The notes under the pieces were generated by a model. That model did no database searches. It worked only from the letters and a program-made list of their open reading frames with translations, and was not told where the DNA came from. This document shows, piece after piece, positions 1 through 64,000 of a stretch of DNA of 64,000 nucleotides; position 1 is the first letter of the stretch, and each line of letters begins with the position of its first letter. A program made the translations under genes and the position numbers. Source of the DNA: a virus. The DNA is taken from positions 1-64,000 of the IMG/VR virus record IMGVR_UViG_3300028569_000018. One strand, written 5' to 3'.

Positions 1-343
1 ATATGGTATATCACAAATTAGCCAATTTAATAAATTTTACAATTGTACGTTAGTCGCAGCTGCGTCAATTCTTACAAATTCATTTAATGATACATATGTT
101 AATTCAACATTAAATTGTCTATGGAACAATGCTGGGGGACATTCAACTTGGTATCCATTATCTATTATTAAATGTTATTTAAAAGTAGCAAATGTAAATG
201 CAAAATGTGTTTACGCACCAATAGCGACTACAGCAACATTTGTTAAAAATACATATCAAGGAGCTGTTGTACCAGTTGATGGGAATGTAGTACAATCACA
301 ACAAAATACAAGAGATTTGTATGGAAATATAACAATAGGATGA
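1..343 (+). CDS. beta-helix tail fibre/spike paralog, C-terminal part (5' end outside window)
   Basis: Open from base 2 to the TGA at 341-343, about 113 residues. The end aligns with the C-termini of the next two genes: LNCLWNNAGGH, CYLKVANVNAKC, QQNTRDLYGNITIG match LDCQWNNPAGH, CYLKVSNVNAKC and INTRDLYNNILIG of the 340-1608 product. It is therefore the first of at least three tandem paralogs. The stop overlaps the next start as ATGA. Function is inferred from the Asn/Gly/Thr-rich short-repeat composition typical of right-handed beta-helix adhesins. Confidence 0.75.
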   Translation, partial: YGISQISQFNKFYNCTLVAAASILTNSFNDTYVNSTLNCLWNNAGGHSTWYPLSIIKCYLKVANVNAKCVYAPIATTATFVKNTYQGAVVPVDGNVVQSQQNTRDLYGNITIG

Positions 344-1608
344 TACAACAATTAGGATATAATAACCCAGGAAATAATGGACCTTTAGGAATCGCAGATT
401 CGCAAGGGAACTATACATATTATGCTGACTATACTTCGGCTTTAAAAAATGCCAAAGCTGGTGACACGATTGTACAATTTGCAAATATTGTAGAAACAAA
501 ACCAGTTGTTCTTACTTTAAAAAATGGTGTGAACATCAATATGAATGGGTTTACTTATACATCATTATTATTTCCTACTGGAGCTAATAATGCTACACCC
601 GTATTTTTATGGGATGGTAATATTGCTGTAACTTGTACTATAAGTAATGGTTCTTTTAAATCGTCTCATACATCTGCTACAGGTGTGATGGTTTATATAC
701 AAAATGCATCATCAAATATTACAACTAATTGTTATTTTGAAAGCGTTTCTACAAGCTTTAGTAATTTTGTATTACTTCGTAATGTAGGCATATGGACAGG
801 TGGTAAGTTTTATCACTCTGGTTCTCCTGCTGAATATTCTTATGTAAACAGTGGTAGATTAAATAACGCTTATTTAGAATCAGGTTTATATGGTGTAAAC
901 AATGGTGGCTATGTAAATAATTGTATTATATCTGGCGGCCAGGTGGGTGTTGGAGGGGGAGGTTATGTAAATAATTGTATTATGTTAGGTGTATATGGTA
1001 TATATAGTAATAATAGTAGTGGTAAATATAGTAATTGTGTTTCAATATCAACAACAGGTTCTGCTGGATATTTATATGCTGGTTCAGCAGGTATATGTGT
1101 AAATTGTGTTTTCATATCAACAGCAAGTCACGCATTATCTGCTGGGGTAACTACTGTACATAATTCGTTTCTATACTCAACAGCTGCTCCGTGTATAGGT
1201 GGTGGAATGGTCGGTGGTTCAGGGGTAGCTAATAGAACTAATACATTTTGGAATAGCACATTAATATCAACTACAAATTCGGTCTCAGGTTATTGGAGTA
1301 ATCAAGCTATTAATACTAATTCAGGTGCAAGTAATTTTATTAATTGTACTCTAGATTGTCAATGGAATAATCCAGCAGGTCACTGTTTCGTTTCTGATAA
1401 TAGGTATGGTGCTACCGCTGGTAACATAGTTTCAAATTGTTATTTAAAAGTATCAAATGTAAATGCAAAATGTTTACACGCAACACTTCCTTCTCCACTA
1501 TACTTTGTTAATAATATTTTTCAAGGAACACAAAAACCTGTTAGCGATAACATATCCCAACAACAAATTAATACAAGAGATTTATATAATAATATTTTAA
1601 TAGGATGA
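340..1608 (+). CDS. beta-helix tail fibre/spike-like protein, paralog 2
   Basis: 422 residues, rich in Gly, Asn, Ser and Thr with repeated short strands such as YVNNCIISGG and YVNNCIMLGV, as expected for a parallel beta-helix. Residues 1-75 (GNYTYYADYTSA, VQFANIVE, LKNGVNIN) and about the last 80 are shared with the following paralog; the middle is divergent. The ATG overlaps the upstream stop (ATGA) and the gene ends with the same overlap, so the three genes are one translational unit. A host-receptor or glycan-binding role is inference from fold, tandem paralogy and proximity to tail genes. Confidence 0.7.
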   Translation: MIQQLGYNNPGNNGPLGIADSQGNYTYYADYTSALKNAKAGDTIVQFANIVETKPVVLTLKNGVNINMNGFTYTSLLFPTGANNATPVFLWDGNIAVTCTISNGSFKSSHTSATGVMVYIQNASSNITTNCYFESVSTSFSNFVLLRNVGIWTGGKFYHSGSPAEYSYVNSGRLNNAYLESGLYGVNNGGYVNNCIISGGQVGVGGGGYVNNCIMLGVYGIYSNNSSGKYSNCVSISTTGSAGYLYAGSAGICVNCVFISTASHALSAGVTTVHNSFLYSTAAPCIGGGMVGGSGVANRTNTFWNSTLISTTNSVSGYWSNQAINTNSGASNFINCTLDCQWNNPAGHCFVSDNRYGATAGNIVSNCYLKVSNVNAKCLHATLPSPLYFVNNIFQGTQKPVSDNISQQQINTRDLYNNILIG

Positions 1609-2822
1609 TACAACAATTAGGATACGGAGTTAGTGGTAATATAGGAGTACTAGGAATAGTAAATGAGAATGGTAACTATACTTACTATGCTGATTATACA
1701 TCAGCCATGATTGCTGCTAAATCTGGTGATGTAGTTGTACAATTCGCAAATATTGTTGAGAGAAAGCCTATAACTGTCACTTTAAAAAATGGCGTGAACA
1801 TCAACTTAAACGGTTTTACATATACTGTAACCACAACTGGTATTTATAATTTTTCAACAACAGCTGCTATTGTATGTTCAATAACTAATGGCACAATAAC
1901 TGGAGGGATTTTCATTAATAATGCAAGTGCAAACATTACAACTAACTGTACAATTAATGGGGGGGTATTAATATATAATGGAAATTGGAATGGTGGAGTT
2001 ATTAATGGTACATTAACGGGCATACTAGGTAATATTACAATAAACAATGTGTGTGTGAATGGTTATGGTTCATTTGGCCCTAACGGTACAACAATTACAA
2101 TAAATAATTGTATATTTTCTGCAACAGCAACATATGCTGGTGACTTCGGTACTCAAAATGGAGCACGTTTACAATTTAATAGTTGTACATTTATATCATC
2201 AGCAGGGTATGCTTTAGTTGGTGCTAATGGAAGTTTTTTTAGAACATATAATTGTGTGTGTATTTCAAGAGCCAGCGTTTCTCTTGCAGTAGGAACCTCA
2301 GCGCCCGCTGGTGAACATACAAATTTAGTAGCAATATCAACAGCATCATATGCATTACTTAGTATTAATGCTACATATTATAATGTATTCGCATATACAA
2401 CAGGTAATAGTGCATTGGGTGGTAATGGTAGTAATATAATATTTACAGGTAATATTTTTTCTGTTCGCGGTAATGTATTTTATGGTGGGACACTTATTTC
2501 AACAGTTGCTGCATTGATACCAAATACGAACCCAAATGGTGAAACTGCTAGAAACAATTCTTTTATAGGAACAACACTTGATTGTCAGTGGAATAATCGA
2601 GCTGGTTATTGTGTTGTAAATTCAAATATAGTTATAAATTGTTTTTTAAAAACAATTCATAGGAAGGCAAATGCCATCACATCAACACCAAATACAGAAA
2701 ACCCAGTTTCTTGTTATGCGTTTGGCAATACATTTTTAGGAATGGAAAAACCAATAGCTGATAATGTAATTTTAGCACAAAATAATGTCCCAGATTTATA
2801 TGATAATATATTATTAGGTTAA
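1605..2822 (+). CDS. beta-helix tail fibre/spike-like protein, paralog 3
   Basis: 405 residues. The first 20 bases of the gene match those of the 340 gene exactly. The N-terminal cap (GNYTYYADYTSA, VQFANIVERKP, LKNGVNINLNGFTYT) and C-terminal segment (LDCQWNN, NVPDLYDNILLG) are conserved, whereas the helix core has its own series of N-N-C and I-N-N strands. The conserved-end, variable-centre layout suits duplication followed by diversification or recombination of host-recognition surfaces. No catalytic residues of a depolymerase could be assigned by eye. Confidence 0.7.
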   Translation: MIQQLGYGVSGNIGVLGIVNENGNYTYYADYTSAMIAAKSGDVVVQFANIVERKPITVTLKNGVNINLNGFTYTVTTTGIYNFSTTAAIVCSITNGTITGGIFINNASANITTNCTINGGVLIYNGNWNGGVINGTLTGILGNITINNVCVNGYGSFGPNGTTITINNCIFSATATYAGDFGTQNGARLQFNSCTFISSAGYALVGANGSFFRTYNCVCISRASVSLAVGTSAPAGEHTNLVAISTASYALLSINATYYNVFAYTTGNSALGGNGSNIIFTGNIFSVRGNVFYGGTLISTVAALIPNTNPNGETARNNSFIGTTLDCQWNNRAGYCVVNSNIVINCFLKTIHRKANAITSTPNTENPVSCYAFGNTFLGMEKPIADNVILAQNNVPDLYDNILLG

Positions 2823-2850
2823 AATTTTACAGACAAAATAAAAAAAGCTA

Positions 2851-2858
2851 ATATTTAT
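2851..2858 (+). promoter_or_regulatory. late-type box ATATTTAT
   Basis: ATATTTAT followed by an AT-only stretch, 15 nt before the start at 2874. It is the first of a recurrent single-box element found ahead of virion genes and homing endonucleases. Confidence 0.5.
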
Positions 2859-2873
2859 ATATAAATATAATTT

Positions 2874-3146
2874 ATGTCAGAAAATATTCAACAAATTGTA
2901 GTACAAATTACTTCAGCTCCGTTCGTTAGAGCACTTGCTCAATATGGTAATGCGTTACTTCCAAGCTCACAACAAGAAATACCTTATGATACATTAACAG
3001 ATGAAGAAAAGGCTATTTGGGATGCTTTTATAGTAATGATAGAAAACAGATACAACGCTAATGATGTTATTTCTACAGAATTTGCAGCAGTAACAAAACG
3101 TTTAGAGGAATTACAAGCAATGATTGGTCAAAATCAACCAGTATAA
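2874..3146 (+). CDS. small virion-region protein, unknown
   Basis: 90 residues, acidic, predicted mostly helical, with a charged coiled-coil-like C-terminus (FAAVTKRLEELQAMIG). It sits between the fibre genes and a small beta-domain protein and has its own late-type box. No family recognised; an accessory tail or fibre role is only suggested by position. Confidence 0.6.
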   Translation: MSENIQQIVVQITSAPFVRALAQYGNALLPSSQQEIPYDTLTDEEKAIWDAFIVMIENRYNANDVISTEFAAVTKRLEELQAMIGQNQPV

Positions 3147-3157
3147 ATTAATTAAAA

Positions 3158-3496
3158 ATGCCAACATTAGGATTCGGCACGCCACCAAACATTCAAAGCC
3201 CGGTAGATAGTGATAATATCAATTATTACGCCAAAACTGGTACATTGTCCGTGTTACAAGTTCTTGATTTTCCATCAACATCGGCACAGAATTCCAGCGA
3301 TATCACGGTACCCGTAACCGGTGCGGTATTAAATGATATTGTTTTATTAGGTGTACCTAATGGTTCTACATTAAGTAATAGTTGTTTTACCGCTTGGGTG
3401 AGTGCAAGTAATGTAGTAACAATTAGATTTAATAATTACTCATCAGGTCCTCTAGACCCAGCATCCGGAACATTTAAAGTGCGTGTATTAAAATAA
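3158..3496 (+). CDS. small beta-sandwich structural protein (fibre tip or decoration-like)
   Basis: 112 residues. The segment from about residue 45 (DITVPVTGAVLNDIVLLGVP, FTAWVSASNVVTIRFNN, DPASGTFKVRVL) matches in pattern a small domain common in phage fibre and decoration proteins: V-x-G-A-x-x-x-D-x-V-x-L-G, then Y/W-V-S-A-x-x-x-V-T-x-R. It starts 11 nt after the previous stop. The assignment rests on remembered family pattern, so the exact role (fibre tip or capsid decoration) is open. Confidence 0.6.
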   Translation: MPTLGFGTPPNIQSPVDSDNINYYAKTGTLSVLQVLDFPSTSAQNSSDITVPVTGAVLNDIVLLGVPNGSTLSNSCFTAWVSASNVVTIRFNNYSSGPLDPASGTFKVRVLK

Positions 3497-3504
3497 TATT
3501 TCCT

Positions 3505-3512
3505 ATATTTAT
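3505..3512 (+). promoter_or_regulatory. late-type box ATATTTAT
   Basis: Box lies 22 nt before the start at 3535 in the gap after the 3496 stop. Confidence 0.5.
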
Positions 3513-3534
3513 ATAAAATAAAAACGTTACAATT

Positions 3535-3807
3535 ATGTCAGCAGTTACGAAAATCAAACCAGAAGAATTAACTACTCTCCAATCATTACAACAAGCCTAC
3601 TCAGATATCACTGCTAAGTTCGGACAGATTAAGGTGGAGCGTTTAATGATTCAGACTCAAGACGAAAGACTTGTTGCTTTAGAAGATTCTTTAGAAACAC
3701 AATTTAAAGATAATCAAGCAAAGGAATCTGAATTCTTAAAATCTTTAGAATCTACATACGGTAAGGTATCGGTGAATATTGAAACCGGAGAAATTACGAC
3801 TCTATAA
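3535..3807 (+). CDS. small coiled-coil protein upstream of sheath
   Basis: 90 residues, almost wholly helical, heptad-like from residue 10 to 70 (LQSLQQAYSDITAKFGQIKV, LVALEDSLETQF), ending in a conserved-looking YGKVSVNIETGEIT. Similar small coiled-coil ORFs with a G-x-x-x-N-x-E-T-G-E tail occur in many T4-like marine phages (family memory). Function unknown; position just before the sheath gene suggests a tail-associated or chaperone role. Confidence 0.6.
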   Translation: MSAVTKIKPEELTTLQSLQQAYSDITAKFGQIKVERLMIQTQDERLVALEDSLETQFKDNQAKESEFLKSLESTYGKVSVNIETGEITTL

Positions 3808-3827
3808 TATTTTCAATATTTTATGCC

Positions 3828-3835
3828 ATATTTAT
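3828..3835 (+). promoter_or_regulatory. late-type box ATATTTAT
   Basis: Box lies 51 nt upstream of the sheath start at 3887, in the 79-nt gap after 3807; the longest leader among the virion genes. Confidence 0.45.
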
Positions 3836-3886
3836 ATGTAAGATATTCTCATACATAATTATATCTAACAATATAAAATCTAAACA

Positions 3887-6385
3887 ATGGCAGAAAAAAC
3901 AGTATCCGCTGGGGTATTTACCAATGAAAAGGACCTTTCATTCTTACCACAGGGAGTAGCACAAATAGGTGCTGCAGTAATTGGCCCTACAATTAAAGGA
4001 CCCGCTTTTATCCCAACTATCGTCGAATCGTATAACGATTTCGTACAAAAATTCGGCGATACGACTCCGGATTCATACGTACCGTATACCATTAAAGACT
4101 ATTTAAAGAACTCAGGTAGAGTTACGGTAGTACGTACTTTATTCGAAAACGGGTACAAAATGGATGCCCCGGTAGGTATAGTATTGTCTGGTTCGTATGG
4201 TAAGAAATTAATGGCCGTATTGCATCCTACGCAGATGATTACAAATGAGGCAGCGTATTCATATACCACACCGACATTATCGGTGTTTGAGAAATCAACC
4301 GTAACAACCAATTGGAACCTAGGAGTTTCCGGGTCATTAACGGGGTCATTAGGGAACTTTGTACTGTCTATATCAGGTAGTGCACAGGCAGAAAAAAATA
4401 CGACTGCAAATGTATACTCCGCCAGTTTAGTGTCAACGAATGCTAGCTACTTATCTAAAATATTACCACTTAATCCTAAATCATACACGGCGCCTGCATA
4501 CTTATATAATTTATATGGTAATGCAATTGCATCGGCATTAGCCGCTGATTCGGGTTCTGTAGTATCAGTGATATCAGGTTCATCAAATAGCTGGGACTTT
4601 GCTCAAGATGCTTCGTATGCAACTACTCCGTGGATTACATCACAAAAGACGAACGGGAACATCAAGAAAGAACTAGTACGATTCAGTACATTATCAGATG
4701 GTACAGCGGTAAATTATGAGGTAAAAGTTGCGATTGCTGATATCAAAGCAGCGGGCACAGTTCCTGGTTCAACCTATGGTTCATTTACAGTAATTGTAAG
4801 AGCTGTCGACCAAAGTGCTATTCAAGGAAGTCCATTCACGACAGGTGATGATTCCGATAGCAGACCTAATATATTAGAATTGTTTGATAATGTTAACCTA
4901 GACCCGACGTCGACAAATTATATAGCTCGTAGAATTGGTGATAGATATGTTACAATTGATGCTAACGGAAAAATAACTTATTCCGGTGATTATCCGAATA
5001 ACTCTAAATATATTAGAGTAGTAGCTGACGACGATGTGATAAACGCAGTGAACTCAGCAACTCTAGTACCGTTTGGATTTAGAGCTCTAGTAGCGCCGGT
5101 ACCGGTAGGATTTGTAAGTGGAAGTGATGGAGTAGTTACTATACCAGCAGCATCATATGTAACTGACCAAATAGTAGCGAACTCGTACAGCAAACGTAAG
5201 TATTATGGGTTTGATTTTAGCTTATCAACTACAGATAACTTAAATTATCTAGCACCACTTCCAGTTACCGAAGTACAGACAACAGGTTCTAACGCGGATT
5301 TCTATTTAGGAGATTATTCACAGAATGCTAGTGCGGGCACGTACACAGGGTCGATAGACCTTAGCACAAGTACAGTACTTGATACCCGTAAGTTTATAGT
5401 TCCGTTCCAAGGAGGTTTTGATGGTACATATCCGAACATACGAAAACTAAACGGTTCTAGTATTGAAGCGGCGAATATGCAAGGATTTAATTTATCCGCA
5501 GCAACATCAGCCGGTTATTTGGCATATAAAAAATGTGTTGATGCAGTAAGTAACCCGGATGAATTTGATATCAATATGCTTGTATTACCGGGAACTAACT
5601 ATAATGAACATCCGTTGATTTTGAACTATGCGATGGACTTAGCTCTTGATAGAGGTGATACATTTATTGTTCTAGACGCGGTTGGCCTACCAGGAACGGG
5701 TGCGGTAGCTGCGACTGTGTTATCAGAAGCAGTAAATGCTGTTAATCCAATTGATAATAACTACGCGGCGACTTATTGGCCATGGGTTAAGATACTAGAT
5801 GCCGGAATTAATAGACCAGTATGGGTACCAACCGCAGCGGTGTTGCCAGGTGTGATAGCATTTAGTGATAAGGTAGCAGCTGAATGGTATGCACCAGCCG
5901 GATTAAATAGAGGCGGTATTACATCAGTAATTGATGCATGGACTCGTCTAACTCAAGATGAGAGAGATACTTTATATCAAGCCAGAATTAATCCGATTGC
6001 AACATTCCCGGGACAAGGCGTATGTGTATGGGGTCAGAAAACTCTTCAAGCTAAGCCTAGTGCATTAGATAGAGTAAATGTTCGTAGATTGTTGATAGCC
6101 GTTAAGAAATATATCGCATCAGCAACCAAATATTTGGTATTCGAAAATAATACTGCCGCAACACGTAACCGATTCTTAAATATTGTGAATCCGTATATGA
6201 GCTCAGTACAACAACGTCAAGGTTTGTATTCGTTTAAAGTTGTAATGGATGAGTCAAACAATACACCGGACGTAATTGACCGTAATATTATGTATGGACA
6301 GATATTCTTGCAACCAGCAAAGGCTGCCGAGTTTATCATTATAGACTTTAATATTCAACCCACAGGTGCTTCCTTCACCCAGTAA
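3887..6385 (+). CDS. contractile tail sheath protein (gp18-like)
   Basis: 832 residues. The N-terminus (KTVSAGVFTNEKDLSFLPQG, then AAVIGPTIKGPAFIPTIVES) and C-terminal domain (VNVRRLLIAVKKYIASATKY, FENN, NRFLNIVNPYM, QRQGLYSFKVVMDESNNTPD, IIDFNIQPTGASF) are classic phage sheath signatures. The protein polymerises around the tail tube and contracts on infection. It is longer than T4 gp18 (659 residues), with the excess in the middle (about 130-470), where extra surface domains usually sit. It is expressed from an upstream late-type box and followed by a hairpin that overlaps the next gene's leader. Confidence 0.93.
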   Translation: MAEKTVSAGVFTNEKDLSFLPQGVAQIGAAVIGPTIKGPAFIPTIVESYNDFVQKFGDTTPDSYVPYTIKDYLKNSGRVTVVRTLFENGYKMDAPVGIVLSGSYGKKLMAVLHPTQMITNEAAYSYTTPTLSVFEKSTVTTNWNLGVSGSLTGSLGNFVLSISGSAQAEKNTTANVYSASLVSTNASYLSKILPLNPKSYTAPAYLYNLYGNAIASALAADSGSVVSVISGSSNSWDFAQDASYATTPWITSQKTNGNIKKELVRFSTLSDGTAVNYEVKVAIADIKAAGTVPGSTYGSFTVIVRAVDQSAIQGSPFTTGDDSDSRPNILELFDNVNLDPTSTNYIARRIGDRYVTIDANGKITYSGDYPNNSKYIRVVADDDVINAVNSATLVPFGFRALVAPVPVGFVSGSDGVVTIPAASYVTDQIVANSYSKRKYYGFDFSLSTTDNLNYLAPLPVTEVQTTGSNADFYLGDYSQNASAGTYTGSIDLSTSTVLDTRKFIVPFQGGFDGTYPNIRKLNGSSIEAANMQGFNLSAATSAGYLAYKKCVDAVSNPDEFDINMLVLPGTNYNEHPLILNYAMDLALDRGDTFIVLDAVGLPGTGAVAATVLSEAVNAVNPIDNNYAATYWPWVKILDAGINRPVWVPTAAVLPGVIAFSDKVAAEWYAPAGLNRGGITSVIDAWTRLTQDERDTLYQARINPIATFPGQGVCVWGQKTLQAKPSALDRVNVRRLLIAVKKYIASATKYLVFENNTAATRNRFLNIVNPYMSSVQQRQGLYSFKVVMDESNNTPDVIDRNIMYGQIFLQPAKAAEFIIIDFNIQPTGASFTQ

Positions 6386-6416
6386 AACGTAACTTAAAAT
6401 CATTTAAGATAAAAGT

Positions 6417-6446
6417 CCTCTATATTTATAGTATAGGGGATTTTTT
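6417..6446 (+). terminator. hairpin plus T-run after sheath gene
   Basis: CCTCTATA (6417-6424) pairs with TATAGGGG (6432-6439), followed by a run of six T. The hairpin contains the ATATTTAT box of the next gene, and the T-run abuts the endonuclease ATG at 6447, so termination of sheath mRNA and the endonuclease promoter overlap. Confidence 0.5.
6422..6429 (+). promoter_or_regulatory. late-type box ATATTTAT inside the sheath terminator
   Basis: Box ends 17 nt before the homing endonuclease start at 6447 and occupies the loop and one arm of the hairpin. Confidence 0.45.
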
Positions 6447-7304
6447 ATGAAAGAAACGTCAAATTGTGTGAATTGTCTATCCGAATTTACTTGGTATAAG
6501 TACGACCATAAACCGGATAAAAAGTATTGTAGTATCGGCTGTTATATGTCCCATAAGAAATTACTTAATCTAGAACACAACCGGATAACAAAGGTGTGTA
6601 AATTTTGTGCGGCTGAATTTAGTGTTGCTGATAGTGTTAATTGTAATAAACGTGAATTTTGTAGTAAGCAATGCATGTATGATAACCGTAAACATTCGAG
6701 TCATCATATTATACCATGTAATAATTGCGGCGAACCTATTAGTGATTATAAAATTAAAACTACAAGAATGTTCTGTTCACCAGAATGTCAACGTTCTAGC
6801 ATTTGGAGAAGCGAATTAAGTCGTGACCAAATGTTGTACAATAATCCAATGAATGACCCAGCAAAAATTCAAAAAATCAAGGACACCAAAATGGCTAAGT
6901 ATGGTAATCCGAGCTACAATAATCCGGAAAAAAATGTCGAAACCATGATTGCTAAATACGGTGTTAAGTATGCGTTTGATTTACATCCTAGCAATGGTCA
7001 TAGGATATCTAAGCCGCAAAGACTTCAATTTAAAAAGGTATTGGAGCGATATCCCGACGCTATTCTTGAACACTATCTACCAGACGTGCATATTTCGGTT
7101 GATATTTACATACCGTCTCTTAAGAAAATAGTCGAGGTGTATGGTGATTATTGGCATTGTAACCCGAATATATTTTCAAAAGATATGTATCATAATCAAT
7201 TGCATATGACAGCGAACACCAAATGGGAAATTGATTCGATAAGAAAAAAAAAATTAGAATCTGCAGGATACACTGTAGATGTGGTTTGGGAGTCAGAAAT
7301 TTAA
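6447..7304 (+). CDS. EDxHD/Vsr-like homing endonuclease with zinc fingers
   Basis: 285 residues. The N-terminal half has CxxC-type zinc-finger pairs (CVNCLSEF, CKFCAAEF, CNNCGEP, CSPEC). The middle has the NUMOD-like sequence NNPMNDPAKIQKIK. The C-terminal nuclease domain (about 185-285) carries IVEVYGDYWHCNP and ends GYTVDVVWESEI, matching the Vsr-related EDxHD homing endonuclease family. It is free-standing between the sheath gene and a membrane-protein pair and probably spreads into cognate genomes lacking it. It has its own box and a strong terminator, so it is a self-contained transcription unit. Confidence 0.85.
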   Translation: MKETSNCVNCLSEFTWYKYDHKPDKKYCSIGCYMSHKKLLNLEHNRITKVCKFCAAEFSVADSVNCNKREFCSKQCMYDNRKHSSHHIIPCNNCGEPISDYKIKTTRMFCSPECQRSSIWRSELSRDQMLYNNPMNDPAKIQKIKDTKMAKYGNPSYNNPEKNVETMIAKYGVKYAFDLHPSNGHRISKPQRLQFKKVLERYPDAILEHYLPDVHISVDIYIPSLKKIVEVYGDYWHCNPNIFSKDMYHNQLHMTANTKWEIDSIRKKKLESAGYTVDVVWESEI

Positions 7305-7314
7305 TCAAAAAGAG

Positions 7315-7336
7315 AATAGGGCTTCGGCCCTATTTT
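7315..7336 (+). terminator. intrinsic terminator with UUCG loop
   Basis: AATAGGGC (7315-7322), loop TTCG, GCCCTATT (7327-7334): a perfect 8-bp stem with a stable tetraloop followed by TTC. It closes the endonuclease gene and insulates the next unit. Confidence 0.75.
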
Positions 7337-7402
7337 CATGTGCGGTAATAGCACTCATTTAAGAGCATATAATACATTTGTATAATTTGATATACATAAT
7401 TT

Positions 7403-7410
7403 ATATTTAT
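7403..7410 (+). promoter_or_regulatory. late-type box ATATTTAT
   Basis: TTATATTTATTAGTATAA, 20 nt before the start at 7431; same extended form (TTATTAGTAT) as the boxes near 10293 and 30841. Confidence 0.5.
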
Positions 7411-7430
7411 TAGTATAACGCTTTCTAAGA

Positions 7431-7889
7431 ATGAAACTAACTATAATCTTGATGGTAATTAGTGCAATGCTAGTAATTATTGCTGGTATGTGTAAGGCAT
7501 TTGGTGATACAATTCAATTCCATTTTCCATTCTCTAAACTAAGTCAGTTAGGTGATTGGTGGAATCCACGCGAAAGCTGGAAATTAAAATATAGTAAAGC
7601 GATGACCCTAACGAAAAAAGCGTGGTGGTATATTGGATTACATACACCGACCTATGATGAGAGGTTTCCATTTAGTACCACTATATTAGTTGCATTAACA
7701 GACGCGTGGCATTTCTGGGGCATGATTCATAACTCCACATTACTAGGCTCAGGTATAGCATTTGGCGCGGCTCTACCATACTTACTTAATTTAAGTAATC
7801 TATATTTATTACTAGTAATACCATTGTATATGGTGTTCGCATTAACATTTCACGTATTTTTTCATAACATATTACCGAACAAAAAATGA
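7431..7889 (+). CDS. integral membrane protein of a phage/Bacteroidota family
   Basis: 152 residues. Residues 1-20 form a hydrophobic N-terminal segment; a second hydrophobic block spans about 105-143. Between them lie WWNPRESWKLKY and FPFSTTILVALTDAWHFWGM, motifs I associate with short membrane proteins found in Bacteroidota and their phages. Stop and next start overlap (ATGA), so it is co-translated with another membrane protein. Function unknown; an envelope, holin-like or superinfection role is possible but not shown. Confidence 0.65.
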   Translation: MKLTIILMVISAMLVIIAGMCKAFGDTIQFHFPFSKLSQLGDWWNPRESWKLKYSKAMTLTKKAWWYIGLHTPTYDERFPFSTTILVALTDAWHFWGMIHNSTLLGSGIAFGAALPYLLNLSNLYLLLVIPLYMVFALTFHVFFHNILPNKK

Positions 7890-8173
7890 GCAAAGTTAAA
7901 GATTGGTATGACAGTTTGCAACCATCCACACAAGTAAAACTATTACAATGGGTGGGTTATCCACTATTATTTTTAATATTTATAATTCCAGGATTAATTT
8001 ACTGGACTACACCTTCTCTTTATAATGATGGGAGACATGAGTGGATGATGTGGTGGACAATAGTTACAGCTTCTACATTTGTCGCTGTAGGTATAGGCTA
8101 TTTTGTAATTTATAGGAATGTTAAAGAAGCAATTGAATTAAAAAAATGGAGAAAAGAACATCCAGCACCATGA
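7886..8173 (+). CDS. small two-TM membrane protein
   Basis: 95 residues with two hydrophobic segments, about 26-44 (YPLLFLIFIIPGLIYW) and 55-75 (IVTASTFVAVGIGYFVIY), and a basic tail (LKKWRKEHP). It overlaps the preceding membrane protein gene by 4 nt. Two TMs and a charged tail are compatible with a holin or spanin partner, but nothing in the sequence proves lysis function. Confidence 0.6.
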   Translation: MSKVKDWYDSLQPSTQVKLLQWVGYPLLFLIFIIPGLIYWTTPSLYNDGRHEWMMWWTIVTASTFVAVGIGYFVIYRNVKEAIELKKWRKEHPAP

Positions 8174-8203
8174 AATTAGACATCAAGATTTTAAATATAT
8201 TAT

Positions 8204-8512
8204 ATGCATAAGTTTACATTTACCTATTACGGTTGGATTCCATCATACAGAGATTTTGACCAAGACGATTATGAGTGTTCTGCAAAGACAATGCAAGACG
8301 CTTGGGCAGATTTTAATAAGCACGTTAAATTCGTTAAAAGTGCCGCTCTTACTCATATTGATGGAAAAGCCGTTAAGAAAGACAATTTACCGGTACCAAC
8401 TCAAGAAGGGAAATTATCGTTGGATATTAAGAAGCTCGTTCGGGAAGAAGTTAAGAAGGCTATCAATGAGGATGCTACTTCATTTGTAAAAACATTCAAA
8501 CAACCTAATTAA
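8204..8512 (+). CDS. small protein with C-terminal copy of the REEVKKxI tag
   Basis: 102 residues. The first ~65 form a small mixed domain (FTFTYYGWIPSYRDF, ADFNKHVKFV). Residues about 76-95 (LDIKKLVREEVKKAINED) are the helical tag that other genes downstream carry at their N-terminus, so here the tag is near the C-terminus. The next gene starts 6 nt downstream and begins with the N-terminal form. A virion-internal role is inference. Confidence 0.6.
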   Translation: MHKFTFTYYGWIPSYRDFDQDDYECSAKTMQDAWADFNKHVKFVKSAALTHIDGKAVKKDNLPVPTQEGKLSLDIKKLVREEVKKAINEDATSFVKTFKQPN

Positions 8513-8518
8513 CACAAT

Positions 8519-8905
8519 ATGAAAATATCACAATTCAAGAAACTTATAAACGAAGAAATCAGAACCGTTCTAAAAGAACAAGAAGCTTCTGATGCAATGG
8601 CCGCGATAGAACATATTAAGGCCGCAGTGAAAGATTTATCAGGCTCTACAATCGCACAAGAAGATGCCGTGCTTCAACATTTAATGGCTAAATATACAGG
8701 TCTATTAGGTAAGATTACTTCTTACATAAAGACGAAGTATAAAGTAGAAGATGAGCCGGTTGATGATACACAACAAGATGTGAGCCCGGAAGCTTCGGGT
8801 CAACGTCAAGTACCTAAAACTCAACCATCTAAGCAACACGCTCCGGTTAAGAAAGCGCCTAGTACACCAACATCAGGGGCGCCTGACTACTCTAAATCAG
8901 TATAG
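8519..8905 (+). CDS. tagged small protein, candidate packaged/internal virion protein
   Basis: 128 residues beginning KISQFKKLINEEIRTVLKEQ, the long form of the shared tag; the I/L-x-x-E end is where a T4 gp21-like protease might cut. Residues 20-75 are helical and alanine-rich; from about 78 the chain is Pro/Gln/Lys-rich and probably disordered. No enzyme motif is seen. Confidence 0.6.
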   Translation: MKISQFKKLINEEIRTVLKEQEASDAMAAIEHIKAAVKDLSGSTIAQEDAVLQHLMAKYTGLLGKITSYIKTKYKVEDEPVDDTQQDVSPEASGQRQVPKTQPSKQHAPVKKAPSTPTSGAPDYSKSV

Positions 8906-8911
8906 TTTATT

Positions 8912-9691
8912 ATGGCGTCGAAAGATTACTATAAAAAAGTTTTAGAGTCGTTCAAACTAAATGTTAACGAAGACGTTGTCGATGACGTGTTCGGTAAGGT
9001 AGCATTCGGTGGTGTACCAAACCGTAGCAAGTCAGGTAAAATTCTTAAATTACAGGGCCTTAGTCCAGTAAATACAAACCGAGAAGCTGATACGGAACGC
9101 GAAACTACTTTATTTGATGCATTAAATGATTGGACCGGTAGCTCTAGCCGTGAGGTTGTATCCGTATTATATAAATTTAAAGATTTAATTCGTGCAGCTC
9201 AGAAGAAATTCCCAGGCCTGTTCAATCCCAGCACATCTAATGGTACTATATTATATAGAGGCTTGGACGAAGTTAGCAGTAAATTAGCTGCTAAGCTCGG
9301 TAGTACTACTAGAGAAGATTGGCAACAGCTAAAATCAAGTCACGGTGTATACTGGGTATGTATGAAACCAGTAACGTATACTCCTAGAAAAAAGTGTCAA
9401 AGTTGGACAGATTCATTTAGAATTGCATCAAACGGATTTCTCGGAGAAGGATTGTTGGTGACTAAACAATCTGATGAATTCATGATTAACCAAGATTTAC
9501 TGCAGATTATATTTAGCGGTAGGAGCGAACGCGAAGTAATCCATTTCGGGACGGAATTTAAGAATAAAGTATATGTCGCAGTATCTGATGACGTGTTTCA
9601 TGATGAGATATTGAAGCGTATGCTCCGTCTACAGAAGGGAATGTCTAAATTAGACAAATTGCAGAATATTGCTAAAGTAGTCAAACTATAA
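8912..9691 (+). CDS. candidate ADP-ribosyltransferase (Alt-like)
   Basis: 259 residues. The N-terminus (YYKKVLESFKLNVNED) is a divergent tag-like helix. The body has an R-S-E pattern: ILYRGLDE around residues 113-120 (Arg116), a candidate S-x segment SWTDSFRIAS at 164-173, and SEREVIHFG at 205-213 giving the bi-glutamate E206-x-E208. Phage Alt/ModA enzymes transfer ADP-ribose from NAD to host proteins such as RNA polymerase, and T4 Alt is packaged in the head. It lies 6 nt after a tagged gene and is followed by the tail tube gene with a fresh promoter. Fold assignment is by motif only. Confidence 0.6.
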   Translation: MASKDYYKKVLESFKLNVNEDVVDDVFGKVAFGGVPNRSKSGKILKLQGLSPVNTNREADTERETTLFDALNDWTGSSSREVVSVLYKFKDLIRAAQKKFPGLFNPSTSNGTILYRGLDEVSSKLAAKLGSTTREDWQQLKSSHGVYWVCMKPVTYTPRKKCQSWTDSFRIASNGFLGEGLLVTKQSDEFMINQDLLQIIFSGRSEREVIHFGTEFKNKVYVAVSDDVFHDEILKRMLRLQKGMSKLDKLQNIAKVVKL

Positions 9692-9711
9692 CATGTTTTA
9701 TAAAACAATCG

Positions 9712-9719
9712 ATATTTAT
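9712..9719 (+). promoter_or_regulatory. late-type box ATATTTAT
   Basis: GATATTTATATTAAA, 22 nt before the tail tube start at 9742. Confidence 0.5.
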
Positions 9720-9741
9720 ATTAAATTAAAACACAAATAAC

Positions 9742-10230
9742 ATGGCAGAATTATTAGACCCGTCAGAGATAATGTATACCAGCTTTGAACCCAAAGTTGC
9801 GAACAGATTTATTATGTATATCGAGGGTATTCCAGCATATTTAATTAAAGCAGCAAACCGTCCCGGAATTACATTCGGAGATGTAGTATTAGACCACATT
9901 AACGTAGAGCGTAAGCTTAAAGGCAAAGGCCGTTGGAATGATGTATCAATTACATTATATGACCCGGTAGTGCCAAGTGCAGCACAAGCTGTTATGGAAT
10001 GGATAAGACTTTCACATGAATCAGTAACTGGTCGTGATGGTTATTCTGATTTCTATAAGAAAGATATTACATTTAATGCTTTAGGACCTGTAGGCGATAA
10101 GGTAGAAGAATGGACTTTGAAAGGGGCGTATATTGGTGACGCTAATTTTGGTGACTTTGACTGGAGTACGGAAGATGCGGTTAATATTCAATTAACTTTG
10201 AAATATGACTACGCGATTTGCCAATTTTAA
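9742..10230 (+). CDS. tail tube protein (gp19-like)
   Basis: 162 residues, close to T4 gp19 (163). The pattern NRFIMYIEGIPAYLIKAANR, ERKLKGKGRWNDVSITLYDP, VMEWIRLSH and C-terminal NIQLTLKYDYAICQF is typical of myophage tube proteins. It forms the inner tube inside the sheath. It is separated from the sheath gene by the endonuclease and early tagged genes, unlike T4 where 18 and 19 are adjacent, so this block looks like an insertion of accessory genes. Confidence 0.9.
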   Translation: MAELLDPSEIMYTSFEPKVANRFIMYIEGIPAYLIKAANRPGITFGDVVLDHINVERKLKGKGRWNDVSITLYDPVVPSAAQAVMEWIRLSHESVTGRDGYSDFYKKDITFNALGPVGDKVEEWTLKGAYIGDANFGDFDWSTEDAVNIQLTLKYDYAICQF

Positions 10231-10292
10231 TTTTCATTGATAATCCATAGAAAATAGGATAATCGAATTTGATAGTTAGAAGTATTTTCCTT

Positions 10293-10300
10293 ATATTTAT
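10293..10300 (+). promoter_or_regulatory. late-type box ATATTTAT
   Basis: CTTATATTTATTAGTATAAAG, 24 nt before the endonuclease start at 10325. Confidence 0.5.
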
Positions 10301-10324
10301 TAGTATAAAGAAAGTACTTTTAAC

Positions 10325-11167
10325 ATGAATAACACTTCTGATTTAAAATTTACCTGCCCAATTTGTAGTAACAAATATAAAAGTTACGTCGGTGTGAGCT
10401 CGCACCTATCACGTGAACATCACATTGGTACCCCCGCGGCACGATATATGGCGTTTCATAATATCACAGAAATACCAAAATGTAAATGTGGTTGCGGAAA
10501 CGACGTTAAATTCTTCCCAGGAAAAGGCGGCTGGTTTGGAGAATATTTGGTTGGTCACGTATCTAGAACAAATGGTGGATTTCAAACTAAAGAAGGATTA
10601 GAAAAATCAGCAAATACTAGACGCGAACGATTTGCTTCTGGTGAAATTGTGCAATGGAATAAGGGAACACATTACACGGCTGCACAAATGGTGCTTATTA
10701 ATGAACGGGCTAAACGTCCAGATAGACGCGCTAAAATTTCAAAAGCGCTTAAAGGTAGACCGAAGACCGAAGAACATAAAAAGATTATGTTAGTGCAACT
10801 AGCAAAAAATAGAAAAGAATTACTTAAAGGAAATCCATCAAAATTAGAATATACATTCGCGGAAATACTGACAGGATTAGGTATAGAACATATACATCAA
10901 TATAACGTAGATGGCTTTGAATATGATTTCTATATTCCTGAAAAGAATTTATTGCTTGAAGTAGATGGTGATTATTGGCACGGTAATCCTAATGTATATG
11001 ATGAATTACAACTCAACGGTATGCAACGTAAAAACAGAGGATTAGACACGTTAAAAGATATACACGCCAAGAAACATGGATATAATCTAGTCAGAATTTG
11101 GGAAAAAGATATTCGAAGCAATAGATTAACTGTAGTCCAGAAACTAATTGATATCATTAGAGCATAA
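10325..11167 (+). CDS. EDxHD/Vsr-like homing endonuclease with C2H2-like finger
   Basis: 280 residues. A finger at the N-terminus (CPICSNKYKSYVGVSSHLSR, EHH) is followed by a CKCGCG cluster, a basic linker with NUMOD-type repeats (AKRPDRRAKISKALKGRPKT), and a nuclease domain at about 175-280 containing LEYTFAEILTG, YDFYIPEKNLLLEVDGDYWH and GYNLVRIWEKDI. This is the EDxHD arrangement. It is free-standing downstream of the tail tube gene with its own box and was probably acquired by homing near a conserved structural gene. Confidence 0.85.
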   Translation: MNNTSDLKFTCPICSNKYKSYVGVSSHLSREHHIGTPAARYMAFHNITEIPKCKCGCGNDVKFFPGKGGWFGEYLVGHVSRTNGGFQTKEGLEKSANTRRERFASGEIVQWNKGTHYTAAQMVLINERAKRPDRRAKISKALKGRPKTEEHKKIMLVQLAKNRKELLKGNPSKLEYTFAEILTGLGIEHIHQYNVDGFEYDFYIPEKNLLLEVDGDYWHGNPNVYDELQLNGMQRKNRGLDTLKDIHAKKHGYNLVRIWEKDIRSNRLTVVQKLIDIIRA

Positions 11168-11182
11168 GGATTTTTCTTTTCA

Positions 11183-11190
11183 ATATTTAT
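11183..11190 (+). promoter_or_regulatory. late-type box ATATTTAT
   Basis: Only 7 nt before the ATG at 11198. If transcription starts a turn downstream as in T4 late promoters, the mRNA is nearly leaderless. Confidence 0.5.
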
Positions 11191-11197
11191 TAGTGAT

Positions 11198-11749
11198 ATG
11201 ATTAAACTATCCGATATACTTAAAGAAGCAGGTCGCACCGGCATTATGCGTGGTACCGCAGAGAAAGAGATGAATACAGGTATTCGTAAGGATTTCAAAC
11301 GCACGAATATAAATTATGGTGGTTGCGGTGTATTTGCTCAATTAATGTATTACGCAATAAAGAAAGAGTTTGGTGTGTCACCTATAATTCTAACTCTATT
11401 AAGACATAACGCGAGTAATAGGAATCGGTATAAGAACGATGCTAACATCAATAACTTTAAATCATTAGGTGACTTTAGTGATGTCGGGTATATGTTATCA
11501 CATATTATAATAGAAATACCGAATTCTAATTACTGCATTGATAGTGACGGTATTCATTCGAAAAAATGGTTTGATATTGAGTATACGCCGGACAGGTATA
11601 ATGATAAGATGACTATTCAGACATTAACTAGATGGGCTAGAAATAAGGAATCGTGGAACGATATGTTTGACCGCGCGGAGATTCCTAATATAGTGAAGAA
11701 GATAGATGCTATTATGGCTAATGTGCATAAAGTAATTAATGGTAAATAA
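11198..11749 (+). CDS. tagged protein with Cys-His-Asp triad-like motifs
   Basis: 183 residues. It begins IKLSDILKEAG, the short tag form. The body contains NYGGCGVFAQ (Cys43), SHIIIEIP (His102) and YCIDSDGI (Asp115/117), the order of a papain/transglutaminase-like cysteine hydrolase. A peptidase or amidase acting on host protein or peptidoglycan after entry would fit a packaged protein, but the fold is inferred from three motifs only. It has its own box. Confidence 0.55.
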   Translation: MIKLSDILKEAGRTGIMRGTAEKEMNTGIRKDFKRTNINYGGCGVFAQLMYYAIKKEFGVSPIILTLLRHNASNRNRYKNDANINNFKSLGDFSDVGYMLSHIIIEIPNSNYCIDSDGIHSKKWFDIEYTPDRYNDKMTIQTLTRWARNKESWNDMFDRAEIPNIVKKIDAIMANVHKVINGK

Positions 11750-11753
11750 TTAC

Positions 11754-11761
11754 ATATTTAT
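11754..11761 (+). promoter_or_regulatory. late-type box ATATTTAT
   Basis: 5 nt before the ATG at 11767 and immediately after the 11749 stop, so little or no leader is possible. Confidence 0.5.
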
Positions 11762-11766
11762 TAGAT

Positions 11767-12159
11767 ATGATTAAGTTACCAATAAGTATAGGCGACACAA
11801 TTCTGACGGGAAAGTTCCGTAATAAGAAAACGGTCGTAAAACATATAGGTAAAAATGAATTAGGACTACCTACAGTAAACGGTAAAGTTATAGTAAATTA
11901 TCGGTATTATACAGAACCGGAGCCAGAACAAGTTAAAGAACATAAAACAATTATGAAAGTATCACAATTCAAGAATCTCATAAGAGAAGAAGTCAAGTCC
12001 GTTATCAAGGAAGACCGTACGCGTCTTGCGCCACTAAATAGTGCACAGGAAAACCTCTTAAAAGCATTGTATCTCGTTACAAAGAAACACTATGGTTCAT
12101 TATCTGACCAAGAAATTATTAATACACTATCACATTTAACGACCCTATATACTGGATAA
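11767..12159 (+). CDS. small KOW-like domain with internal tag copy
   Basis: 130 residues. Residues 1-55 form a small beta domain (LPISIGDTILTGKFRNKKTV, GLPTVNGKVIVNYRYY). Residue 63 onward reads MKVSQFKNLIREEVKSVIKE, a complete N-terminal-type tag with its own ATG at 11953, followed by a short helical domain. Either one protein has the tag in the middle, or a second, 68-residue product starts at 11953. The next gene starts one base after the stop. Confidence 0.55.
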   Translation: MIKLPISIGDTILTGKFRNKKTVVKHIGKNELGLPTVNGKVIVNYRYYTEPEPEQVKEHKTIMKVSQFKNLIREEVKSVIKEDRTRLAPLNSAQENLLKALYLVTKKHYGSLSDQEIINTLSHLTTLYTG

Positions 12160-12160
12160 T

Positions 12161-12445
12161 ATGAAACTATCACAATTCAAACAATTAATTCGGGAAGAAG
12201 TTAAAAAAGCTATAGCTGAAAAAAGGCTAGTTGAAAATATTCTTAATCCGAAAGCATTTACTAAACTGTTTATTCAGAATGCAAAGAATGGCCTAGTAGA
12301 AAAGCCAGTAACATTTAAAGACCTTAAACAGTCATTAGATTATGTTACCAGATTATCCGGAATTCCGGACCTTAAGAAAACTCATAAAAAAGAATATGAG
12401 GAAATCATAGGACATTTATCATCATTCTACAATATCGAGAAATAA
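12161..12445 (+). CDS. tagged small helical protein
   Basis: 94 residues, beginning KLSQFKQLIREEVKKAIAEK, the best consensus copy of the tag. The remaining ~70 residues are helical with no recognised motif. Bases 12177-12207 are identical to 13588-13618 in another tagged gene, so the tag DNA itself has been copied recently. Confidence 0.6.
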   Translation: MKLSQFKQLIREEVKKAIAEKRLVENILNPKAFTKLFIQNAKNGLVEKPVTFKDLKQSLDYVTRLSGIPDLKKTHKKEYEEIIGHLSSFYNIEK

Positions 12446-12447
12446 TT

Positions 12448-13575
12448 ATGAAATTATCATCAGTCAAGAAAATCATTAGAGAAGAAGTTAAGAGAGTTCT
12501 TCATGAAGACGCTACTAACCAAACAGTTGTAGATATTGTAGCAAAAACTACATTAGATAATTTCGGTCCAAAAGTTAAGGCTCGTGTCCTACATTTTAAG
12601 GATAACATGTATACTGTAGGTCTTAGAAAAGGTATTAACGGTTTATATGACCCGCGATACTATAGTATGTTAGCTGATGATTTAAGAAATAATTTACCGA
12701 AAGAATGGTTAGAGCAATCATCTGTTGACGCGGTAAAAATTGGTACCGGCGGAGCAACCGAAGGTTCTATAATACTGCGGTTATCTCCAGTCGGTATTAA
12801 AGCTGTTGGTAAGTTAGCGAGATTCGGAGAATCAATTATTAAAGAAGCATACCCTAGAAGCACTCCGAACACGAAATTAACCTTATCCCTTATAAAAAAT
12901 CAAAATAAAATGAGAAAACCAAAATTATTAAAGGAGTCGATGATGTCTGAGATTGACCTGTTAGCTCAAGAAAGCGACGACGTTAAAACGTTCCTAAGTA
13001 AACTTAAACCATTCCTGCAGAAATTTGCGGCAGATGATAAAGCGTATGCTGACCCTAAAGTACTTAAAGGTATTGTGGCTATGTATTTTGACCCGAAAGG
13101 AGTTAAAGTAGCAATGGATGAAAGCGTATCTAAATTAACCGAAATGATTCGTGCTGAGATTAAGAAAGTTCTTAAAGAAGATTCGAGACAAGCGACATCT
13201 GCGGAATTCCAAAAAGCTAGTAAATTTGCGGCCACGAAAGGAATGAAATTATCTAGTATCGGTGTTGATAAAAAGACCGGAAAAGTAAAAATTCAAGCTT
13301 CTAAGAGTGAAACATCACCGGAAGAAGAATTTGAATTAGATGAATCTGTACCGACTCTGAGAAAATTAAAAGTTGGTAGTTTTGTAACGCCAAAAATAGG
13401 ACCGCATAAAGGTCAGAAGCATGAAATAATTCATGACTTCGGTAATGGTAAATACAATATCAAACCAGTCGGATTAACGGGCGCACAAATTAAATACAAA
13501 TTGGGCGCAGCCGGCGCAACAGAAGACCAATTTGATGTTGTACGAGAATCAATAAAAAAGCCGTCAAAGAGATGA
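12448..13575 (+). CDS. tagged protein with a second internal tag and C-terminal KOW-like domain
   Basis: 375 residues. The N-terminal tag KLSSVKKIIREEVKRVLHED is followed by a mixed domain to about 150, then LLKESMMSEIDLLAQE and, near residue 230, a second tag-like helix KLTEMIRAEIKKVLKEDS. The C-terminal 75 residues (VGSFVTPKIGPHKGQKHEII, DFGNGKYNIKPV) look like a KOW/SH3-type domain. The layout suggests a polyprotein that a prohead protease could cut at the I/L-x-x-E ends; this is inference. It overlaps the next tagged gene by 4 nt. Confidence 0.55.
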   Translation: MKLSSVKKIIREEVKRVLHEDATNQTVVDIVAKTTLDNFGPKVKARVLHFKDNMYTVGLRKGINGLYDPRYYSMLADDLRNNLPKEWLEQSSVDAVKIGTGGATEGSIILRLSPVGIKAVGKLARFGESIIKEAYPRSTPNTKLTLSLIKNQNKMRKPKLLKESMMSEIDLLAQESDDVKTFLSKLKPFLQKFAADDKAYADPKVLKGIVAMYFDPKGVKVAMDESVSKLTEMIRAEIKKVLKEDSRQATSAEFQKASKFAATKGMKLSSIGVDKKTGKVKIQASKSETSPEEEFELDESVPTLRKLKVGSFVTPKIGPHKGQKHEIIHDFGNGKYNIKPVGLTGAQIKYKLGAAGATEDQFDVVRESIKKPSKR

Positions 13576-13856
13576 AATTATCCACAATCAAACAATTAAT
13601 TCGGGAAGAAGTTAAAAATATTCTTACGGAAGAATCCGTCCCGAAAAAGATAAAGGATTTACGTGAACTTAATAAGTATTTTTTAAGTTCAGAAGTAGAT
13701 ACTATTTCAAATGATATATGGGGTAAAAACTCAACCCGTATCGTTAAGGATAAATTTAACAAACCTTATTGGGTGAAATATGTCTATAAAGGTACATATA
13801 ACAGATATCTAGAATTTAGACCGGCGACAGGAACGACACCCGGTCATTATAATTAA
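13572..13856 (+). CDS. tagged small protein
   Basis: 94 residues. Tag KLSTIKQLIREEVKNILTEE is followed by a small domain with aromatic strands (PYWVKYVYKGTYNRYLEFRP). It overlaps the upstream stop (ATGA). No family recognised. Confidence 0.6.
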   Translation: MKLSTIKQLIREEVKNILTEESVPKKIKDLRELNKYFLSSEVDTISNDIWGKNSTRIVKDKFNKPYWVKYVYKGTYNRYLEFRPATGTTPGHYN

Positions 13857-13903
13857 TGAACACGTGAAGTTATCACATGTTAACCGATATTAGATAAAAA
13901 ATC

Positions 13904-14731
13904 ATGAAAACACTTAAACTAGCATCACTTCTTAAAGAAGAACCATTAGCTCAAGAGCAAGATAACAATTACATGTTTTTTCAAAATTTGAAAACTATAC
14001 ATCATGCTGTTAGTCATTTATTGAAAATGGATGAAAGCTCAATTTCAAAATTATTGTCAGATGGACATGGCTGGGCATTAGACCACATAACAACTTCTGC
14101 TGATGATATTGAGGAAGTATATCATTTTTTAACTAGTAATTTATTAGGTGAAGCCGGAAACATCAATGAAGGTCTAGGAGCATTTCGTCGTTTAGTAATT
14201 ACAACCAAAAAACTTGGTGTAGTTAAACGTGAAGTAGAAGCTTTTATCAACCGCGAAAATATTAAAGCCGATTACCCAGATGCAAAGATAACCATTAAAA
14301 CGGTTGTACTGGCTGATAGATTAATAGTAGATGTTGAAGCAACGAGTGGTACTGCATTAGCCAGTAAAATTCTTGATATCGTTAAGAAGTTCGATAAAGA
14401 CGCAGTAGTTAAAGTTCGTAAGGAAAAGAAATTAAGTGCTGTAACAGAAGCAACAGTTGCTAATGCCGATTTATTCGGTCGCCAAAGGTTTATCGGAACG
14501 GTAGTATCAAACTACACATTAGCTGAATTAGTTAAGTTATTTAAAATAAGCGAAAAACGCGGACATCCTGATAAGGACAAGGCGACCAAGGTCTTGACTA
14601 GGATTAAATTCTTTGATTCTGAGGGCGATGTACCTATGAAATTTCCAAAGGATAAAACTAAAGACGGCAAAACTCTTAAGAATTTGATGGATATATGTTT
14701 CGGTCGTAAAACACCGTACTCACAAATGTAA
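13904..14731 (+). CDS. tagged protein, short tag form, unknown body
   Basis: 275 residues starting KTLKLASLLKEE, the short tag. Residues 25-95 resemble a helical phage domain (HHAVSHLLKMDESSISKLLS, DHITTSADDIEEVYHFL); a second possible cut site is NLLGEAG. Residues 120-170 look ferredoxin-like in strand pattern (ITIKTVVLADRLIVDVEA), and the C-terminus is basic. No catalytic motif seen; a virion-packaged role is inferred only from the tag and position. Confidence 0.55.
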   Translation: MKTLKLASLLKEEPLAQEQDNNYMFFQNLKTIHHAVSHLLKMDESSISKLLSDGHGWALDHITTSADDIEEVYHFLTSNLLGEAGNINEGLGAFRRLVITTKKLGVVKREVEAFINRENIKADYPDAKITIKTVVLADRLIVDVEATSGTALASKILDIVKKFDKDAVVKVRKEKKLSAVTEATVANADLFGRQRFIGTVVSNYTLAELVKLFKISEKRGHPDKDKATKVLTRIKFFDSEGDVPMKFPKDKTKDGKTLKNLMDICFGRKTPYSQM

Positions 14732-14788
14732 AACATTTCGGTAAGAAGAATAGATTTTAAATACTGATTATAAAATTAGTACAATTCT

Positions 14789-14796
14789 ATATTTAT
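14789..14796 (+). promoter_or_regulatory. late-type box ATATTTAT
   Basis: CTATATTTATTACTAA, 18 nt before the gp26-like start at 14815. Confidence 0.5.
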
Positions 14797-14814
14797 TACT
14801 AAATAATATAGTTT

Positions 14815-15675
14815 ATGGTACAGGTTACGGATGCATATCCAAAAGGTGAAATCACAGATTCACAATTAAAAGAAATAGCTTTACAAAAGTTCAAACAGGA
14901 CGACGCTAAAGCATTCAATTTTCCAACAGAAATAATAGATTTACCATCAAAAGGATTAGTATATCCCGAAGGTAATCCATTGTCGTCAGGTAAAGTAGAA
15001 ATGAAGTACATGACCGCGAAAGAAGAAGATATTCTTACTTCCGCGAACCTTATTAAACAAGGTGTTGTACTTGATAAGCTATTTCAATCGATGATAGTAA
15101 CACCAATCAAATATAATGATTTGATTACCGGTGATAAAAATGCTATCATGGTTGCCGCGAGAGTATTGGGTTATGGTAAGGATTACGAAGTAGAAGTTAC
15201 TTGCCCTGAATGTGGTGAGAAATCGAAAATTGTAATTGACCTAGGCAAATTAGCTGATAAGTCTATATCAGATGATGTGGTGGTAGAATCACCAAATAAC
15301 TTTAAGTTCACATTACCGCAAACAAAACGGGAAGTTACCTTTAAGTTATTAACTCATGGTGATGAAAGAAAGATTGACTATGAGCTAGAAGCTCTTAATA
15401 AGAAGTCTAAGAATAAAGATTCAGTAAGTCCAGAACTATCTACTAGAATGAAGCATGTTATCACATCAGTAGATGGTAATGATGACCAAGCGGTAATTAA
15501 TAACTTTGTTGATAACGAATTATTTGCTCAAGATTCAAAAGCATTAAGAGCATATATCAAAAGCATCGCACCGGATGTCAATTTAACATTTGATTTCGAG
15601 TGTAAGAGTTGCGGACATATCAAGGAGAATATGTCAATTCCAATTGACATTAACTTTTTTTGGCCTACCACTTAA
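14815..15675 (+). CDS. baseplate hub/assembly protein, gp26-like
   Basis: 286 residues. PTEIIDLPSKGLVYPEGNPL followed by VEMKYMTAKEEDILTSANLI is the signature of gp26-type baseplate proteins in T4-like phages. Two CxxC pairs, CPECG (about 131) and CKSCG (about 264), could bind zinc. It probably helps build the central hub. The last codons (INFFWPTT) overlap a downstream ORF in the +1 frame at a CTTTTTTTGG run, see the next entry. Confidence 0.8.
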   Translation: MVQVTDAYPKGEITDSQLKEIALQKFKQDDAKAFNFPTEIIDLPSKGLVYPEGNPLSSGKVEMKYMTAKEEDILTSANLIKQGVVLDKLFQSMIVTPIKYNDLITGDKNAIMVAARVLGYGKDYEVEVTCPECGEKSKIVIDLGKLADKSISDDVVVESPNNFKFTLPQTKREVTFKLLTHGDERKIDYELEALNKKSKNKDSVSPELSTRMKHVITSVDGNDDQAVINNFVDNELFAQDSKALRAYIKSIAPDVNLTFDFECKSCGHIKENMSIPIDINFFWPTT

Positions 15676-15892
15676 TTACAAACCGATATTACATGGTGAA
15701 CTCCATGATATAGTATTTTATGGTCGTGGCGGATATGATTGGGTCACGGCGTATAATTGGCCAATATGGCTAAGACGCTTTTATCTCAAGAAAATTCAAG
15801 AATCATATAAAGCTGAGAAAGATGCTCATAAGAAGGCAAATGAGAATGCTGGAAAGGGACAAAAGAAATTAGCTAAACCGAATATAAGGTAA
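15644..15892 (+). CDS. gp51-like small baseplate assembly protein; start unresolved
   Basis: The frame is open from about 15590 to 15892 and has no ATG before the conserved-looking part GLPLNYKPILHGELHDIVFY and PIWLRRFYLKKIQESY. Candidate starts are TTG codons at 15590 and 15644, or access by a +1 shift from the gp26-like frame at CTTTTTTTGG (15654-15663). The product resembles the small protein that overlaps gp26 in T4-like phages and aids hub assembly. I chose 15644 as the nearest non-ATG start; confidence in the coding region is higher than in the start. Confidence 0.55.
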   Translation: MTLTFFGLPLNYKPILHGELHDIVFYGRGGYDWVTAYNWPIWLRRFYLKKIQESYKAEKDAHKKANENAGKGQKKLAKPNIR

Positions 15893-15931
15893 TTATTCAA
15901 GATAATTATATTATATAATCATACAACAATT

Positions 15932-16333
15932 ATGAAATTATCTGCAATCAAACAATTAATTAGAGAAGAGGTTCGCAACGTAATGAGCGAGGCAGCTACT
16001 TTAAATCTAGATAAAAAATACTATTGGTTTGAATACTATCCACACCAGAGTAAAGCAGCAGTAGTCGTAACAGGAAAAACTCTAATGAGCTTGAAAAAAC
16101 TTTATGATATTGATGATTCCAAAGGGTTTAACAAAGCACTTGCCGCGGTTGGGGGGAAAAAAATCTATTTTGCTTCTGATGTATTTGATGAATCTTGGAA
16201 AGACATAACTAAATCTCTTGCTGCAGGAAAAGCTTTCGGTGATGTGACTGAAGATGGCTCTTTTGCAATTTCTCCAAATAGCATGGCTGAAGCTAAAAAG
16301 ATAGTAAGGGAGATTGAAGCGGATACCGACTAA
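15932..16333 (+). CDS. tagged small protein
   Basis: 133 residues with the tag KLSAIKQLIREEVRNVMSEA. The body is a mixed alpha/beta domain (KYYWFEYYPHQSKAAVVVTG, KIYFASDVFDESWKDI, FGDVTEDGSFAI). It lies between a baseplate assembly gene and a strong terminator. Function unknown. Confidence 0.6.
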   Translation: MKLSAIKQLIREEVRNVMSEAATLNLDKKYYWFEYYPHQSKAAVVVTGKTLMSLKKLYDIDDSKGFNKALAAVGGKKIYFASDVFDESWKDITKSLAAGKAFGDVTEDGSFAISPNSMAEAKKIVREIEADTD

Positions 16334-16364
16334 GTAGCTCCGTACGGTAGTTGTATATAATAAG

Positions 16365-16388
16365 ACGCATCATTAATTTGATGCGTTT
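16365..16388 (+). terminator. intrinsic terminator
   Basis: ACGCATCA (16365-16372) pairs perfectly with TGATGCGT (16379-16386) around a 6-nt loop, followed by TT. It separates the 14815-16333 unit from the next promoter. Confidence 0.65.
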
Positions 16389-16400
16389 CCATGTTCGCAT

Positions 16401-16408
16401 ATATTTAT
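16401..16408 (+). promoter_or_regulatory. late-type box ATATTTAT
   Basis: GCATATATTTATATAAAA, 16 nt before the start at 16425 and just downstream of the terminator. Confidence 0.5.
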
Positions 16409-16424
16409 ATAAAATAGAATCTAC

Positions 16425-17294
16425 ATGACTCGAATTAAATTAAAATCATTACTAAAAGAAGATGCTGAAGACGATGTGACACAGCTAATTACTAAGGTAA
16501 AGAACTATGATGAATTCGTTGCAAAGTTGGGCGATTTAGTTAAAGATGATAAAGTACGCAATTTTCTAAATTCTGGTAAGATAGACGGCGATAAATCGGA
16601 CGACTCATTTACTGTAACGAGTAAGACACTTGCCGTTAAAGACCTTCGACCTACACAGAATGAAATAGATATTGAGAAGTCGTTAAAATACCCACTAACG
16701 AATGCACAATCATTAGAGAGCTGTTTAAAGGGGGTAGCCGTAACGCTGAAAGCACCGATAGTAACATATAAAGGTGAGTTTATAATAGACGGTCACCACA
16801 GATGGAGTCAATTATATGCTGTTAATAGCAAAGCAACAATTACATCATATGATTTAACTGGTGTTGAGTTAGACCCTATCGAAGTATTAAAAGTAATGCA
16901 ACTGGGCATCGGAGCAGAGTTGGGGAAACTACCCACAGGTGAGGTTGGTGGGCCAAATTTACTAACAGCTGGGCCGGATATTATAAAAAAATTTATAAGT
17001 AAAACAATTATACCTGATTGTATTTCGGTATTTAAACGGTTTCGGTCAAAAGTTGCAAATATCAATACGGCAGATGGTATAGCCGATGGTATTATTCTAC
17101 CAAATGTAGAAATGATGAAACGCAATTCGAAACCAGTACCGGGCGCACCTAAACGCCCAGTAATGCCACAGACTGATGATGCACCTAAAGTGCTTAATAA
17201 TTTAAAGGCGGGCCTTATCAATTATAATAAACCATATAATGCTTCCACTGAATCTATTTACAAGGAAATAAATAAAATACTTCAAAAACTATGA
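16425..17294 (+). CDS. tagged protein with ParB-like nuclease domain
   Basis: 289 residues. The short tag TRIKLKSLLKEDA is followed at about 70-150 by a ParB/Srx-like core: DLRPTQNEIDIEKSL, PIVTYKGEFIIDGHHRWSQL, where D-G-H-H-R (122-126) is the family signature. Such domains bind nucleotides or cut DNA. The C-terminal part includes a Pro-rich linker (KPVPGAPKRPVMPQTDDAP). It overlaps the next gene by 4 nt. An effector packaged with the genome is inference from the tag. Confidence 0.6.
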   Translation: MTRIKLKSLLKEDAEDDVTQLITKVKNYDEFVAKLGDLVKDDKVRNFLNSGKIDGDKSDDSFTVTSKTLAVKDLRPTQNEIDIEKSLKYPLTNAQSLESCLKGVAVTLKAPIVTYKGEFIIDGHHRWSQLYAVNSKATITSYDLTGVELDPIEVLKVMQLGIGAELGKLPTGEVGGPNLLTAGPDIIKKFISKTIIPDCISVFKRFRSKVANINTADGIADGIILPNVEMMKRNSKPVPGAPKRPVMPQTDDAPKVLNNLKAGLINYNKPYNASTESIYKEINKILQKL

Positions 17295-17644
17295 CTCGAA
17301 TTAAATTAAAAGGCCTTATAAAAGAAGCTGACGTCGTGCCTACTGACCCGACTGGTAATAAAATTAGTGACCCAACAGTCATTAGAAATCTTAACATGGC
17401 CGTAAAAGCTGTTAGCTCGGCAATTCGGCCGAAACTACTTCAGCTTATCGAAGACCCGGCCGCAGCAAAAGAACTCAAAAGTCCGGCACAACGTGCGGCG
17501 GTAGTAGGGGCTATTGCTATAGCATTTGGTATATCAGAAAAAGAATTCGCACAGATAGTAACTAAAATAAAGGGTATGCTTAATAAAGCAGAACCTGTCG
17601 AGACCACACCTGGTACGCCATCTAAAACATTTCCAGTAACATGA
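17291..17644 (+). CDS. tagged small alanine-rich protein
   Basis: 117 residues. It starts TRIKLKGLIKEADVV, nearly the same tag as the preceding gene (the first 16 bases are identical), then an Ala-rich helical domain (AKELKSPAQRAAVVGAIAIA) and a Pro/Thr tail. It overlaps both neighbours by 4 nt, so the three genes are translationally coupled. No function recognised. Confidence 0.6.
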   Translation: MTRIKLKGLIKEADVVPTDPTGNKISDPTVIRNLNMAVKAVSSAIRPKLLQLIEDPAAAKELKSPAQRAAVVGAIAIAFGISEKEFAQIVTKIKGMLNKAEPVETTPGTPSKTFPVT

Positions 17645-18009
17645 AAAAATCAAGACTAGAACAAATCATTCGGGAAGAACATAATGCCGTTCATGGTAAA
17701 AAGATAATTACAGAAGAAAGTTTAATTACTAAGATTCTGGCTTTAATCTTATCACCTAAGGTTAAGAAGGAAGTTGCTAAGATAAAGAAGACTCCTGAAT
17801 ATATTGAACTTGAACAACAAGCGACATTAGCCATTAAGGAGCTTGAAGCTATAAATAAAAAATTGGAACGGGTTTATGCTGACCGAGTAGATTTAGAAAA
17901 AGAAGCTAAAAAAATAGGAATAAAGGGTTATAGACAAGATATGGATTATTTCGAATTACGTGCATTGTTTGGTCCGATTTATAAAAAACTAGGGAAACAT
18001 AATATCTAA
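17641..18009 (+). CDS. tagged small coiled-coil protein
   Basis: 122 residues with a degenerate tag (KKSRLEQIIREEHNAV) and then IITEES. Residues 35-90 are charged and helical (AKIKKTPEYIELEQQ, LEAINKKLERVYADRVDLEK). It lies two bases before the tape measure gene. Confidence 0.6.
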   Translation: MKKSRLEQIIREEHNAVHGKKIITEESLITKILALILSPKVKKEVAKIKKTPEYIELEQQATLAIKELEAINKKLERVYADRVDLEKEAKKIGIKGYRQDMDYFELRALFGPIYKKLGKHNI

Positions 18010-18011
18010 TT

Positions 18012-20477
18012 ATGAAGGCCAAGGAAGAGCAACGTAAACTCAAACAGATTGAAGACCAAAATAAAATTCTAAAGGAACAGTTAGAATTAGAAAGTGTACA
18101 GGTTCAAAATTTAACTAAACAGGTTTCATTATTACAACAAAAAAAGAAACTAGACGAGGAAATAACTAATCAATCTAGAGACTACACAACTTTGTTGCAA
18201 GACCGTTTTAAGCGATTAAAGGATTCAGATAAAATAGAAGAAAGGCAACTGGCCCGTAGTATGGAACAGTTGAATATAGAAAAAGACCTAGAAGATATAG
18301 CGAATAAGTTAACCAAACTATCAAAAATTAAAGATGATAAACAATTAAAAGAATATAATCTAACTACGGAGCAGGTCAATGAGATACGGGAACAATTGAA
18401 ATTCATGGAAACAGCGTATAAGACACGTAAAGCCGACTTACCGTTAGTATATGCACAAATAGACGCTCAAAAGAAATTAAATGAAATAACAGCAAAATTT
18501 GGTAGTACTATTAAAGGGACGACCAAATTTTTAGACACTATAGAAGCAAAAATTAGAGCGATGCCCGTTGTCGGTGATATGCTTGGCGATGTATTACCAT
18601 TTGAAAACGTAAAAAAATCTATACAGGATAAAGTCGGTAAAACTTTGTTAAACGTATTCAGCAAGTCTTCAAAATCTGCCGAAGCAGTTGGTGCGGGTTT
18701 AGAAGGTGGTATGGCTGCCGGCACTAAAGGAGCGATGGTTTTTGGTACCACATTAACTGTAGCCACCGCTGGGATATTATTAGTAATCGGGGCTATTGTA
18801 ATGGCAATGAAGTTTTTTGTTGATACCGCATTGGAAGCTGACCATCATGTTACGGGAATTGCGAAGAATCTTAATATTTCAAAATCCGCAGCATTTGAAT
18901 TAGAACATTCATTAGGCCATCAGAATGAGTTTCTGGGTAAAAATGCTGTGTTATATGAAAATATAGTAAAATACTCAGATATTTTACATAAAAATTTCGG
19001 TCAGGCTGGGGCGGTGTTAGCAAAAGATGTGATGCCTAGAATGCAAGAGTTGCAACATAATATGCAATTATCGGATGAGGAGTTAGGTAGTATGGTGTCC
19101 ACCGCAGCGGTTTTAGGAACATCATTCGCCGGCACTGCAGATAAAGCATCGGAATTTGAAACTTCCGCAATAAACGCGACTAAGGAATTTTACGAACAAC
19201 GAGGCATACAGATAACAAACGCTGATTTGATGGCTGACGTTAGAGAAAACATGCAGCAAGTTACTGGTATAACTAAAAAGAGTCTAGCAATGTATGGAAA
19301 GTCGACAACGGAATTGCTTAAACAGGTACAAACGATACGTAAATTAGGATTAGAATTTGAACAAGTAGTAAAAATTTCGGAAGCTTCTTTAGACATTGAA
19401 AATAGTGTAGGAAATGAAATGCAGGCAAATGTATTGCTCGGTAAATCATTTAATCTTAATGCGGTGCGATATGCAAGTATTTACGGTAAGGTAGAAGATG
19501 TTGCAAAAGCAGTTAACGAACAATTTGAACAACAGAATGTTAGTTTAGAGTCATTTAATGATATGATACCGTTTCAGAAAAAACAAATGGCTCAGTTGTT
19601 TGGTATGGGTGAAGATGAGATACAACAAATGTTATTACGTAATAAATTACAGGATACATTAACGGATAAGTATGCTGATGGCGGGAAAGAAGTATTAGAT
19701 AATATTAGAACGGGGAAGACTTCTATAGAGGATGCTAAAAAGTTACTAGTACAACAAGGTAACCTTACAGAAGAGCAGGCACAGCAGTTAATTCTTGCAG
19801 AGAGAAAAACTACAGTACAGCAAGACATGGCAATGATTCAAGACCAATTGACTCAATCGATAAAAGCTAATATGCCGGGGATACAATCTTTTATTAAAAC
19901 GATAGCAGATTTTGGTACCGGAGTACAAAAGGCCGGCGGGTTGAAAAATTATATACTTGGTGGTGAAATTAAAACTGTTACATCAGAAAAAACTGGAAAA
20001 ACCGCAGACTATGAAACCGCAAATATTTTAAATATTGGTCACAGGGATGCACTTGAAGGATTAAGTAGAACATTTACTGATATGTTCCATGGAGAGTTTC
20101 ATTCAAGTTTATCGGATGTAATCACTAAAATCCGTAAAGAAAAAGCAGTGGCTACCTCCGAAGTTTCAGGGGGAGGTGCAACAGGCGGCTGGGGTACAGA
20201 ACAGCAGGATTTCATTTCACGCCCCGGCCAAGACCCGATATCATTTAATAGAGATGACATTATAATAGGAGCGACGTCTCCATTTGGTGGTTCGTCTGAT
20301 AACGGTGATACCATGAATATCCTAAAGGAACAAAATGCGTTACTTGAACAACTTATCGCAGCGACCTCAGGTCCAGTACATATTAAAATCGGTTCACGAG
20401 CAATTGAAGAATTAGATACCCAATTAAGTCTTCGAAAGAACTACAACATCGGTCCGGGCCGTGGTTTAGGTGTATAA
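18012..20477 (+). CDS. tail tape measure protein
   Basis: 821 residues. Residues 1-160 are almost continuous coiled coil. A Gly/Ala-rich stretch leads into a hydrophobic segment at about 245-275 (LTVATAGILLVIGAIVMAMK). A long helical body follows, and the C-terminus has RPGQDPISFNRDDIIIGATS and VHIKIGSRAIEELDTQL, which I recognise from tape-measure C-termini. It sets tail length and is delivered through the tube. Its location after the tagged genes and before the baseplate genes fits. Confidence 0.85.
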   Translation: MKAKEEQRKLKQIEDQNKILKEQLELESVQVQNLTKQVSLLQQKKKLDEEITNQSRDYTTLLQDRFKRLKDSDKIEERQLARSMEQLNIEKDLEDIANKLTKLSKIKDDKQLKEYNLTTEQVNEIREQLKFMETAYKTRKADLPLVYAQIDAQKKLNEITAKFGSTIKGTTKFLDTIEAKIRAMPVVGDMLGDVLPFENVKKSIQDKVGKTLLNVFSKSSKSAEAVGAGLEGGMAAGTKGAMVFGTTLTVATAGILLVIGAIVMAMKFFVDTALEADHHVTGIAKNLNISKSAAFELEHSLGHQNEFLGKNAVLYENIVKYSDILHKNFGQAGAVLAKDVMPRMQELQHNMQLSDEELGSMVSTAAVLGTSFAGTADKASEFETSAINATKEFYEQRGIQITNADLMADVRENMQQVTGITKKSLAMYGKSTTELLKQVQTIRKLGLEFEQVVKISEASLDIENSVGNEMQANVLLGKSFNLNAVRYASIYGKVEDVAKAVNEQFEQQNVSLESFNDMIPFQKKQMAQLFGMGEDEIQQMLLRNKLQDTLTDKYADGGKEVLDNIRTGKTSIEDAKKLLVQQGNLTEEQAQQLILAERKTTVQQDMAMIQDQLTQSIKANMPGIQSFIKTIADFGTGVQKAGGLKNYILGGEIKTVTSEKTGKTADYETANILNIGHRDALEGLSRTFTDMFHGEFHSSLSDVITKIRKEKAVATSEVSGGGATGGWGTEQQDFISRPGQDPISFNRDDIIIGATSPFGGSSDNGDTMNILKEQNALLEQLIAATSGPVHIKIGSRAIEELDTQLSLRKNYNIGPGRGLGV

Positions 20478-20490
20478 ATCTAGATTTGTA

Positions 20491-20498
20491 ATATTTAT
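20491..20498 (+). promoter_or_regulatory. late-type box ATATTTAT
   Basis: GTAATATTTATAGATAATA, 8 nt before the start at 20507. Confidence 0.5.
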
Positions 20499-20506
20499 AG
20501 ATAATA

Positions 20507-23500
20507 ATGGCACTAACCGAACTAAAATCTATACTGTCTAATTTTAGACGCCCGATGAACTCTAATCCTTTAGATAAAAAGGGAAAAGATAAAGTTGAGC
20601 CCGTTAAAACTTCGACAAAAGACGAAACTCTTTCAAGAACGTCTAATCTAGCGCCTATAAGCTCGAATAAGAGCGGTGGTGATTTAACTAAGACACATTT
20701 AAAGTCCTTTATAAAGACTGTGAAATTGGGCGTGTTTGACGCTTTTTCAATGCCTAAGTTAAATTCCATAATTGCGGGCAATAAGAACGAATTCAGTAAT
20801 ATACAAATTACTAAAGAACCAGCCGGAACGAACAATAATTCTAGTACTGTAGATATTACTAGAGCAAACAACGGGACTGATAATAATACAAGTCCAGTGT
20901 ATGTTACTAACTCCGTATTGGGTAAGAATAATAATTCAAGCGATGTAAAAACTGTTAGCGTTCTACAGGATAGATTATTATCTATTATGAATAGCGGTTT
21001 AGATGTTGATAATATTCCGGTGAAGTATGTAGTTTCAGGTAAATTACTGACTGATATATCGGATATCAATATTGATTATAATCCACCTAAATACATTAAC
21101 ACTCCGTCGATGCTACATATTGGTAGCACCGGACCGGGTTCGAATGCAAGTATTTTAGATATAGACACCATCCCATTACAATATCAGGTTTCTGGGAAAT
21201 TATTAACCGATATATCAACATTAAATATTGATAGTATCCCATTACAATATCAAGTTTCGGGGAAATTATTAACCGATATATCAACATTAAATATTGATAG
21301 TATCCCATTACAATATCAAGTTTCGGGGAAATTATTAACGGATATATCAACTCTTAATATTGATAGCATTCCTACTCAATATCAAGTTTCTGGGAAATTA
21401 TTAACGGATATATCAACATTAAATATTGATAGCATTCCTACTCAATATAAGAATATCGTTAATCTAGGACAATTTAACCCATTCAATACCGGGCAATCAC
21501 AATTAGACATTAATTCGGTACCGAACAAGTACATTATATCCGGGAAATTATTAACTGATACTTCAGTACTTAATATTGATTCAATACCAACTCAATATCA
21601 AAATATAGTTGCATTGGGACAATTCAATCCTGATAAACCAGGTAACTCTATTTTAGATATAGATACAACACCAACAAAATACTCGTTACTAGTAGGCTCA
21701 GGTAGATTGAATAATGATAATATTGCAGACATATCAAATCAAAGATGGTCAGGGTTAGTACCACCAGCAGTAAATTTTTTTAGACCCGACGTTCAACACG
21801 GTGCGAAAGGATTCACGACATATTTTACCGATAAAAATAATACGCAGTTCGTAGGCGTCGACGGTCTTCAATATGGATATACTGATACAATTCAATTACC
21901 GTTAACAAATACTAAATACCCAGCTCAAGGTATTGCGGGCTTATCAACACAACTAGGTGCGGGTTCTATATTCAATTATATTAAGGATGGTGCTCCTGCA
22001 ACGAAGCAATTTTCTAAAGGCTATAGCTCGACCAATACATACGGTTCAATAGTATTGGATGGTAGAACTGATGCAAAAAATAGCCCATTATATTTAAAGA
22101 GCACTGAAACAAATTCGCCGTCAGCACTAGATGAATTATATAGTAAGTATAATTTACAAGATGATAGCTACAATCCTTGGTACATACCGCAACCGTTTGT
22201 GTTACGTGGTATTCAACGCAAAGGTAATAAGGGACTTCAGCGTTGGGGTGGAAGTGCATTAGCAGATGATGGACTAATTAGAGCCGGTATGGCTGCTTCT
22301 GTAGAAAGAAGTGCATTTGACGTTACAAGACTATCACAATGGATAGCATCACCTAAAGGATTATTATGGGTAACTAAACAAGTAGGTTTAGGATTTTCTA
22401 ATCCAAAGGTTGAACACAAAACGCCGCTAATAGGACAAACCAGAATTCACACAGGAATAACAAGTTTATTATCAGTACCGACAACAGCATTTGGATTACA
22501 CCTTACCAGACACGGATTGCCGTTTCTAAATAGCATCGATAGTTATGAGAATGTATTATTACATAACAGATTATCTGATTTAAAGGAAAATTATTTCGGT
22601 AAGTATACTGCAGGGAATGTTGTACGAACACCCGTCCCAACATTCCCTGGCGGTCCTAGTTTAATGTTATCAGGAATTGGCGGACCAAACTCAGCATACG
22701 GTCTAGGGTACACTCTAATTAGAAGAGTATCAGTACCAAACTTAATGAATCGGGTGCAGGCGAGACTTGATGAAAAATACGGAGAAGAATCAATATTAGG
22801 TGGCGCACAAATATACACGAATGTAGTGACAGGATATAATTCATACGCACTTAAATTATACTCTGGCACCGGTATTGCAATGAATGGTCCATTTGGTACA
22901 CAAGGTAATGTTGCAATCGATGCAACGCGAAAAGGCCAATTGTACGATGCAGGTAAAATGTCGTACAACCCAAACAAAAACACATCAGCGCCGAATCCAT
23001 TTAAGCGCGAATCTGATATAGATAGAGGAACTCAAGGCGGTAATACTATTGAATCTGCTGACCGTGGTTCGGGCGATAATGCTATCAAGAATTATTCTAC
23101 ATTAATGTATTCTCAATTGACGCGAAAGAAAACTCAGCGGTTTCAAGATTTCAGAGAGGATATAGATAATAAATTACGAAAAACCTTTAGTACAGACCCA
23201 GCAAAAACTCCTTTCAGTGAATATAATTTAGAAAAATTCGGTTGGGGCGACCAAGGTAAGGTTGGTGAAAACCGTGATGATTTTACTAAAGCTTCTAATC
23301 GAGGCGATAAAGTAAATCAGGTCGATGCTAAGGTAGGTACAGCCAATAGGATTAAGTTAGACGAAGCGGGTAAGTTAGCAAAAGGTGATTACAGTGATAT
23401 CCCCGGTGTTTCACCTAACACGACAGACTTTATCGCATTTTATTTTGCCGGACCTAAACATCATAAAGATGGTGCTGGAGATGATATGATGGTATTCCGT

Positions 23501-24022
23501 GCTAATATACAAGGATTTTCTGATTCATTTGCACCTGAGTGGACGCCTGCTAAGATAATGGGTAGAGCTGACAGTGCATACATATATACTGGGTTTGACC
23601 GAAACATATCATTTACATTTACAGTCGCTGCTACTAGTAGAGAGGAGATGAAACCGATGTGGAGAAAGCTTAACTATCTTGCCACATATACGATGCCTGA
23701 TTATGGCGATAATAATAGAATGGTCGGACCGTTTATGCGAATTACATTAGGTAACTTATTTCAGAATACACCAGGCTTTATTGAATCATTAAGTGTCGCA
23801 ATACCAGATGAAGCTACATGGGAGATTAACCAAGGTGATACTGATAAAGATATGCTACGGTTGCCGATGATGGCTGAAGTAAATATTACATTTAAAGTAC
23901 TTGCAGATTATCGTCCGCAGAAGTTAGGAAGAGCATATTCACTTTCACCATTTGGCAAGGCGTCTAAAGATAAAACGGATAGTAATTGGTTGTATGATTC
24001 AACCAATGACATTAATAAATAA
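20507..24022 (+). CDS. large baseplate/hub structural protein with 22-residue repeats
   Basis: 1171 residues. Residues 1-170 are low-complexity. Residues about 170-410 are built of a 22-residue repeat (QYQVSGKLLTDISTLNIDS form), with four near-perfect copies and flanking decayed copies. The C-terminal domain (DFIAFYFAGPKHHKDG, FSDSFAPEWTPAKIMGRADS, YIYTGFDRNISFTFTVAATS, WEINQ) matches a domain I associate with baseplate proteins of T4-like marine phages. A LysM protein gene follows after 6 nt. Probable baseplate component; the repeats may be an elongated spacer. Confidence 0.75.
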   Translation: MALTELKSILSNFRRPMNSNPLDKKGKDKVEPVKTSTKDETLSRTSNLAPISSNKSGGDLTKTHLKSFIKTVKLGVFDAFSMPKLNSIIAGNKNEFSNIQITKEPAGTNNNSSTVDITRANNGTDNNTSPVYVTNSVLGKNNNSSDVKTVSVLQDRLLSIMNSGLDVDNIPVKYVVSGKLLTDISDINIDYNPPKYINTPSMLHIGSTGPGSNASILDIDTIPLQYQVSGKLLTDISTLNIDSIPLQYQVSGKLLTDISTLNIDSIPLQYQVSGKLLTDISTLNIDSIPTQYQVSGKLLTDISTLNIDSIPTQYKNIVNLGQFNPFNTGQSQLDINSVPNKYIISGKLLTDTSVLNIDSIPTQYQNIVALGQFNPDKPGNSILDIDTTPTKYSLLVGSGRLNNDNIADISNQRWSGLVPPAVNFFRPDVQHGAKGFTTYFTDKNNTQFVGVDGLQYGYTDTIQLPLTNTKYPAQGIAGLSTQLGAGSIFNYIKDGAPATKQFSKGYSSTNTYGSIVLDGRTDAKNSPLYLKSTETNSPSALDELYSKYNLQDDSYNPWYIPQPFVLRGIQRKGNKGLQRWGGSALADDGLIRAGMAASVERSAFDVTRLSQWIASPKGLLWVTKQVGLGFSNPKVEHKTPLIGQTRIHTGITSLLSVPTTAFGLHLTRHGLPFLNSIDSYENVLLHNRLSDLKENYFGKYTAGNVVRTPVPTFPGGPSLMLSGIGGPNSAYGLGYTLIRRVSVPNLMNRVQARLDEKYGEESILGGAQIYTNVVTGYNSYALKLYSGTGIAMNGPFGTQGNVAIDATRKGQLYDAGKMSYNPNKNTSAPNPFKRESDIDRGTQGGNTIESADRGSGDNAIKNYSTLMYSQLTRKKTQRFQDFREDIDNKLRKTFSTDPAKTPFSEYNLEKFGWGDQGKVGENRDDFTKASNRGDKVNQVDAKVGTANRIKLDEAGKLAKGDYSDIPGVSPNTTDFIAFYFAGPKHHKDGAGDDMMVFRANIQGFSDSFAPEWTPAKIMGRADSAYIYTGFDRNISFTFTVAATSREEMKPMWRKLNYLATYTMPDYGDNNRMVGPFMRITLGNLFQNTPGFIESLSVAIPDEATWEINQGDTDKDMLRLPMMAEVNITFKVLADYRPQKLGRAYSLSPFGKASKDKTDSNWLYDSTNDINK
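21170..21433 (+). repeat. four tandem 66-bp in-frame repeats
   Basis: Copies at 21170-21235, 21236-21301, 21302-21367 and 21368-21433, differing at only a few bases, encode 22-residue units IP(L/T)QYQVSGKLLTDIS then TLNIDS. Degenerate copies lie on both sides (21017-21080, 21518-21580). Near identity points to recent slippage or unequal recombination. Confidence 0.9.
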
Positions 24023-24028
24023 TCAGTA

Positions 24029-24340
24029 ATGGAAAGATACGATATAGCAAAAGAATTAAAGTCAGATACCGGTAAACGGTACAATAGTACGACGTTACCA
24101 CCAACCGTACAAAAGGAAGCTACTGATATTTACATCATTACTGTAATAGGTGATAGATTAGATTTAATTGCTTATGATTATTACGGTGACGCTACAAAGT
24201 GGTGGACTATTGCCGCGGCAAATCCTAACGCATTCAAATACAACGGGTCGTTAGCAGTTGAACCGGGACTACAATTACGTGTACCAATATCAGCAGCGAC
24301 AACCGAAACACAGTACGCTACTCAGAACGCGAATCGATAG
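24029..24340 (+). CDS. LysM-containing baseplate protein (gp53-like)
   Basis: 103 residues. ATDIYIITVIGDRLDLIAYD, YYGDATKWWTIAAANPN and VEPGLQLRVP form a LysM/tail-X-type domain, as in the LysM segment of T4 gp53. It probably bridges baseplate parts. It sits between two baseplate genes with a 6-nt gap upstream. Confidence 0.75.
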   Translation: MERYDIAKELKSDTGKRYNSTTLPPTVQKEATDIYIITVIGDRLDLIAYDYYGDATKWWTIAAANPNAFKYNGSLAVEPGLQLRVPISAATTETQYATQNANR

Positions 24341-24346
24341 GTTTTT

Positions 24347-24354
24347 ATATTTAT
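24347..24354 (+). promoter_or_regulatory. late-type box ATATTTAT
   Basis: TTTTTATATTTATTATCG, 9 nt before the start at 24364. Confidence 0.5.
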
Positions 24355-24363
24355 TATCGCATT

Positions 24364-26289
24364 ATGACATATACTAATCTAAATAATCCGTTTTACAACG
24401 ATATATCCGACTCAGTCAAGAAAGAACTGGATGCTCGGGCGTCGTTATATGGCACGCAGAACCGAGGTGGTACATCTGGGGATAAAGTACATGATTGGTT
24501 ATACGGTAAAACGGCATATGTTAGAGTTAGATTCAATGATGGTAAGTCAGATAAAGTCGTATTAGAGCCGCCATTGGAAGGGTTTAAAACGATGTATGGT
24601 AAGGACCTATACCCTAAACCATTAATTACGGCCGTTAACATTTCTAATGAAGGTGATTATTGCTCATTAATGAAAGCTGATATCCACTTTACTGTATTCA
24701 CTCTAGCACAATTGGAGGAATTTTTAGGGACATTATTATTTGTTCAAGGACAAAAGGACGGTAAGCAACCGGTATCTATAGATTATGGATGGACGATAGG
24801 CGGTCACGATGGCCGGGATGGTATGGAAGAAACATTGACCGGGTCAGTATATAATTTTGATTGGACTCTCCGCGCCGATGGCGGGTTTGACTGTGTAAGT
24901 AAAGTAATTGCCGCCGGATTTTTTAGCATTAATACGAACTCCGATGCTACGTCACCACTGACCACTAAAACCACGGCAGGTGATATCGAAACAAAAGCAT
25001 ATAGTTGGATAGATACTATATCGATACTTCCTTTTGGTGGGAAGTATGTTTTAGCTGGTTTTGAAAAATTTGTACTTCCAGGTAAACGTGCAGGTATTGC
25101 ATTAATAGAGCGCCCCATACGAGACAAAAGCAAACCAGAAGATGCCCAAAATGCACCATCCGGTAACTATGTAACACTAGAGTGGATATGTATGGCGGTA
25201 TCTAAAACCATCACCTTGAACTCGGAAAATTATCGTAGAGACGATGCATATCCGTTATTTATAGCTGATAAAGAAAGTACGTTAGGCTGGACGTACAACC
25301 AAATTTACATCATTACCTCAGCTGACCCGAAGAATATACTATTACCCGGAGTGTCAGAATATAACGGAGTAGATTTAACGGAGAAAGTAGAAAAAGATAT
25401 CACCGTGCTAATTAATAACTCATCAGGTACACATGATTTAAGTAAAATATTAATAAGTGTGACATTTCTACAGTCGGTCTTAGAGTCACAACGTTCTACA
25501 TTATCAATGCGTATGAATGGTAAGGGCGTTGATAAATCAGTAATAACATTTTTCAATACAATATTTGAGAAAATATCATTTGCTACTGGAGGTATATACA
25601 ATTTAGCTTTATGCGCACCATCAGTACCGGACGACAAATCTGCAGATTATAAACATAGCCAAGATACATGGATTGTATATGATACCGGATATATTCCAGG
25701 ACTGAATTCTAAGAAGGAACCGCTTAATGGCGATAAGGTGTACACCATACCTGTTATATCTGCAAAGCCGAATACTAGTAACGGTATATGCCGGACCGTT
25801 GCAATACAATCCAATTTACCCGGAGCAATGGCTACGGCACAGTATATATCAGCAGCTGCCACGTTAACTGGGTTGCGAAATGTATCGATAGGAAATGTTG
25901 TTTCAACAACCCGGGAAGATTATGATTTTAATGCCGCTCTTGATGCCGCGAAGGAGTCGATAATTAAGCTCAAAAAAGCACTCGGAGCAAACGGGTTCAT
26001 TCAAGATGATGTAGATAAACTGGCTGCTGCCCTACGTGAATATAAGATGTTACTAATGAACTCAAAAGACCCTGGTACCGCTAAATGTTTTACCGGCGCA
26101 CCAATACCAGTAACTCTATCGATAACGATGGACGGGATAAAAGGATTTAGAGCCGGCAATGTATTTACGATTAGCTATTTACCAAAAGCATACAAAGATA
26201 TCGTATTCACAGTTACAAAAATACAGCATACAATACAGAATAATGATTGGACTACCACATTAACGACCGTATGTAGATTAAAGGTATAA
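24364..26289 (+). CDS. baseplate hub-like structural protein
   Basis: 641 residues. The region YPKPLITAVNISNEGDYCSL, KADIHFTVFTLAQLEEFL and the following DYGWTIGG and GSVYNFDWTLRADGGFDC recall large hub/baseplate proteins of T4-like marine phages, in which a G-W-x-x-G loop follows a strand-rich N-domain. The C-terminal 110 residues (PVTLSITMDGIKGFRAGNVF, FTVTKIQHTIQNNDWTTTL) resemble the terminal strands of tail hub proteins. Likely part of the hub; exact T4 equivalent uncertain. Confidence 0.7.
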   Translation: MTYTNLNNPFYNDISDSVKKELDARASLYGTQNRGGTSGDKVHDWLYGKTAYVRVRFNDGKSDKVVLEPPLEGFKTMYGKDLYPKPLITAVNISNEGDYCSLMKADIHFTVFTLAQLEEFLGTLLFVQGQKDGKQPVSIDYGWTIGGHDGRDGMEETLTGSVYNFDWTLRADGGFDCVSKVIAAGFFSINTNSDATSPLTTKTTAGDIETKAYSWIDTISILPFGGKYVLAGFEKFVLPGKRAGIALIERPIRDKSKPEDAQNAPSGNYVTLEWICMAVSKTITLNSENYRRDDAYPLFIADKESTLGWTYNQIYIITSADPKNILLPGVSEYNGVDLTEKVEKDITVLINNSSGTHDLSKILISVTFLQSVLESQRSTLSMRMNGKGVDKSVITFFNTIFEKISFATGGIYNLALCAPSVPDDKSADYKHSQDTWIVYDTGYIPGLNSKKEPLNGDKVYTIPVISAKPNTSNGICRTVAIQSNLPGAMATAQYISAAATLTGLRNVSIGNVVSTTREDYDFNAALDAAKESIIKLKKALGANGFIQDDVDKLAAALREYKMLLMNSKDPGTAKCFTGAPIPVTLSITMDGIKGFRAGNVFTISYLPKAYKDIVFTVTKIQHTIQNNDWTTTLTTVCRLKV

Positions 26290-26290
26290 C

Positions 26291-26938
26291 ATGAGCCGGA
26301 ATAAAATATATTACCCAGAAAACCAAATCGTTCGAAACTTGTATTCGACAAACAAGCAATGGATGCTAGAAGATGGTACTGAATATATTGGTGCATATCA
26401 TCGGTATTCTTCCGGAGAAGTATATACGGAACCGACATGGAATGAATTTCAATCAAAGAAATTGATACCGTATCATATAGTAGCGAGTGCACCGGAAAAT
26501 CTAGTATATAAGAAAATTACAAAAACTGATGTAACCACATTTTCAGCACCGATAGATTACTATCCAATATTAAAAGAATCTGATTACGTGAATGGTAGTG
26601 TTACCAGATATTTTCTTCAGCGTAATAACCTTGCTAATGCTCTATATTCAATCATAGAAGTCAATAAAGAGCAATTCGGTAAATTGGTTATATCCGGTAA
26701 AGGAATTAATAACAGCTTATATAATGGTATCTCTATACCCTGGAAATTAACCGGCCCAAAGAATGACGTGGTTGTCGGTGGTACGAGAATAACCCCAGGC
26801 GTTGAAGATACAAACAGACGTATTGTAGAAATCAATAGTACGAATGTACCGGGTCTAGATAAATTCCTAACGGACTATATAGAATTATCAGTATACTCAT
26901 TAGTAACACCTGCCGAAATCAAAATTAAATTCTTGTAG
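26291..26938 (+). CDS. virion structural protein of T4-like marine phages
   Basis: 215 residues. NKIYYPENQIVRNLYSTNKQ, WMLEDGTEYIGAYHRYSSGE and SKKLIPY form a motif set I recall from baseplate-region proteins of marine T4-like phages. It starts one base after the preceding stop. Probably a baseplate or fibre-attachment component; function not established. Confidence 0.65.
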   Translation: MSRNKIYYPENQIVRNLYSTNKQWMLEDGTEYIGAYHRYSSGEVYTEPTWNEFQSKKLIPYHIVASAPENLVYKKITKTDVTTFSAPIDYYPILKESDYVNGSVTRYFLQRNNLANALYSIIEVNKEQFGKLVISGKGINNSLYNGISIPWKLTGPKNDVVVGGTRITPGVEDTNRRIVEINSTNVPGLDKFLTDYIELSVYSLVTPAEIKIKFL

Positions 26939-26962
26939 TTCCATTTTATTTTCTTATATTTA
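26933..26962 (+). promoter_or_regulatory. sigma-type promoter (TTG-N19-TATATTTA)
   Basis: TTG 26933-26935, spacer 19, TATATTTA 26955-26962. It marks the switch from the virion module to the replication module; the polymerase-like gene starts at 26975. Confidence 0.6.
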
Positions 26963-26974
26963 CATTGTAATATT

Positions 26975-28324
26975 ATGAAAATTATCGAAACCCAACAAGA
27001 TTATGACACGCTTCTATCCGAATGCTCGACATACGATTGGTTGATAGTTCCAATATATTCTAATGGAAATTATCCGGTGCATCTAGAAACACTATCATTA
27101 TTATATGTATACGTGTTTTTAAAGGATGAAGAGTATATGGTTTCGTTTAATCATACCGAATCTTTAAATATAAGTGCAGATAACATATCGAAGCTACCTA
27201 CTCTTAATAGATTATACGTCTCTAATAAAAAGCGCTTCTTTGCATTTAATAAGAGCGATAATATTATTGATATTGATTTAGCTAAATACTTTGAAACGAA
27301 TAGTCCATTTGAAGAAGATTATGATACTAGTGCCCATGAATGGTTTGTGCGCAATTTTAAGAACTTTAAGAATCTTAATACAATCATTCCCATATTAAAG
27401 CATTATGAGCGGTGCAATAATATTAGAAATGCATTCTTAGAATATTATACACCGGATATGCAGGAAACGGACGCATTTAAAAAGTATAACGATTTTTTCA
27501 TTCGAAATTTTTATGAAATAGAGAAAAACGGGCTTTATGCTAACCGTGATATATTTACAAAGTATTTCCCAGAAAATCAAATTCATGACGGGTATGCATT
27601 TACTGAATACAATATCTATACATCGACAGGCCGACCGAGTAATAGGTATGGCGGTATCAATTACGCTGCACTAAATAAAGAGAGTGGGTGTCGACAATCA
27701 TTTACCAGTAGATTCGGTAAAGATGGATTTTTAATTAACTTTGACTTTGACGCATATCACATTAGATTATTAGCAAATCTAGTTAACTATGAATTCGACG
27801 AAAATGAGTCAGTTCACGAACACCTGGGTTGTACATATTTTAACACAACGAAATTAACTCCGGAAGAATACGAGCAATCTAAAAAGATAAGCTTTAAGTT
27901 ATTGTACGGCGGTATCCCAAAAGAATATCTACATATTGAATTTTTCAAGCGAGTTCATGAACTAACTAATTTATTATGGAAATCATACAACGATAACAAT
28001 TATATAGAAACACCGCTATTTAATAGAAAGCTGTACAAGAATTTCTTTACGGATATGAACGCGTCAAAATTACTGAACTACTTACTGCAGAGTTTTGAGA
28101 CCGAACGGAATTGTATGATTCTAGACAACTTAAACAAGAATCTAGGTAAATCTAAAATAGTATTATACACTTATGATAGTTTGTTAATTGATTTTAATAA
28201 AGCCGATGGCGCGGAAATGTTGCAATATATTAAGAATGAAATGGTCTCAGGTAAGTTTCCAGTAAAAATTCAAATCGGACCGGATTATCAAACATTACAT
28301 ACTATAGATTCGAAGAAAGTATGA
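26975..28324 (+). CDS. PolA-like DNA polymerase (family A palm)
   Basis: 449 residues. Motif A: FLINFDFDAYHIRLLANL (Asp in place of the D-x-S-x-x-E-x-R motif). Motif B: SKKISFKLLYGG. Motif C: YTYDSLLIDF, replacing the usual H-D-E with Y-D-S. The two catalytic aspartates are present. YTSTGRPSNRYGGINYAA is the thumb/palm T-x-x-G-R-x-S motif of family A enzymes. The N-terminal ~190 residues show no clear proofreading site. It could serve repair, priming or replication beside the PolB gene; role not determined. Confidence 0.7.
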   Translation: MKIIETQQDYDTLLSECSTYDWLIVPIYSNGNYPVHLETLSLLYVYVFLKDEEYMVSFNHTESLNISADNISKLPTLNRLYVSNKKRFFAFNKSDNIIDIDLAKYFETNSPFEEDYDTSAHEWFVRNFKNFKNLNTIIPILKHYERCNNIRNAFLEYYTPDMQETDAFKKYNDFFIRNFYEIEKNGLYANRDIFTKYFPENQIHDGYAFTEYNIYTSTGRPSNRYGGINYAALNKESGCRQSFTSRFGKDGFLINFDFDAYHIRLLANLVNYEFDENESVHEHLGCTYFNTTKLTPEEYEQSKKISFKLLYGGIPKEYLHIEFFKRVHELTNLLWKSYNDNNYIETPLFNRKLYKNFFTDMNASKLLNYLLQSFETERNCMILDNLNKNLGKSKIVLYTYDSLLIDFNKADGAEMLQYIKNEMVSGKFPVKIQIGPDYQTLHTIDSKKV

Positions 28325-28325
28325 C

Positions 28326-28333
28326 ATATTTAT
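28326..28333 (+). promoter_or_regulatory. late-type box ATATTTAT
   Basis: GACATATTTATATATG, immediately after the polymerase stop and 24 nt before the putative TTG start at 28358. Confidence 0.4.
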
Positions 28334-28357
28334 ATATGTTATTAATAATCGAACGAT

Positions 28358-28741
28358 TTGTATCAACTTTTAGCAGTCTTTACACCGGAATTAAGTTTAC
28401 AGGATTATATCCAGAAAATAACAACAACATATTCTATCTGCTTCAATAAAATTTTTGTATTATCTATAATAGGTAAGGACGAACTATTATGTACATTTAA
28501 TATAGAGAGATTAAGTACAAATGAAATGCTTCCGGGGGCTATATTATTGCATAGAAAAAAGGAAACGAATACATTATATACTATTAATTCATTGAATACT
28601 ATCATTAAGAAAGAAAATAACGGTATTCTAGATACAAAGCGTCAAATTAATTGGGACATGTATAGAAATAGCTTAATACTGACTAATAATAATGATATTA
28701 AGATACTACCAACCAAGATATTTAAAATAATAGAATTATGA
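28358..28741 (+). CDS. unknown protein with non-ATG start
   Basis: 127 residues from TTG at 28358; an in-frame TAA at 28346 leaves no upstream ATG. The body has MLPGAILLHRKKETNTLYTI, NGILDTKRQINWDMYRNSLI and KIFKIIEL. It overlaps the next gene (ATGA at 28738). Being between a polymerase and the SSB, a recombination-mediator or helicase-loader role is possible, but I recognise no family. Confidence 0.6.
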   Translation: MYQLLAVFTPELSLQDYIQKITTTYSICFNKIFVLSIIGKDELLCTFNIERLSTNEMLPGAILLHRKKETNTLYTINSLNTIIKKENNGILDTKRQINWDMYRNSLILTNNNDIKILPTKIFKIIEL

Positions 28742-29085
28742 AACGATTCCCGACAACCTTTAAGATGAAAAGAAGTGACCCTTCTGAGTTAGCTACGGTT
28801 GTGGCAACTGAAATACAGAACTACTTCAATATTCAGTTTGCTAAATTCAAACCAAATTGGTCTTCTGGATTCGATGAATTTGGATTAAAATTTGACGCGG
28901 ACTATTCCAGTTATTATCAACAAGATGATAACTATTATTCCTACGGCGAACTGAGTTACGATGAATCAAAATACTCTACAAAAGATATTCGTGAAGTAGT
29001 TAAAACTATTAACAGTAATATCAAACATATGCACGAGTCTTCAAGGTCTGCACTAAAACTTAAAAATATTCTTTCCGGAAAATAA
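28738..29085 (+). CDS. small unknown protein
   Basis: 115 residues with a basic N-terminus, a Tyr/Ser/Asp-rich centre (YSSYYQQDDNYYSYGELSYD) and a helical C-terminus. It overlaps the upstream gene by 4 nt and is followed by a hairpin. No family recognised. Confidence 0.55.
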   Translation: MKRFPTTFKMKRSDPSELATVVATEIQNYFNIQFAKFKPNWSSGFDEFGLKFDADYSSYYQQDDNYYSYGELSYDESKYSTKDIREVVKTINSNIKHMHESSRSALKLKNILSGK

Positions 29086-29104
29086 CGTTTAGAAGTTATT
29101 TTTT
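29079..29104 (+). terminator. AT-rich hairpin with T-run
   Basis: AAAATAAC (29079-29086) and GTTATTTT (29095-29102) flank an 8-nt loop and run into TTTT. It includes the stop codon of the 28738 gene. Weak because the stem is AT-rich. Confidence 0.4.
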
Positions 29105-29105
29105 G

Positions 29106-29113
29106 ATATTTAT
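29106..29113 (+). promoter_or_regulatory. late-type box ATATTTAT
   Basis: Lies in the 183-nt gap upstream of the SSB gene, which also carries a sigma-type promoter, so the SSB may be transcribed in two phases. Confidence 0.4.
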
Positions 29114-29155
29114 TTAAGACGAAATATTACGTTAAAATTTATTACCCCAGATAAT

Positions 29156-29186
29156 TTGGAAGTATAAAAATTAACCCATATATTTA
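29156..29186 (+). promoter_or_regulatory. sigma-type promoter (TTG-N20-TATATTTA) for SSB
   Basis: TTG 29156-29158, spacer 20, TATATTTA 29179-29186, leaving a leader of about 75 nt before the ATG at 29269. The rest of the gap shows nothing else recognisable. Confidence 0.6.
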
Positions 29187-29268
29187 GTTAAATTAGTTAT
29201 AAAACCTAGGACATACTCTAGAACTACTAATTGAAAATTATTAATTAACCAATAAAAATTGAACCAAC

Positions 29269-30057
29269 ATGGCCATCGATTTAGCTGCAATCAAAAACAA
29301 ATTGCAAACTCTCCAAACCAAAACTTCTAAACAACAGAACCTTTGGACTCCAGCACCGGGAACACAACAGGTGAGAATTGTACCTTATATTCATAACCGC
29401 GAAAATCCGTTTTTGGAATTACATTTCCATTACAACTTTTCGGGGAAGAATATACTTTCACCAATCACATTCGGAAAACCTGACCCGATTGTAGAATTCG
29501 CTGACAAGCTGAAGTCTACCGGTAATAAGGAAGAATGGAAGATGGGAAAATCATTAGAACCTAAAATGCGTTGCTATGTACCAGTATTGGTGCGTGGTAA
29601 AGAATCAGAAGGCGTTAAGTTCTGGGGTTTCGGTAAAACAGTTTACCAAGAACTTTTAGGATTTATTACTGACCCTGATTACGGTGATATTAGTGACCCA
29701 ACTTCGGGCCGTGATATTACTGTCGAATTCAAGACAAAAGAACAAACCGGTAAGGATTTCCCGGAGACTACTATTAGAGTAAAACCTAATGTAACTCCGA
29801 TGACTGATAGCAAGGATGTATTAGAGTCGATTAAGAATCAACCTAAAATCACTGAACTATTTAAGGAATGGTCTTACGATGAAATCAATAAAGTGTTAGA
29901 CACTTGGTTGAATCCTGAACCAGGTAAAGAAGGTGAAGCTTCTACCGCAGATACTACTGCTGCAACGAATAAACAGCAATTTAAAGCCGAAACTACTTCC
30001 ACTGAAAAGGTAGAAGATGTGACCGCAGCGTTTGCAAGTTTATTTGATAAAAAGTAA
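29269..30057 (+). CDS. single-stranded DNA-binding protein (gp32-like)
   Basis: 262 residues. A helical N-terminus (LAAIKNKLQTLQTKT) is followed by an OB-type core (QQVRIVPYIHNRENPFLELH, KFWGFGKTVYQELLGF, GRDITVEFKTKEQTG) and a Glu/Thr/Ala-rich linker ending in VEDVTAAFASLFDKK, the flexible tail that in gp32 recruits partners. The Zn ribbon of T4 gp32 is not evident. It coats ssDNA at forks and loads UvsX; the uvsX gene follows after 13 nt. Confidence 0.85.
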   Translation: MAIDLAAIKNKLQTLQTKTSKQQNLWTPAPGTQQVRIVPYIHNRENPFLELHFHYNFSGKNILSPITFGKPDPIVEFADKLKSTGNKEEWKMGKSLEPKMRCYVPVLVRGKESEGVKFWGFGKTVYQELLGFITDPDYGDISDPTSGRDITVEFKTKEQTGKDFPETTIRVKPNVTPMTDSKDVLESIKNQPKITELFKEWSYDEINKVLDTWLNPEPGKEGEASTADTTAATNKQQFKAETTSTEKVEDVTAAFASLFDKK

Positions 30058-30070
30058 AAACATTTAACAT

Positions 30071-30820
30071 ATGGCCACGAAAGTAGCAAAAAACAAAGCC
30101 GAGTTACAGGATGTATTAGCCGTAACTATGGCAGATAACCTTAATAAAAAATTTAAGGCAAGTGCGCTTCAAGTAGCTTATTTCCTAGACGGAGACGGTG
30201 CCGAATCCCCGAGTGAAATCAGGGGTTGGGTATCGACAGGATGTACCACATTGGACCTCGCCATTAGTAATAGACCTAATGGCGGGCTTCCTTTCGGACG
30301 GATTGTTGAGATTACTGGATTAGAAGCATCAGGAAAATCATTATTAGCAGCACACGTATTAGCAAACACCCAGAAGATGGGTGGACTAGGAGTGTTCATT
30401 GATACTGAGAACGCATCATCAACAGAATTCTTATCAGCCATCGGAGCGAATCTAAAGGAAATGCTTTATGTACCGTTAGAGACTGTTGAAGAGATATTCG
30501 AAGCTATTGAAAACATTATTGAATCGGTGCGTAAGTCGTCAAAAGACCGTCCGGTAACAATTGTAGTAGATTCAGTAGCAGGTGCAAGTACCAAGGTAGA
30601 AATGGCCGCTGAATGGGATAAGGATGGTTATAATACAACCAAAGCAATTATCTTATCTAAAGCAATGCGTAAGATTACTAACTTAATTGGACGCGAAAAG
30701 ATTCTGGTAATTTTTACCAATCAATTGCGTTCAAGAATGAATGCACCAGCATTTTCTGACCCATGGTGTGTTGACCCGATATCTACTAAGATAACTATTC
30801 GGTATAAAGCACAAGTGTGA
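30071..30820 (+). CDS. uvsX: UvsX/RecA recombinase N-terminal half plus 17-residue N-intein
   Basis: 249 residues. Residues 1-232 are the N-extein: Walker A GLEASGKS (83-90), FIDTENASS, Walker B VTIVVDSVAG and LVIFTNQLRSRM. At Cys233 (codon 30767-30769) the sequence changes to CVDPISTKITIRYKAQV and stops. That is an intein block A cut after 17 residues. The break falls after FSDPW, before the T-T-x-G-G strand that follows loop L2 in RecA/UvsX. The other half is encoded at 31913-32737, beyond an endonuclease gene; trans-splicing would give a 382-residue UvsX (T4: 391). Confidence 0.9.
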   Translation: MATKVAKNKAELQDVLAVTMADNLNKKFKASALQVAYFLDGDGAESPSEIRGWVSTGCTTLDLAISNRPNGGLPFGRIVEITGLEASGKSLLAAHVLANTQKMGGLGVFIDTENASSTEFLSAIGANLKEMLYVPLETVEEIFEAIENIIESVRKSSKDRPVTIVVDSVAGASTKVEMAAEWDKDGYNTTKAIILSKAMRKITNLIGREKILVIFTNQLRSRMNAPAFSDPWCVDPISTKITIRYKAQV

Positions 30821-30840
30821 TGTTTTGACTCCACCGGCTA

Positions 30841-30848
30841 ATATTTAT
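30841..30848 (+). promoter_or_regulatory. late-type box ATATTTAT
   Basis: CTAATATTTATTAGTATATG, 6 nt before the endonuclease ATG. The intervening endonuclease therefore has its own near-leaderless promoter inside the broken uvsX locus. Confidence 0.5.
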
Positions 30849-30854
30849 TAGTAT

Positions 30855-31943
30855 ATGACTTATAAACAATTACCGGTGGACTCATTATTAATGGAGTATT
30901 TTAATTTCGACATTGAATCAAAAGATTCCTCGATTAAAATCAAGGTAAAACTTAAAGATTCTAAAAAGTGTCGAACCGATTTTCCCAAAACACCAAAAGG
31001 ATTGCCGTACTCCGGGGTAACTAAGGAATATTTTATCCATTATATCGATGATTATGATACCGCAATTAAAGTATGGACAGCCAGAAAAACGATATGTGCT
31101 AAGACTAAATTGATTAATTGGTGTATTAATAATCTAGGATTAGATTCTATTACAATAAATAAATTACATACATGCTCAAACGATATATCAACCAAGCTTA
31201 GTAATTCACTAAATGCACACCATGCAAGCCCCGCAGGTCTTTTGACTAAGGAGAAATTAAAAGCTAGAAGTAAAATATGGGCACCGATAATTGGTCAAAT
31301 TAATAAGAAAAAATGGGAAGACCCGGCGTATAGAGAGAAGGTGATGAATATGCGTGAAGATACTGGATTCTACACGGATGTTGTTGAGAAGAATAAAAAA
31401 TGGATGTCTATACCTGAGAATAAAGCTAAATTTGTTGAAGCGTGTAATGAACCGGAGCGTAAAAGAAAAATAAGTGAAAGTACATCAAAACGGTGGCATG
31501 AATGGATGAAGTATAATCCTGAAATAATACGGAGAATAACATACTCTAGCAAAAATAAGCAATACAGTTCTAACGGTATTAAGATGAATAATATCGAATA
31601 TTTGGTAGCTGAATATCTAAATGAAATTCATGTTAATTGGATTTCTGAAAAGGTATTTAATTTTGGAAAACACACATACATTCCAGATTTCTACCTACCA
31701 GAATTTAATATAGTTATTGAATGTTATGGTGATTATTGGCACGCAAACCCTGAAATATTCGATTCAAGTAGAACTATATTCAGGACGCCGGTAACCGTAA
31801 TTCATGAAAGAAACGACCGAAGAAAACATACATTTGAAAGTAACGGATATACGTTTATCCATATATGGGAAAGCGATATTCATAAAAATTTTGAAAATAT
31901 AAAACAATTAATATGCAAACAGATTACATTGAAGAAGAAATAA
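30855..31943 (+). CDS. EDxHD homing endonuclease between the uvsX halves
   Basis: 362 residues. The C-terminal nuclease domain (about 250-362) has EYLVAEYLNEIHVNWISEKV, YIPDFYLPEFNIVIECYGDY, WHANP and GYTFIHIWESDIH, the EDxHD pattern. The preceding 150 residues are basic and helical with repeated W-x-D-P-A-Y-R-type DNA-binding segments. It is a separate ORF, not fused to the intein halves, and overlaps the C-intein start by 31 nt. It probably cleaves intact uvsX and drives spread of the split-intein cassette. Confidence 0.87.
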   Translation: MTYKQLPVDSLLMEYFNFDIESKDSSIKIKVKLKDSKKCRTDFPKTPKGLPYSGVTKEYFIHYIDDYDTAIKVWTARKTICAKTKLINWCINNLGLDSITINKLHTCSNDISTKLSNSLNAHHASPAGLLTKEKLKARSKIWAPIIGQINKKKWEDPAYREKVMNMREDTGFYTDVVEKNKKWMSIPENKAKFVEACNEPERKRKISESTSKRWHEWMKYNPEIIRRITYSSKNKQYSSNGIKMNNIEYLVAEYLNEIHVNWISEKVFNFGKHTYIPDFYLPEFNIVIECYGDYWHANPEIFDSSRTIFRTPVTVIHERNDRRKHTFESNGYTFIHIWESDIHKNFENIKQLICKQITLKKK

Positions 31944-32737
31944 CATTAGCAGAATTTGCATCTCGATTTCTCGGGGTACAAGACCTAGAGTCGCCGGAGG
32001 TTTATGATGTCGGTACATTAGGTATTGAGGTAAAAACATTAAATTCTAAAGGTGAAGAAATATTCACACCGATAGAAACGTTCGTAGTAAAAGAACCGGT
32101 TTCCGAATATTATACGGACGGCAAGATTAAGGTCTCAGCATCGCACCGATTTATCGAATCCGGCAAGGAAGTTTTTGCCAAAGACCATACCGATTTCAAG
32201 AAAGTATCGGGTCCGTTAAATATTGTTGATATAGAAGTTCCTGAATATGCTTCGTTCTTGGCTAACGGTCGGTTAAATCATAATACTACAAGTGGTGGAA
32301 AGGCGATTGCATTTCATGCTAGTGTCCGTTTACGATTAGCTCCGGTAGGAATGATTAAAGAAAAGCGTCATGGTATTGATGAAGTAGTCGGTATTAAAAC
32401 ACAGGCCAAGGTAGTTAAGAATCGTATGGGACCACCATTAAGAAAGGTGGAGTATCCGATATATTTTGACCGAGGCATCGATGATGATTTCAGCTTACTA
32501 GAAATGCTTAAGAAGTATGGTATAGTAAACGGTACATCAGGCAATTACAAATATGTAGATGAATCTACAGGTGAAACGATTCCGTTTAAGACAAAGGACT
32601 TCCGCAAAACAATTGTTGATGACCCTAGGATTAAGGATTTAGTTTACGCTGAATTGTGTGATAAATACATTATGTCGTATAACCCGACTGAACTTACCGA
32701 TGAGATAGAAGTAGAAACTGATTTTGCAGCGGATTAA
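31913..32737 (+). CDS. uvsX: C-intein (124 aa) fused to UvsX C-terminal half
   Basis: 274 residues. Residues 1-124 are a C-intein: EEEITLAEFASRFLG helix, block B-like KVSASHRFIESG, block F VDIEVPEYASFLANG, and terminal H-N at 123-124 followed by Thr125 as the +1 nucleophile (codon 32285-32287). Residues 125-274 are the C-extein, TTSGGKAIAFHASVRLRLAP onward, matching the RecA/UvsX strand after loop L2. The intein lacks an embedded endonuclease domain, which is instead the free ORF upstream. Confidence 0.9.
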   Translation: MQTDYIEEEITLAEFASRFLGVQDLESPEVYDVGTLGIEVKTLNSKGEEIFTPIETFVVKEPVSEYYTDGKIKVSASHRFIESGKEVFAKDHTDFKKVSGPLNIVDIEVPEYASFLANGRLNHNTTSGGKAIAFHASVRLRLAPVGMIKEKRHGIDEVVGIKTQAKVVKNRMGPPLRKVEYPIYFDRGIDDDFSLLEMLKKYGIVNGTSGNYKYVDESTGETIPFKTKDFRKTIVDDPRIKDLVYAELCDKYIMSYNPTELTDEIEVETDFAAD

Positions 32738-32752
32738 ATAAATTAAAAGGTT

Positions 32753-33829
32753 ATGAGTGGTGTACGTGATTATGTTAAATTATTAAGAGAACTTAGACAA
32801 GAAAAGGCCGTCGACTCGGCACCGGATGATAGGGTGCTAATTGTCGACGGCCTTTAGCTCAACAGTTTTATAAGGGTTTTTAGTGCCGTCCCTGTAGTTA
32901 ATGAAGATGGTGAACATATTGGTGGTGTAACGGGATTCTTAAAGTCAATAGCATTTGTAGTACGTGCGGTACAACCAACTCGATTGGTAATTGTATTTGA
33001 TGGTAAAGGCGGTTCTGTTAAGAGACGAGACCTGTATGCTGATTATAAAGCCGGTAGGAAAATTAATACTAAATTCAATCGCCCGGACCATTTAGAAATA
33101 AATGTGGAGCAGGAAATGATGAATATGCGAAATCAATTATCAAGATTATCTCAGTATCTTGATACCCTTCCTATTACAATATTATCAATTGATAATGTGG
33201 AAGCTGATGACATCATTGCGTATATGACTACCAACGTATTTCATGAATCACGTAAAGTAACTATCATGTCAGATGATAAGGACTTCCTACAATTGATTAA
33301 TGATAAAGTTTCCGTGTGGAGACCGGTTACTAAATTAACATATACAGAACAATCTGTGTTTGATAGATTCGGTGTACCGGCATACAATTACATTTTGCTG
33401 AAATTATTTATAGGTGACTCATCTGATAACATTAAGGGTGTCGACGGTATAGCAGCGAAGACATTATGCAAGTACATTCCGGAAATTACTACCGATAAAT
33501 TAACCCTGGATGATATCATAAAGATTGCGTATGAACGTAATCATGATGCTAAGGTTAAGGTGTATCAAAATATCTTGGATAATGAAAAGTTGCTCCGCCT
33601 TAATTACGAGCTTATGCAATTAGCTGATGTGGACATACCCGGTAATGTAAAAAGTATTACACGTGATATTCTAATGAATCAGGAAATTCCCCCAATTGAT
33701 AGATTTCAATTTAAGCGGTTGCTAGCAGAAGACAGAGCCTACAATGTTTTCAAAGACCCTGACGGGTGGCTATTAGATAGTTTCAACTATTTAGCCGGTT
33801 ATGCAAGTATGCGTAACGAGAAGAAATAA
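32753..33829 (+). CDS. rnh: 5'-3' exonuclease/flap endonuclease (T4 RNase H type) interrupted by in-frame UAG; possible +6 hop
   Basis: The ATG at 32753 reads MSGVRDYVKLLRELRQEKAV, then DRVLIVDGL, stop TAG at 32855-32857, then in the same frame LNSFIRVFSAVPVVNEDGEH, LVIVFDGKGGSVKRRDLYAD, EADDII, SDDKDFLQL and GDSSDNIKGVDGI, all PIN/FEN nuclease motifs. Homologs read V-D-G-L-N-S/T-F-I-R, so exactly six nucleotides (CTTTAG) are extra. The catalytic Asp of IVDGL lies before the stop, so a downstream TTG start (32984) would give a dead enzyme. A 13-bp hairpin ends at the stop. A peptidyl-tRNA-Leu hop from CUU to CUC would restore a full 357-residue protein. A broken gene is the alternative. Confidence 0.75.
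32803..32857 (+). promoter_or_regulatory. recoding-type hairpin ending at an in-frame UAG
   Basis: AAAGGCCGTCGAC (32803-32815) pairs perfectly with GTCGACGGCCTTT (32843-32855). An inner stem GGCACC (32818-32823) / GGTGCT (32833-32838) closes a 9-nt loop. The 3' arm includes the take-off codon CTT (32852-32854) and the U of the UAG; CTC follows at 32858. There is no T-run, so a terminator is unlikely. Confidence 0.6.
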
Positions 33830-33835
33830 AATAAC

Positions 33836-33868
33836 TGCATGACTTTTTGGGTCATGCATTTTTTTCTT
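33836..33868 (+). terminator. intrinsic terminator
   Basis: TGCATGAC and GTCATGCA form an 8-bp stem around a T-rich loop, followed by seven T and CTTTT. It ends the uvsX-rnh unit and overlaps the next promoter. Confidence 0.75.
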
Positions 33869-33877
33869 TTATATTAT
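33847..33877 (+). promoter_or_regulatory. sigma-type promoter (TTG-N20-TATATTAT) for helicase
   Basis: TTG 33847-33849 lies in the terminator loop, spacer 20, TATATTAT 33870-33877, 5 nt before the helicase ATG at 33883. The leader would be nearly absent. Confidence 0.5.
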
Positions 33878-33882
33878 AAAAT

Positions 33883-34671
33883 ATGAGTGATAAATTATCA
33901 ATATTTGGGCACTCGTTCCAAATAAAAATTATAGCGGCGTTAATGTCCGATAAAATGTATCTGCAACAGATTGCTGATATTATCGAACCGGCATTTTTCG
34001 AATCAGAAGCTAACAATTGGATAGTAGATACTATCCTAGAGTACTATAAAGAATACAAGGTACCACCGACATTAGATGTATTTAAAACAAAAGCTCTAGA
34101 GATTACCAGAGACGTTATGAAAATGGCGATTGTAGATTCATTACGTGAAGTGATGAAATACATGGATGCTGATGACCTAGATTACATTAAGAATGAAACC
34201 TTAAAATTCTGCAAAAATCAATGCATTAAGAGGGCGATTCTAGATTCGGTAGATGCCTTGAAGAAAGGTGATTACGATGTTATCAAAACGAAAATTGATG
34301 CCGCACTTAAAGCAGGTGAACCGGTCTCAACTGGATATGATTATCTATTAAATGTCAAGCAACGATATAATGAAATCAGCAGAAACTGCATTGCAACTCC
34401 ATGGCCGGTTATAAATGATATAGCAGGTGGCGGCTTTGCAAAAGGTGAATTAGTCATCTTAGTTGCAGGTCCCGGCGGAGGTAAATGCGTAGGACCTAGT
34501 ACTAGTATTGATATTGAATATGAAGAATTAGGAATAGAACTTATTTCTAGTGTAGGTACGAAATTTACATTTTGGATTAATCCATATGATACGTATAATA
34601 TAGATTCGAATGAATTATTAGGTTGGCAGGTTATCAAATTCTTAAAAGATACAACCCCTGATGGTGGGTAA
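33883..34671 (+). CDS. gp41-like replicative helicase N-terminal half plus 61-residue N-intein
   Basis: 262 residues. Residues 1-201 are a DnaB/gp41 N-domain (YLQQIADIIEPAFFESEANN) leading to GELVILVAGPGGGK. Cys202 (codon 34486-34488) begins the intein, CVGPSTSIDIEYEELGIELI, so the break is inside the Walker A P-loop (GPGGGK / ST). After about 22 intein residues comes a 39-residue extension (KFTFWINPYDTYNIDSNELL onward) to the stop. The helicase cannot bind ATP until trans-splicing joins it to the 35602-36780 product, giving about 456 residues (T4 gp41: 475). Confidence 0.9.
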   Translation: MSDKLSIFGHSFQIKIIAALMSDKMYLQQIADIIEPAFFESEANNWIVDTILEYYKEYKVPPTLDVFKTKALEITRDVMKMAIVDSLREVMKYMDADDLDYIKNETLKFCKNQCIKRAILDSVDALKKGDYDVIKTKIDAALKAGEPVSTGYDYLLNVKQRYNEISRNCIATPWPVINDIAGGGFAKGELVILVAGPGGGKCVGPSTSIDIEYEELGIELISSVGTKFTFWINPYDTYNIDSNELLGWQVIKFLKDTTPDGG

Positions 34672-34693
34672 TCTATTTTGTATAATTTTTTAC

Positions 34694-34701
34694 ATATTTA
34701 T
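34694..34701 (+). promoter_or_regulatory. late-type box ATATTTAT
   Basis: TACATATTTATATTAAAG, 14 nt before the endonuclease start at 34716 within the broken helicase locus. Confidence 0.5.
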
Positions 34702-34715
34702 ATTAAAGTAATTGT

Positions 34716-35639
34716 ATGGCTAGTGTAAAAGATGCATGGATTAAAAAGTATGGAGTAGATGAAGGTTTACGTAAATGGAATGTATTACGACCCAAATTTA
34801 ATAGTAACGGTACACCGCCGGCGGGCAAAAACTGCGTTAAATATTGGACTGATTTAGGATACTCTGATGCGGAAGCTATAAAAGAAGTAAGTAGAGTTCA
34901 GCGAGCGCGCAGTCCCAGATGTGTTGAATATTATAATACGAGGGGTATTTTCGACGAACACATGATTGCAGAAAAGATTTCTGAGTTTCAGCGCCGGCAG
35001 TGTCCTAGGTGTATAGAGTATTATATTCATAGAGGAATAGATATCGAAACCGGTAAGCAACTAATCTATAAAATTCAGTCGGAACGTAGTATTAAATCTT
35101 CTAGATTTAATGGAAAACGTCATAGTGCATTATCAAAAAGTAAAATGGCTACTGCGACCAGTATACTTAAACGTCAAGAAATAGAGCTATTAGGTAAAGA
35201 GGAATGGTTAAAACGCAATTTTGGTGATAAAAGTAAAAATAGGGGAAGTTGTATATCAAAGGTTGAGCGGACATTACATACATATGTATTAGACATATGT
35301 AGTATTGACTTTGATATCACACTGAATAAACAAATTCCCGGTACGACATATATCCCGGATATTACTATTGGTAAAAAAATAATCGAATTTAATGGCGACC
35401 GGTGGCACGCCAATCCTAAAATATATTCGGCTGATATGATATTGAATAAACCAGGTGAACAAAGTGTATCGAAATTATGGGAACGTGATTTAATACGCGA
35501 ATCAGCATTAAAATCGTTAGGTTACTCGATTTTAATTGTTTGGGAGTATGATTGGAAACATTCACGTGCTGAATGTGAGATGAAAATTAGAAAATTTATA
35601 TATGATATTGAAGACACGGGTAGTAAAGGAAACGATTAA
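34716..35639 (+). CDS. EDxHD homing endonuclease between the gp41 halves
   Basis: 307 residues. The N-terminal two thirds contain three related segments ending in K/R-C-x-(K/E)-Y-(W/Y) (NCVKYWTDLGYSDAEAI, RCVEYYNTRGIFDEHMI, RCIEYYIHRGIDIETGK), probably DNA-reading repeats. The nuclease domain has KVERTLHTYVLDICSIDF, TTYIPDITIGKKIIEFNGDR, WHANP and GYSILIVWEYDW. It overlaps the C-intein ORF start by 38 nt. It is unlike the uvsX endonuclease in its N-terminal part, so each locus probably captured its own enzyme. Confidence 0.87.
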   Translation: MASVKDAWIKKYGVDEGLRKWNVLRPKFNSNGTPPAGKNCVKYWTDLGYSDAEAIKEVSRVQRARSPRCVEYYNTRGIFDEHMIAEKISEFQRRQCPRCIEYYIHRGIDIETGKQLIYKIQSERSIKSSRFNGKRHSALSKSKMATATSILKRQEIELLGKEEWLKRNFGDKSKNRGSCISKVERTLHTYVLDICSIDFDITLNKQIPGTTYIPDITIGKKIIEFNGDRWHANPKIYSADMILNKPGEQSVSKLWERDLIRESALKSLGYSILIVWEYDWKHSRAECEMKIRKFIYDIEDTGSKGND

Positions 35640-36780
35640 AATTGGCGAACTATTTAACAAACTTCACATCGATAACTCGGTGGATGCCCAACATCTACCA
35701 GATTTTAATATATGGGTAAAAACTCCGTACGGTAATAAAAAAATAATTAACCTGTTTAGGACTGCCCTACAAGAAACATGCACGTGTTACTTCGGTAATA
35801 ATAAAACCTTAGTATGTTCTTTGAAACATTTATTGAAAACTGAGCGAGGTTGGCTTCCGGTTGAATCAATTTGTTCTGACGATATAATTGAAACGGCCTC
35901 CGGAACTACCTATTTAAAATTCTATAAACGACATACCAAACTAGAATCGTTATATGATATATCTGTAGATACTGTTGGATGTTATTATACAAATAATATA
36001 GTATCACATAATTCCACAGCTCTTATGAACATAGGTGCACAGGGATTACGAAAGGGTCTGAATGTAGTATACTTTACCTTAGAGTTATACGAGAATTATA
36101 TTTCACAACGGTATGATGCTATTATCACAGGTATAGCAGCTCAGAATCTAAAATATCACGTAGATGAGATTGAAGCACAGCTGGAAAAGTTACCGGGTAG
36201 ACTTCTATTACAGTATTATCCGACAAAAACGGCATCATGTAATACGTTAAGAGCATATCTCAATAATCTAATTGTCAATGGAACCAAACCGGACATGGTT
36301 TTGGTAGATTATGCTGACTTATTAAAGACCGCGGGTAGAAGCAAGGATTCGCATCACTTAGACCTGGAAAATATCTACGAAGATTTACGTGGATTGGCAG
36401 GTGAATATGAAGTACCGGTGTACACAGCAAGTCAGGCCGGTAGAGCCGCTGCTGACTCAGAAATTATTAGTGGCGAACAAGTAGCCGGCGCATACGCGAA
36501 GATTATGATTGGCGACTTTGTTATATCGTTATCAAGAAAGGTAACAGATAAAATATCAGGTACCGGTAGATGGCATATTATTAAGAATCGGTTCGGCCCG
36601 GACGGATTAACGTTGCCTAGTAAAATAAATATGAGTAACGGCCAAATGCAAATATTCGAAGAAGCTTCTGTGCAGGGTAAAGAAACACAAAAAACTATGG
36701 ATAACGGGCAAGAAGTGCTTAGAAAGACGTTAGCAACTAAATTTAGGGAAATTAACCAAAAACCGGGGGACTTGGGATAG
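35602..36780 (+). CDS. C-intein (137 aa) fused to gp41 helicase ATPase domain
   Basis: 392 residues. Residues 1-137 are the C-intein: KETIKIGELFNKL helix, NIWVKTPYGNKKIINLFRTA, block B-like VCSLKHLLKTERGWLPVESI, block F/G LYDISVDTVGCYYTNNIVSH then Asn137, with Ser138 as +1 nucleophile (codon 36013-36015). Residues 138-392 are the RecA-fold helicase: STALMNIGAQGLRKGLNVVY completes the P-loop, Walker B is MVLVDYADLL, and YTASQAGRAAADSEIISGEQ is a DnaB-family sensor region. It unwinds DNA ahead of the fork after splicing. Confidence 0.9.
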   Translation: MILKTRVVKETIKIGELFNKLHIDNSVDAQHLPDFNIWVKTPYGNKKIINLFRTALQETCTCYFGNNKTLVCSLKHLLKTERGWLPVESICSDDIIETASGTTYLKFYKRHTKLESLYDISVDTVGCYYTNNIVSHNSTALMNIGAQGLRKGLNVVYFTLELYENYISQRYDAIITGIAAQNLKYHVDEIEAQLEKLPGRLLLQYYPTKTASCNTLRAYLNNLIVNGTKPDMVLVDYADLLKTAGRSKDSHHLDLENIYEDLRGLAGEYEVPVYTASQAGRAAADSEIISGEQVAGAYAKIMIGDFVISLSRKVTDKISGTGRWHIIKNRFGPDGLTLPSKINMSNGQMQIFEEASVQGKETQKTMDNGQEVLRKTLATKFREINQKPGDLG

Positions 36781-36787
36781 TAGGTTG

Positions 36788-36795
36788 ATATTTAT
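36788..36795 (+). promoter_or_regulatory. late-type box ATATTTAT
   Basis: TTGATATTTATATCAGCC, 39 nt before the RNR start at 36835. Confidence 0.4.
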
Positions 36796-36834
36796 ATCAG
36801 CCCCACATTTATCACAAGTTAAAACATATTAATA

Positions 36835-39090
36835 ATGCAAAAAGGAAAACAATTCTTAAGTGACCTTAAACTTTACTCAGATTACTTTAAATGGCAACCG
36901 GAGCTCGGTCGATACGAAAATTGGCAAGAAGCAACTACCGACATTGTCGATGGACACGTTAAAAAATACGCCGACATAGATATTAACTCGGATTTAGATT
37001 CAGTTCGTGAATCGCTGAATGACCAGCTTATATTAGCATCACAACGTAACCTACAGTATAGACATACTGAGATTATGAAACATAATATGCGAATGTACAA
37101 TTGTACAACCTTGCATTTATGTAGAAACCGAGCGTTTCAGGAGATATTTTATATAGCCCTTTGCGGCTCTGGAGTCACACCGTCTCTATTAAAGCCCTTT
37201 GTAGATAATTTATCGCACATTAGAAAGCGAACAGAGGGCACGAAAACTTTTGTAATCCAAGACTCTATAGAAGGGTGGGCGGACGCACTCGGGGTTCTAA
37301 TGAGCTCGTATTTTATTGACAAACAACCGTTTAAAGAATATGCCGGGTATGAAATTAAGTTTGATTATTCACATATTAGACCTAACGGGTCATTTATATC
37401 AGGTGGATTTAGAGCACCGGGTCCTGATGGACTAAAACAGTCCTTAGAAAAAATTGAAGTTCTTATTGAAAAGTGGTTATCTAAAGAAGGTGAAGTTATT
37501 CGCCCGATATTAGCATATGATATAATCTGTCATGCCGCTGACGCAGTGTTATCAGGTGGCGTTAGACGTTCCGCATTAGGGATGATTGTCGACCCCAATG
37601 ACCCTGAGATGATTAGTGCGAAAATGGGCAATTGGCGGCAAGATAACCCGCAGAGAGCTAGGAGTAATAACTCGGTATTACTATTACGTGATGGGGTTAC
37701 AAAAGCAGATTTTGAGCATATTGTTAAATTAAATGACGGTGATAATGACATCGGGTTCGTTTTTGGCAACAGTTGGTTTGATGTATTCAATCCTTGTTAC
37801 GAAATCTCGTTCACACCGGTATTAACCACCGTTGATTTAACATCTATTACATATGAATTTCTAAAAGACTTCGTTCAACAGAATGAAGATAGCTTTGGTA
37901 TACAAGGTTGTAACCTTACAGAAATTAATGGTGAAAAATGTACAACTAAACCGAAGTTCCTAAAAGCGTGTAAGGACGCTACTATATTAGGTACTCTACA
38001 AGCGGGTTATACATCATTCCCGTATTTAGGTGACGTAACCGAAGCTCTATTTAAACGCGAAGCATTACTCGGAGTATCTATCACTGGTTGGATGAATAAT
38101 CCTGACTTGTTTAATGCTGAATTATTACGTGAAGGCGTTGATGTAGTTCGTAATACAAACATATTGTGGTCTGAACGGGTAGGAATAAATCAAGCCGCCA
38201 GATTAACTTGTGTTAAACCATCAGGTAATGCCGCAGTGATATTAGGTACAGCATCAGGCTGTCATCCAGACCACGCAGAGCGACTATTTAGAATAATGCA
38301 ACTTAATATGAATAGTGATACCGCAAAATGGTTAGCTGAACATATGCCGTTCTTGTTAGAAAACAGTGTATGGTCTTCGACAAAGAGTGATTATGTAGTT
38401 TTCGTTCCTATAGAAAATCCTAAGGATGGTCTATATAAAAAGGATATGAAAGGTGTTAAGCACTTGGAGTATATCAAACTAATTCAACAAAATTGGGTAG
38501 TACCGGGCACCGTTAAGGAATTAGGTATATCGCCAAAAATCAATCACAATACATCATGTACCGTTATTATAGATGATAAAGATGCCGTAGTAAATTACAT
38601 ATGGGACAATAAAGATTTATTCACCGCAGTCGCATTTATATCTGACTACGGTGATAAGGACTATAATCAAGCACCATTTACTAGTGTATTAGATTTAGAT
38701 ACAATCGTCGCGGAGTATGGTCATGGAGCACTATTCGCATCAGGTCTTATTGTAGACGGCTTACATTATTTCGACCAGAATTTATGGTTAGCGTGCGATT
38801 CAGTTTTAGATAAAACTATCACATTGACGGGTACGAGAGAGCAAGTTCTTCTTAAGAAATATTGGGTAGATAGAGCTAAGAAGTTCGCTAAGAATTATTT
38901 CAAGAATGATTTAAAGCGTGCAATATATTGTTTAAAGGATGTCCACTTATATCATAAGTGGGTATCAATTAATAGACAGTTCCGGGAAGTTAATTTCGAG
39001 AAGATTTTAATTGCTCCGACATTTAAAAACATAAGTGATTACGCCGCAATGAGCTGTGCGGGCGGTAGTTGCGAAATAACAAGTATTTAG
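36835..39090 (+). CDS. nrdJ: class II (adenosylcobalamin-dependent) ribonucleotide reductase, monomeric RTPR type
   Basis: 751 residues, close to the Lactobacillus RTPR (739). Visible landmarks: Cys90 (YNC) and Cys359 (QGCNLTEIN) as the redox pair, NPCYEIS (319-325) with the thiyl Cys321 and Glu323, SGGVRRSALG, and a C-terminal CAGGSC (741-746) relay pair. It reduces ribonucleoside triphosphates using B12 and a thioredoxin-type donor, and a thioredoxin-like gene follows by two bases. Oxygen-independent chemistry would suit variable aeration. No intein is present in this gene. Host-supplied cobalamin is implied. Confidence 0.9.
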   Translation: MQKGKQFLSDLKLYSDYFKWQPELGRYENWQEATTDIVDGHVKKYADIDINSDLDSVRESLNDQLILASQRNLQYRHTEIMKHNMRMYNCTTLHLCRNRAFQEIFYIALCGSGVTPSLLKPFVDNLSHIRKRTEGTKTFVIQDSIEGWADALGVLMSSYFIDKQPFKEYAGYEIKFDYSHIRPNGSFISGGFRAPGPDGLKQSLEKIEVLIEKWLSKEGEVIRPILAYDIICHAADAVLSGGVRRSALGMIVDPNDPEMISAKMGNWRQDNPQRARSNNSVLLLRDGVTKADFEHIVKLNDGDNDIGFVFGNSWFDVFNPCYEISFTPVLTTVDLTSITYEFLKDFVQQNEDSFGIQGCNLTEINGEKCTTKPKFLKACKDATILGTLQAGYTSFPYLGDVTEALFKREALLGVSITGWMNNPDLFNAELLREGVDVVRNTNILWSERVGINQAARLTCVKPSGNAAVILGTASGCHPDHAERLFRIMQLNMNSDTAKWLAEHMPFLLENSVWSSTKSDYVVFVPIENPKDGLYKKDMKGVKHLEYIKLIQQNWVVPGTVKELGISPKINHNTSCTVIIDDKDAVVNYIWDNKDLFTAVAFISDYGDKDYNQAPFTSVLDLDTIVAEYGHGALFASGLIVDGLHYFDQNLWLACDSVLDKTITLTGTREQVLLKKYWVDRAKKFAKNYFKNDLKRAIYCLKDVHLYHKWVSINRQFREVNFEKILIAPTFKNISDYAAMSCAGGSCEITSI

Positions 39091-39092
39091 TT

Positions 39093-39347
39093 ATGAAAAA
39101 GGTAATATTGTTCACAGCAACTTGGTGTAAAAACTGCGAACCAGTGAAAGCCATATTAGAAGGACTTAAGTCCGAAATGGATATTGAAAAGATTGACATT
39201 GATGAAAATGCTCAATTGGTTCAACGATTTAATATTCGTTCGGTACCGACGGTCGTGTATCTAAATTCACACGAGGTTGAAACCCAACGTATATTAGGAC
39301 TTCAACCGAAACAAACATATTTGTCGGCATGGTCCGAAACTAAGTAA
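39093..39347 (+). CDS. thioredoxin-like protein
   Basis: 84 residues from ATG 39093; an earlier in-frame start at 39069 lies inside the reductase gene and is less likely. VILFTATWCKNCEPV gives the C12-x-x-C15 active site, and RSVPTVVYL supplies the cis-Pro motif. It likely re-reduces the C-terminal cysteine pair of the adjacent RNR. It ends 2 nt before the Smr gene. Confidence 0.85.
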   Translation: MKKVILFTATWCKNCEPVKAILEGLKSEMDIEKIDIDENAQLVQRFNIRSVPTVVYLNSHEVETQRILGLQPKQTYLSAWSETK

Positions 39348-39349
39348 TC

Positions 39350-39568
39350 ATGCCTAAATTAGATTTACATGGTGTCAAGTACTTTGATGTAGAAGACACT
39401 ATATTAGATTGGATTCATTTCCAAGAACTACCGGCTGAAATTATTACAGGAAACAGTTCTAAAATGAAAAAACATGTACAAAGAGTTTTAGAAGCGAATA
39501 ATTATTCTTATACTATAGGGGACACAATTAATCAAGGTTATATAAAAGTTACACATTATGGAAGTTAA
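39350..39568 (+). CDS. stand-alone Smr domain protein
   Basis: 72 residues. KLDLHGVKYFDVEDTILDWI, AEIITGNSSKMKKHVQRVLE and GYIKVTHYG give the L-D-x-H-G and T-G-x-x motifs of Smr (MutS2 C-terminal) nucleases. Minimal Smr domains nick DNA or RNA; here it may act in recombination or host mRNA turnover. It overlaps the dUTPase start by 11 nt. Confidence 0.8.
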   Translation: MPKLDLHGVKYFDVEDTILDWIHFQELPAEIITGNSSKMKKHVQRVLEANNYSYTIGDTINQGYIKVTHYGS

Positions 39569-39974
39569 AGTAAAAAAATTAAACAAATCATCCATTATCC
39601 CATCATACGCTAAACAAGGTGATGCCGGATTAGATTTAGTAGCGATATCAAAAGTTCAACATGAAAATCTGGTAGAATATGGTACTGGGCTAGCAATTGA
39701 AATACCTGAAGGGTATGTAGGGTTGATATTCCCGAGAAGTAGCATAAAGAATTATGATTTAAGCTTAACAAACTGCGTTGGAGTAGTAGACAGTGGTTAT
39801 AGGGGAGAAATAAAGGCCTTCTTTAGAACTCACGGAGATACTGCTCATTATAATGTAATGGAAAAAATAGCTCAAATTGTTATAGTACCGTATCCACAGA
39901 TTAAATTGGTCGAAGTAGCTGAACTATCAGAATCTGAACGCGGCGTAGGCGGTTACGGTAGTTCTGGAAAATAG
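39558..39974 (+). CDS. dut: trimeric dUTPase
   Basis: 138 residues with the five motifs: DAGLDLVA (I), PRSSIKNY (II), GVVDSGYRGEIKAF (III), EKIAQIVIVP (IV) and RGVGGYGSSG (V, at the C-terminus). It hydrolyses dUTP to dUMP, protecting DNA from uracil and feeding dTMP synthesis. It is coupled with the RNR-thioredoxin-Smr cluster. Confidence 0.92.
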   Translation: MEVKVKKLNKSSIIPSYAKQGDAGLDLVAISKVQHENLVEYGTGLAIEIPEGYVGLIFPRSSIKNYDLSLTNCVGVVDSGYRGEIKAFFRTHGDTAHYNVMEKIAQIVIVPYPQIKLVEVAELSESERGVGGYGSSGK

Positions 39975-39976
39975 TA

Positions 39977-39984
39977 ATATTTAT
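39977..39984 (+). promoter_or_regulatory. late-type box ATATTTAT
   Basis: GTAATATTTATTACTAAAG, 14 nt before the start at 39999. Confidence 0.5.
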
Positions 39985-39998
39985 TACTAAAGAATAAT

Positions 39999-41324
39999 AT
40001 GCAAATTGATATCGAAGAAATATTACAGGAATGGGGCTATCGTTGTAGACGTGGATACCCGGTATATGGTGACAGCCAAGATATGGTTATTCTACGTGAG
40101 GTATTAGCCGAAATGAATGTAGATGGTGCATTGGGTGATATCAATACTATTATACCAACACTAATATCAGAAGCGCCGTCAGCTATCACATTATATCCAA
40201 AAAGTTTAGTATCGAAGTTGACTGCTGCGGGTAAATTAGAAAAATTTACCGAATTCGTTAATAGTATACCGGGCGGAGATGCTCCGGCAAAGGTATCAGA
40301 CGGTATTACTAGAATATGTGCCAATAAATCATATGAAGACGTACTTGTTAAGTTATTTAAGGCCGGTAAATCATTAAAAGACTTGGTAAAAGTTAATCCG
40401 AGCGAAGGCGTTCCTGGGTTGTTATTCAATGTACGACCATCAGGTACTGGACCGGGTGAAGTACTTATATCATGGGTAATTGAGAATGCGGCCTTCCAAG
40501 GTGGCACTGTATCATATGATATAGATTATGCCGGGGAACATTGGGAAGTAAAATCATTAGTTAAAGCTTCAGGAGGAAACGGTGCGGAACCGATAGACCC
40601 TGCCAATTATGGTAAGATAAGCGGCCAAGCCGGTAAAAAACTTACACAACAACTTCAAGGATTTTTTGAGCATATAATTGACCCGTATTATGACAATAAG
40701 TTACGGGACGGTATAATGGCACTTTCTGAGGACGCTACCGTTAAACATAAATTAGATGCGTTATTGATTGCACTAGAAAGTATGCCAAGAACTTCAGCTG
40801 ATGGTAGTAGATTATTATCGAGTTCAATCGGAGAAATGACATCGGTATTATTTAACAAATTTTACGTAGGGTTAAATGCTATGCACAAGTCGTTACCAGC
40901 ATCAGTAAGAAATACTGCTAAGGCATCGAGAATAGCTGTGAAATCTAGCACGACCGACGCACAATTCTGGATAGACCCGAAAGATGCTGATGATATCACT
41001 AAAAATGCTGGAAAGGATAAAGAGGTAGCAATTAAGGTCGGTACTGAAATCACCGACGAGAATAAAGAAGCGAAAATTTGGTTATCACATTTAATGAATA
41101 ACCAATTCGTAAGAAACCCAGAATCATTTATTACACAATTACGTGAAATACGTGATGGGTTTGCAGTCGGAAAGGCTGGTTTGATTTACATTACTAAAGG
41201 TAAGTTTAATCTAAGTAATTCCATGGAGGATTTCTTCACTTCCGGAATCACACGTGGTACATATCGATTTAGCTTGAAAAATCAAAACAGATACGCAGGA
41301 TATACATACGCTCAAGAACAATAA
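39999..41324 (+). CDS. phage protein with PD-(D/E)XK-like domain
   Basis: 441 residues. The N-terminus (IEEILQEWGYRCRRGYPVYG, VILREVLAEMNVDG) matches a family I recall from marine T4-like phages. Residues about 140-190 read GTGPGEVLISWVIENAAFQG, VSYDIDYAGEHWEVKSLVKA, a plausible nuclease core (E, D, E-x-K). The C-terminus (YITKGKFNLSNSMEDFF) is conserved-looking. It could be a packaged or host-DNA-directed nuclease; its own late-type box links it to virion timing. The nuclease call is by motif only. Confidence 0.6.
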   Translation: MQIDIEEILQEWGYRCRRGYPVYGDSQDMVILREVLAEMNVDGALGDINTIIPTLISEAPSAITLYPKSLVSKLTAAGKLEKFTEFVNSIPGGDAPAKVSDGITRICANKSYEDVLVKLFKAGKSLKDLVKVNPSEGVPGLLFNVRPSGTGPGEVLISWVIENAAFQGGTVSYDIDYAGEHWEVKSLVKASGGNGAEPIDPANYGKISGQAGKKLTQQLQGFFEHIIDPYYDNKLRDGIMALSEDATVKHKLDALLIALESMPRTSADGSRLLSSSIGEMTSVLFNKFYVGLNAMHKSLPASVRNTAKASRIAVKSSTTDAQFWIDPKDADDITKNAGKDKEVAIKVGTEITDENKEAKIWLSHLMNNQFVRNPESFITQLREIRDGFAVGKAGLIYITKGKFNLSNSMEDFFTSGITRGTYRFSLKNQNRYAGYTYAQEQ

Positions 41325-41326
41325 TC

Positions 41327-41357
41327 TTGGTAAGTATCATCTAATTACTTATATTAA
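41327..41357 (+). promoter_or_regulatory. sigma-type promoter (TTG-N20-TATATTAA)
   Basis: TTG 41327-41329, spacer 20, TATATTAA 41350-41357, 5 nt before the queD-like ATG at 41363. Confidence 0.6.
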
Positions 41358-41362
41358 TCATT

Positions 41363-41839
41363 ATGGGACGTTACATTTCTACAAAAATATTCGACAATTA
41401 TTCAGTATCATTACGCCAATGGAAAGCTCAACACTCGCATTGTCAGCTCAAACATGGCTACTCCATTAAGTTCAAGGTATGGTTTGCATCAGTAGAATCT
41501 GATGAGTCGAAACAACTCGATTCCATGGGTTGGATTTTGGATTATGGCGGATTCAAAACAAAACCGACAGGTAACGGTCTTAAGGACTGGATGAATTATA
41601 TGTTCGACCATACGACCTTAATTGAAAAAGATGACCCGTATTTAGATATATTTCAACAAGAAGAACAAATGGGCTTATGCCATTTACGCGTTATGGAGAA
41701 AATGGGAGCAGAATCATTAGCTAAATTAGTATTTGATAAATTTAATGATGTGTTATCAAAAACAGATGCCGGCCGCTGCAAGGTGATTAAGGTAGAATGT
41801 TTCGAAAATGACTCAAATTCATCAATTTACGAAGAATAA
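41363..41839 (+). CDS. queD: 6-carboxy-tetrahydropterin synthase (QueD)
   Basis: 158 residues. HSHCQLKHGYSIKFKVWF carries the Cys and His residues of the QueD/PTPS site, DYGGFK and LKDWMNYMFDHTTLIEKDDP follow, and ECFENDSNSSIY supplies the terminal Glu motif. It converts 7,8-dihydroneopterin triphosphate to CPH4, step two of 7-deazaguanine synthesis. With FolE, QueE and the DpdA-like gene in this window it supports DNA modification rather than tRNA queuosine alone. Confidence 0.88.
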   Translation: MGRYISTKIFDNYSVSLRQWKAQHSHCQLKHGYSIKFKVWFASVESDESKQLDSMGWILDYGGFKTKPTGNGLKDWMNYMFDHTTLIEKDDPYLDIFQQEEQMGLCHLRVMEKMGAESLAKLVFDKFNDVLSKTDAGRCKVIKVECFENDSNSSIYEE

Positions 41840-41841
41840 TC

Positions 41842-41849
41842 ATATTTAT
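41842..41849 (+). promoter_or_regulatory. late-type box ATATTTAT
   Basis: Ends 4 nt before the ATG at 41854; the transcript would be leaderless or start inside the box region. Confidence 0.45.
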
Positions 41850-41853
41850 TAAT

Positions 41854-42393
41854 ATGAAACTTTCGAAAATTGTAAATGAGATTCTATTAGTTGAACGGGT
41901 ATTAACTCTAATCACCCCGGACGATAGAAAAAAGTATTTAGATGTTGTATGGGATATTCTGCAGAAATCATACGAGAAAATCGGCGGGTTTAAATCAGTA
42001 CCGAATAAAGAAGCTCTTATACCAGAAACAAATATTTGGAAGCTAGTACGTAAAGGTAATAAAATTGTCGCTGTCGGACTATATTCTAGTAAAAGTGGTA
42101 GAAAGTGTATAGGCTCAGGTACTGACGGGTCGCCTGAAGGTAAAGCTGCACTGTTACAAATGTGGCTAGATGATACTAAACAAAATAGGTCGTGGGGAGA
42201 AGTATCCGGGGCGGCTGAACATATCAAGTTAAAACAGGGCTATAAAGTTATACCGAATAAGTATGCATCTCAGATACTTAACAAAGACATATTGTCATTG
42301 AATCCAGACGGTGTACATTACACGAGATATATTGGAGGAGCACCGCATGAAAAACTTCTAACGGGACACGTGGAGGGATTAAACTTGGAGTAA
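41854..42393 (+). CDS. phage family protein, GTDGSPEGK/WGEVSGAAEH type, with tag-like N-terminus
   Basis: 179 residues. The N-terminus KLSKIVNEILLVER resembles the short tag of the tail-region family. The body has KIVAVGLYSSKSGRKCIGSG, TDGSPEGKAALLQMWLDD, WGEVSGAAEHIKLKQGYKVI and PDGVHYTRYIGGAPHEKLLT, a family I recall from marine phages; the fold may be GNAT-like. Its late-type box within an early region suits a virion-packaged protein. Function unknown. Confidence 0.6.
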   Translation: MKLSKIVNEILLVERVLTLITPDDRKKYLDVVWDILQKSYEKIGGFKSVPNKEALIPETNIWKLVRKGNKIVAVGLYSSKSGRKCIGSGTDGSPEGKAALLQMWLDDTKQNRSWGEVSGAAEHIKLKQGYKVIPNKYASQILNKDILSLNPDGVHYTRYIGGAPHEKLLTGHVEGLNLE

Positions 42394-42415
42394 TCAAATT
42401 AATTTCTTATCTTTA
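42385..42415 (+). promoter_or_regulatory. sigma-type promoter (TTG-N20-TATCTTTA) upstream of leader RNA A
   Basis: TTG 42385-42387, spacer 20, TATCTTTA 42408-42415. The next feature downstream is the structured leader at 42434, not an ORF. Confidence 0.55.
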
Positions 42416-42433
42416 TAGTATGAGCAAGATTTA

Positions 42434-42500
42434 AACCGAAAGGTTCCCGGGACGGTATTAGTTTGGCGACTCACATTTGTTCCGGGTTTTCTTTTTATTT
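42434..42500 (+). ncRNA. structured leader RNA of HNH endonuclease, copy A
   Basis: P1: AACC-GAAA-GGTT (42434-42445), a GNRA-like capped hairpin. P2: CCCGGGAC (42446-42453) with GTTCCGGG (42479-42486) closing a 25-nt loop, then a T-rich tract to 42500. The loop segment TTTGGC (42462-42467) is complementary to GCCAAA (42516-42521) just before the HNH start codon. A second copy with compensatory changes lies at 48851. Confidence 0.6.
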
Positions 42501-42502
42501 AG

Positions 42503-42510
42503 ATATTTAT
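42503..42510 (+). promoter_or_regulatory. late-type box ATATTTAT
   Basis: AGATATTTATATGTA, after the leader's T-tract and 20 nt before the HNH ATG; conserved with the copy at 48921. Confidence 0.5.
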
Positions 42511-42530
42511 ATGTAGCCAAATTAATACAT

Positions 42531-43364
42531 ATGAATTACCAAAGAATCTATAACCAGATAATAGAACGTGCCCAATCGGAGGTTAGTGAACGAATATTAC
42601 ATAAAAAGAATGGTGGATATTACGAAGGACATCATATTATTCCGAGATGCATGGGCGGGGAGGGCGAATCTTGTAGTTGGCTACGTAAGGGGCAACATTA
42701 TCGACATCCGAACATAGTAGGTCTAACTGCAAGAGAGCATTTTCTATGTCATTGGTTATTAATTAGAATATACACTGATAATCATAGTATAGCATATGCA
42801 TTCAAAAATATGTGCAAAAACTATAACAAGAGTTACACAGATTTTGTTCCTTCAAGTAGAATGTATGCCGAAGCCCGCGCACATTTAAGTATGTTAGGGC
42901 ACTCGCATATGACCAAGTTACGTATGTCTACTAGTAGGAAAAATATGTCTACCGAAAATAAGAGTAAAATAGCTCTAGCAGTGAGTTTAGCTCAAAAGGG
43001 TATTCCAAAAAGTACTGCGGTTTGTTCATACTGTGATGGTGAATTTGCCGTGAATATTATAGGTCGATATCATATGGATAATTGCAAGCACAAACCGGGT
43101 AATGAAGGCGTTATTCGTCATCATTCACCAGAACATCAAAATAATTTATTCGGACCAAAACCGATTGTTACCTGTCCACATTGTGCCAAGACCGGTGGCG
43201 CGAATAATATGTTTCGATATCATTTTGATAAATGTCGAAATAAGCCCGGTAATGAATTATTAACACATAAATTAAAACGTATTGAATGTCCACATTGTTT
43301 AACATCTATAGGAGTTAATCGTGTATGGAATCATTTTGATAATTGTAAACAAAATAAAAAATAA
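42531..43364 (+). CDS. HNH homing endonuclease with zinc-finger repeats, copy A
   Basis: 277 residues from ATG 42531, chosen because copy B starts with the same NYQRIY sequence. HHIIPRCMGG (34-43) and the following AREHFLCHWLL form the HNH nuclease. The C-terminal half has three C-x-x-C...Y/N-H-x-D-x-C fingers (CSYCDGEF to YHMDNC, CPHCAKTGG to YHFDKC, CPHCLTS to NHFDNC). Free-standing between a family protein and an esterase gene. Confidence 0.87.
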   Translation: MNYQRIYNQIIERAQSEVSERILHKKNGGYYEGHHIIPRCMGGEGESCSWLRKGQHYRHPNIVGLTAREHFLCHWLLIRIYTDNHSIAYAFKNMCKNYNKSYTDFVPSSRMYAEARAHLSMLGHSHMTKLRMSTSRKNMSTENKSKIALAVSLAQKGIPKSTAVCSYCDGEFAVNIIGRYHMDNCKHKPGNEGVIRHHSPEHQNNLFGPKPIVTCPHCAKTGGANNMFRYHFDKCRNKPGNELLTHKLKRIECPHCLTSIGVNRVWNHFDNCKQNKK

Positions 43365-43368
43365 TAAG

Positions 43369-43959
43369 ATGTACAAGATTGTATATATACATGGGTTTGG
43401 GTCGTCGGGTGAATCTGAAAAGGCCCAATTATTACGTAAAGCATTTCCAAATGATAACGTGATATCTCCTAGTTTTTCAGCAAACCCATTAGTAGCCGTT
43501 AGTCAATTACACAAAATTCTATCATCCGGTCCAGTCCCTACTATAGTAATAGGTACATCATTAGGTGGTTTCTATGCCACATATTTAGCCGTTAGATACG
43601 ATGTTCCGGCATTTATTATTAACCCTTCATTAGAGCCGCATATTACATTACAATCATACATAGGAAAGCATAAACGTTACGGTAATAGTACAGACACGGA
43701 TTATGATTTTCAAGCACCATATATAGACGAGCTTAAAAAGTTGTTTGATAAAATGCATGCATCTGATAAAGCCGGTAGTAATTTACATTTTTATCTATCT
43801 ACCGATGATGATGTATTAACATACGAAAAGCTAGATACACTGTTTCCAAATAGACAGCACGTAAAAACCTTTAATAATTCCGGGCATAGGTTTTCCAAAT
43901 TCTCAGAAATATTTCCGGATATTCAGAAAGCGTTAGATAAATTCCCAAAAAAGAAATAA
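43369..43959 (+). CDS. alpha/beta hydrolase, YqiA-like esterase
   Basis: 196 residues from ATG 43369; the longer frame from 43321 overlaps the HNH gene. YIHGFGSSGESEKAQLL is the oxyanion-hole region, IGTSLGGFYAT (G-T-S-L-G-G) holds the nucleophile Ser, a late Asp lies in STDDDVL, and the catalytic His in NNSGHRFSKF. It probably acts on esters of host lipids or small metabolites; the substrate cannot be read from sequence. Confidence 0.8.
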   Translation: MYKIVYIHGFGSSGESEKAQLLRKAFPNDNVISPSFSANPLVAVSQLHKILSSGPVPTIVIGTSLGGFYATYLAVRYDVPAFIINPSLEPHITLQSYIGKHKRYGNSTDTDYDFQAPYIDELKKLFDKMHASDKAGSNLHFYLSTDDDVLTYEKLDTLFPNRQHVKTFNNSGHRFSKFSEIFPDIQKALDKFPKKK

Positions 43960-43960
43960 T

Positions 43961-43991
43961 TTGGTAAGGTAATTAATATTCCTTATATTTA
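43961..43991 (+). promoter_or_regulatory. sigma-type promoter (TTG-N20-TATATTTA)
   Basis: TTG 43961-43963, spacer 20, TATATTTA 43984-43991, upstream of the small gene at 44020. Confidence 0.6.
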
Positions 43992-44019
43992 GATATTGTT
44001 AATTTCAAATAAATAAGTT

Positions 44020-44262
44020 ATGAAAACTGTAAAAAAGGGTACTGAATACAAACGCGTATCAGACACCGAAGCCTACCATCTGGTAGAATTTAAGGGTTGG
44101 AACTTTGCTAGTAAAGAAGAATGGAAGAAAAATGTTAGAGACGAAGGTAAGGCCGCCCCAGTAACGGCGCCTGGTCAGGCTCCTGATAGAAATCCTACAA
44201 CAGACACTCCGGTACCTGTTAAGGAAAAGAAACCGAAAAAGGATAAAAAAGACAAGAAATAG
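44020..44262 (+). CDS. small basic-tailed protein
   Basis: 80 residues. A compact N-terminal part (EYKRVSDTEAYHLVEFKGWN, FASKEEWKKNV) is followed by a Pro/Ala linker and a Lys-rich C-terminus (KEKKPKKDKKDKK). It may bind nucleic acid. No family recognised. Confidence 0.55.
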   Translation: MKTVKKGTEYKRVSDTEAYHLVEFKGWNFASKEEWKKNVRDEGKAAPVTAPGQAPDRNPTTDTPVPVKEKKPKKDKKDKK

Positions 44263-44362
44263 AGTTAATGACGACAACGACTCGATTCCTAAAAAATTCT
44301 GAAACTAATGAAAAAGTTTCTTATATTGATATAGTAAAAAGTCGTGAACTACAAAAAAGACA

Positions 44363-45289
44363 ATGGAAAACGGCATAAAGATGACACGATTAGGGTATGC
44401 TTGCATTAATCTTTCAATACCATGTTCACCGAGCTTGAATATGCGAAAGAATACGTTTTTATCTAAAGGAAAAGAATATGCCGGCGCTCTTGCACTAAAC
44501 AACGTTAAGATGCTTAGCAAAATCTTCCAATGGAATGAGGATAATAATATCAGAGTGTATAGAATGTCATCTGACATGATTCCATGGATGTCAGAGTATG
44601 AGCTCAACGAGCTTCCACAGTTTAACGAAATATCACCAGTACTATCAAGCGCAGGTGCTCTGGCAAGGAAATATGGGCACAGATTATCATTTCATCCCGG
44701 GCCATTCAACCAATTGGCATCTATGAAAAGTAATGTCGTAACTAGAACTATTAAGGAACTTAACCAGCACTCAGAGATAATGGACCTTATGGGGTTTCCT
44801 GCCAACCATATGACAAAAATTAACATACACGTAGGTAACGCTGCTGAGGGTAAGGCTGACGCAACCAATCGATTCTGTGAAAATTTTAAATTACTAAACG
44901 ATGGTACGAAAAAACGATTAGTGGTGGAGAATGATGACAAATCGGGCCTATATACTATGCAAGAATTATACGAGCTCGTTCACAAGAAAATAGGCGTACC
45001 ACTAACTTTCGATTACCTCCACCACTATTGTAACCCGGGCACATTAACAGAAAAAGAAGCGCTAACGTTAGCCGTATCAACCTGGGGAGAAGTTACTCCA
45101 TGTGCACATTACTCATCATCAAAAAAGCTCTGCGAAGATAACACTGCTAAATTACTTTCTCACGCTGATTACGTTTACAATGTAATAGATACATACGGTT
45201 TTGACCTTGATATTGTCATCGAAGCTAAAGCTAAGGATTTAGCTACATTGTCATACGTTAAAAAACATTCTAGTGTTCTTCTTAATTAA
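44363..45289 (+). CDS. UV damage endonuclease (UvdE/UvsE)
   Basis: 308 residues; ATG 44381 is an equally good start because family members begin near M-x-R-L-G-Y. TRLGYACINLSI, RVYRMSSDMIPWMSEYELNE, RLSFHPGPFNQLAS, INIHVGNAAEGKADA, VVENDDK and LTFDYLHHYCNPG give the metal-binding His/Glu/Asp residues of the TIM-barrel UVDE fold. It nicks 5' of UV photoproducts. With DenV at 48393 the phage has two independent enzymes for the same lesions. Confidence 0.9.
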   Translation: MENGIKMTRLGYACINLSIPCSPSLNMRKNTFLSKGKEYAGALALNNVKMLSKIFQWNEDNNIRVYRMSSDMIPWMSEYELNELPQFNEISPVLSSAGALARKYGHRLSFHPGPFNQLASMKSNVVTRTIKELNQHSEIMDLMGFPANHMTKINIHVGNAAEGKADATNRFCENFKLLNDGTKKRLVVENDDKSGLYTMQELYELVHKKIGVPLTFDYLHHYCNPGTLTEKEALTLAVSTWGEVTPCAHYSSSKKLCEDNTAKLLSHADYVYNVIDTYGFDLDIVIEAKAKDLATLSYVKKHSSVLLN

Positions 45290-45297
45290 GAAATGAT

Positions 45298-45328
45298 TTG
45301 GAAGTTAAAATAGAATTACTTAAATTAG
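45298..45328 (+). promoter_or_regulatory. sigma-type promoter (TTG-N20-TAAATTAG)
   Basis: TTG 45298-45300, spacer 20, TAAATTAG 45321-45328, 18 nt before the queE ATG at 45347. Confidence 0.55.
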
Positions 45329-45346
45329 AGTTAAAATTAGAAGATT

Positions 45347-46228
45347 ATGGAGAATAATACATTGTTAGTTAGTAGCGCATTCTATTCGGTACAAGGCGAA
45401 GGTAAAACCGTCGGCGTTCCTGCATATTTCATAAGATTAGGTTTATGCAATCTATCGTGCGGAATGTCTAAGAAATTCATGAATCAATTAAAGAAAGATA
45501 AGTCTTTAGCTGATGGTGAAATATTCAAAGGTGATTTAGAATTGGAAGGAAAAGCCAGCTGGACCTGTGATTCTACAAGCCAATGGTTATGGCGAGGTGA
45601 AGAAAAATCATTTCAGTATATTATTGACCGTTGGAAAGAGCAAGGTATCTATGAAGATATTAAGTCAGGTGTAATCCATATTATCTGGACTGGTGGAGAA
45701 CCAACGCTACCTAGACATCAAGAAGCTATTGTTAATTTTACTAAATATTGGGTGACACAGGACCCAAAAGTAGAAAATAAATTAAGACAATATAATATAG
45801 TTAGTTTCGAGCCATACTATATAAATAGAACTTCCGGTTTCTATGAAATAGAAACAAATGGTACAATCTATATAGAACAAGAATTGTTCGAATATTTAAA
45901 CCAAATAAATTGTAGTCCAAAATTATCCGATTCTGGTATGACCGCTAAACAGCGTATTAACCCAGATGCTATCAAACGTATTATGGACCATAAAAACTAT
46001 CAATTCAAGTTTGTAATTAGTACAGAAGATGATGTGAAAGAAATGTTTCGTGATTTCATAGAACCATTTAACATTCCGTTAAAAAATGTGTATTGTATGC
46101 CGGGTCTAGATAATAGAGAAGATTTTCACGAAAGAACACGATTCGTATTTGAAATGGCTAAGAAGTATAAATTTATTGGTAGTACAAGACTTCACATCAG
46201 TTGCTGGGATAAAACCTTAAACGTATGA
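45347..46228 (+). CDS. queE: 7-carboxy-7-deazaguanine synthase (QueE), radical SAM
   Basis: 293 residues. FYSVQGEGKTVGVPAYFIRL, then Cys34-NLS-Cys38 and, after 35 residues, Cys74 in WTCDSTSQW; HIIWTGGEPTLPRHQ is the SAM-binding GGE motif; FYEIETNGT and INCSPKLSDSGM follow. It converts CPH4 to CDG. The third cluster cysteine is displaced by a 30-plus residue insertion, so the Fe-S loop is expanded (C-x3-C-x35-C). The stop overlaps the next start (ATGA). Confidence 0.88.
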   Translation: MENNTLLVSSAFYSVQGEGKTVGVPAYFIRLGLCNLSCGMSKKFMNQLKKDKSLADGEIFKGDLELEGKASWTCDSTSQWLWRGEEKSFQYIIDRWKEQGIYEDIKSGVIHIIWTGGEPTLPRHQEAIVNFTKYWVTQDPKVENKLRQYNIVSFEPYYINRTSGFYEIETNGTIYIEQELFEYLNQINCSPKLSDSGMTAKQRINPDAIKRIMDHKNYQFKFVISTEDDVKEMFRDFIEPFNIPLKNVYCMPGLDNREDFHERTRFVFEMAKKYKFIGSTRLHISCWDKTLNV

Positions 46229-46392
46229 TACAGTTTGATAAACTCGGTTATTACTGGATTCTATGGAGCGACGGTGACGATGGAATCATGTTGTACCAAC
46301 CGTCAGATAATACTACCGGACTAACTCCGTTAGCGTATTTAGGTGTTGGATTTGATGAATTCACGAAAATGTATAAAACTATCGCATCATGA
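46225..46392 (+). CDS. small unknown protein (55 aa)
   Basis: ATG at 46225 overlaps the queE stop; 55 residues starting IQFDKLGYYWILWSDGDDGI, then MLYQPSD and GVGFDEFTKM, and stops at 46390-46392, overlapping the next start. Both ends have ATGA overlaps and the gap is otherwise empty, which supports a real gene. Confidence 0.6.
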   Translation: MIQFDKLGYYWILWSDGDDGIMLYQPSDNTTGLTPLAYLGVGFDEFTKMYKTIAS

Positions 46393-46589
46393 ATCACGAA
46401 CGCGTAGGTCGTTTACGGCAATTACTGGTGGATTATAAAGATATACAACGAACATCTGAACAGCTTGTCCCATCCAATGCACTAGAAATGCGATTAAAAT
46501 CGATTATGCAACAAATGGCAAAAGCGAATGTTGAAATTATAAAAATTATTGAAGCGGAATTAACTAAAGAATTACAAAATGAAAATTAA
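46389..46589 (+). CDS. small helical protein
   Basis: 66 residues, fully helical (LRQLLVDYKDIQRTSEQLVP, LKSIMQQMAKANVEIIKIIE). It overlaps the upstream stop by 4 nt and the next start by 11 nt. No family recognised. Confidence 0.5.
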   Translation: MNHERVGRLRQLLVDYKDIQRTSEQLVPSNALEMRLKSIMQQMAKANVEIIKIIEAELTKELQNEN

Positions 46590-46815
46590 AGTAACACAAG
46601 AAAACCATTATGTGGTAGAAACACGTGGCATTAAGAAAGGTGATGTACTTACCGTTAGAAGTTTCGGTCAAGCAGAGCAAGCAAAACGTGGGAAAGCATA
46701 TTTAGTCGACGGTAAGACGGCTGGTAGTGCTCCTATTGTGATATATGAAGATGAATGCGAAATAGTCGCCGAGCGTAGTAAGCGAGCAATTAACAATCCA
46801 ACAACACCATTCTAA
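46579..46815 (+). CDS. small SH3-like beta protein
   Basis: 78 residues with strand-rich content (YVVETRGIKKGDVLTVRSFG, KAYLVDGKTAGSAPIVIYED). Its last 10 residues, AINNPTTPF preceded by Arg, lie inside the first unit of a 316-bp tandem duplication and reappear at the end of the next gene. Confidence 0.55.
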   Translation: MKIKVTQENHYVVETRGIKKGDVLTVRSFGQAEQAKRGKAYLVDGKTAGSAPIVIYEDECEIVAERSKRAINNPTTPF

Positions 46816-47098
46816 TATGAAAGCACTATACACAAAATTTTTGAATTTTCTTCGCAACCGGTCAAACCCGAAAGTATTACGTACCGATTTAGTTACGTAT
46901 AAATCAATACGTAAACAGGTCGACCTAGTTAATCAGCTGGTAATTAAGCCTGATTTTATGGCGCGCAATAACAACCCGTATTTTGATAAAATCAACCTAC
47001 ATGAATATAATTTAGATTTATTGTCTGAGGAAGCGAAGCAAAAGATTGTATATGTTATTCATGAAGACAATATTATTAGAGCTAATGAGTTTGAAACT
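46783..47098. repeat. tandem duplication unit 1 (316 bp)
   Basis: Identical by eye to 47099-47414; identity continues four further bases (CGAG, 47415-47418), the likely microhomology at the junction. 316 is not a multiple of three, so the duplication fuses the tail of the upstream gene to copy 1 of the 46817 gene. Confidence 0.95.
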
Positions 47099-47131
47099 CG
47101 AGCAATTAACAATCCAACAACACCATTCTAA
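46817..47131 (+). CDS. duplicated small protein, copy 1 with exchanged C-terminus
   Basis: 104 residues: KALYTKFLNFLRNRSNPKVL to ANEFETR is identical to copy 2, but the last nine residues, AINNPTTPF, come from the end of the upstream gene because of the tandem duplication. The original C-terminus is the one in copy 2. Function unknown; helical and basic N-terminus. Confidence 0.6.
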   Translation: MKALYTKFLNFLRNRSNPKVLRTDLVTYKSIRKQVDLVNQLVIKPDFMARNNNPYFDKINLHEYNLDLLSEEAKQKIVYVIHEDNIIRANEFETRAINNPTTPF

Positions 47132-47414
47132 TATGAAAGCACTATACACAAAATTTTTGAATTTTCTTCGCAACCGGTCAAACCCGAAAGTATTACGTAC
47201 CGATTTAGTTACGTATAAATCAATACGTAAACAGGTCGACCTAGTTAATCAGCTGGTAATTAAGCCTGATTTTATGGCGCGCAATAACAACCCGTATTTT
47301 GATAAAATCAACCTACATGAATATAATTTAGATTTATTGTCTGAGGAAGCGAAGCAAAAGATTGTATATGTTATTCATGAAGACAATATTATTAGAGCTA
47401 ATGAGTTTGAAACT
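47099..47414. repeat. tandem duplication unit 2 (316 bp)
   Basis: Second exact copy. No mismatch was found on reading the two units line by line. Confidence 0.95.
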
Positions 47415-47474
47415 CGAGTATGTGTAGCTAATAATGGTGTTGGGTACAATGACGTCATGACACTTCCGGAATGA
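47133..47474 (+). CDS. duplicated small protein, copy 2 with native C-terminus
   Basis: 113 residues from ATG 47133, 316 nt after the copy-1 start. It ends ETRVCVANNGVGYNDVMTLP, presumed ancestral because it extends past the duplication. It overlaps the next start by 4 nt. An alternative longer frame from 47046 would begin inside copy 1 and is rejected. Confidence 0.65.
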   Translation: MKALYTKFLNFLRNRSNPKVLRTDLVTYKSIRKQVDLVNQLVIKPDFMARNNNPYFDKINLHEYNLDLLSEEAKQKIVYVIHEDNIIRANEFETRVCVANNGVGYNDVMTLPE

Positions 47475-47734
47475 AAAAGAAAGCTGCAAAGAAGCGTGCT
47501 AAACGCGAGGCAAAAGTTAAGGAGCATCAGTATGAACGCATATGTACAATACAAAAGGTTCAACATCAATACGATTGGTGCTTACTAGAAATTCCTTGGA
47601 TATCTACTAATAAGACACACGCAAAAACCGAATATCTTGGATTAGGTACTATCCATTCAATAGATGGAGTTAAACGAACCGATAAACGGTTATATCACTT
47701 CTTTAAGAAAATCACAAAACGAAAAGTAAAATGA
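47471..47734 (+). CDS. small highly basic protein
   Basis: 87 residues. The N-terminus KKKAAKKRAKREAKVKEHQY is strongly basic; the rest contains YDWCLLEIPWIS and a basic C-terminus (FFKKITKRKVK). It is flanked by ATGA overlaps with both neighbours. Nucleic-acid binding is plausible; no family recognised. Confidence 0.55.
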   Translation: MKKKAAKKRAKREAKVKEHQYERICTIQKVQHQYDWCLLEIPWISTNKTHAKTEYLGLGTIHSIDGVKRTDKRLYHFFKKITKRKVK

Positions 47735-48366
47735 GAAGAAAAAGAATAGTGTGTTTCGACTTTGAAACAACCGGCTTGGACTTTATTAAAGACCAACCAA
47801 TTCAATATGCTGCACAATCTGTAGAAGTTGATGGTAGTATGAAATCAATTACGGGCTTCATAAATTATGATGGTACATTATCAGAAATCATTAAGAACCT
47901 AACCGGTATTGATGATAGCATATTACGTCAGCACGGTGAGCCATACGAAGCCGGTATGGAGAAGCTACTTAAATTTATCGGAGTGAATAAAATATGTCCA
48001 GATAATGATACAATATTAGTTGGACATAATATGTTAAACTTCGATATTCATTTTCTTGATATGGCGTGCGGTAAGCTCGGATATGACACGATTAACCCAA
48101 GACTCTATTGGGACACTGCGGGGTGCTATAAAGCTCATAAACTAGCGCTAGTAAAGAGCGAGAGTGAAACTGTAGCTGAGTTCCATAAACGTGGTTTAGA
48201 TACATACGCAAAAGGGCTTAAATTTAGGCTACCGGTTGTATGCGAAGCGATGGGTGTTGAATTTAAAGAAGACCATAGAGCAGATAGTGATACCGCAGCA
48301 ACTCTTAAAGTATTCCTTAAACAAGCACAACTTTATAACAATCATTTCCACGAATTATTAAATTAA
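47731..48366 (+). CDS. DnaQ-like DEDDh 3'-5' exonuclease
   Basis: 211 residues. RIVCFDFETTGLDF supplies Asp and Glu of Exo I, LVGHNMLNFDIHFLD the Exo II Asp, and DHRADSDTAATLKVF the H-x-A-x-x-D of Exo III. It is a free-standing proofreading or repair exonuclease related to DnaQ and T4 DexA-type enzymes. Its place next to denV suggests a DNA repair role. Confidence 0.87.
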   Translation: MRRKRIVCFDFETTGLDFIKDQPIQYAAQSVEVDGSMKSITGFINYDGTLSEIIKNLTGIDDSILRQHGEPYEAGMEKLLKFIGVNKICPDNDTILVGHNMLNFDIHFLDMACGKLGYDTINPRLYWDTAGCYKAHKLALVKSESETVAEFHKRGLDTYAKGLKFRLPVVCEAMGVEFKEDHRADSDTAATLKVFLKQAQLYNNHFHELLN

Positions 48367-48392
48367 TTCAATAATTTTCCTTATATTAAGTT

Positions 48393-48752
48393 ATGACTCG
48401 AATAAATGTAGGCGTACCGCCACGTGAATTGACAGGTAGACATTTAATAGCTGAACATAGAGAAATTAAAAGAATTCCAAATACCGTACGAAGCGGTAAG
48501 GCTGTTATTAAGAATATACCCGAATCGTTTACGTTAGGCCCGGGACACGTTAAATTCTTCTACAATAAATTGAAATATCTTAAAAATCGATACGAAGAGA
48601 TTTACTCTGAATGTAAAGCCCGCGGATATAATGTTACATACTTCGGCGATGCGTGGGATAGTATACCAGTACATTTAATGAATGACTATACACCTGCAGC
48701 ACGCGACAGAGACATTATATTACAGCGTATTCATGAAAGATTATCTTCATAG
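48393..48752 (+). CDS. denV: pyrimidine dimer DNA glycosylase/AP lyase (T4 endonuclease V)
   Basis: 119 residues. TRINVGVPPREL, HLIAEHREIKRIP, FTLGPGHVKFFYNKLKYLKN and RYEEIYSECKARGYNV align along the length with T4 DenV (138 residues). Thr2 is the Schiff-base nucleophile and Glu24 matches catalytic Glu23. It cuts cyclobutane dimers. A TATATTAA box at 48382-48389 without a clear TTG partner precedes it. The C-terminus is shorter than in T4. Confidence 0.92.
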   Translation: MTRINVGVPPRELTGRHLIAEHREIKRIPNTVRSGKAVIKNIPESFTLGPGHVKFFYNKLKYLKNRYEEIYSECKARGYNVTYFGDAWDSIPVHLMNDYTPAARDRDIILQRIHERLSS

Positions 48753-48838
48753 ATATTTTAACGACTCAACAATTTTTCTTATATTAATACAAAATAAATA
48801 ATCTACATGATTGAATATCCAAAAATGTTGACTCAATG

Positions 48839-48846
48839 ATATTTAT
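48839..48846 (+). promoter_or_regulatory. late-type box ATATTTAT upstream of leader RNA B
   Basis: TGATATTTATACTAAACC, only 4 nt before the P1 hairpin of the leader RNA, so it could transcribe the structured element itself. Confidence 0.45.
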
Positions 48847-48850
48847 ACTA

Positions 48851-48917
48851 AACCGAAAGGTTACCTGGAACGGTATTGGTTTGGCGACTTTATATTAGTT
48901 CCAGGTTTTTTATTTTC
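48851..48917 (+). ncRNA. structured leader RNA of HNH endonuclease, copy B
   Basis: P1 AACC-GAAA-GGTT (48851-48862). P2 ACCTGGAAC (48863-48871) with GTTCCAGGT (48898-48906), 9 bp, then a T-rich tract. Relative to copy A, one P2 pair changes C-G to U-A on both sides and a G-U becomes A-U. Loop TTTGGC (48880-48885) can pair with GCCAAA (48935-48940) ahead of the start codon. Confidence 0.6.
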
Positions 48918-48920
48918 TAG

Positions 48921-48928
48921 ATATTTAT
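48921..48928 (+). promoter_or_regulatory. late-type box ATATTTAT
   Basis: 21 nt before the HNH ATG at 48950; sequence around it is nearly identical to copy A. Confidence 0.5.
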
Positions 48929-48949
48929 ATGTAAGCCAAATCAATACAT

Positions 48950-49765
48950 ATGAATTACCAAAGAATCTACGATTCGATTATCAATAACGCAAAGTTATTA
49001 GAAGAGTCAAGAAAATTACAAAAGAAGCAGAAACTTAATTATTTCGAACGACATCACATTTTACCGAAATGTTTGGGTGGTAATAATGATGAAAGTAATC
49101 TAGTTTATCTAACGGCAAAAGAGCATTATCTTTGTCATCGATTATTAGTTGAAATATATCCTGAAAATAGAAAGTTGAAATATGCTATTTGGTTAATGGT
49201 AAGCGGATATAGTATAACCAAACAACGATACATCCCTTGTAGTAGAATATATGAGCAAATTAAACGATTACATGCAGATAATGTAGCCGCTCAATTTATT
49301 GGTAAGCCCAAATCTATTGAACATCGCAAGAAATTATCTGATAGCAATATCGGCAAAACATTATCGATTGAACGTAGATTGAAAATGTCCAATACGCTAC
49401 GTGGTATGAAGAAGTCCGAGGAGACTAAACGTCGGATGACTAAACCGAAGCCAATTGTTACTTGTCCGCATTGCGGAGTAACCGGGGGCAAAAATACTAT
49501 GGTCCAATGGCACTTTGATAACTGTAAATCACTGCCCGGTAATGAACACATACATGATATTAGAACTAATACATTACATGAATGCCCGAAATGTGGTATA
49601 AAAAGTACAGCATTATCAAATATGGTTCGATATCATTTTGAAAATTGCGGAAAGAAAGTTGATTTACGAAAATGTCCATATTGTGGAAAAGAAATGGATG
49701 CTAGAAATGCTAAGAAGTATCATTTCGATAATTGTAAGTTAAAGAATTTGGTAATTGTAAGATAA
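48950..49765 (+). CDS. HNH homing endonuclease with zinc-finger repeats, copy B
   Basis: 271 residues. HHILPKCLGGNNDESNLVYL (35-54) and AKEHYLCHRLLVEIYPEN give the HNH core. A NUMOD-like stretch (KPKSIEHRKKLSDSNIGKTL) is followed by fingers CPHCGVTGG to WHFDNC, CPKCGIKS to YHFENC and CPYCGKEM to YHFDNC. It is paralogous to the 42531 gene, including leader and start region. Its last 16 nt form the TTG of the next promoter. Confidence 0.88.
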   Translation: MNYQRIYDSIINNAKLLEESRKLQKKQKLNYFERHHILPKCLGGNNDESNLVYLTAKEHYLCHRLLVEIYPENRKLKYAIWLMVSGYSITKQRYIPCSRIYEQIKRLHADNVAAQFIGKPKSIEHRKKLSDSNIGKTLSIERRLKMSNTLRGMKKSEETKRRMTKPKPIVTCPHCGVTGGKNTMVQWHFDNCKSLPGNEHIHDIRTNTLHECPKCGIKSTALSNMVRYHFENCGKKVDLRKCPYCGKEMDARNAKKYHFDNCKLKNLVIVR

Positions 49766-49778
49766 ATTGTTATATTAG
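49748..49778 (+). promoter_or_regulatory. sigma-type promoter (TTG-N20-TATATTAG)
   Basis: TTG 49748-49750, spacer 20, TATATTAG 49771-49778, 16 nt before the transglycosylase ATG. Confidence 0.6.
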
Positions 49779-49794
49779 AAAAATAAATTAAACT

Positions 49795-51033
49795 ATGACC
49801 GTATACCCTAAAATGCAATACTATCCGAGCTTTTCGACCGGCGAATTTGCAAACGACTGTAAAGACCCTAATAAGTTACTAGGAGGTAAACTTACTCCAA
49901 GATTCTACTCCAAAGAATTCCCCCAAGAATTTCAGCATCCATACTTCCTATTAACTGCGGGTCACTTATATAAGAAAATGGATATCCGCAAAACGATGGG
50001 CCTGGAGGATGCTCTAGTAATGGGTGATTCTGGTGGATATCAAATTGCAATGGGTGCAATGAAATGGGACATGTCCGTTAGACAGCAAATATTTGAATGG
50101 CTAGAAGCTAACTCAGATATTGCTATGAATATAGATATTCCACCCTACGGAGACATGACCGGTAAATTTGACGAATGTATTGATATCAGTTATGATAACT
50201 TTAAGTATTTCGAAAAAAATCAGACAGGCAAAACTAAGTTCCTGAATGTGATTCAAGGTAATAACTTCCAGCAACGTCTTAAATGGTACGATAAGGTTAA
50301 AGACTTTGAATTCAAAGGTTGGTCATGTGGCGGGTGCCGTCTACCATATAGATTAGCGGCTAATATGACTGCCCTAATTGAAGGTAAAGAACACTTAAAG
50401 GACCGCAACGAATATCTTCACATATTAGGTACGACAAAAATATCAGATTTCTTCTTCTTATCACAATTACAGAAATCATTGGTAGAAGTAGGTTCTAAAA
50501 TGCGAGTTACAACTGATTCAAGCTCACCATCTCGGTCAGTAGCATTCGGATTGTATTATGTCGGTGCAAACCTTAATCTGGATACGTTTAAATCATTACA
50601 TATTCCAAAAGCAATTTCTACTAATAAGGCGTTTGTTGCTCCGGATTGTTTACAAACAATCTTACCGCATCAACTAGATATGCCAATGCCAGCATCAACA
50701 GAATTTGATAAAATTATCAAAGGAATGTATACATATGGTGACTGTGTGAATAATCTTAATGATAGCACAATGTTCATGACGTTGCATAATTTTATGCTAT
50801 ATCAGGATGTACAAACTGTAATTGCTGACTTCGTATATCATCATGACTATTTGCTTGAGCAAGTAACATCAAAAGATACATTCCACGTAATGCGAATATT
50901 AGATGAGATTATTAAGAGTGATAATCCGAGAAAGGTTCTACTGAAAAATGAATCGTATCTAATCGGATTGTCGACAGTAATCAATAATTCAACAGTTAAA
51001 GATAATAGTATTTCAGAATTTTTCACAGTATAA
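49795..51033 (+). CDS. DpdA-like DNA-guanine transglycosylase (TGT fold)
   Basis: 412 residues. LVMGDSGGYQIAMGAMKW carries the D-S-G-G-Y-Q of TGT-fold enzymes; NIDIPPYGDM gives the second Asp; VIQGNNFQQRLKWYDKV and GWSCGGCRLPY follow. Phage DpdA proteins exchange guanine in DNA for a 7-deazaguanine, so this is the likely final step for the FolE-QueD-QueE products made here. The target motif and exact base cannot be read from sequence. Confidence 0.82.
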   Translation: MTVYPKMQYYPSFSTGEFANDCKDPNKLLGGKLTPRFYSKEFPQEFQHPYFLLTAGHLYKKMDIRKTMGLEDALVMGDSGGYQIAMGAMKWDMSVRQQIFEWLEANSDIAMNIDIPPYGDMTGKFDECIDISYDNFKYFEKNQTGKTKFLNVIQGNNFQQRLKWYDKVKDFEFKGWSCGGCRLPYRLAANMTALIEGKEHLKDRNEYLHILGTTKISDFFFLSQLQKSLVEVGSKMRVTTDSSSPSRSVAFGLYYVGANLNLDTFKSLHIPKAISTNKAFVAPDCLQTILPHQLDMPMPASTEFDKIIKGMYTYGDCVNNLNDSTMFMTLHNFMLYQDVQTVIADFVYHHDYLLEQVTSKDTFHVMRILDEIIKSDNPRKVLLKNESYLIGLSTVINNSTVKDNSISEFFTV

Positions 51034-51042
51034 ACATAAAAC

Positions 51043-51345
51043 ATGGACGCAACAAGAATTAAACCACTCGGAGACAGAGTGTTAGTAAAAGAAAAGAAAG
51101 CAGAACAAACCACTGCATCAGGTATTATCATCCCGGATTCTGTAAGAAATGATTTAGCCAAGTATGGTGAAGTAATTTCGGTAGGCCCGGGAATATTCAC
51201 GCAGAATGGTGTACTAATTCCTATGACAGTAAAAGTGGGTGATACGGTATTAATGCCCGCCTATGAAACAAGCGGTACAACAGTTAAATTCGATGGTGTA
51301 GAATATACATTAATTCGTGAAGCTGAGTTATTAATGGTAGCATAA
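51043..51345 (+). CDS. GroES-like co-chaperonin
   Basis: 100 residues. IKPLGDRVLVKEKKAEQTTA, SGIIIPDS (mobile-loop region), GEVISVGPG, VKVGDTVLMPAYETSGTTVK and YTLIREAELLMV are the full GroES pattern. It probably pairs with host GroEL for capsid protein folding, as T4 gp31 does. No GroEL gene is in the window. Confidence 0.9.
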   Translation: MDATRIKPLGDRVLVKEKKAEQTTASGIIIPDSVRNDLAKYGEVISVGPGIFTQNGVLIPMTVKVGDTVLMPAYETSGTTVKFDGVEYTLIREAELLMVA

Positions 51346-51362
51346 TTATTTCTTTGTAAGTA

Positions 51363-51393
51363 TTGGTTTTGACCAACTTTTACATTATATTCA
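51363..51393 (+). promoter_or_regulatory. sigma-type promoter (TTG-N20-TATATTCA)
   Basis: TTG 51363-51365, spacer 20, TATATTCA 51386-51393, 75 nt before the endonuclease at 51468. It may originally have served folE before the endonuclease arrived. Confidence 0.45.
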
Positions 51394-51449
51394 ATTATTA
51401 TTAACTTATTACTTATTAACTAATGCATAGATTTTGGTGCTGCGAGCAT

Positions 51450-51457
51450 ATATTTAT
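51450..51457 (+). promoter_or_regulatory. late-type box ATATTTAT
   Basis: GCATATATTTATTTAAAAAG, 10 nt before the start at 51468. Confidence 0.5.
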
Positions 51458-51467
51458 TTAAAAAGAT

Positions 51468-52319
51468 ATGCAGTCAACATTAGTAACATGTGCCATTTGT
51501 AATAAACAATACAAATATATAAATAATACACATCTTAAACAACATGGTCTGACTATAAAAGAATACAGACTTAAATTCCCCGAGTCAATTATTTGGAGCA
51601 ATGATTTACGTAAGATGTTAAACACCGCGCACACCGGTAAATCATACGAGGAAATAATGGGAGTGAATAAGGCTACACAAATGCGAGAGTTGCGTCGAAA
51701 GAGTGCAATAGCACAAATGCTTTCAGCAGACCAAATTGCTATTCGAAAGGAAAAATGTGGCGCAGCAATACATTATACCGAACAGCGAAAACATAATATG
51801 TCAAAAGGTATAACCGCTGATACTATTTCTCAAAGACGTGCCACTATAGAAAAAATTTATGGTTCGTATAATGAATGTATGCGAAGAGCATTTCCGGGCG
51901 GTAGAACATCTAAGTCAGCTAAATCATATATTGAAAAGTTTCTTGTAGAGCGGAATATCAATCCAGAGCGTTGTATGTATGAAGGTGGAGGCGTTACTGG
52001 AAAGGAATTCTATCAACAAATCATGTTACATGGTAAGAAGAAATTTGTAATGTATGATTTAGTAGTGTTTAAGAATTTGGATTTTCACGAAATTGACCTT
52101 ATATTAGAATTTAATGGCCCATATCACTTTAAATTACTTGACGTAGAACGGACACCCGATTTAAAATCAGTATACTTTTTAGATAAATGTGAGACCGTTA
52201 AATACTCGTACGAAAAAGATATTGCTAAATTAAATCATGCGTTAACATTAACGAACAACGTATACATATATTGGCAGAAAGATAAACAATTAATAAAATA
52301 TGAAGGACTCAACTATTAA
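51468..52319 (+). CDS. Vsr-like homing endonuclease with N-terminal finger
   Basis: 283 residues. CAICNKQYKYINNTHLKQHG, then LTIKEYRLKFPESI, is a MucR/Ros-like finger common in phage endonucleases. The C-terminal domain has AKSYIEKFLVERNINPERCM, MYDLVVFKN and LILEFNGPYHFKL, then YFLDKCETVKYSYEKDIAKL. The G-D-x-W-H of the other four is replaced by G-P-Y-H-F, so the catalytic set differs or is degraded. It overlaps folE by 20 nt. Confidence 0.75.
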   Translation: MQSTLVTCAICNKQYKYINNTHLKQHGLTIKEYRLKFPESIIWSNDLRKMLNTAHTGKSYEEIMGVNKATQMRELRRKSAIAQMLSADQIAIRKEKCGAAIHYTEQRKHNMSKGITADTISQRRATIEKIYGSYNECMRRAFPGGRTSKSAKSYIEKFLVERNINPERCMYEGGGVTGKEFYQQIMLHGKKKFVMYDLVVFKNLDFHEIDLILEFNGPYHFKLLDVERTPDLKSVYFLDKCETVKYSYEKDIAKLNHALTLTNNVYIYWQKDKQLIKYEGLNY

Positions 52320-52908
52320 ACTATCAAGTAAACAAATTATTAAAGCTTCGAAAACTTTCGGTAAATTTCTAGTAGATTTAGGATTTACTGACTATTTACA
52401 GAATCCGCATATGGCTGATACTCCGATGCGAGTAACTAGAGCATATGTTGAAGACTTATTTAAAGGAATTTATACAGACCCCCCTAAGATAACAGCTTTC
52501 GAAAACACGAACGGGTATGACGGCCTAGTATTTCAGGGCGATATTGAAGTAAAAAGTTGTTGTAGTCATCATTTTCTCCCTTTCATTGGTAAAGCTCACG
52601 TGTCGTATATACCGGGCAAGGCTGACCAAGTTGTCGGCCTATCTAAGTTAAATAGAATTGTAGAATGGTTCGCCAGACGTCCACAGGTGCAAGAAAATTT
52701 AACAATGCAAATTCATGATTTCATTAATACCGCAATACCCGGTAATAAAGGCGTTGCAGTTGTTATTGGCGCCAAACATATGTGTGCATCTTGCCGCGGC
52801 GTTCGACATGATTCCACAATGATGACAAGCAAGTTATCCGGGGCGTATGAAACTAATGATGCCACTAGAAATGAATTTTATAAGTTTATCGAAATGTTAC
52901 ACAAATGA
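52300..52908 (+). CDS. folE: GTP cyclohydrolase I (FolE)
   Basis: 202 residues. HMADTPMRVTRAYVEDLFKG, EVKSCCSHHFLPFIGKAHVS, VGLSKLNRIVEWFARRPQVQ, GAKHMCASCRGVRH give the zinc ligands (Cys, His, Cys) and catalytic residues of FolE. It makes 7,8-dihydroneopterin triphosphate, the first precursor for 7-deazaguanine. It overlaps the next gene by 4 nt. The start ATG lies inside the endonuclease ORF. Confidence 0.93.
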   Translation: MKDSTIKLSSKQIIKASKTFGKFLVDLGFTDYLQNPHMADTPMRVTRAYVEDLFKGIYTDPPKITAFENTNGYDGLVFQGDIEVKSCCSHHFLPFIGKAHVSYIPGKADQVVGLSKLNRIVEWFARRPQVQENLTMQIHDFINTAIPGNKGVAVVIGAKHMCASCRGVRHDSTMMTSKLSGAYETNDATRNEFYKFIEMLHK

Positions 52909-53843
52909 ACGTATTAGTAGTAGGATTAGGTATTGGTAAGTTATATGTAGAACAAGCCACAAAGTTAGGATGGTACGTCGACACAGTTGATGTCAACCCA
53001 AATGCCGGAGCCACATTTACATCAGTGCCAATGGATATGAAGTATGATTTGGGCATAGTATGTGTTCCGAATTATTTACATTTAGATATCGCAGCTCAAT
53101 TAATTGCTATATGTGATAAAGTGCTAGTTGAAAAACCGGGCTTTGCCACTAAGCAAGAGTGGGTAGAATTCTCACAGCAGTATCCGAATAGAGTATTTCT
53201 AGTTAAGAATAACTGTTTCCGTGATATCTTCTATGGTATGGGTTTGAACTTTGATAAGATTGAATCAATACATTTTAATTGGTTAAACAGAAATAGAGTT
53301 CCGAAACCGGGTAGTTGGTTTACAACAAAAGAAAAAGCATTTGGTGGTGTATCAAGAGATTTACTACCACATTTAATTCAGGCAGCCGTTGCAATGGTTA
53401 GATACGATATTGATAATTTAGCATTTGTCGGTGGAGTTAAACAACAGAATTTTGAATTGGCTGATATTGTGAAAGATAGTGACCGGCCCGGTAATTACGC
53501 ATATGGTGAGATTGACCCGAATGGTACATATGATGTAGATGACCTAACTCAGGCAGAGTTCCTGTATGGTGATGTTTCTATCATATGTACCGCGACTTGG
53601 AAAAGCAAGAGACGAATTTATGAATCACGATTAGAATGGGTAATACAGTTTAAAGATGGTACCGAAATGAAATATAACGCAGGATTGTGTCCTGATTATG
53701 CTTACGGTACAATGCTAGAAGCCATTATGCAAGAACAAGCTCCGGCCAATTTAGAAATTCACCGCAAAATGGACGAACTCGTTCATGAAGTGATTGACAA
53801 TTTATTAGAAGTTACAAAAGAATTCAACCCAGTAAAAGTATGA
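52905..53843 (+). CDS. Gfo/Idh/MocA-type oxidoreductase
   Basis: 312 residues. The N-terminal Rossmann motif VVGLGIGKLYVEQATKLG, LGIVCVPNYLHLDIAAQLI and KVLVEKPGFATKQEW (the E-K-P motif) define the family. Later KEKAFGGVSRDLLPHLIQAA resembles the G-G-x-x-x-D-x-x-x-H catalytic region. Such enzymes oxidise or reduce sugars and related polyols. Translationally coupled to folE. Confidence 0.82.
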   Translation: MNVLVVGLGIGKLYVEQATKLGWYVDTVDVNPNAGATFTSVPMDMKYDLGIVCVPNYLHLDIAAQLIAICDKVLVEKPGFATKQEWVEFSQQYPNRVFLVKNNCFRDIFYGMGLNFDKIESIHFNWLNRNRVPKPGSWFTTKEKAFGGVSRDLLPHLIQAAVAMVRYDIDNLAFVGGVKQQNFELADIVKDSDRPGNYAYGEIDPNGTYDVDDLTQAEFLYGDVSIICTATWKSKRRIYESRLEWVIQFKDGTEMKYNAGLCPDYAYGTMLEAIMQEQAPANLEIHRKMDELVHEVIDNLLEVTKEFNPVKV

Positions 53844-53890
53844 AAGTAGAATTATTACATGATATTGTGTGATTTAGGCCTAACTTGCAT

Positions 53891-53898
53891 ATATTTAT
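53891..53898 (+). promoter_or_regulatory. late-type box ATATTTAT
   Basis: GCATATATTTATATAAAAG, 13 nt before the GIY-YIG start at 53912; nearly identical to the box at 16401. Confidence 0.5.
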
Positions 53899-53911
53899 AT
53901 AAAAGAATAAA

Positions 53912-54745
53912 ATGGAATCAATTTCATATGTATATGTGTATTTAGACCCTAGTAGCCCCGGTGAATTTAAGTATATGTCGAAATCTAAAGATATGATTTA
54001 TGAATTTAATCATAAACCTTTTTATGTGGGCAAAGGAAGAAATTCACGCATGTATGACCATTTAAACAACAGTAGTATAATAGAGAATTATGCAAAACAT
54101 CGAACTATACGGAAATTAGTTAACTTGTTCGGAAAATCCACCGTAAAGTCTTTTGTAATAAAATTTGCCGATAATTTAAGTAATGAGGCCGCGTTCGCTC
54201 TTGAGATTGATATGATTATGAGTATAGGCCGATTAATAGATGGCGGACCGTTGACAAATATTTTAGTGGATTCAAATCTACCGCCCGATAATACCGGTGT
54301 AATTAGGGACACGGCTTATTGTGAGAAAATGTCACGTACTAGACGCGGGGCAAATAACCCTAACGCCCTACTTACCGACAGCCAAGCAAAAGATATTTTC
54401 TTTGACCCGAGAACTATACCGGTTATTGCAAAGGAATATAGTGTCGCGCAGGGCAGAGTTCGTGATATAAAATTGGGACTATATTATGCTGATGCTACTG
54501 GGTTTAATGAAGGTAAGCTACCGAAACTACCAATAAATAGTAAATATTTAGACCCTAGATATATCACCTGTGATGAAATACTAGATATTAAAAATTTAAT
54601 CGAAATCAAAAACTATACATATAAACAAGTGCAGGTTGTACATAATTACAGTCTGGACTTTCTATTAAAATTAAAAAAATTAAGTTATGCAAACCGAACA
54701 TACAAAAACAGAGACCGGTATAAATTACTTTCATACAACCGGTAA
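53912..54745 (+). CDS. GIY-YIG homing endonuclease
   Basis: 277 residues. YVYVYLDPSSPGEF and KPFYVGKGRNSRMYDHL match the GIY-YIG variant of Seg-type phage endonucleases (Y-V-Y, then Y-V-G-K-G, with the catalytic Arg); the Glu lies in NEAAFALEIDMIMSIG. The C-terminal half (NPNALLTDSQAKDIFFDPRT, VAQGRVRDIKLG) holds helix-turn-helix-like NUMOD segments. It overlaps the next gene by 59 nt and separates two dehydrogenase genes that were probably adjacent. Confidence 0.85.
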   Translation: MESISYVYVYLDPSSPGEFKYMSKSKDMIYEFNHKPFYVGKGRNSRMYDHLNNSSIIENYAKHRTIRKLVNLFGKSTVKSFVIKFADNLSNEAAFALEIDMIMSIGRLIDGGPLTNILVDSNLPPDNTGVIRDTAYCEKMSRTRRGANNPNALLTDSQAKDIFFDPRTIPVIAKEYSVAQGRVRDIKLGLYYADATGFNEGKLPKLPINSKYLDPRYITCDEILDIKNLIEIKNYTYKQVQVVHNYSLDFLLKLKKLSYANRTYKNRDRYKLLSYNR

Positions 54746-55649
54746 AAATGATATCATTGAATACACCGACGTGCAATTGCCCGAAATGCTAGAATCGCAA
54801 ATCATGGTGAAAACTATTCTATGCGGTATCTGTCGAAGTGACATATTTGCATACGGTGGATTTGAAGCCCCCATGCCGTTCCTAAGACAGGGTCATGAGG
54901 GACTGGGCGAAGTCGTAAAGGTCGGAAGCGAAATAACCGATGTAAAGGTCGGAGACCTAGTAGCTACCTTCTCAGACCCGGCCTACGCTACATATTATTA
55001 TGCAGGTAAGGAAGAATACGCAATAGTTCCAGAAGCTACACCAAAATACATATTACAGCCAACGGCGTGTGCTATTAATATAGCACGTCGAACAACCAGA
55101 GCATGTATTTCATTGAATCAAACATATGTACCAAAAATACTATTGATAGGCACCGGCTTTATGAGTTTGGTTATTGGGCAATATTACAATCACTTCGGTA
55201 TCAAATTTGATATCGTAGGCAGTGCTAATCCTGATAAATGGGAGAAACTCGGAGCTAAGTTAAAAACTATGCAAGAAGTTCTTGATGCGAAAGAACAGTA
55301 TGATGCCGTTATTGATTTATCTTCTAAAGCAACCAATTGGGATATTATTCCGAAGCTTCTTAAGATAGAAGGTATAATGTGTTATGCGTCTACACCATAC
55401 TCACCGGTAACAACCAATTTCTTTGAACAATGCTGGAACTGTTATTCCATTATCATGCCTAGTCCGAGAAACTCAGATTTCGGTGATGTAATGCGAACTA
55501 CCGCTAAGCTAATTACATTAGGTGCAATTGACCCGAGCGAGTATTGGACAGCTGGATATAAACGCAATGATATCTACTCAGTATATCAAGGATTTCAAGA
55601 TGGGTCCAATAGAACTCCGGAGTACATTAGGGGATACCTTGAGTTTTAA
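54687..55649 (+). CDS. zinc alcohol dehydrogenase-like (MDR) oxidoreductase
   Basis: 320 residues. CGICRSDIFAYGG holds the catalytic zinc Cys, RQGHEGLGEVVKVG the G-H-E motif, VGDLVATFSDPAY follows without the four cysteines of the structural zinc lobe, and ILLIGTGFMSLVIGQYYNHF is the NAD(P)-binding motif. The substrate is unknown. With the upstream MocA-like enzyme and nearby glycosyltransferases it suggests synthesis of a modified sugar or side-chain for DNA or surface glycans. Confidence 0.82.
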   Translation: MQTEHTKTETGINYFHTTGKNDIIEYTDVQLPEMLESQIMVKTILCGICRSDIFAYGGFEAPMPFLRQGHEGLGEVVKVGSEITDVKVGDLVATFSDPAYATYYYAGKEEYAIVPEATPKYILQPTACAINIARRTTRACISLNQTYVPKILLIGTGFMSLVIGQYYNHFGIKFDIVGSANPDKWEKLGAKLKTMQEVLDAKEQYDAVIDLSSKATNWDIIPKLLKIEGIMCYASTPYSPVTTNFFEQCWNCYSIIMPSPRNSDFGDVMRTTAKLITLGAIDPSEYWTAGYKRNDIYSVYQGFQDGSNRTPEYIRGYLEF

Positions 55650-55650
55650 A

Positions 55651-55681
55651 TTGGAATTCTAAATAATTTTACTTATCTTAA
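55651..55681 (+). promoter_or_regulatory. sigma-type promoter (TTG-N20-TATCTTAA)
   Basis: TTG 55651-55653, spacer 20, TATCTTAA 55674-55681, 4 nt before the glycosyltransferase ATG; an almost leaderless mRNA. Confidence 0.6.
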
Positions 55682-55685
55682 TAAC

Positions 55686-56711
55686 ATGAAGTCAATATAC
55701 ATTGTCGATTTAGAGAGCATGGAAAGCCGTTATACAGTTGAATGGAAATGGCATTTGCCTGAGTTACTTAAAGAACATTTATATTCTACAAATAATGATG
55801 AATATTATGTAGAAGTTATAGAGGGTGATAATAATATCCCTGAAGCTACTACACCGGGTGCATTTATAAATTTTGGTGGAACTAATATTTATAAATCATC
55901 ACAATTAATTAAGATTGCAAAATTATTCTGTGAAGGAAAAATAGTACCCGGTAGTAAATTTCTATACACTGATGCGTGGAATCCTACTATATTACAAGTT
56001 AAGTACATGAGTGAGCTATTAGGTATTCCTGTTGAACTCCACGGAATATTTCACGCGGGTTCATACGACCCTCAAGATTTTTTAGGGAGACTAATTGGTG
56101 ATAAACCCTGGGTCAGATATACAGAACGTGCTCTAATGTATTCATTAGATTATAGTTGGTTTGCGACTAAGTTCCATAAAGATATGTTTACTAATGTCTT
56201 TAATCCGTATCCAAAACATTTAATGATAGGTGGATTGCCGTTTGAGTATTTAAAGGAGATTATCAAACCTGCACCGAAAAGAGATTTGATTTTATTTCCA
56301 CATAGATTAGCACCCGAAAAACAGTTACCGGTATTCAAAGCTTTAGCTGAAAGAATGCCCCAGTTTGAATGGGTAGTATGTCAGGAGAAAAATCTAACAA
56401 AAGAAGAGTATCATAAATTACTGGGAGAAGCTAAAATAGTATTCTCAGCAAATCTTCAAGAAACTTTGGGGATTAGTTGCTATGAAGGCGCGCTCGCTAA
56501 TGCTATCCCATTAGTTCCGAACAGATTAAGTTACACCGAAATGTATACGGATACATTTAAGTTTAAATCGGATAGTTTGGATGATATGGAAGCTAAAATA
56601 TTGGATGTAATGAATTACTATCCAGATTACGTTGAAGAATTACCAAAACTAATAGATAAGCTGCAAGAGTTTTTCTGTGCAGATAAAATGCTTGCTAAAT
56701 TAACTAGTTAA
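55686..56711 (+). CDS. GT-B glycosyltransferase
   Basis: 341 residues. The N-domain holds GAFINFGGTNIYKSSQLIKI and VELHGIFHAGSYDPQDFLGR. The C-domain has LILFPHRLAPEKQLPVFKAL, FEWVVCQEK, LLGEAKIVFSANLQETLGIS and CYEGALANAIPLVPNRLSYT, with the E-x7-E-type motif of GT4-like enzymes. It may glycosylate modified DNA bases or host surface polymers. Its last base is the first base of the polymerase gene. Confidence 0.8.
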   Translation: MKSIYIVDLESMESRYTVEWKWHLPELLKEHLYSTNNDEYYVEVIEGDNNIPEATTPGAFINFGGTNIYKSSQLIKIAKLFCEGKIVPGSKFLYTDAWNPTILQVKYMSELLGIPVELHGIFHAGSYDPQDFLGRLIGDKPWVRYTERALMYSLDYSWFATKFHKDMFTNVFNPYPKHLMIGGLPFEYLKEIIKPAPKRDLILFPHRLAPEKQLPVFKALAERMPQFEWVVCQEKNLTKEEYHKLLGEAKIVFSANLQETLGISCYEGALANAIPLVPNRLSYTEMYTDTFKFKSDSLDDMEAKILDVMNYYPDYVEELPKLIDKLQEFFCADKMLAKLTS

Positions 56712-59287
56712 TGTCGTATACAGGTATCTACTATGACCGAAAAACTAATGTAATAAATCTTTGGGACGATGAAAAGGGTCACCTTAAACTACCATACAAT
56801 CGATACGGATATAAAAAATCAGCGAAAGGGAAGTTTACCACACTTGATGGTTGTAAGGTAGAAAAGGTTAAACAGTGGTCACACGATGACGAATCAAAAG
56901 GTTTAATGTATGAATCAGATATTCGTCCGGAAGTTCGTACATTAATTGACCTATACTATGAGAATGATGATATAGGCATCAATCACCGGGAAATGTTCCT
57001 GGATATTGAGGTGTCATCTAAAGGTGGTCATGCCACGACAAAGAATGTTAAGAATAGCATAACGGCTATTTCTTTCTACATGAAAAATCTAGATAAGTAT
57101 TATGCTCTATTGTTAGACGAAGATACACGATTGGAGGATTCTGTTAATGATAATCTACAGTTACTTCGTTTTGATGATGAAGAGACATTAATTCAGAGTT
57201 TTTTAGCATTATACAGTGAATGCGCACCAACAATTATTACGGGCTGGAATATTAATGGTTATGATATACCGTATTTGTATAATCGAATTGAGAAGGTTTT
57301 CAATATTGAATATGCTAATATATTAAGCCCGATTGGAATTGTTGAAGTAGATAAGTATGATGGCAAGTATAAACTAGCCGGAGTTGCTTGTTTAGATTAC
57401 CTACAATTATATAAACAGTATACGTATTCAGAAGAACCATCCTACACCCTAGATTCTATTTCTAAAAAAGAATTAGGTAAAGGTAAAACCGTATATGAAG
57501 GTACTTTGGATACCTTATTTGCTACAGATATAAATAAGTTTATTGAATATAACGTTAATGACGTTCAATTAGTTTTAGAATTAGATAATAAGCTGAAATT
57601 TATTGACCTTGCAAAAGGTGTTGCACATAAGGGTCACGTTCCGTATGAAGATATTTACAAAACTACTCGATTCTTGGATGGTGCATGTTTAGTGTTCATG
57701 AAACGCCTTGGCATTATTGCCCCGAATATTAAACGTTCTAAGAAAGTTGAAGTTGAAGACCAAACCGCAGGCGGTGGTGATTTTGAAGGCGCGTATGTTA
57801 GAGACCCGATTGTGGGTAGATATGAATGGGTATATGACGTGGATATGTCAGCACTATACCCGTCAGTAATTATCACGCTCAATATCAGCCCAGAAACCAA
57901 AGTTGGTCGAATTACCAATTGGGATGAAGTTCAACCGTATTTTATATCAGGTGGTGAAGATAAAACGAACGCAGATAAGCTCATTATAATTAATAACAAG
58001 GTTAGTGATATAAAGATATCCGAATTTAGAACTTGGCTGTTAAATGAGTCCTATAGCGTTTCTAGCATAGGTGTACTGTATGATAAAGATAAAGCAGGTA
58101 TAGTTCCGGCAATTCTTAAGACTTGGATGCAAGAACGTGACGATAATAGAGCTTTGGCTAAAAAATATGGTCAGGAAGGTGATATGGTTAGACGTAATTT
58201 TTATGATGGTCGACAATTGACTCTGAAAATTATCAATAACTCATTATACGGTGCATTAGGTAATGGTGGGTTTAGATTCTATGATTTGGATAATGCTGAA
58301 AGTGTTACAATGTCAGGTCAAAGTATTCTGTTAGACCATGTAGAACCTACCGTTAATAATTGGTACGTGTCCAATATTGGCCCAGAGTATGCTAAGAATG
58401 TAATTTATATTGATACGGATAGTTCATTCGCATCTGCAATGCCTGTTATTAAATCAATGCAGGCCAAATTAGGCCGAGAATTGACCTATGATGAAAAAGC
58501 GAGTACAACCTTCAAAACGGCAACCGCAGTAGAATCAGCTATCAATAACGGATTCACATCGTATTCTACCAAATACTTTAATGCTCCCGAGCATGTATTA
58601 GTAATCAAACAGGAGTATGTATCTAGTGCAGCATTCTGGCAAGCTAAGAAGCGATATGCCATGAAAATTGTGATGGAGAAAGGTGTATCCATCTCAGATA
58701 TGTCTAAAGGTAAAAAGGAGTGGAAACTAGATGTTAAAGGAATGGACAGTGTTAGAAGTAACTTCCCGAAAGCATTCAGAGAATTTTTAGCGAATTTACT
58801 AATCGACATTCTAGATGGTACCCCAAAGTCTGTATTAGATGCTAAGATATTAGCCCTTAAGGATAATATGATGTCAATGCCAATTCTAGATATTATGTTT
58901 CCAACCGGAATGAAAGAGCTGAGTAAGTATGAGTTTGATGAAAAAAATCCATTTCAACGCGGTAAAGGTACCACGGCGCACGCGAAAGCGGCCTTAAGCT
59001 ATAACGCGTTGATGCTAAAATACAATATCATTCAAACTCCACACATAATGGACGGTGATAAAATTAAATGGGCATGGCTTAAATCAAACCCGTTTAGTTT
59101 AGAATCATTAGCCCTTAAAGGTGTAGAAGACCCTAAGGAGATAGTTAATATTGTTGAACAATATATCGATAGAGAATCAATATTCGAATCCGCGCTCACT
59201 AAAAAATTGCAGGCTTTGTATGATTCACTTGGATTCGGAATGGTTCCCGAAAATAATAACATAGAAGAATTCTTTTCTTTTGGATAA
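56711..59287 (+). CDS. replicative DNA polymerase, family B (gp43-like)
   Basis: 858 residues (T4 gp43: 898). Exo I FLDIEV (96-101), Exo II NGYDIPYL (182-189), Exo III YNVNDVQLV (280-288), motif A DVDMSALYPSVI (376-387), motif B IINNSLYGALGNGG (507-520), motif C YIDTDS (566-571). All catalytic acidic residues for synthesis and proofreading are present and there is no intein or intron. It works with the gp45-like clamp and gp44-like loader encoded 1.7 kb downstream. Confidence 0.95.
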   Translation: MSYTGIYYDRKTNVINLWDDEKGHLKLPYNRYGYKKSAKGKFTTLDGCKVEKVKQWSHDDESKGLMYESDIRPEVRTLIDLYYENDDIGINHREMFLDIEVSSKGGHATTKNVKNSITAISFYMKNLDKYYALLLDEDTRLEDSVNDNLQLLRFDDEETLIQSFLALYSECAPTIITGWNINGYDIPYLYNRIEKVFNIEYANILSPIGIVEVDKYDGKYKLAGVACLDYLQLYKQYTYSEEPSYTLDSISKKELGKGKTVYEGTLDTLFATDINKFIEYNVNDVQLVLELDNKLKFIDLAKGVAHKGHVPYEDIYKTTRFLDGACLVFMKRLGIIAPNIKRSKKVEVEDQTAGGGDFEGAYVRDPIVGRYEWVYDVDMSALYPSVIITLNISPETKVGRITNWDEVQPYFISGGEDKTNADKLIIINNKVSDIKISEFRTWLLNESYSVSSIGVLYDKDKAGIVPAILKTWMQERDDNRALAKKYGQEGDMVRRNFYDGRQLTLKIINNSLYGALGNGGFRFYDLDNAESVTMSGQSILLDHVEPTVNNWYVSNIGPEYAKNVIYIDTDSSFASAMPVIKSMQAKLGRELTYDEKASTTFKTATAVESAINNGFTSYSTKYFNAPEHVLVIKQEYVSSAAFWQAKKRYAMKIVMEKGVSISDMSKGKKEWKLDVKGMDSVRSNFPKAFREFLANLLIDILDGTPKSVLDAKILALKDNMMSMPILDIMFPTGMKELSKYEFDEKNPFQRGKGTTAHAKAALSYNALMLKYNIIQTPHIMDGDKIKWAWLKSNPFSLESLALKGVEDPKEIVNIVEQYIDRESIFESALTKKLQALYDSLGFGMVPENNNIEEFFSFG

Positions 59288-59315
59288 TTATCAATAGCAC
59301 TAAACCGCTTGAGAT

Positions 59316-59576
59316 GTGTCTGCATGGTATCTTTGGGTGTTACTGAACTATCATTCTGTAGATACTAATAAAATAGATTTACATATTAAGAATACTCACG
59401 AATTAGTTAAACAACGTAATAATTTAGATTTACGAATACCAATGAATAACAATTACACTTTCGAGGGTCAAATGTATAATTGGCTAGAAATTCGTGCAGG
59501 TGTCAAGTTCGTATTCCATACAAAGTCAGGGATAACAATATCAACTCAGATTAAATTTCCTTCAATTATTCAATAA
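59316..59576 (+). CDS. small unknown protein, probable GTG start
   Basis: 86 residues if started at GTG 59316 (an in-frame stop lies just upstream at 59310); a 44-residue form would start at ATG 59442. Sequence includes LWVLLNYHSVDTNKIDLHIK and NYTFEGQMYNWLEIRAGVKF. No family recognised. Confidence 0.5.
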   Translation: MSAWYLWVLLNYHSVDTNKIDLHIKNTHELVKQRNNLDLRIPMNNNYTFEGQMYNWLEIRAGVKFVFHTKSGITISTQIKFPSIIQ

Positions 59577-59595
59577 ATTTCCTTATATTAGTGTT

Positions 59596-59979
59596 ATGAA
59601 ACAAGAAAAGAAAGTACTTAATATGGTTACTACCGTGGTGGTTAATCTTCAAGTGGAGGGTATACATAATTGGGCAGCGGCAAAAGAAGTATTTCCGGAA
59701 GTGTGTTTTTTATCCGACCCGCACCGGCATATATTTCATATACAATTAAAGAAGCAGGTAACACATTCAGACCGCGACGTCGAATTTATTCTGTTCAAGC
59801 GCGATGTTCTAGAGTATTTATATAAGCAATACTATTTTGAAACTCACCGAATTCATGATTTTGGTAGTAAAAGCTGTGAAATGATTGCAGCGGAATTATT
59901 GCAATTTTTTGATTGTACCTTTGTATCCGTATTTGAAGATGGTGAAAATGGTGCTGAAGTGTTTGTTCATGATATGTAG
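59596..59979 (+). CDS. T-fold (QueD/PTPS-like) protein
   Basis: 127 residues. VVVNLQVEGIHNWAAAKEVF, LSDPHRHIFHIQLKKQV and RDVEFILFK resemble the His, H-x-H zinc site and following strands of QueD-type T-fold enzymes; SCEMIAAELLQFF and VSVFEDGENGAEVF parallel the P-T-x-E and terminal E-x-x-x-x-x-A motifs. It is divergent from the QueD at 41363. It is either a second pterin enzyme or a co-opted T-fold. A TATATTAG box at 59584-59591 (TTC in place of TTG) precedes it. Confidence 0.6.
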   Translation: MKQEKKVLNMVTTVVVNLQVEGIHNWAAAKEVFPEVCFLSDPHRHIFHIQLKKQVTHSDRDVEFILFKRDVLEYLYKQYYFETHRIHDFGSKSCEMIAAELLQFFDCTFVSVFEDGENGAEVFVHDM

Positions 59980-60973
59980 ACATCCGCAACTATTTATTGT
60001 TATTGACCCAATGTGGGCGGGTGTCGGTTGGGAACATGATTTGGAAAAAGTAATCATAGATTATCTAGCAAATCGGCCGGCAGTTATCCAAACAGTACAA
60101 ACTGTTATAGGGCAAGATGCTATTAAAGCATTATTTGACAATAATCAAGTTAAAAAGAATGCCGCGTTTCTATTTACTGAAGCCTCGTCTGATTTAGTGA
60201 TACTTGTCAATAAGTTTTCAAAGCAATATAAGGTTCCGGTGTATACATTGGGATTCTGGAGACGGGGATATTCTGCTGAATACACCCATAACAGTTCGTG
60301 GGAACAGCATTGGTGGAAAGAATTCGACCGGGCATGTTTTAAAGGCTTGGAACGTAATATATTTTCAGACGAATACTTTAAGCATATATTCACTAAACAA
60401 GTAGCAAAGAAGGGCTACCCATATAGTATAATAAAGTTTCCGATACCAGCATCTGTTATTAAGGAGCATTTATTATCTATACAACCGGTAGAGTTTAAAA
60501 CGGATATGATATTGATAGATGGTGTACATTTTAATCCTGAACAGCATAGAATGTTAGCATTACTGATGTCAGAGATGAAATTCGATAAACCAATATCAAT
60601 TGTATTTGCTTATGAAAACGGTAGACCTACACGTGAACAATATGTGAAATGGTTAATGAATGCAAAGGTAGTAATCAACTTCGATGTACAAGGAAAGATT
60701 GGTGATGATGTATATGAATATTATGCGGCCAAATGTATTCCGTTGTGTAATGCCCCAGAATTCTATGAGAATATTGTACCGGAAGAGTGGAGAATAGAAA
60801 AAGAATGGTTCGCTGATATCAGAGCATTTATTGACGCTATGCCTATCCTTCGAAATAAGTTGTATGACGTACTTATGAATTATGATGAATTACGTCCCAA
60901 ATTAGACTTTCAAGAAAAGCGGTTAAACACATTATATTTCAACCATGAAATATTTCTTGAAAAATTCTATTAA
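59969..60973 (+). CDS. GT-B-like glycosyltransferase
   Basis: 334 residues from ATG 59969, overlapping the previous gene by 11 nt; the frame is open further upstream but that would overlap more. FIVIDPMWAGVGWEHDLEKV opens the first domain. YVKWLMNAKVVINFDVQGKI, DVYEYYAAKCIPLCNAPEFY parallels the acceptor C-domain of the 55686 enzyme (A-K-x-V-x-x-x, then E-x-x-x-x-x-x-P-L). Role unknown; possible partner of the other transferase. Confidence 0.6.
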   Translation: MICRHPQLFIVIDPMWAGVGWEHDLEKVIIDYLANRPAVIQTVQTVIGQDAIKALFDNNQVKKNAAFLFTEASSDLVILVNKFSKQYKVPVYTLGFWRRGYSAEYTHNSSWEQHWWKEFDRACFKGLERNIFSDEYFKHIFTKQVAKKGYPYSIIKFPIPASVIKEHLLSIQPVEFKTDMILIDGVHFNPEQHRMLALLMSEMKFDKPISIVFAYENGRPTREQYVKWLMNAKVVINFDVQGKIGDDVYEYYAAKCIPLCNAPEFYENIVPEEWRIEKEWFADIRAFIDAMPILRNKLYDVLMNYDELRPKLDFQEKRLNTLYFNHEIFLEKFY

Positions 60974-61016
60974 ACATGAATTAAATTAGTTATATTAATC
61001 AAAATAAATAATCAAC

Positions 61017-61730
61017 ATGAAAAAGTCAAAATTGACAAGTTTTATTGACAAGTATTTTCTAGCAGGAAATGCTGAAAGCGTTAAGCTCGTAGTGCAGAAT
61101 AATAAACTGACTACCAAATTTATAACAGGTGACCAAACCGTTATCGGCGAAGTTGAATTAGCTGATTTTGTATCGGAAGATGCTGAATTCGGTGTATATA
61201 CAACCGGTCAGTTAATTAAGATGTTATCGGCATTAGATGATGATATTGATTTGACATTCCATAGAGCAGACAGTAAAGTTTACTCATTAACGATGGATGA
61301 CAAAACTACTCACGCGGATTATATGCTATCAGACCTAACAGTAATTCAGCAAGTTCCGGCTATTAAAACCTTACCGACATTCGATGTAAAAATTGAATTG
61401 ACAAAGGATTTCACTAGTAAATTCATTAAAGCAAAGAATGCCTTGCCAGATGCAGATAATTTCGCAGTGGAATCGGATGGTACCACTACAAACATTATTA
61501 TCAATCACTCTAATGTGAATGCTAATAAAGTAACGTTCAAAGCAGTTACTGCTAATGCAAGTGCGATGAGTCCGGTGTGTTTTTCGGCAAAGCTATTTAA
61601 GGAGATTCTTGAAGCTAATAAAGATTGTACCGGTTTCTTAGAAATCAGCAGTAAAGGTTTAGGTAGAGTTACTTTAGCAAATAAAGAATTTTCAACCACG
61701 TATTTTCTTGTGAAACTTTCAATCAACTAG
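61017..61730 (+). CDS. sliding clamp (gp45-like)
   Basis: 237 residues (T4 gp45: 228). KSKLTSFIDKYFLAGNAESV, YTTGQLIKMLSALDDDIDLT, HADYMLSDLTVIQQVP and ISSKGLGRVTLANKEFSTTY fit gp45-type clamps. The trimeric ring tethers the polymerase to DNA and in T4 also activates late transcription, relevant here because of the many single-box late promoters. A TATATTAA box lies at 60991-60998 with no clear TTG. Confidence 0.85.
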   Translation: MKKSKLTSFIDKYFLAGNAESVKLVVQNNKLTTKFITGDQTVIGEVELADFVSEDAEFGVYTTGQLIKMLSALDDDIDLTFHRADSKVYSLTMDDKTTHADYMLSDLTVIQQVPAIKTLPTFDVKIELTKDFTSKFIKAKNALPDADNFAVESDGTTTNIIINHSNVNANKVTFKAVTANASAMSPVCFSAKLFKEILEANKDCTGFLEISSKGLGRVTLANKEFSTTYFLVKLSIN

Positions 61731-61731
61731 G

Positions 61732-62298
61732 ATGAATAATTGGTACGTTGGTATTGACCCTGGTAAGAGTGGTGGTCTAGCAACCATATTTGAAAATGGT
61801 GATGTCGAAGTAGAACCATTACCGTTAACTGCTGATAATGAAATTGATGTCGAGCGCTTGGCGGCGACACTACGCGGACTCTTTATACAAATACGTGACT
61901 TACGTCCGGCTGAGCCGGGAAAGATATATTGTGTTCTTGAAGACGTGCACTCTATATTCGGAATGTCTGCCAAGTCCAACTTTCAATTCGGACGCGTTTT
62001 AGGTATCTTAGAAGGTGTTCTAGGAGCTGTCGGTATTGACTTTATAAAGATTACACCAAAGGTCTGGCAGAAAGAAATATGGGCTAATACGACACCGATT
62101 TCTGCACTCACCGGGAAGAATCTTAAGAATGGTACGCCACAAGTTAAAATAGATACTAAAGGTACATCATTAATGGTAGCGAAAGAATTATTTCCTAATG
62201 TGAACTTGTTAGCTACTAAAAGAAGTAAGGTTCCACACGACGGAATTGTGGATGCTCTACTTATTGCTGAATATTGTAAAAGAAAATTTAAGAAATAA
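61732..62298 (+). CDS. RuvC-like Holliday junction resolvase
   Basis: 188 residues. YVGIDPGKSGGLATI supplies the first catalytic Asp, CVLEDVHSIFGMSAKSNFQF the Glu, and HDGIVDALLIAEYCKR the terminal H/D-x-x-D-A motif of RuvC-type nucleases. It starts 1 nt after the clamp stop and precedes the clamp loader. It probably resolves recombination intermediates or debranches DNA before packaging (the role of T4 gp49, an unrelated fold). Confidence 0.82.
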   Translation: MNNWYVGIDPGKSGGLATIFENGDVEVEPLPLTADNEIDVERLAATLRGLFIQIRDLRPAEPGKIYCVLEDVHSIFGMSAKSNFQFGRVLGILEGVLGAVGIDFIKITPKVWQKEIWANTTPISALTGKNLKNGTPQVKIDTKGTSLMVAKELFPNVNLLATKRSKVPHDGIVDALLIAEYCKRKFKK

Positions 62299-62300
62299 TT

Positions 62301-63227
62301 ATGTTTGGAAATGATGAACACACCCTATGGGTGGAAAGGTACCGGCCGACAAAGCTATCAGATTACATTGGTAACGATGGAATCAAAGAGAAAGTTGCAA
62401 TGTATATTCAGAATGACGACGTGCCACACTTATTACTTGCGGGAACTGCTGGTACGGGTAAAACAACGTTAGCGAAATTAATTGCTGCAAATCTAGATTG
62501 CGATTTACTATATATCAACGCGTCCGATGAAAACTCGATTGACGTTATGAGAGATAAAGTTAAATCTTTCTCGAGCTCAATAGGATTCAGAAAATGGCGA
62601 TTAGTAATTCTGGATGAAGCAGATTTTGTCACTGTTAATGGTCAAGCCGCGTTACGTAACTTGATGGAGACATTTAGTAAGAACTGTAGGTTTATTCTAA
62701 CATGTAATTACATTGAGAAGATTATTGACCCAATTCAAAGTAGATGTCAGACATTTATTGTAACCCCGCCTAGTAAGCAGGACGTTGCGGTGCACATAGC
62801 AAATATTCTACAGAAGGAGAATGTTAAGTTTACACCGCCTGATTTGGTTTCTATTATCAATAATGGATATCCTGATATCAGAAGAATTCTTAATGCGTGT
62901 CAGCGTCAAGTTATAGACGGGCAATTAGTAATTGATAAGCAGTCACAGATTGAAAGTGGTTATATGGAGAAGATTCTTGATATCTTAAAAGATTGTAAGG
63001 ATAAGAAAAAATCATTTGCTGATATCAGACAAATCTTGGCTGATTCGAAAGTTAGGGACTTTACTCACTTATATAAGTTCTTGTATGATAGCTTAGATAT
63101 ATTTGCTGTCGGGCATATTTCTGCAGTTATATTGATAATTGCGGAAGCGCAGTATAAGGACGTAAGTTGTGTAGACAAAGAAATCAACGTCGCCGCGATG
63201 TTTGTACAGTTAATGAGTGAGCTATAA
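62301..63227 (+). CDS. clamp loader ATPase subunit (gp44-like)
   Basis: 308 residues (T4 gp44: 319). LWVERYRPTKLSDYIGND, Walker A GTAGTGKTT (48-56), Walker B LVILDEAD (101-108), FILTCNYIEKIIDPIQSRCQ with the S-R-C Arg finger (147-149), and a C-terminal helical collar. It opens and loads the clamp. The small subunit gp62 is not identified; a truncated ORF begins at 63950. Confidence 0.92.
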   Translation: MFGNDEHTLWVERYRPTKLSDYIGNDGIKEKVAMYIQNDDVPHLLLAGTAGTGKTTLAKLIAANLDCDLLYINASDENSIDVMRDKVKSFSSSIGFRKWRLVILDEADFVTVNGQAALRNLMETFSKNCRFILTCNYIEKIIDPIQSRCQTFIVTPPSKQDVAVHIANILQKENVKFTPPDLVSIINNGYPDIRRILNACQRQVIDGQLVIDKQSQIESGYMEKILDILKDCKDKKKSFADIRQILADSKVRDFTHLYKFLYDSLDIFAVGHISAVILIIAEAQYKDVSCVDKEINVAAMFVQLMSEL

Positions 63228-63308
63228 TCAATCTATAGAATTTTGGTTGATTGATAAGATATCTATTAGATGTACTGTTACCGCGTCGACGTTCTATCTA
63301 CGATAAAA

Positions 63309-63339
63309 TTGGATAATTGAAATTAATTTCTTATCTTAA
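63309..63339 (+). promoter_or_regulatory. sigma-type promoter (TTG-N20-TATCTTAA)
   Basis: TTG 63309-63311, spacer 20, TATCTTAA 63332-63339, 4 nt before the ATG at 63344. The rest of the 116-nt gap after 63227 shows nothing recognisable. Confidence 0.6.
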
Positions 63340-63343
63340 TAAT

Positions 63344-63598
63344 ATGAAGAAAACTAACGAAGAAATAATTGAATCGTTTCGTTCCTACAAACGAACTAAT
63401 ACGGCAGGCTTTACAAATAAAGAACTGGCTATTTTATGTGAACAATCCGGCGTGGATGTAAAGAAATTAAACGAAGAGATTGGTGTAGTTACTGTTATGC
63501 TTATAAATAACGAGTCTGTAATATATGAGTGGGACGTAATGCCCGCATTACAACGTACATTAACAGGAGAAAAACAGCACCCATTAGCTTGGGACTAA
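63344..63598 (+). CDS. small unknown protein
   Basis: 84 residues from ATG 63344 (a TTG at 63317 lies upstream of the promoter box and is unlikely). KKTNEEIIESFRSYKRTNTA, TNKELAILCEQSGVDVKKLN suggests a helix-turn-helix-like fold; the C-terminus is WDVMPALQRTLTGEKQH. No family recognised. Confidence 0.55.
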   Translation: MKKTNEEIIESFRSYKRTNTAGFTNKELAILCEQSGVDVKKLNEEIGVVTVMLINNESVIYEWDVMPALQRTLTGEKQHPLAWD

Positions 63599-63602
63599 CA
63601 TT

Positions 63603-63947
63603 ATGATAAAAAACTCAACATTACATATAGGCGGAAATTCTGTTAAGGAATTCATTGGTAAGTTTATATCGGCAGTCGGTACCGCAATGGTTACATATGG
63701 TGATAAGCTCGATAAAAATAGTCAACCGATATTAGTAACAAACCCGGCAGCGAAGCTATACAACCCATTTACCCTGATAATTACATTCACAGTCGGGGCG
63801 ACGGACAAATATCAATTGATTCTACAAGGTGATTATAAGGATATGTATAAAGAAATCGCCAGGCCGGAGTGTGAAATTGATTTAGATGATAATGAATTAT
63901 TCATGATTATCAATCAGCATCAAAAAGAATGGTTTAAAAAAGACTAA
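63603..63947 (+). CDS. small unknown protein
   Basis: 114 residues of mixed alpha/beta (HIGGNSVKEFIGKFISAVGT, NPFTLIITFTVGATDKYQLI), acidic near the C-terminus (ECEIDLDDNELFMII). It starts 4 nt after the previous stop. No family recognised. Confidence 0.55.
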   Translation: MIKNSTLHIGGNSVKEFIGKFISAVGTAMVTYGDKLDKNSQPILVTNPAAKLYNPFTLIITFTVGATDKYQLILQGDYKDMYKEIARPECEIDLDDNELFMIINQHQKEWFKKD

Positions 63948-63949
63948 AC

Positions 63950-64000
63950 ATGAAATTTCTAACATTAATAATATTACAAGATATCATGTATAAATTATTC
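63950..64000 (+). CDS. 5' fragment of a gene running off the window
   Basis: ATG 63950 opens a frame of 17 codons (MKFLTLIILQDIMYKLF) with no stop before the window end. It starts 2 nt after the previous stop. Too short to identify. Confidence 0.35.
   Translation, partial: MKFLTLIILQDIMYKLF

What the first reader, a model, noticed from the sequence alone, without database searches (positions are those of the whole stretch)
30071..32737. UvsX encoded as a fractured gene with an ultrashort 17-residue N-intein
Seen: the N-half ends CVDPISTKITIRYKAQV-stop immediately after FSDPW; the C-half starts with a 124-residue C-intein ending H-N before T-T-x-G-G; a free EDxHD endonuclease with its own late-type box lies between. 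Known: fractured genes with split inteins and an intervening endonuclease were described from metagenomes, and very short N-inteins (around 16 residues, the VidaL type) are rare and useful in protein chemistry. Inference: this is a new natural member with all parts in genomic context.
Basis: partly seen in the sequence, partly recalled or inferred. Interest (0 to 1): 0.9.

Follow-up and report, generated by a model that had tools for sequence, protein, structure and literature searches.

The report
Phage uvsX split by an intein
An uncultured phage encodes its DNA-recombination protein UvsX as two separate genes, with a DNA-cutting enzyme gene between them, and the two halves are very probably joined after translation by a self-splicing protein element; the arrangement is a known kind, but this insertion site shows intact, one-piece and split versions in close relatives, so how such splits arise can be tested.

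Summary
uvsX is broken into an N-half (30071-30820) ending FSDPW|CVDPISTKITIRYKAQV-stop and a C-half (31913-32737) starting with a 124-residue C-intein ending HN|TTSGG. A 362-aa Vsr/I-Bth0305I-like endonuclease (30855-31943) lies between them. The record (102,468 b) holds no second uvsX.

Comparison supports insertion at one codon boundary: intact uvsX (L003, L005) aligns up to base 30766 and again from 32285, and other occupied/empty pairs are 93-98% identical. More than a dozen IMG/VR contigs carry the same fractured arrangement (N-intein mostly 15-20 aa). Others carry the same intein unbroken (132-142 aa, no endonuclease). One pair (L118 unbroken, L119 split) is 98.7% identical downstream of the break. 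A model of the unbroken homologue (pLDDT 92) matches inteins and puts the break after strand beta2, the VidaL-type position.

Verdict: a new member of a known kind (fractured gene, atypically split intein). Trans-splicing is inferred, not shown. The window's endonuclease has Asn where all 14 relatives have Asp, at a column aligning with an Asp of Vsr, so it may be weakened.

Next door, the helicase gene is fractured the same way, and the exonuclease gene between them has a conserved hairpin and in-frame stop (probable recoding, reported in passing).

The parts
30071..30766 (+). UvsX N-extein, 232 codons, ends ..FSDPW; contains Walker A GLEASGKS
   Evidence: Pfam RecA 9.5e-32, PHROG 97 UvsX-like; intact relatives 84% identical
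30767..30820 (+). N-intein, 17 codons (CVDPISTKITIRYKAQV, Cys1 = residue 233) and stop TGA
   Evidence: similar tail in more than a dozen split homologues
30842..30849 (+). TATTTATT box 5 nt before the endonuclease start (late-promoter-like for this phage)
   Evidence: ATATTTAT upstream of 20/77 ORFs vs about 1 in shuffles; a TATTTAT box is present in 11 of 15 split loci, window included
30855..31943 (+). free-standing Vsr/I-Bth0305I-like homing endonuclease (EDxHD type), 362 aa; residue 320 is Asn where relatives have Asp
   Evidence: Foldseek Vsr 1cw0, I-Bth0305I 3r3p_B TMt 0.81; profile match to Vsr; column check
31913..32284 (+). C-intein, 124 codons, ends NGRLNHN; start codon inside the 3' end of the endonuclease gene
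   Evidence: family profile matches Spl DnaX and, weakly, gp41-1 inteins; model of the unbroken homologue matches inteins
32285..32737 (+). UvsX C-extein, 150 codons, begins TTSGGKAIAFHA (Thr+1), and stop
   Evidence: Pfam RecA 2.4e-12; alignment to intact uvsX resumes at 32285
30767..32284 (+). whole inserted cassette, 1,518 bp, absent from empty alleles
   Evidence: blastn breaks at 30766/32285 against L003 and L005
33883..34671 (+). second fractured gene: DnaB/gp41-type helicase N-half, Walker A ..AGPGGGK|CVGPSTSIDIEYEEL.. (61-residue N-intein from 34486)
   Evidence: PHROG 19; intact allele L087 reads AGPGGGKSTALMNIGAQ
34716..35639 (+). second EDxHD-like endonuclease, between the helicase halves, with TATTTATA box at 34695
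   Evidence: alignment A2, own-record match
35602..36780 (+). helicase C-half: 137-residue C-intein ending VSHN, then STALMNIGAQ
   Evidence: PHROG 19

Best explanation
uvsX of this phage was interrupted, at the codon boundary W232|T in the L2-loop region of the RecA fold, by a mobile cassette made of a class 1 intein whose gene is itself broken between strands beta2 and beta3 by a free-standing Vsr/I-Bth0305I-type homing endonuclease gene. The two uvsX halves are translated separately, the latter from a start codon inside the endonuclease gene's 3' end. The 17-residue N-intein docks on the 124-residue C-intein, Cys233 makes the thioester, Thr+1 attacks, Asn124 cyclises, and a scarless 382-aa UvsX results. 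The endonuclease, transcribed from its own late-type box, would cut uvsX alleles that lack the cassette and so spread it by repair. Shown by sequence: anatomy, exact insertion, unbroken and split homologues, folds, selection. Inferred: trans-splicing, endonuclease target and homing, timing of expression.
For: Exact empty sites: the window aligns with intact uvsX of L003/L005 up to 30766 and from 32285; L008 (split) vs L009 (empty) 93-94.5% identical with breaks 5748/7037 vs 4200/4201; L103 vs L062 98%, vs L077 96%. L008 and L009 give the same UvsX sequence once the cassette is left out. The same intein occurs unbroken with no endonuclease (L095, L112, L114, L116, L118, L123, L126, L127; 132-142 aa) and the split halves add up to the same length. 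Invariant block residues incl. block B His, Asp, His-Asn and Thr+1. Model pLDDT 92; top PDB hits are inteins incl. split inteins 9hth and 8ubs. Endonuclease fold = Vsr/I-Bth0305I. dN/dS in homologous pairs: C-intein 0.06-0.18, exteins 0.01-0.15, endonuclease 0.19-0.41. Only one uvsX in the record. Split, unbroken and empty states interleave on the UvsX tree.
Against: No biochemical evidence of splicing for any member. Residue 320 of the endonuclease is Asn where 14 of 14 relatives have Asp, so this copy may not cut. The record is 102 kb and may be incomplete, so an uncut copy elsewhere is not excluded. The intein tree is poorly resolved.
Confidence: 0.9

Rival explanations
1. The gene is a broken uvsX (pseudogene) with a decaying insertion, and the phage relies on host RecA or another recombinase.
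For: In-frame stop after 249 codons; endonuclease with a changed conserved Asp; recombination genes can be dispensable.
Against: Both halves are open with no lesion; low dN/dS in homologous split loci for N-extein, C-intein and C-extein; many independent contigs keep both halves and all intein motifs.
Confidence: 0.04
2. The halves work as two separate subunits, or are joined at RNA level (intron) rather than by protein splicing.
For: Two open reading frames with separate starts; phage genes often carry group I introns.
Against: No Rfam intron family in 29-40 kb; translated intein motifs and fold are conserved as protein and unbroken in homologues; the break leaves Walker A in one piece and the L2 region in the other.
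Confidence: 0.04
3. Sub-case of the best explanation: working split intein but a dead endonuclease; the cassette is past its homing phase and is kept only because it cannot be lost without breaking uvsX.
For: Asp-to-Asn at residue 320, aligned to an Asp of Vsr; L122 keeps only a 79-aa remnant and L109/L110 have none, with split inteins still intact.
Against: The 362-aa frame is open and D321 is adjacent; activity not tested.
Confidence: 0.45

Closest known systems
Fractured genes (Dassa et al. 2009, NAR 37:2560; paper not held here, known from citing papers and memory)
   Same: host gene in two pieces with split-intein halves and a free-standing endonuclease ORF of the EDxHD/Vsr type between them
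   Different: here with matched empty, unbroken and endonuclease-less alleles at one site; break near the N-end of the intein
VidaL intein (16-aa N-intein, split after beta2; Neugebauer 2017, Burton 2020, described in PMC13014065)
   Same: Cys-dependent, ultra-short N-intein, same break position
   Different: VidaL sequence not available here, so homology was not tested; splicing of the present intein untested. From memory only: an intein called VidaL UvsX-2 exists and may be of this allele
PolB16 OarG intein (15-aa N-intein, PMC10189870)
   Same: break after beta2, very short N-intein, metagenomic origin
   Different: serine nucleophiles and PolB host gene; here Cys1 and Thr+1 in UvsX
MIJ3 split PolB with HNH endonuclease (PMC6892783)
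   Same: split intein plus free endonuclease between halves in a phage
   Different: HNH endonuclease and DNA polymerase host
Flavobacterium phage immuto (MW353177)
   Same: same gene order SSB-recombinase-exonuclease-helicase
   Different: recombinase, exonuclease and helicase are each annotated as one uninterrupted gene

Membership tests
class 1 (split) intein | Cys/Ser at position 1 and C/S/T at +1 | tested here: met
   C233 and Thr+1, confirmed by empty alleles FSDPW|TTSGG
class 1 (split) intein | block B His, block F Asp, C-terminal His-Asn | tested here: met
   invariant in 26 aligned homologues
class 1 (split) intein | Hint fold | tested here: met
   model of the unbroken homologue L095, pLDDT 92, top PDB matches inteins; the two window halves were not modelled together
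class 1 (split) intein | trans-splicing activity | not testable with these tools
   needs co-expression
VidaL-type (S1) atypically split intein | N-intein about 15-20 aa, break directly after beta2 | tested here: met
   17 aa; break falls between strands 12-17 and 20-25 of the model
VidaL-type (S1) atypically split intein | sequence kinship with VidaL | not testable with these tools
   VidaL sequence not found in the text of the papers read here
fractured gene | two host-gene pieces with intein halves and a free endonuclease ORF between | tested here: met
fractured gene | uninterrupted alleles in relatives | tested here: met
EDxHD homing endonuclease | Vsr-like catalytic fold as in I-Bth0305I | tested here: met
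   3r3p_B TMt 0.81, probability 1.00
EDxHD homing endonuclease | catalytic E, D, H, D | tested here: inconclusive
   E248, D278, H296 conserved; last position N320 in the window, Asp in 14 relatives; mapping of motif letters to columns is inferred
EDxHD homing endonuclease | cuts the uninterrupted allele | not testable with these tools
   needs a cleavage assay

The most novel reading that the evidence does not exclude
One intein allele at a single uvsX codon boundary switches between unbroken and split forms on short time scales, because a free endonuclease cassette that brings its own promoter and the start codon of the C-half enters, or is lost from, the beta2-beta3 loop; split inteins would then be a repeated by-product of endonuclease homing into mini-inteins rather than ancient relics. 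The near-identical pair L118/L119 (98.7% over 4.7 kb, diverging exactly at the break) and the interleaved states on the trees fit this.
Probability: 0.4. Interest if true: 0.65.

Novelty: new member of a known kind. Interest (0 to 1): 0.5.

Why it matters
It adds natural, environmentally common split inteins with N-parts of about 15-20 residues (useful for protein labelling), in a set that contains matched empty, unbroken, split-with-endonuclease and split-without-endonuclease alleles at one site. That makes the open question of how split inteins arise directly testable with natural pairs.

Tried and rejected
The search for related loci with the C-intein alone found nothing and with a 4-row profile only 5 contigs; DNA patterns at the two junctions worked far better. 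No match of the C-intein or of the unbroken homologue in 50,697 phage records. Intron hypothesis rejected. A Pfam Hom_end_hint search of the own record gave no signal even in controls, so it says nothing. Dassa 2009, Burton 2020 and Taylor 2011 are not in the held library. The intein tree is too short to settle the number of split events (at least 3 changes forced). DNA-pattern sampling requires W-CVDP or HN|TTxGGKA, so counts of states are not frequencies.

Full report
OBSERVATION. The window is part of an IMG/VR virus record of 102,468 bases. The N-half 30071-30820 is a RecA/UvsX protein (Pfam RecA 9.5e-32; PHROG 97 UvsX-like) that ends FSDPW followed by CVDPISTKITIRYKAQV and TGA. The C-half 31913-32737 begins with 124 residues ending NGRLNHN, then TTSGGKAIAFHA and the rest of UvsX. 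Between them lies a 362-aa open frame that overlaps the C-half start by 31 nt. Cys1 is residue 233 and the last intein Asn is N124.

EXACT INSERTION. Close uninterrupted uvsX alleles exist. L003 and L005 (84% identical over the N-half) align with the window to base 30766 and again from 32285, so the insert is 1,518 bp at a codon boundary. Closer pairs show the same at higher identity: L008 (split) and L009 (intact) are 93-94.5% identical and their UvsX sequences are identical once the cassette is left out; L103 (split) is 98% and 96% identical to intact L062 and L077. This makes chance or mis-annotation untenable.

A FAMILY OF STATES AT ONE SITE. Two DNA patterns, one at each splice junction, found IMG/VR contigs with an intein at this codon. 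All 20 hits of the N-junction pattern were uvsX. They fall into states: split with an EDxHD-type endonuclease between the halves (window, L008, L083, L036, L035, L086, L101-L105, L107, L108, L111, L121; L119 and L128 on truncated contigs of a more distant RecA); split with only a 79-aa endonuclease remnant (L122) or none (L109, L110); and unbroken with no endonuclease (L095/L098, L112/L117, L114, L116, L118, L123/L125, L126, L127). Unbroken inteins are 132-142 residues; 17+124 in the window gives 141. In L095 the sequence runs RYKV-IEEEITL where L008 has RYKV-stop and M-QYIEEELTL. L118 (unbroken) and L119 (split) are 98.7% identical over 4,753 bp, with the identity starting exactly at the break. 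On the UvsX tree split, unbroken and empty states interleave (12 changes in all; strongly supported branches force at least 8 for the empty state and 9 for the split state).

FOLD AND SELECTION. The alignment of 26 inteins keeps block B His, block F Asp, His-Asn and Thr+1 invariant. A profile matches the Spl DnaX mini-intein (7.8e-5) and, weakly, gp41-1. AlphaFold2 of the unbroken L095 homologue gives pLDDT 92; the best PDB matches are inteins, including the Aes123 PolB1 and NrdJ-1 split inteins. The break lies between strands 12-17 and 20-25, that is directly after beta2, the position reported for VidaL and PolB16 (PMC13014065). Nei-Gojobori ratios in homologous pairs are 0.06-0.18 for the C-intein, 0.01-0.15 for exteins and 0.19-0.41 for the endonuclease.

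ENDONUCLEASE. Its C-terminal domain matches Vsr by profile and by fold, and I-Bth0305I (3r3p_B, TMt 0.81, probability 1.00). Conserved residues E248, D278, H296 and an Asp at column 320 plausibly form the EDxHD set; the window alone among 15 has Asn at 320, so this copy may be weak or dead. That fits the other decay stages seen (L122 remnant; L109/L110 none). The box before it (AATATTTATT) is a phage-wide motif upstream of 20 of 77 ORFs (shuffled mean about 1), mostly in 2.8-24 kb, the region that holds the tail sheath gene, and precedes the endonuclease in 11 of 15 split loci. Neither uvsX half has one. This suggests late expression of the endonuclease apart from uvsX (inference).

MECHANISM. 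Most likely the halves meet and trans-splice to a 382-aa UvsX while the endonuclease, when active, spreads the cassette into intact alleles by cutting and repair. Splicing, target and homing are inferred from family knowledge.

KNOWN OR NEW. Fractured genes, EDxHD endonucleases and 15-16-residue N-inteins are known. This is a new, well-documented member, not a new kind. What is fresh is the allelic series and the near-identical unbroken/split pair. Neither the C-intein nor its unbroken homologue matched any of 50,697 phage records, and the cultured relatives Flavobacterium phage immuto and Microcystis phage Mel-JY01 have uninterrupted annotated recombinase genes in the same gene order.

NEIGHBOURS. 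The helicase gene two genes downstream is fractured in the same way (33883-36780). The 5'-3' exonuclease gene between them (32753-33829) contains an in-frame TAG at 32855, preceded by a perfect 13-bp inverted repeat. The same six-nucleotide insertion (stop plus a codon, nearly always Leu, after a Leu codon) with a hairpin recurs in 28 distinct phage sequences, with TAG, TGA or TAA. Stems abutting the Leu codon are longer than in 40 stop-less relatives (Mann-Whitney p = 3e-9), the codon before the stop is CTT in 23 of 28 against 4 of 40, and the codon after it is CTN in 26 of 28. The TAG set was found with a pattern that required CTN; in the TGA set, where it was free, two exceptions occur. A homing-endonuclease-like ORF (EDxHD or HNH type) ends just upstream in 11 of 28 against 0 of 40 (p = 1.4e-5). 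In the close trio L103/L062/L077 the stop-bearing 5' end is exchanged as a block together with the endonuclease gene or its remnant. This resembles, from memory, the T4 gene 60 bypass with its adjacent mobile endonuclease; a hop from Leu codon to Leu codon would restore exactly the relatives' DGLN motif. Stop readthrough is not excluded. It is outside the finding and deserves its own study.

Noticed in passing
window 32753-33829 (stop 32855-32857; hairpin arms 32803-32815 and 32843-32855): 5'-3' exonuclease gene with an in-frame TAG flanked by Leu codons (CTT-TAG-CTC) right after a strong hairpin; the same 6-nt insertion with TAG/TGA/TAA recurs in 28 distinct phage sequences, linked to upstream homing endonuclease ORFs (11/28 vs 0/40). 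Candidate minimal translational bypass or readthrough element moved with an endonuclease, like T4 gene 60.
   Followed up: partly
window 33883-36780: Second fractured gene: DnaB/gp41-type helicase cut at Walker A (GGGK|ST) with its own EDxHD-like endonuclease; the 61-residue N-intein has a conserved extra stretch (IWxKPW-like) also seen in L095 and L107.
   Followed up: partly
L111 4149-7322 (reverse complement of the locus): UvsX apparently encoded in three pieces with two split inteins: a 13-residue N-intein at Walker A (CVTEDTIIDVIIE-stop) and a 15-residue one at the L2 site; L094 has the Walker A intein unbroken with the same first 13 residues.
   Followed up: partly
L129 5044-9257: Phage RecA with a 13-residue N-intein (CVTLDTMVEVEFE-stop) at the same L2 site plus an unbroken intein at Walker A; shorter than the 15 aa reported as shortest characterised.
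   Followed up: partly
L094 8785-10863 (reverse complement) and L106: C-extein interrupted again just after TTSGG, by an endonuclease ORF, before KALAFHSS; no Rfam intron found. Mechanism of joining unclear.
   Followed up: partly
window, all + strand ORFs: Shine-Dalgarno-like motifs precede only 2 of 69 starts (12% at random positions), and ATATTTAT boxes precede 20 of 77 ORFs; cultured relatives with the same gene order include Flavobacterium phage immuto, so a Bacteroidota host is likely.
   Followed up: partly
window 6447-7304 and 10325-11167: Two more ORFs related to the EDxHD-like endonucleases, each with the ATATTTAT box.
   Followed up: no
window 3887-6385: Tail sheath protein of 832 aa matches a 496-position sheath profile end to end, implying a long internal insertion.
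   Followed up: no
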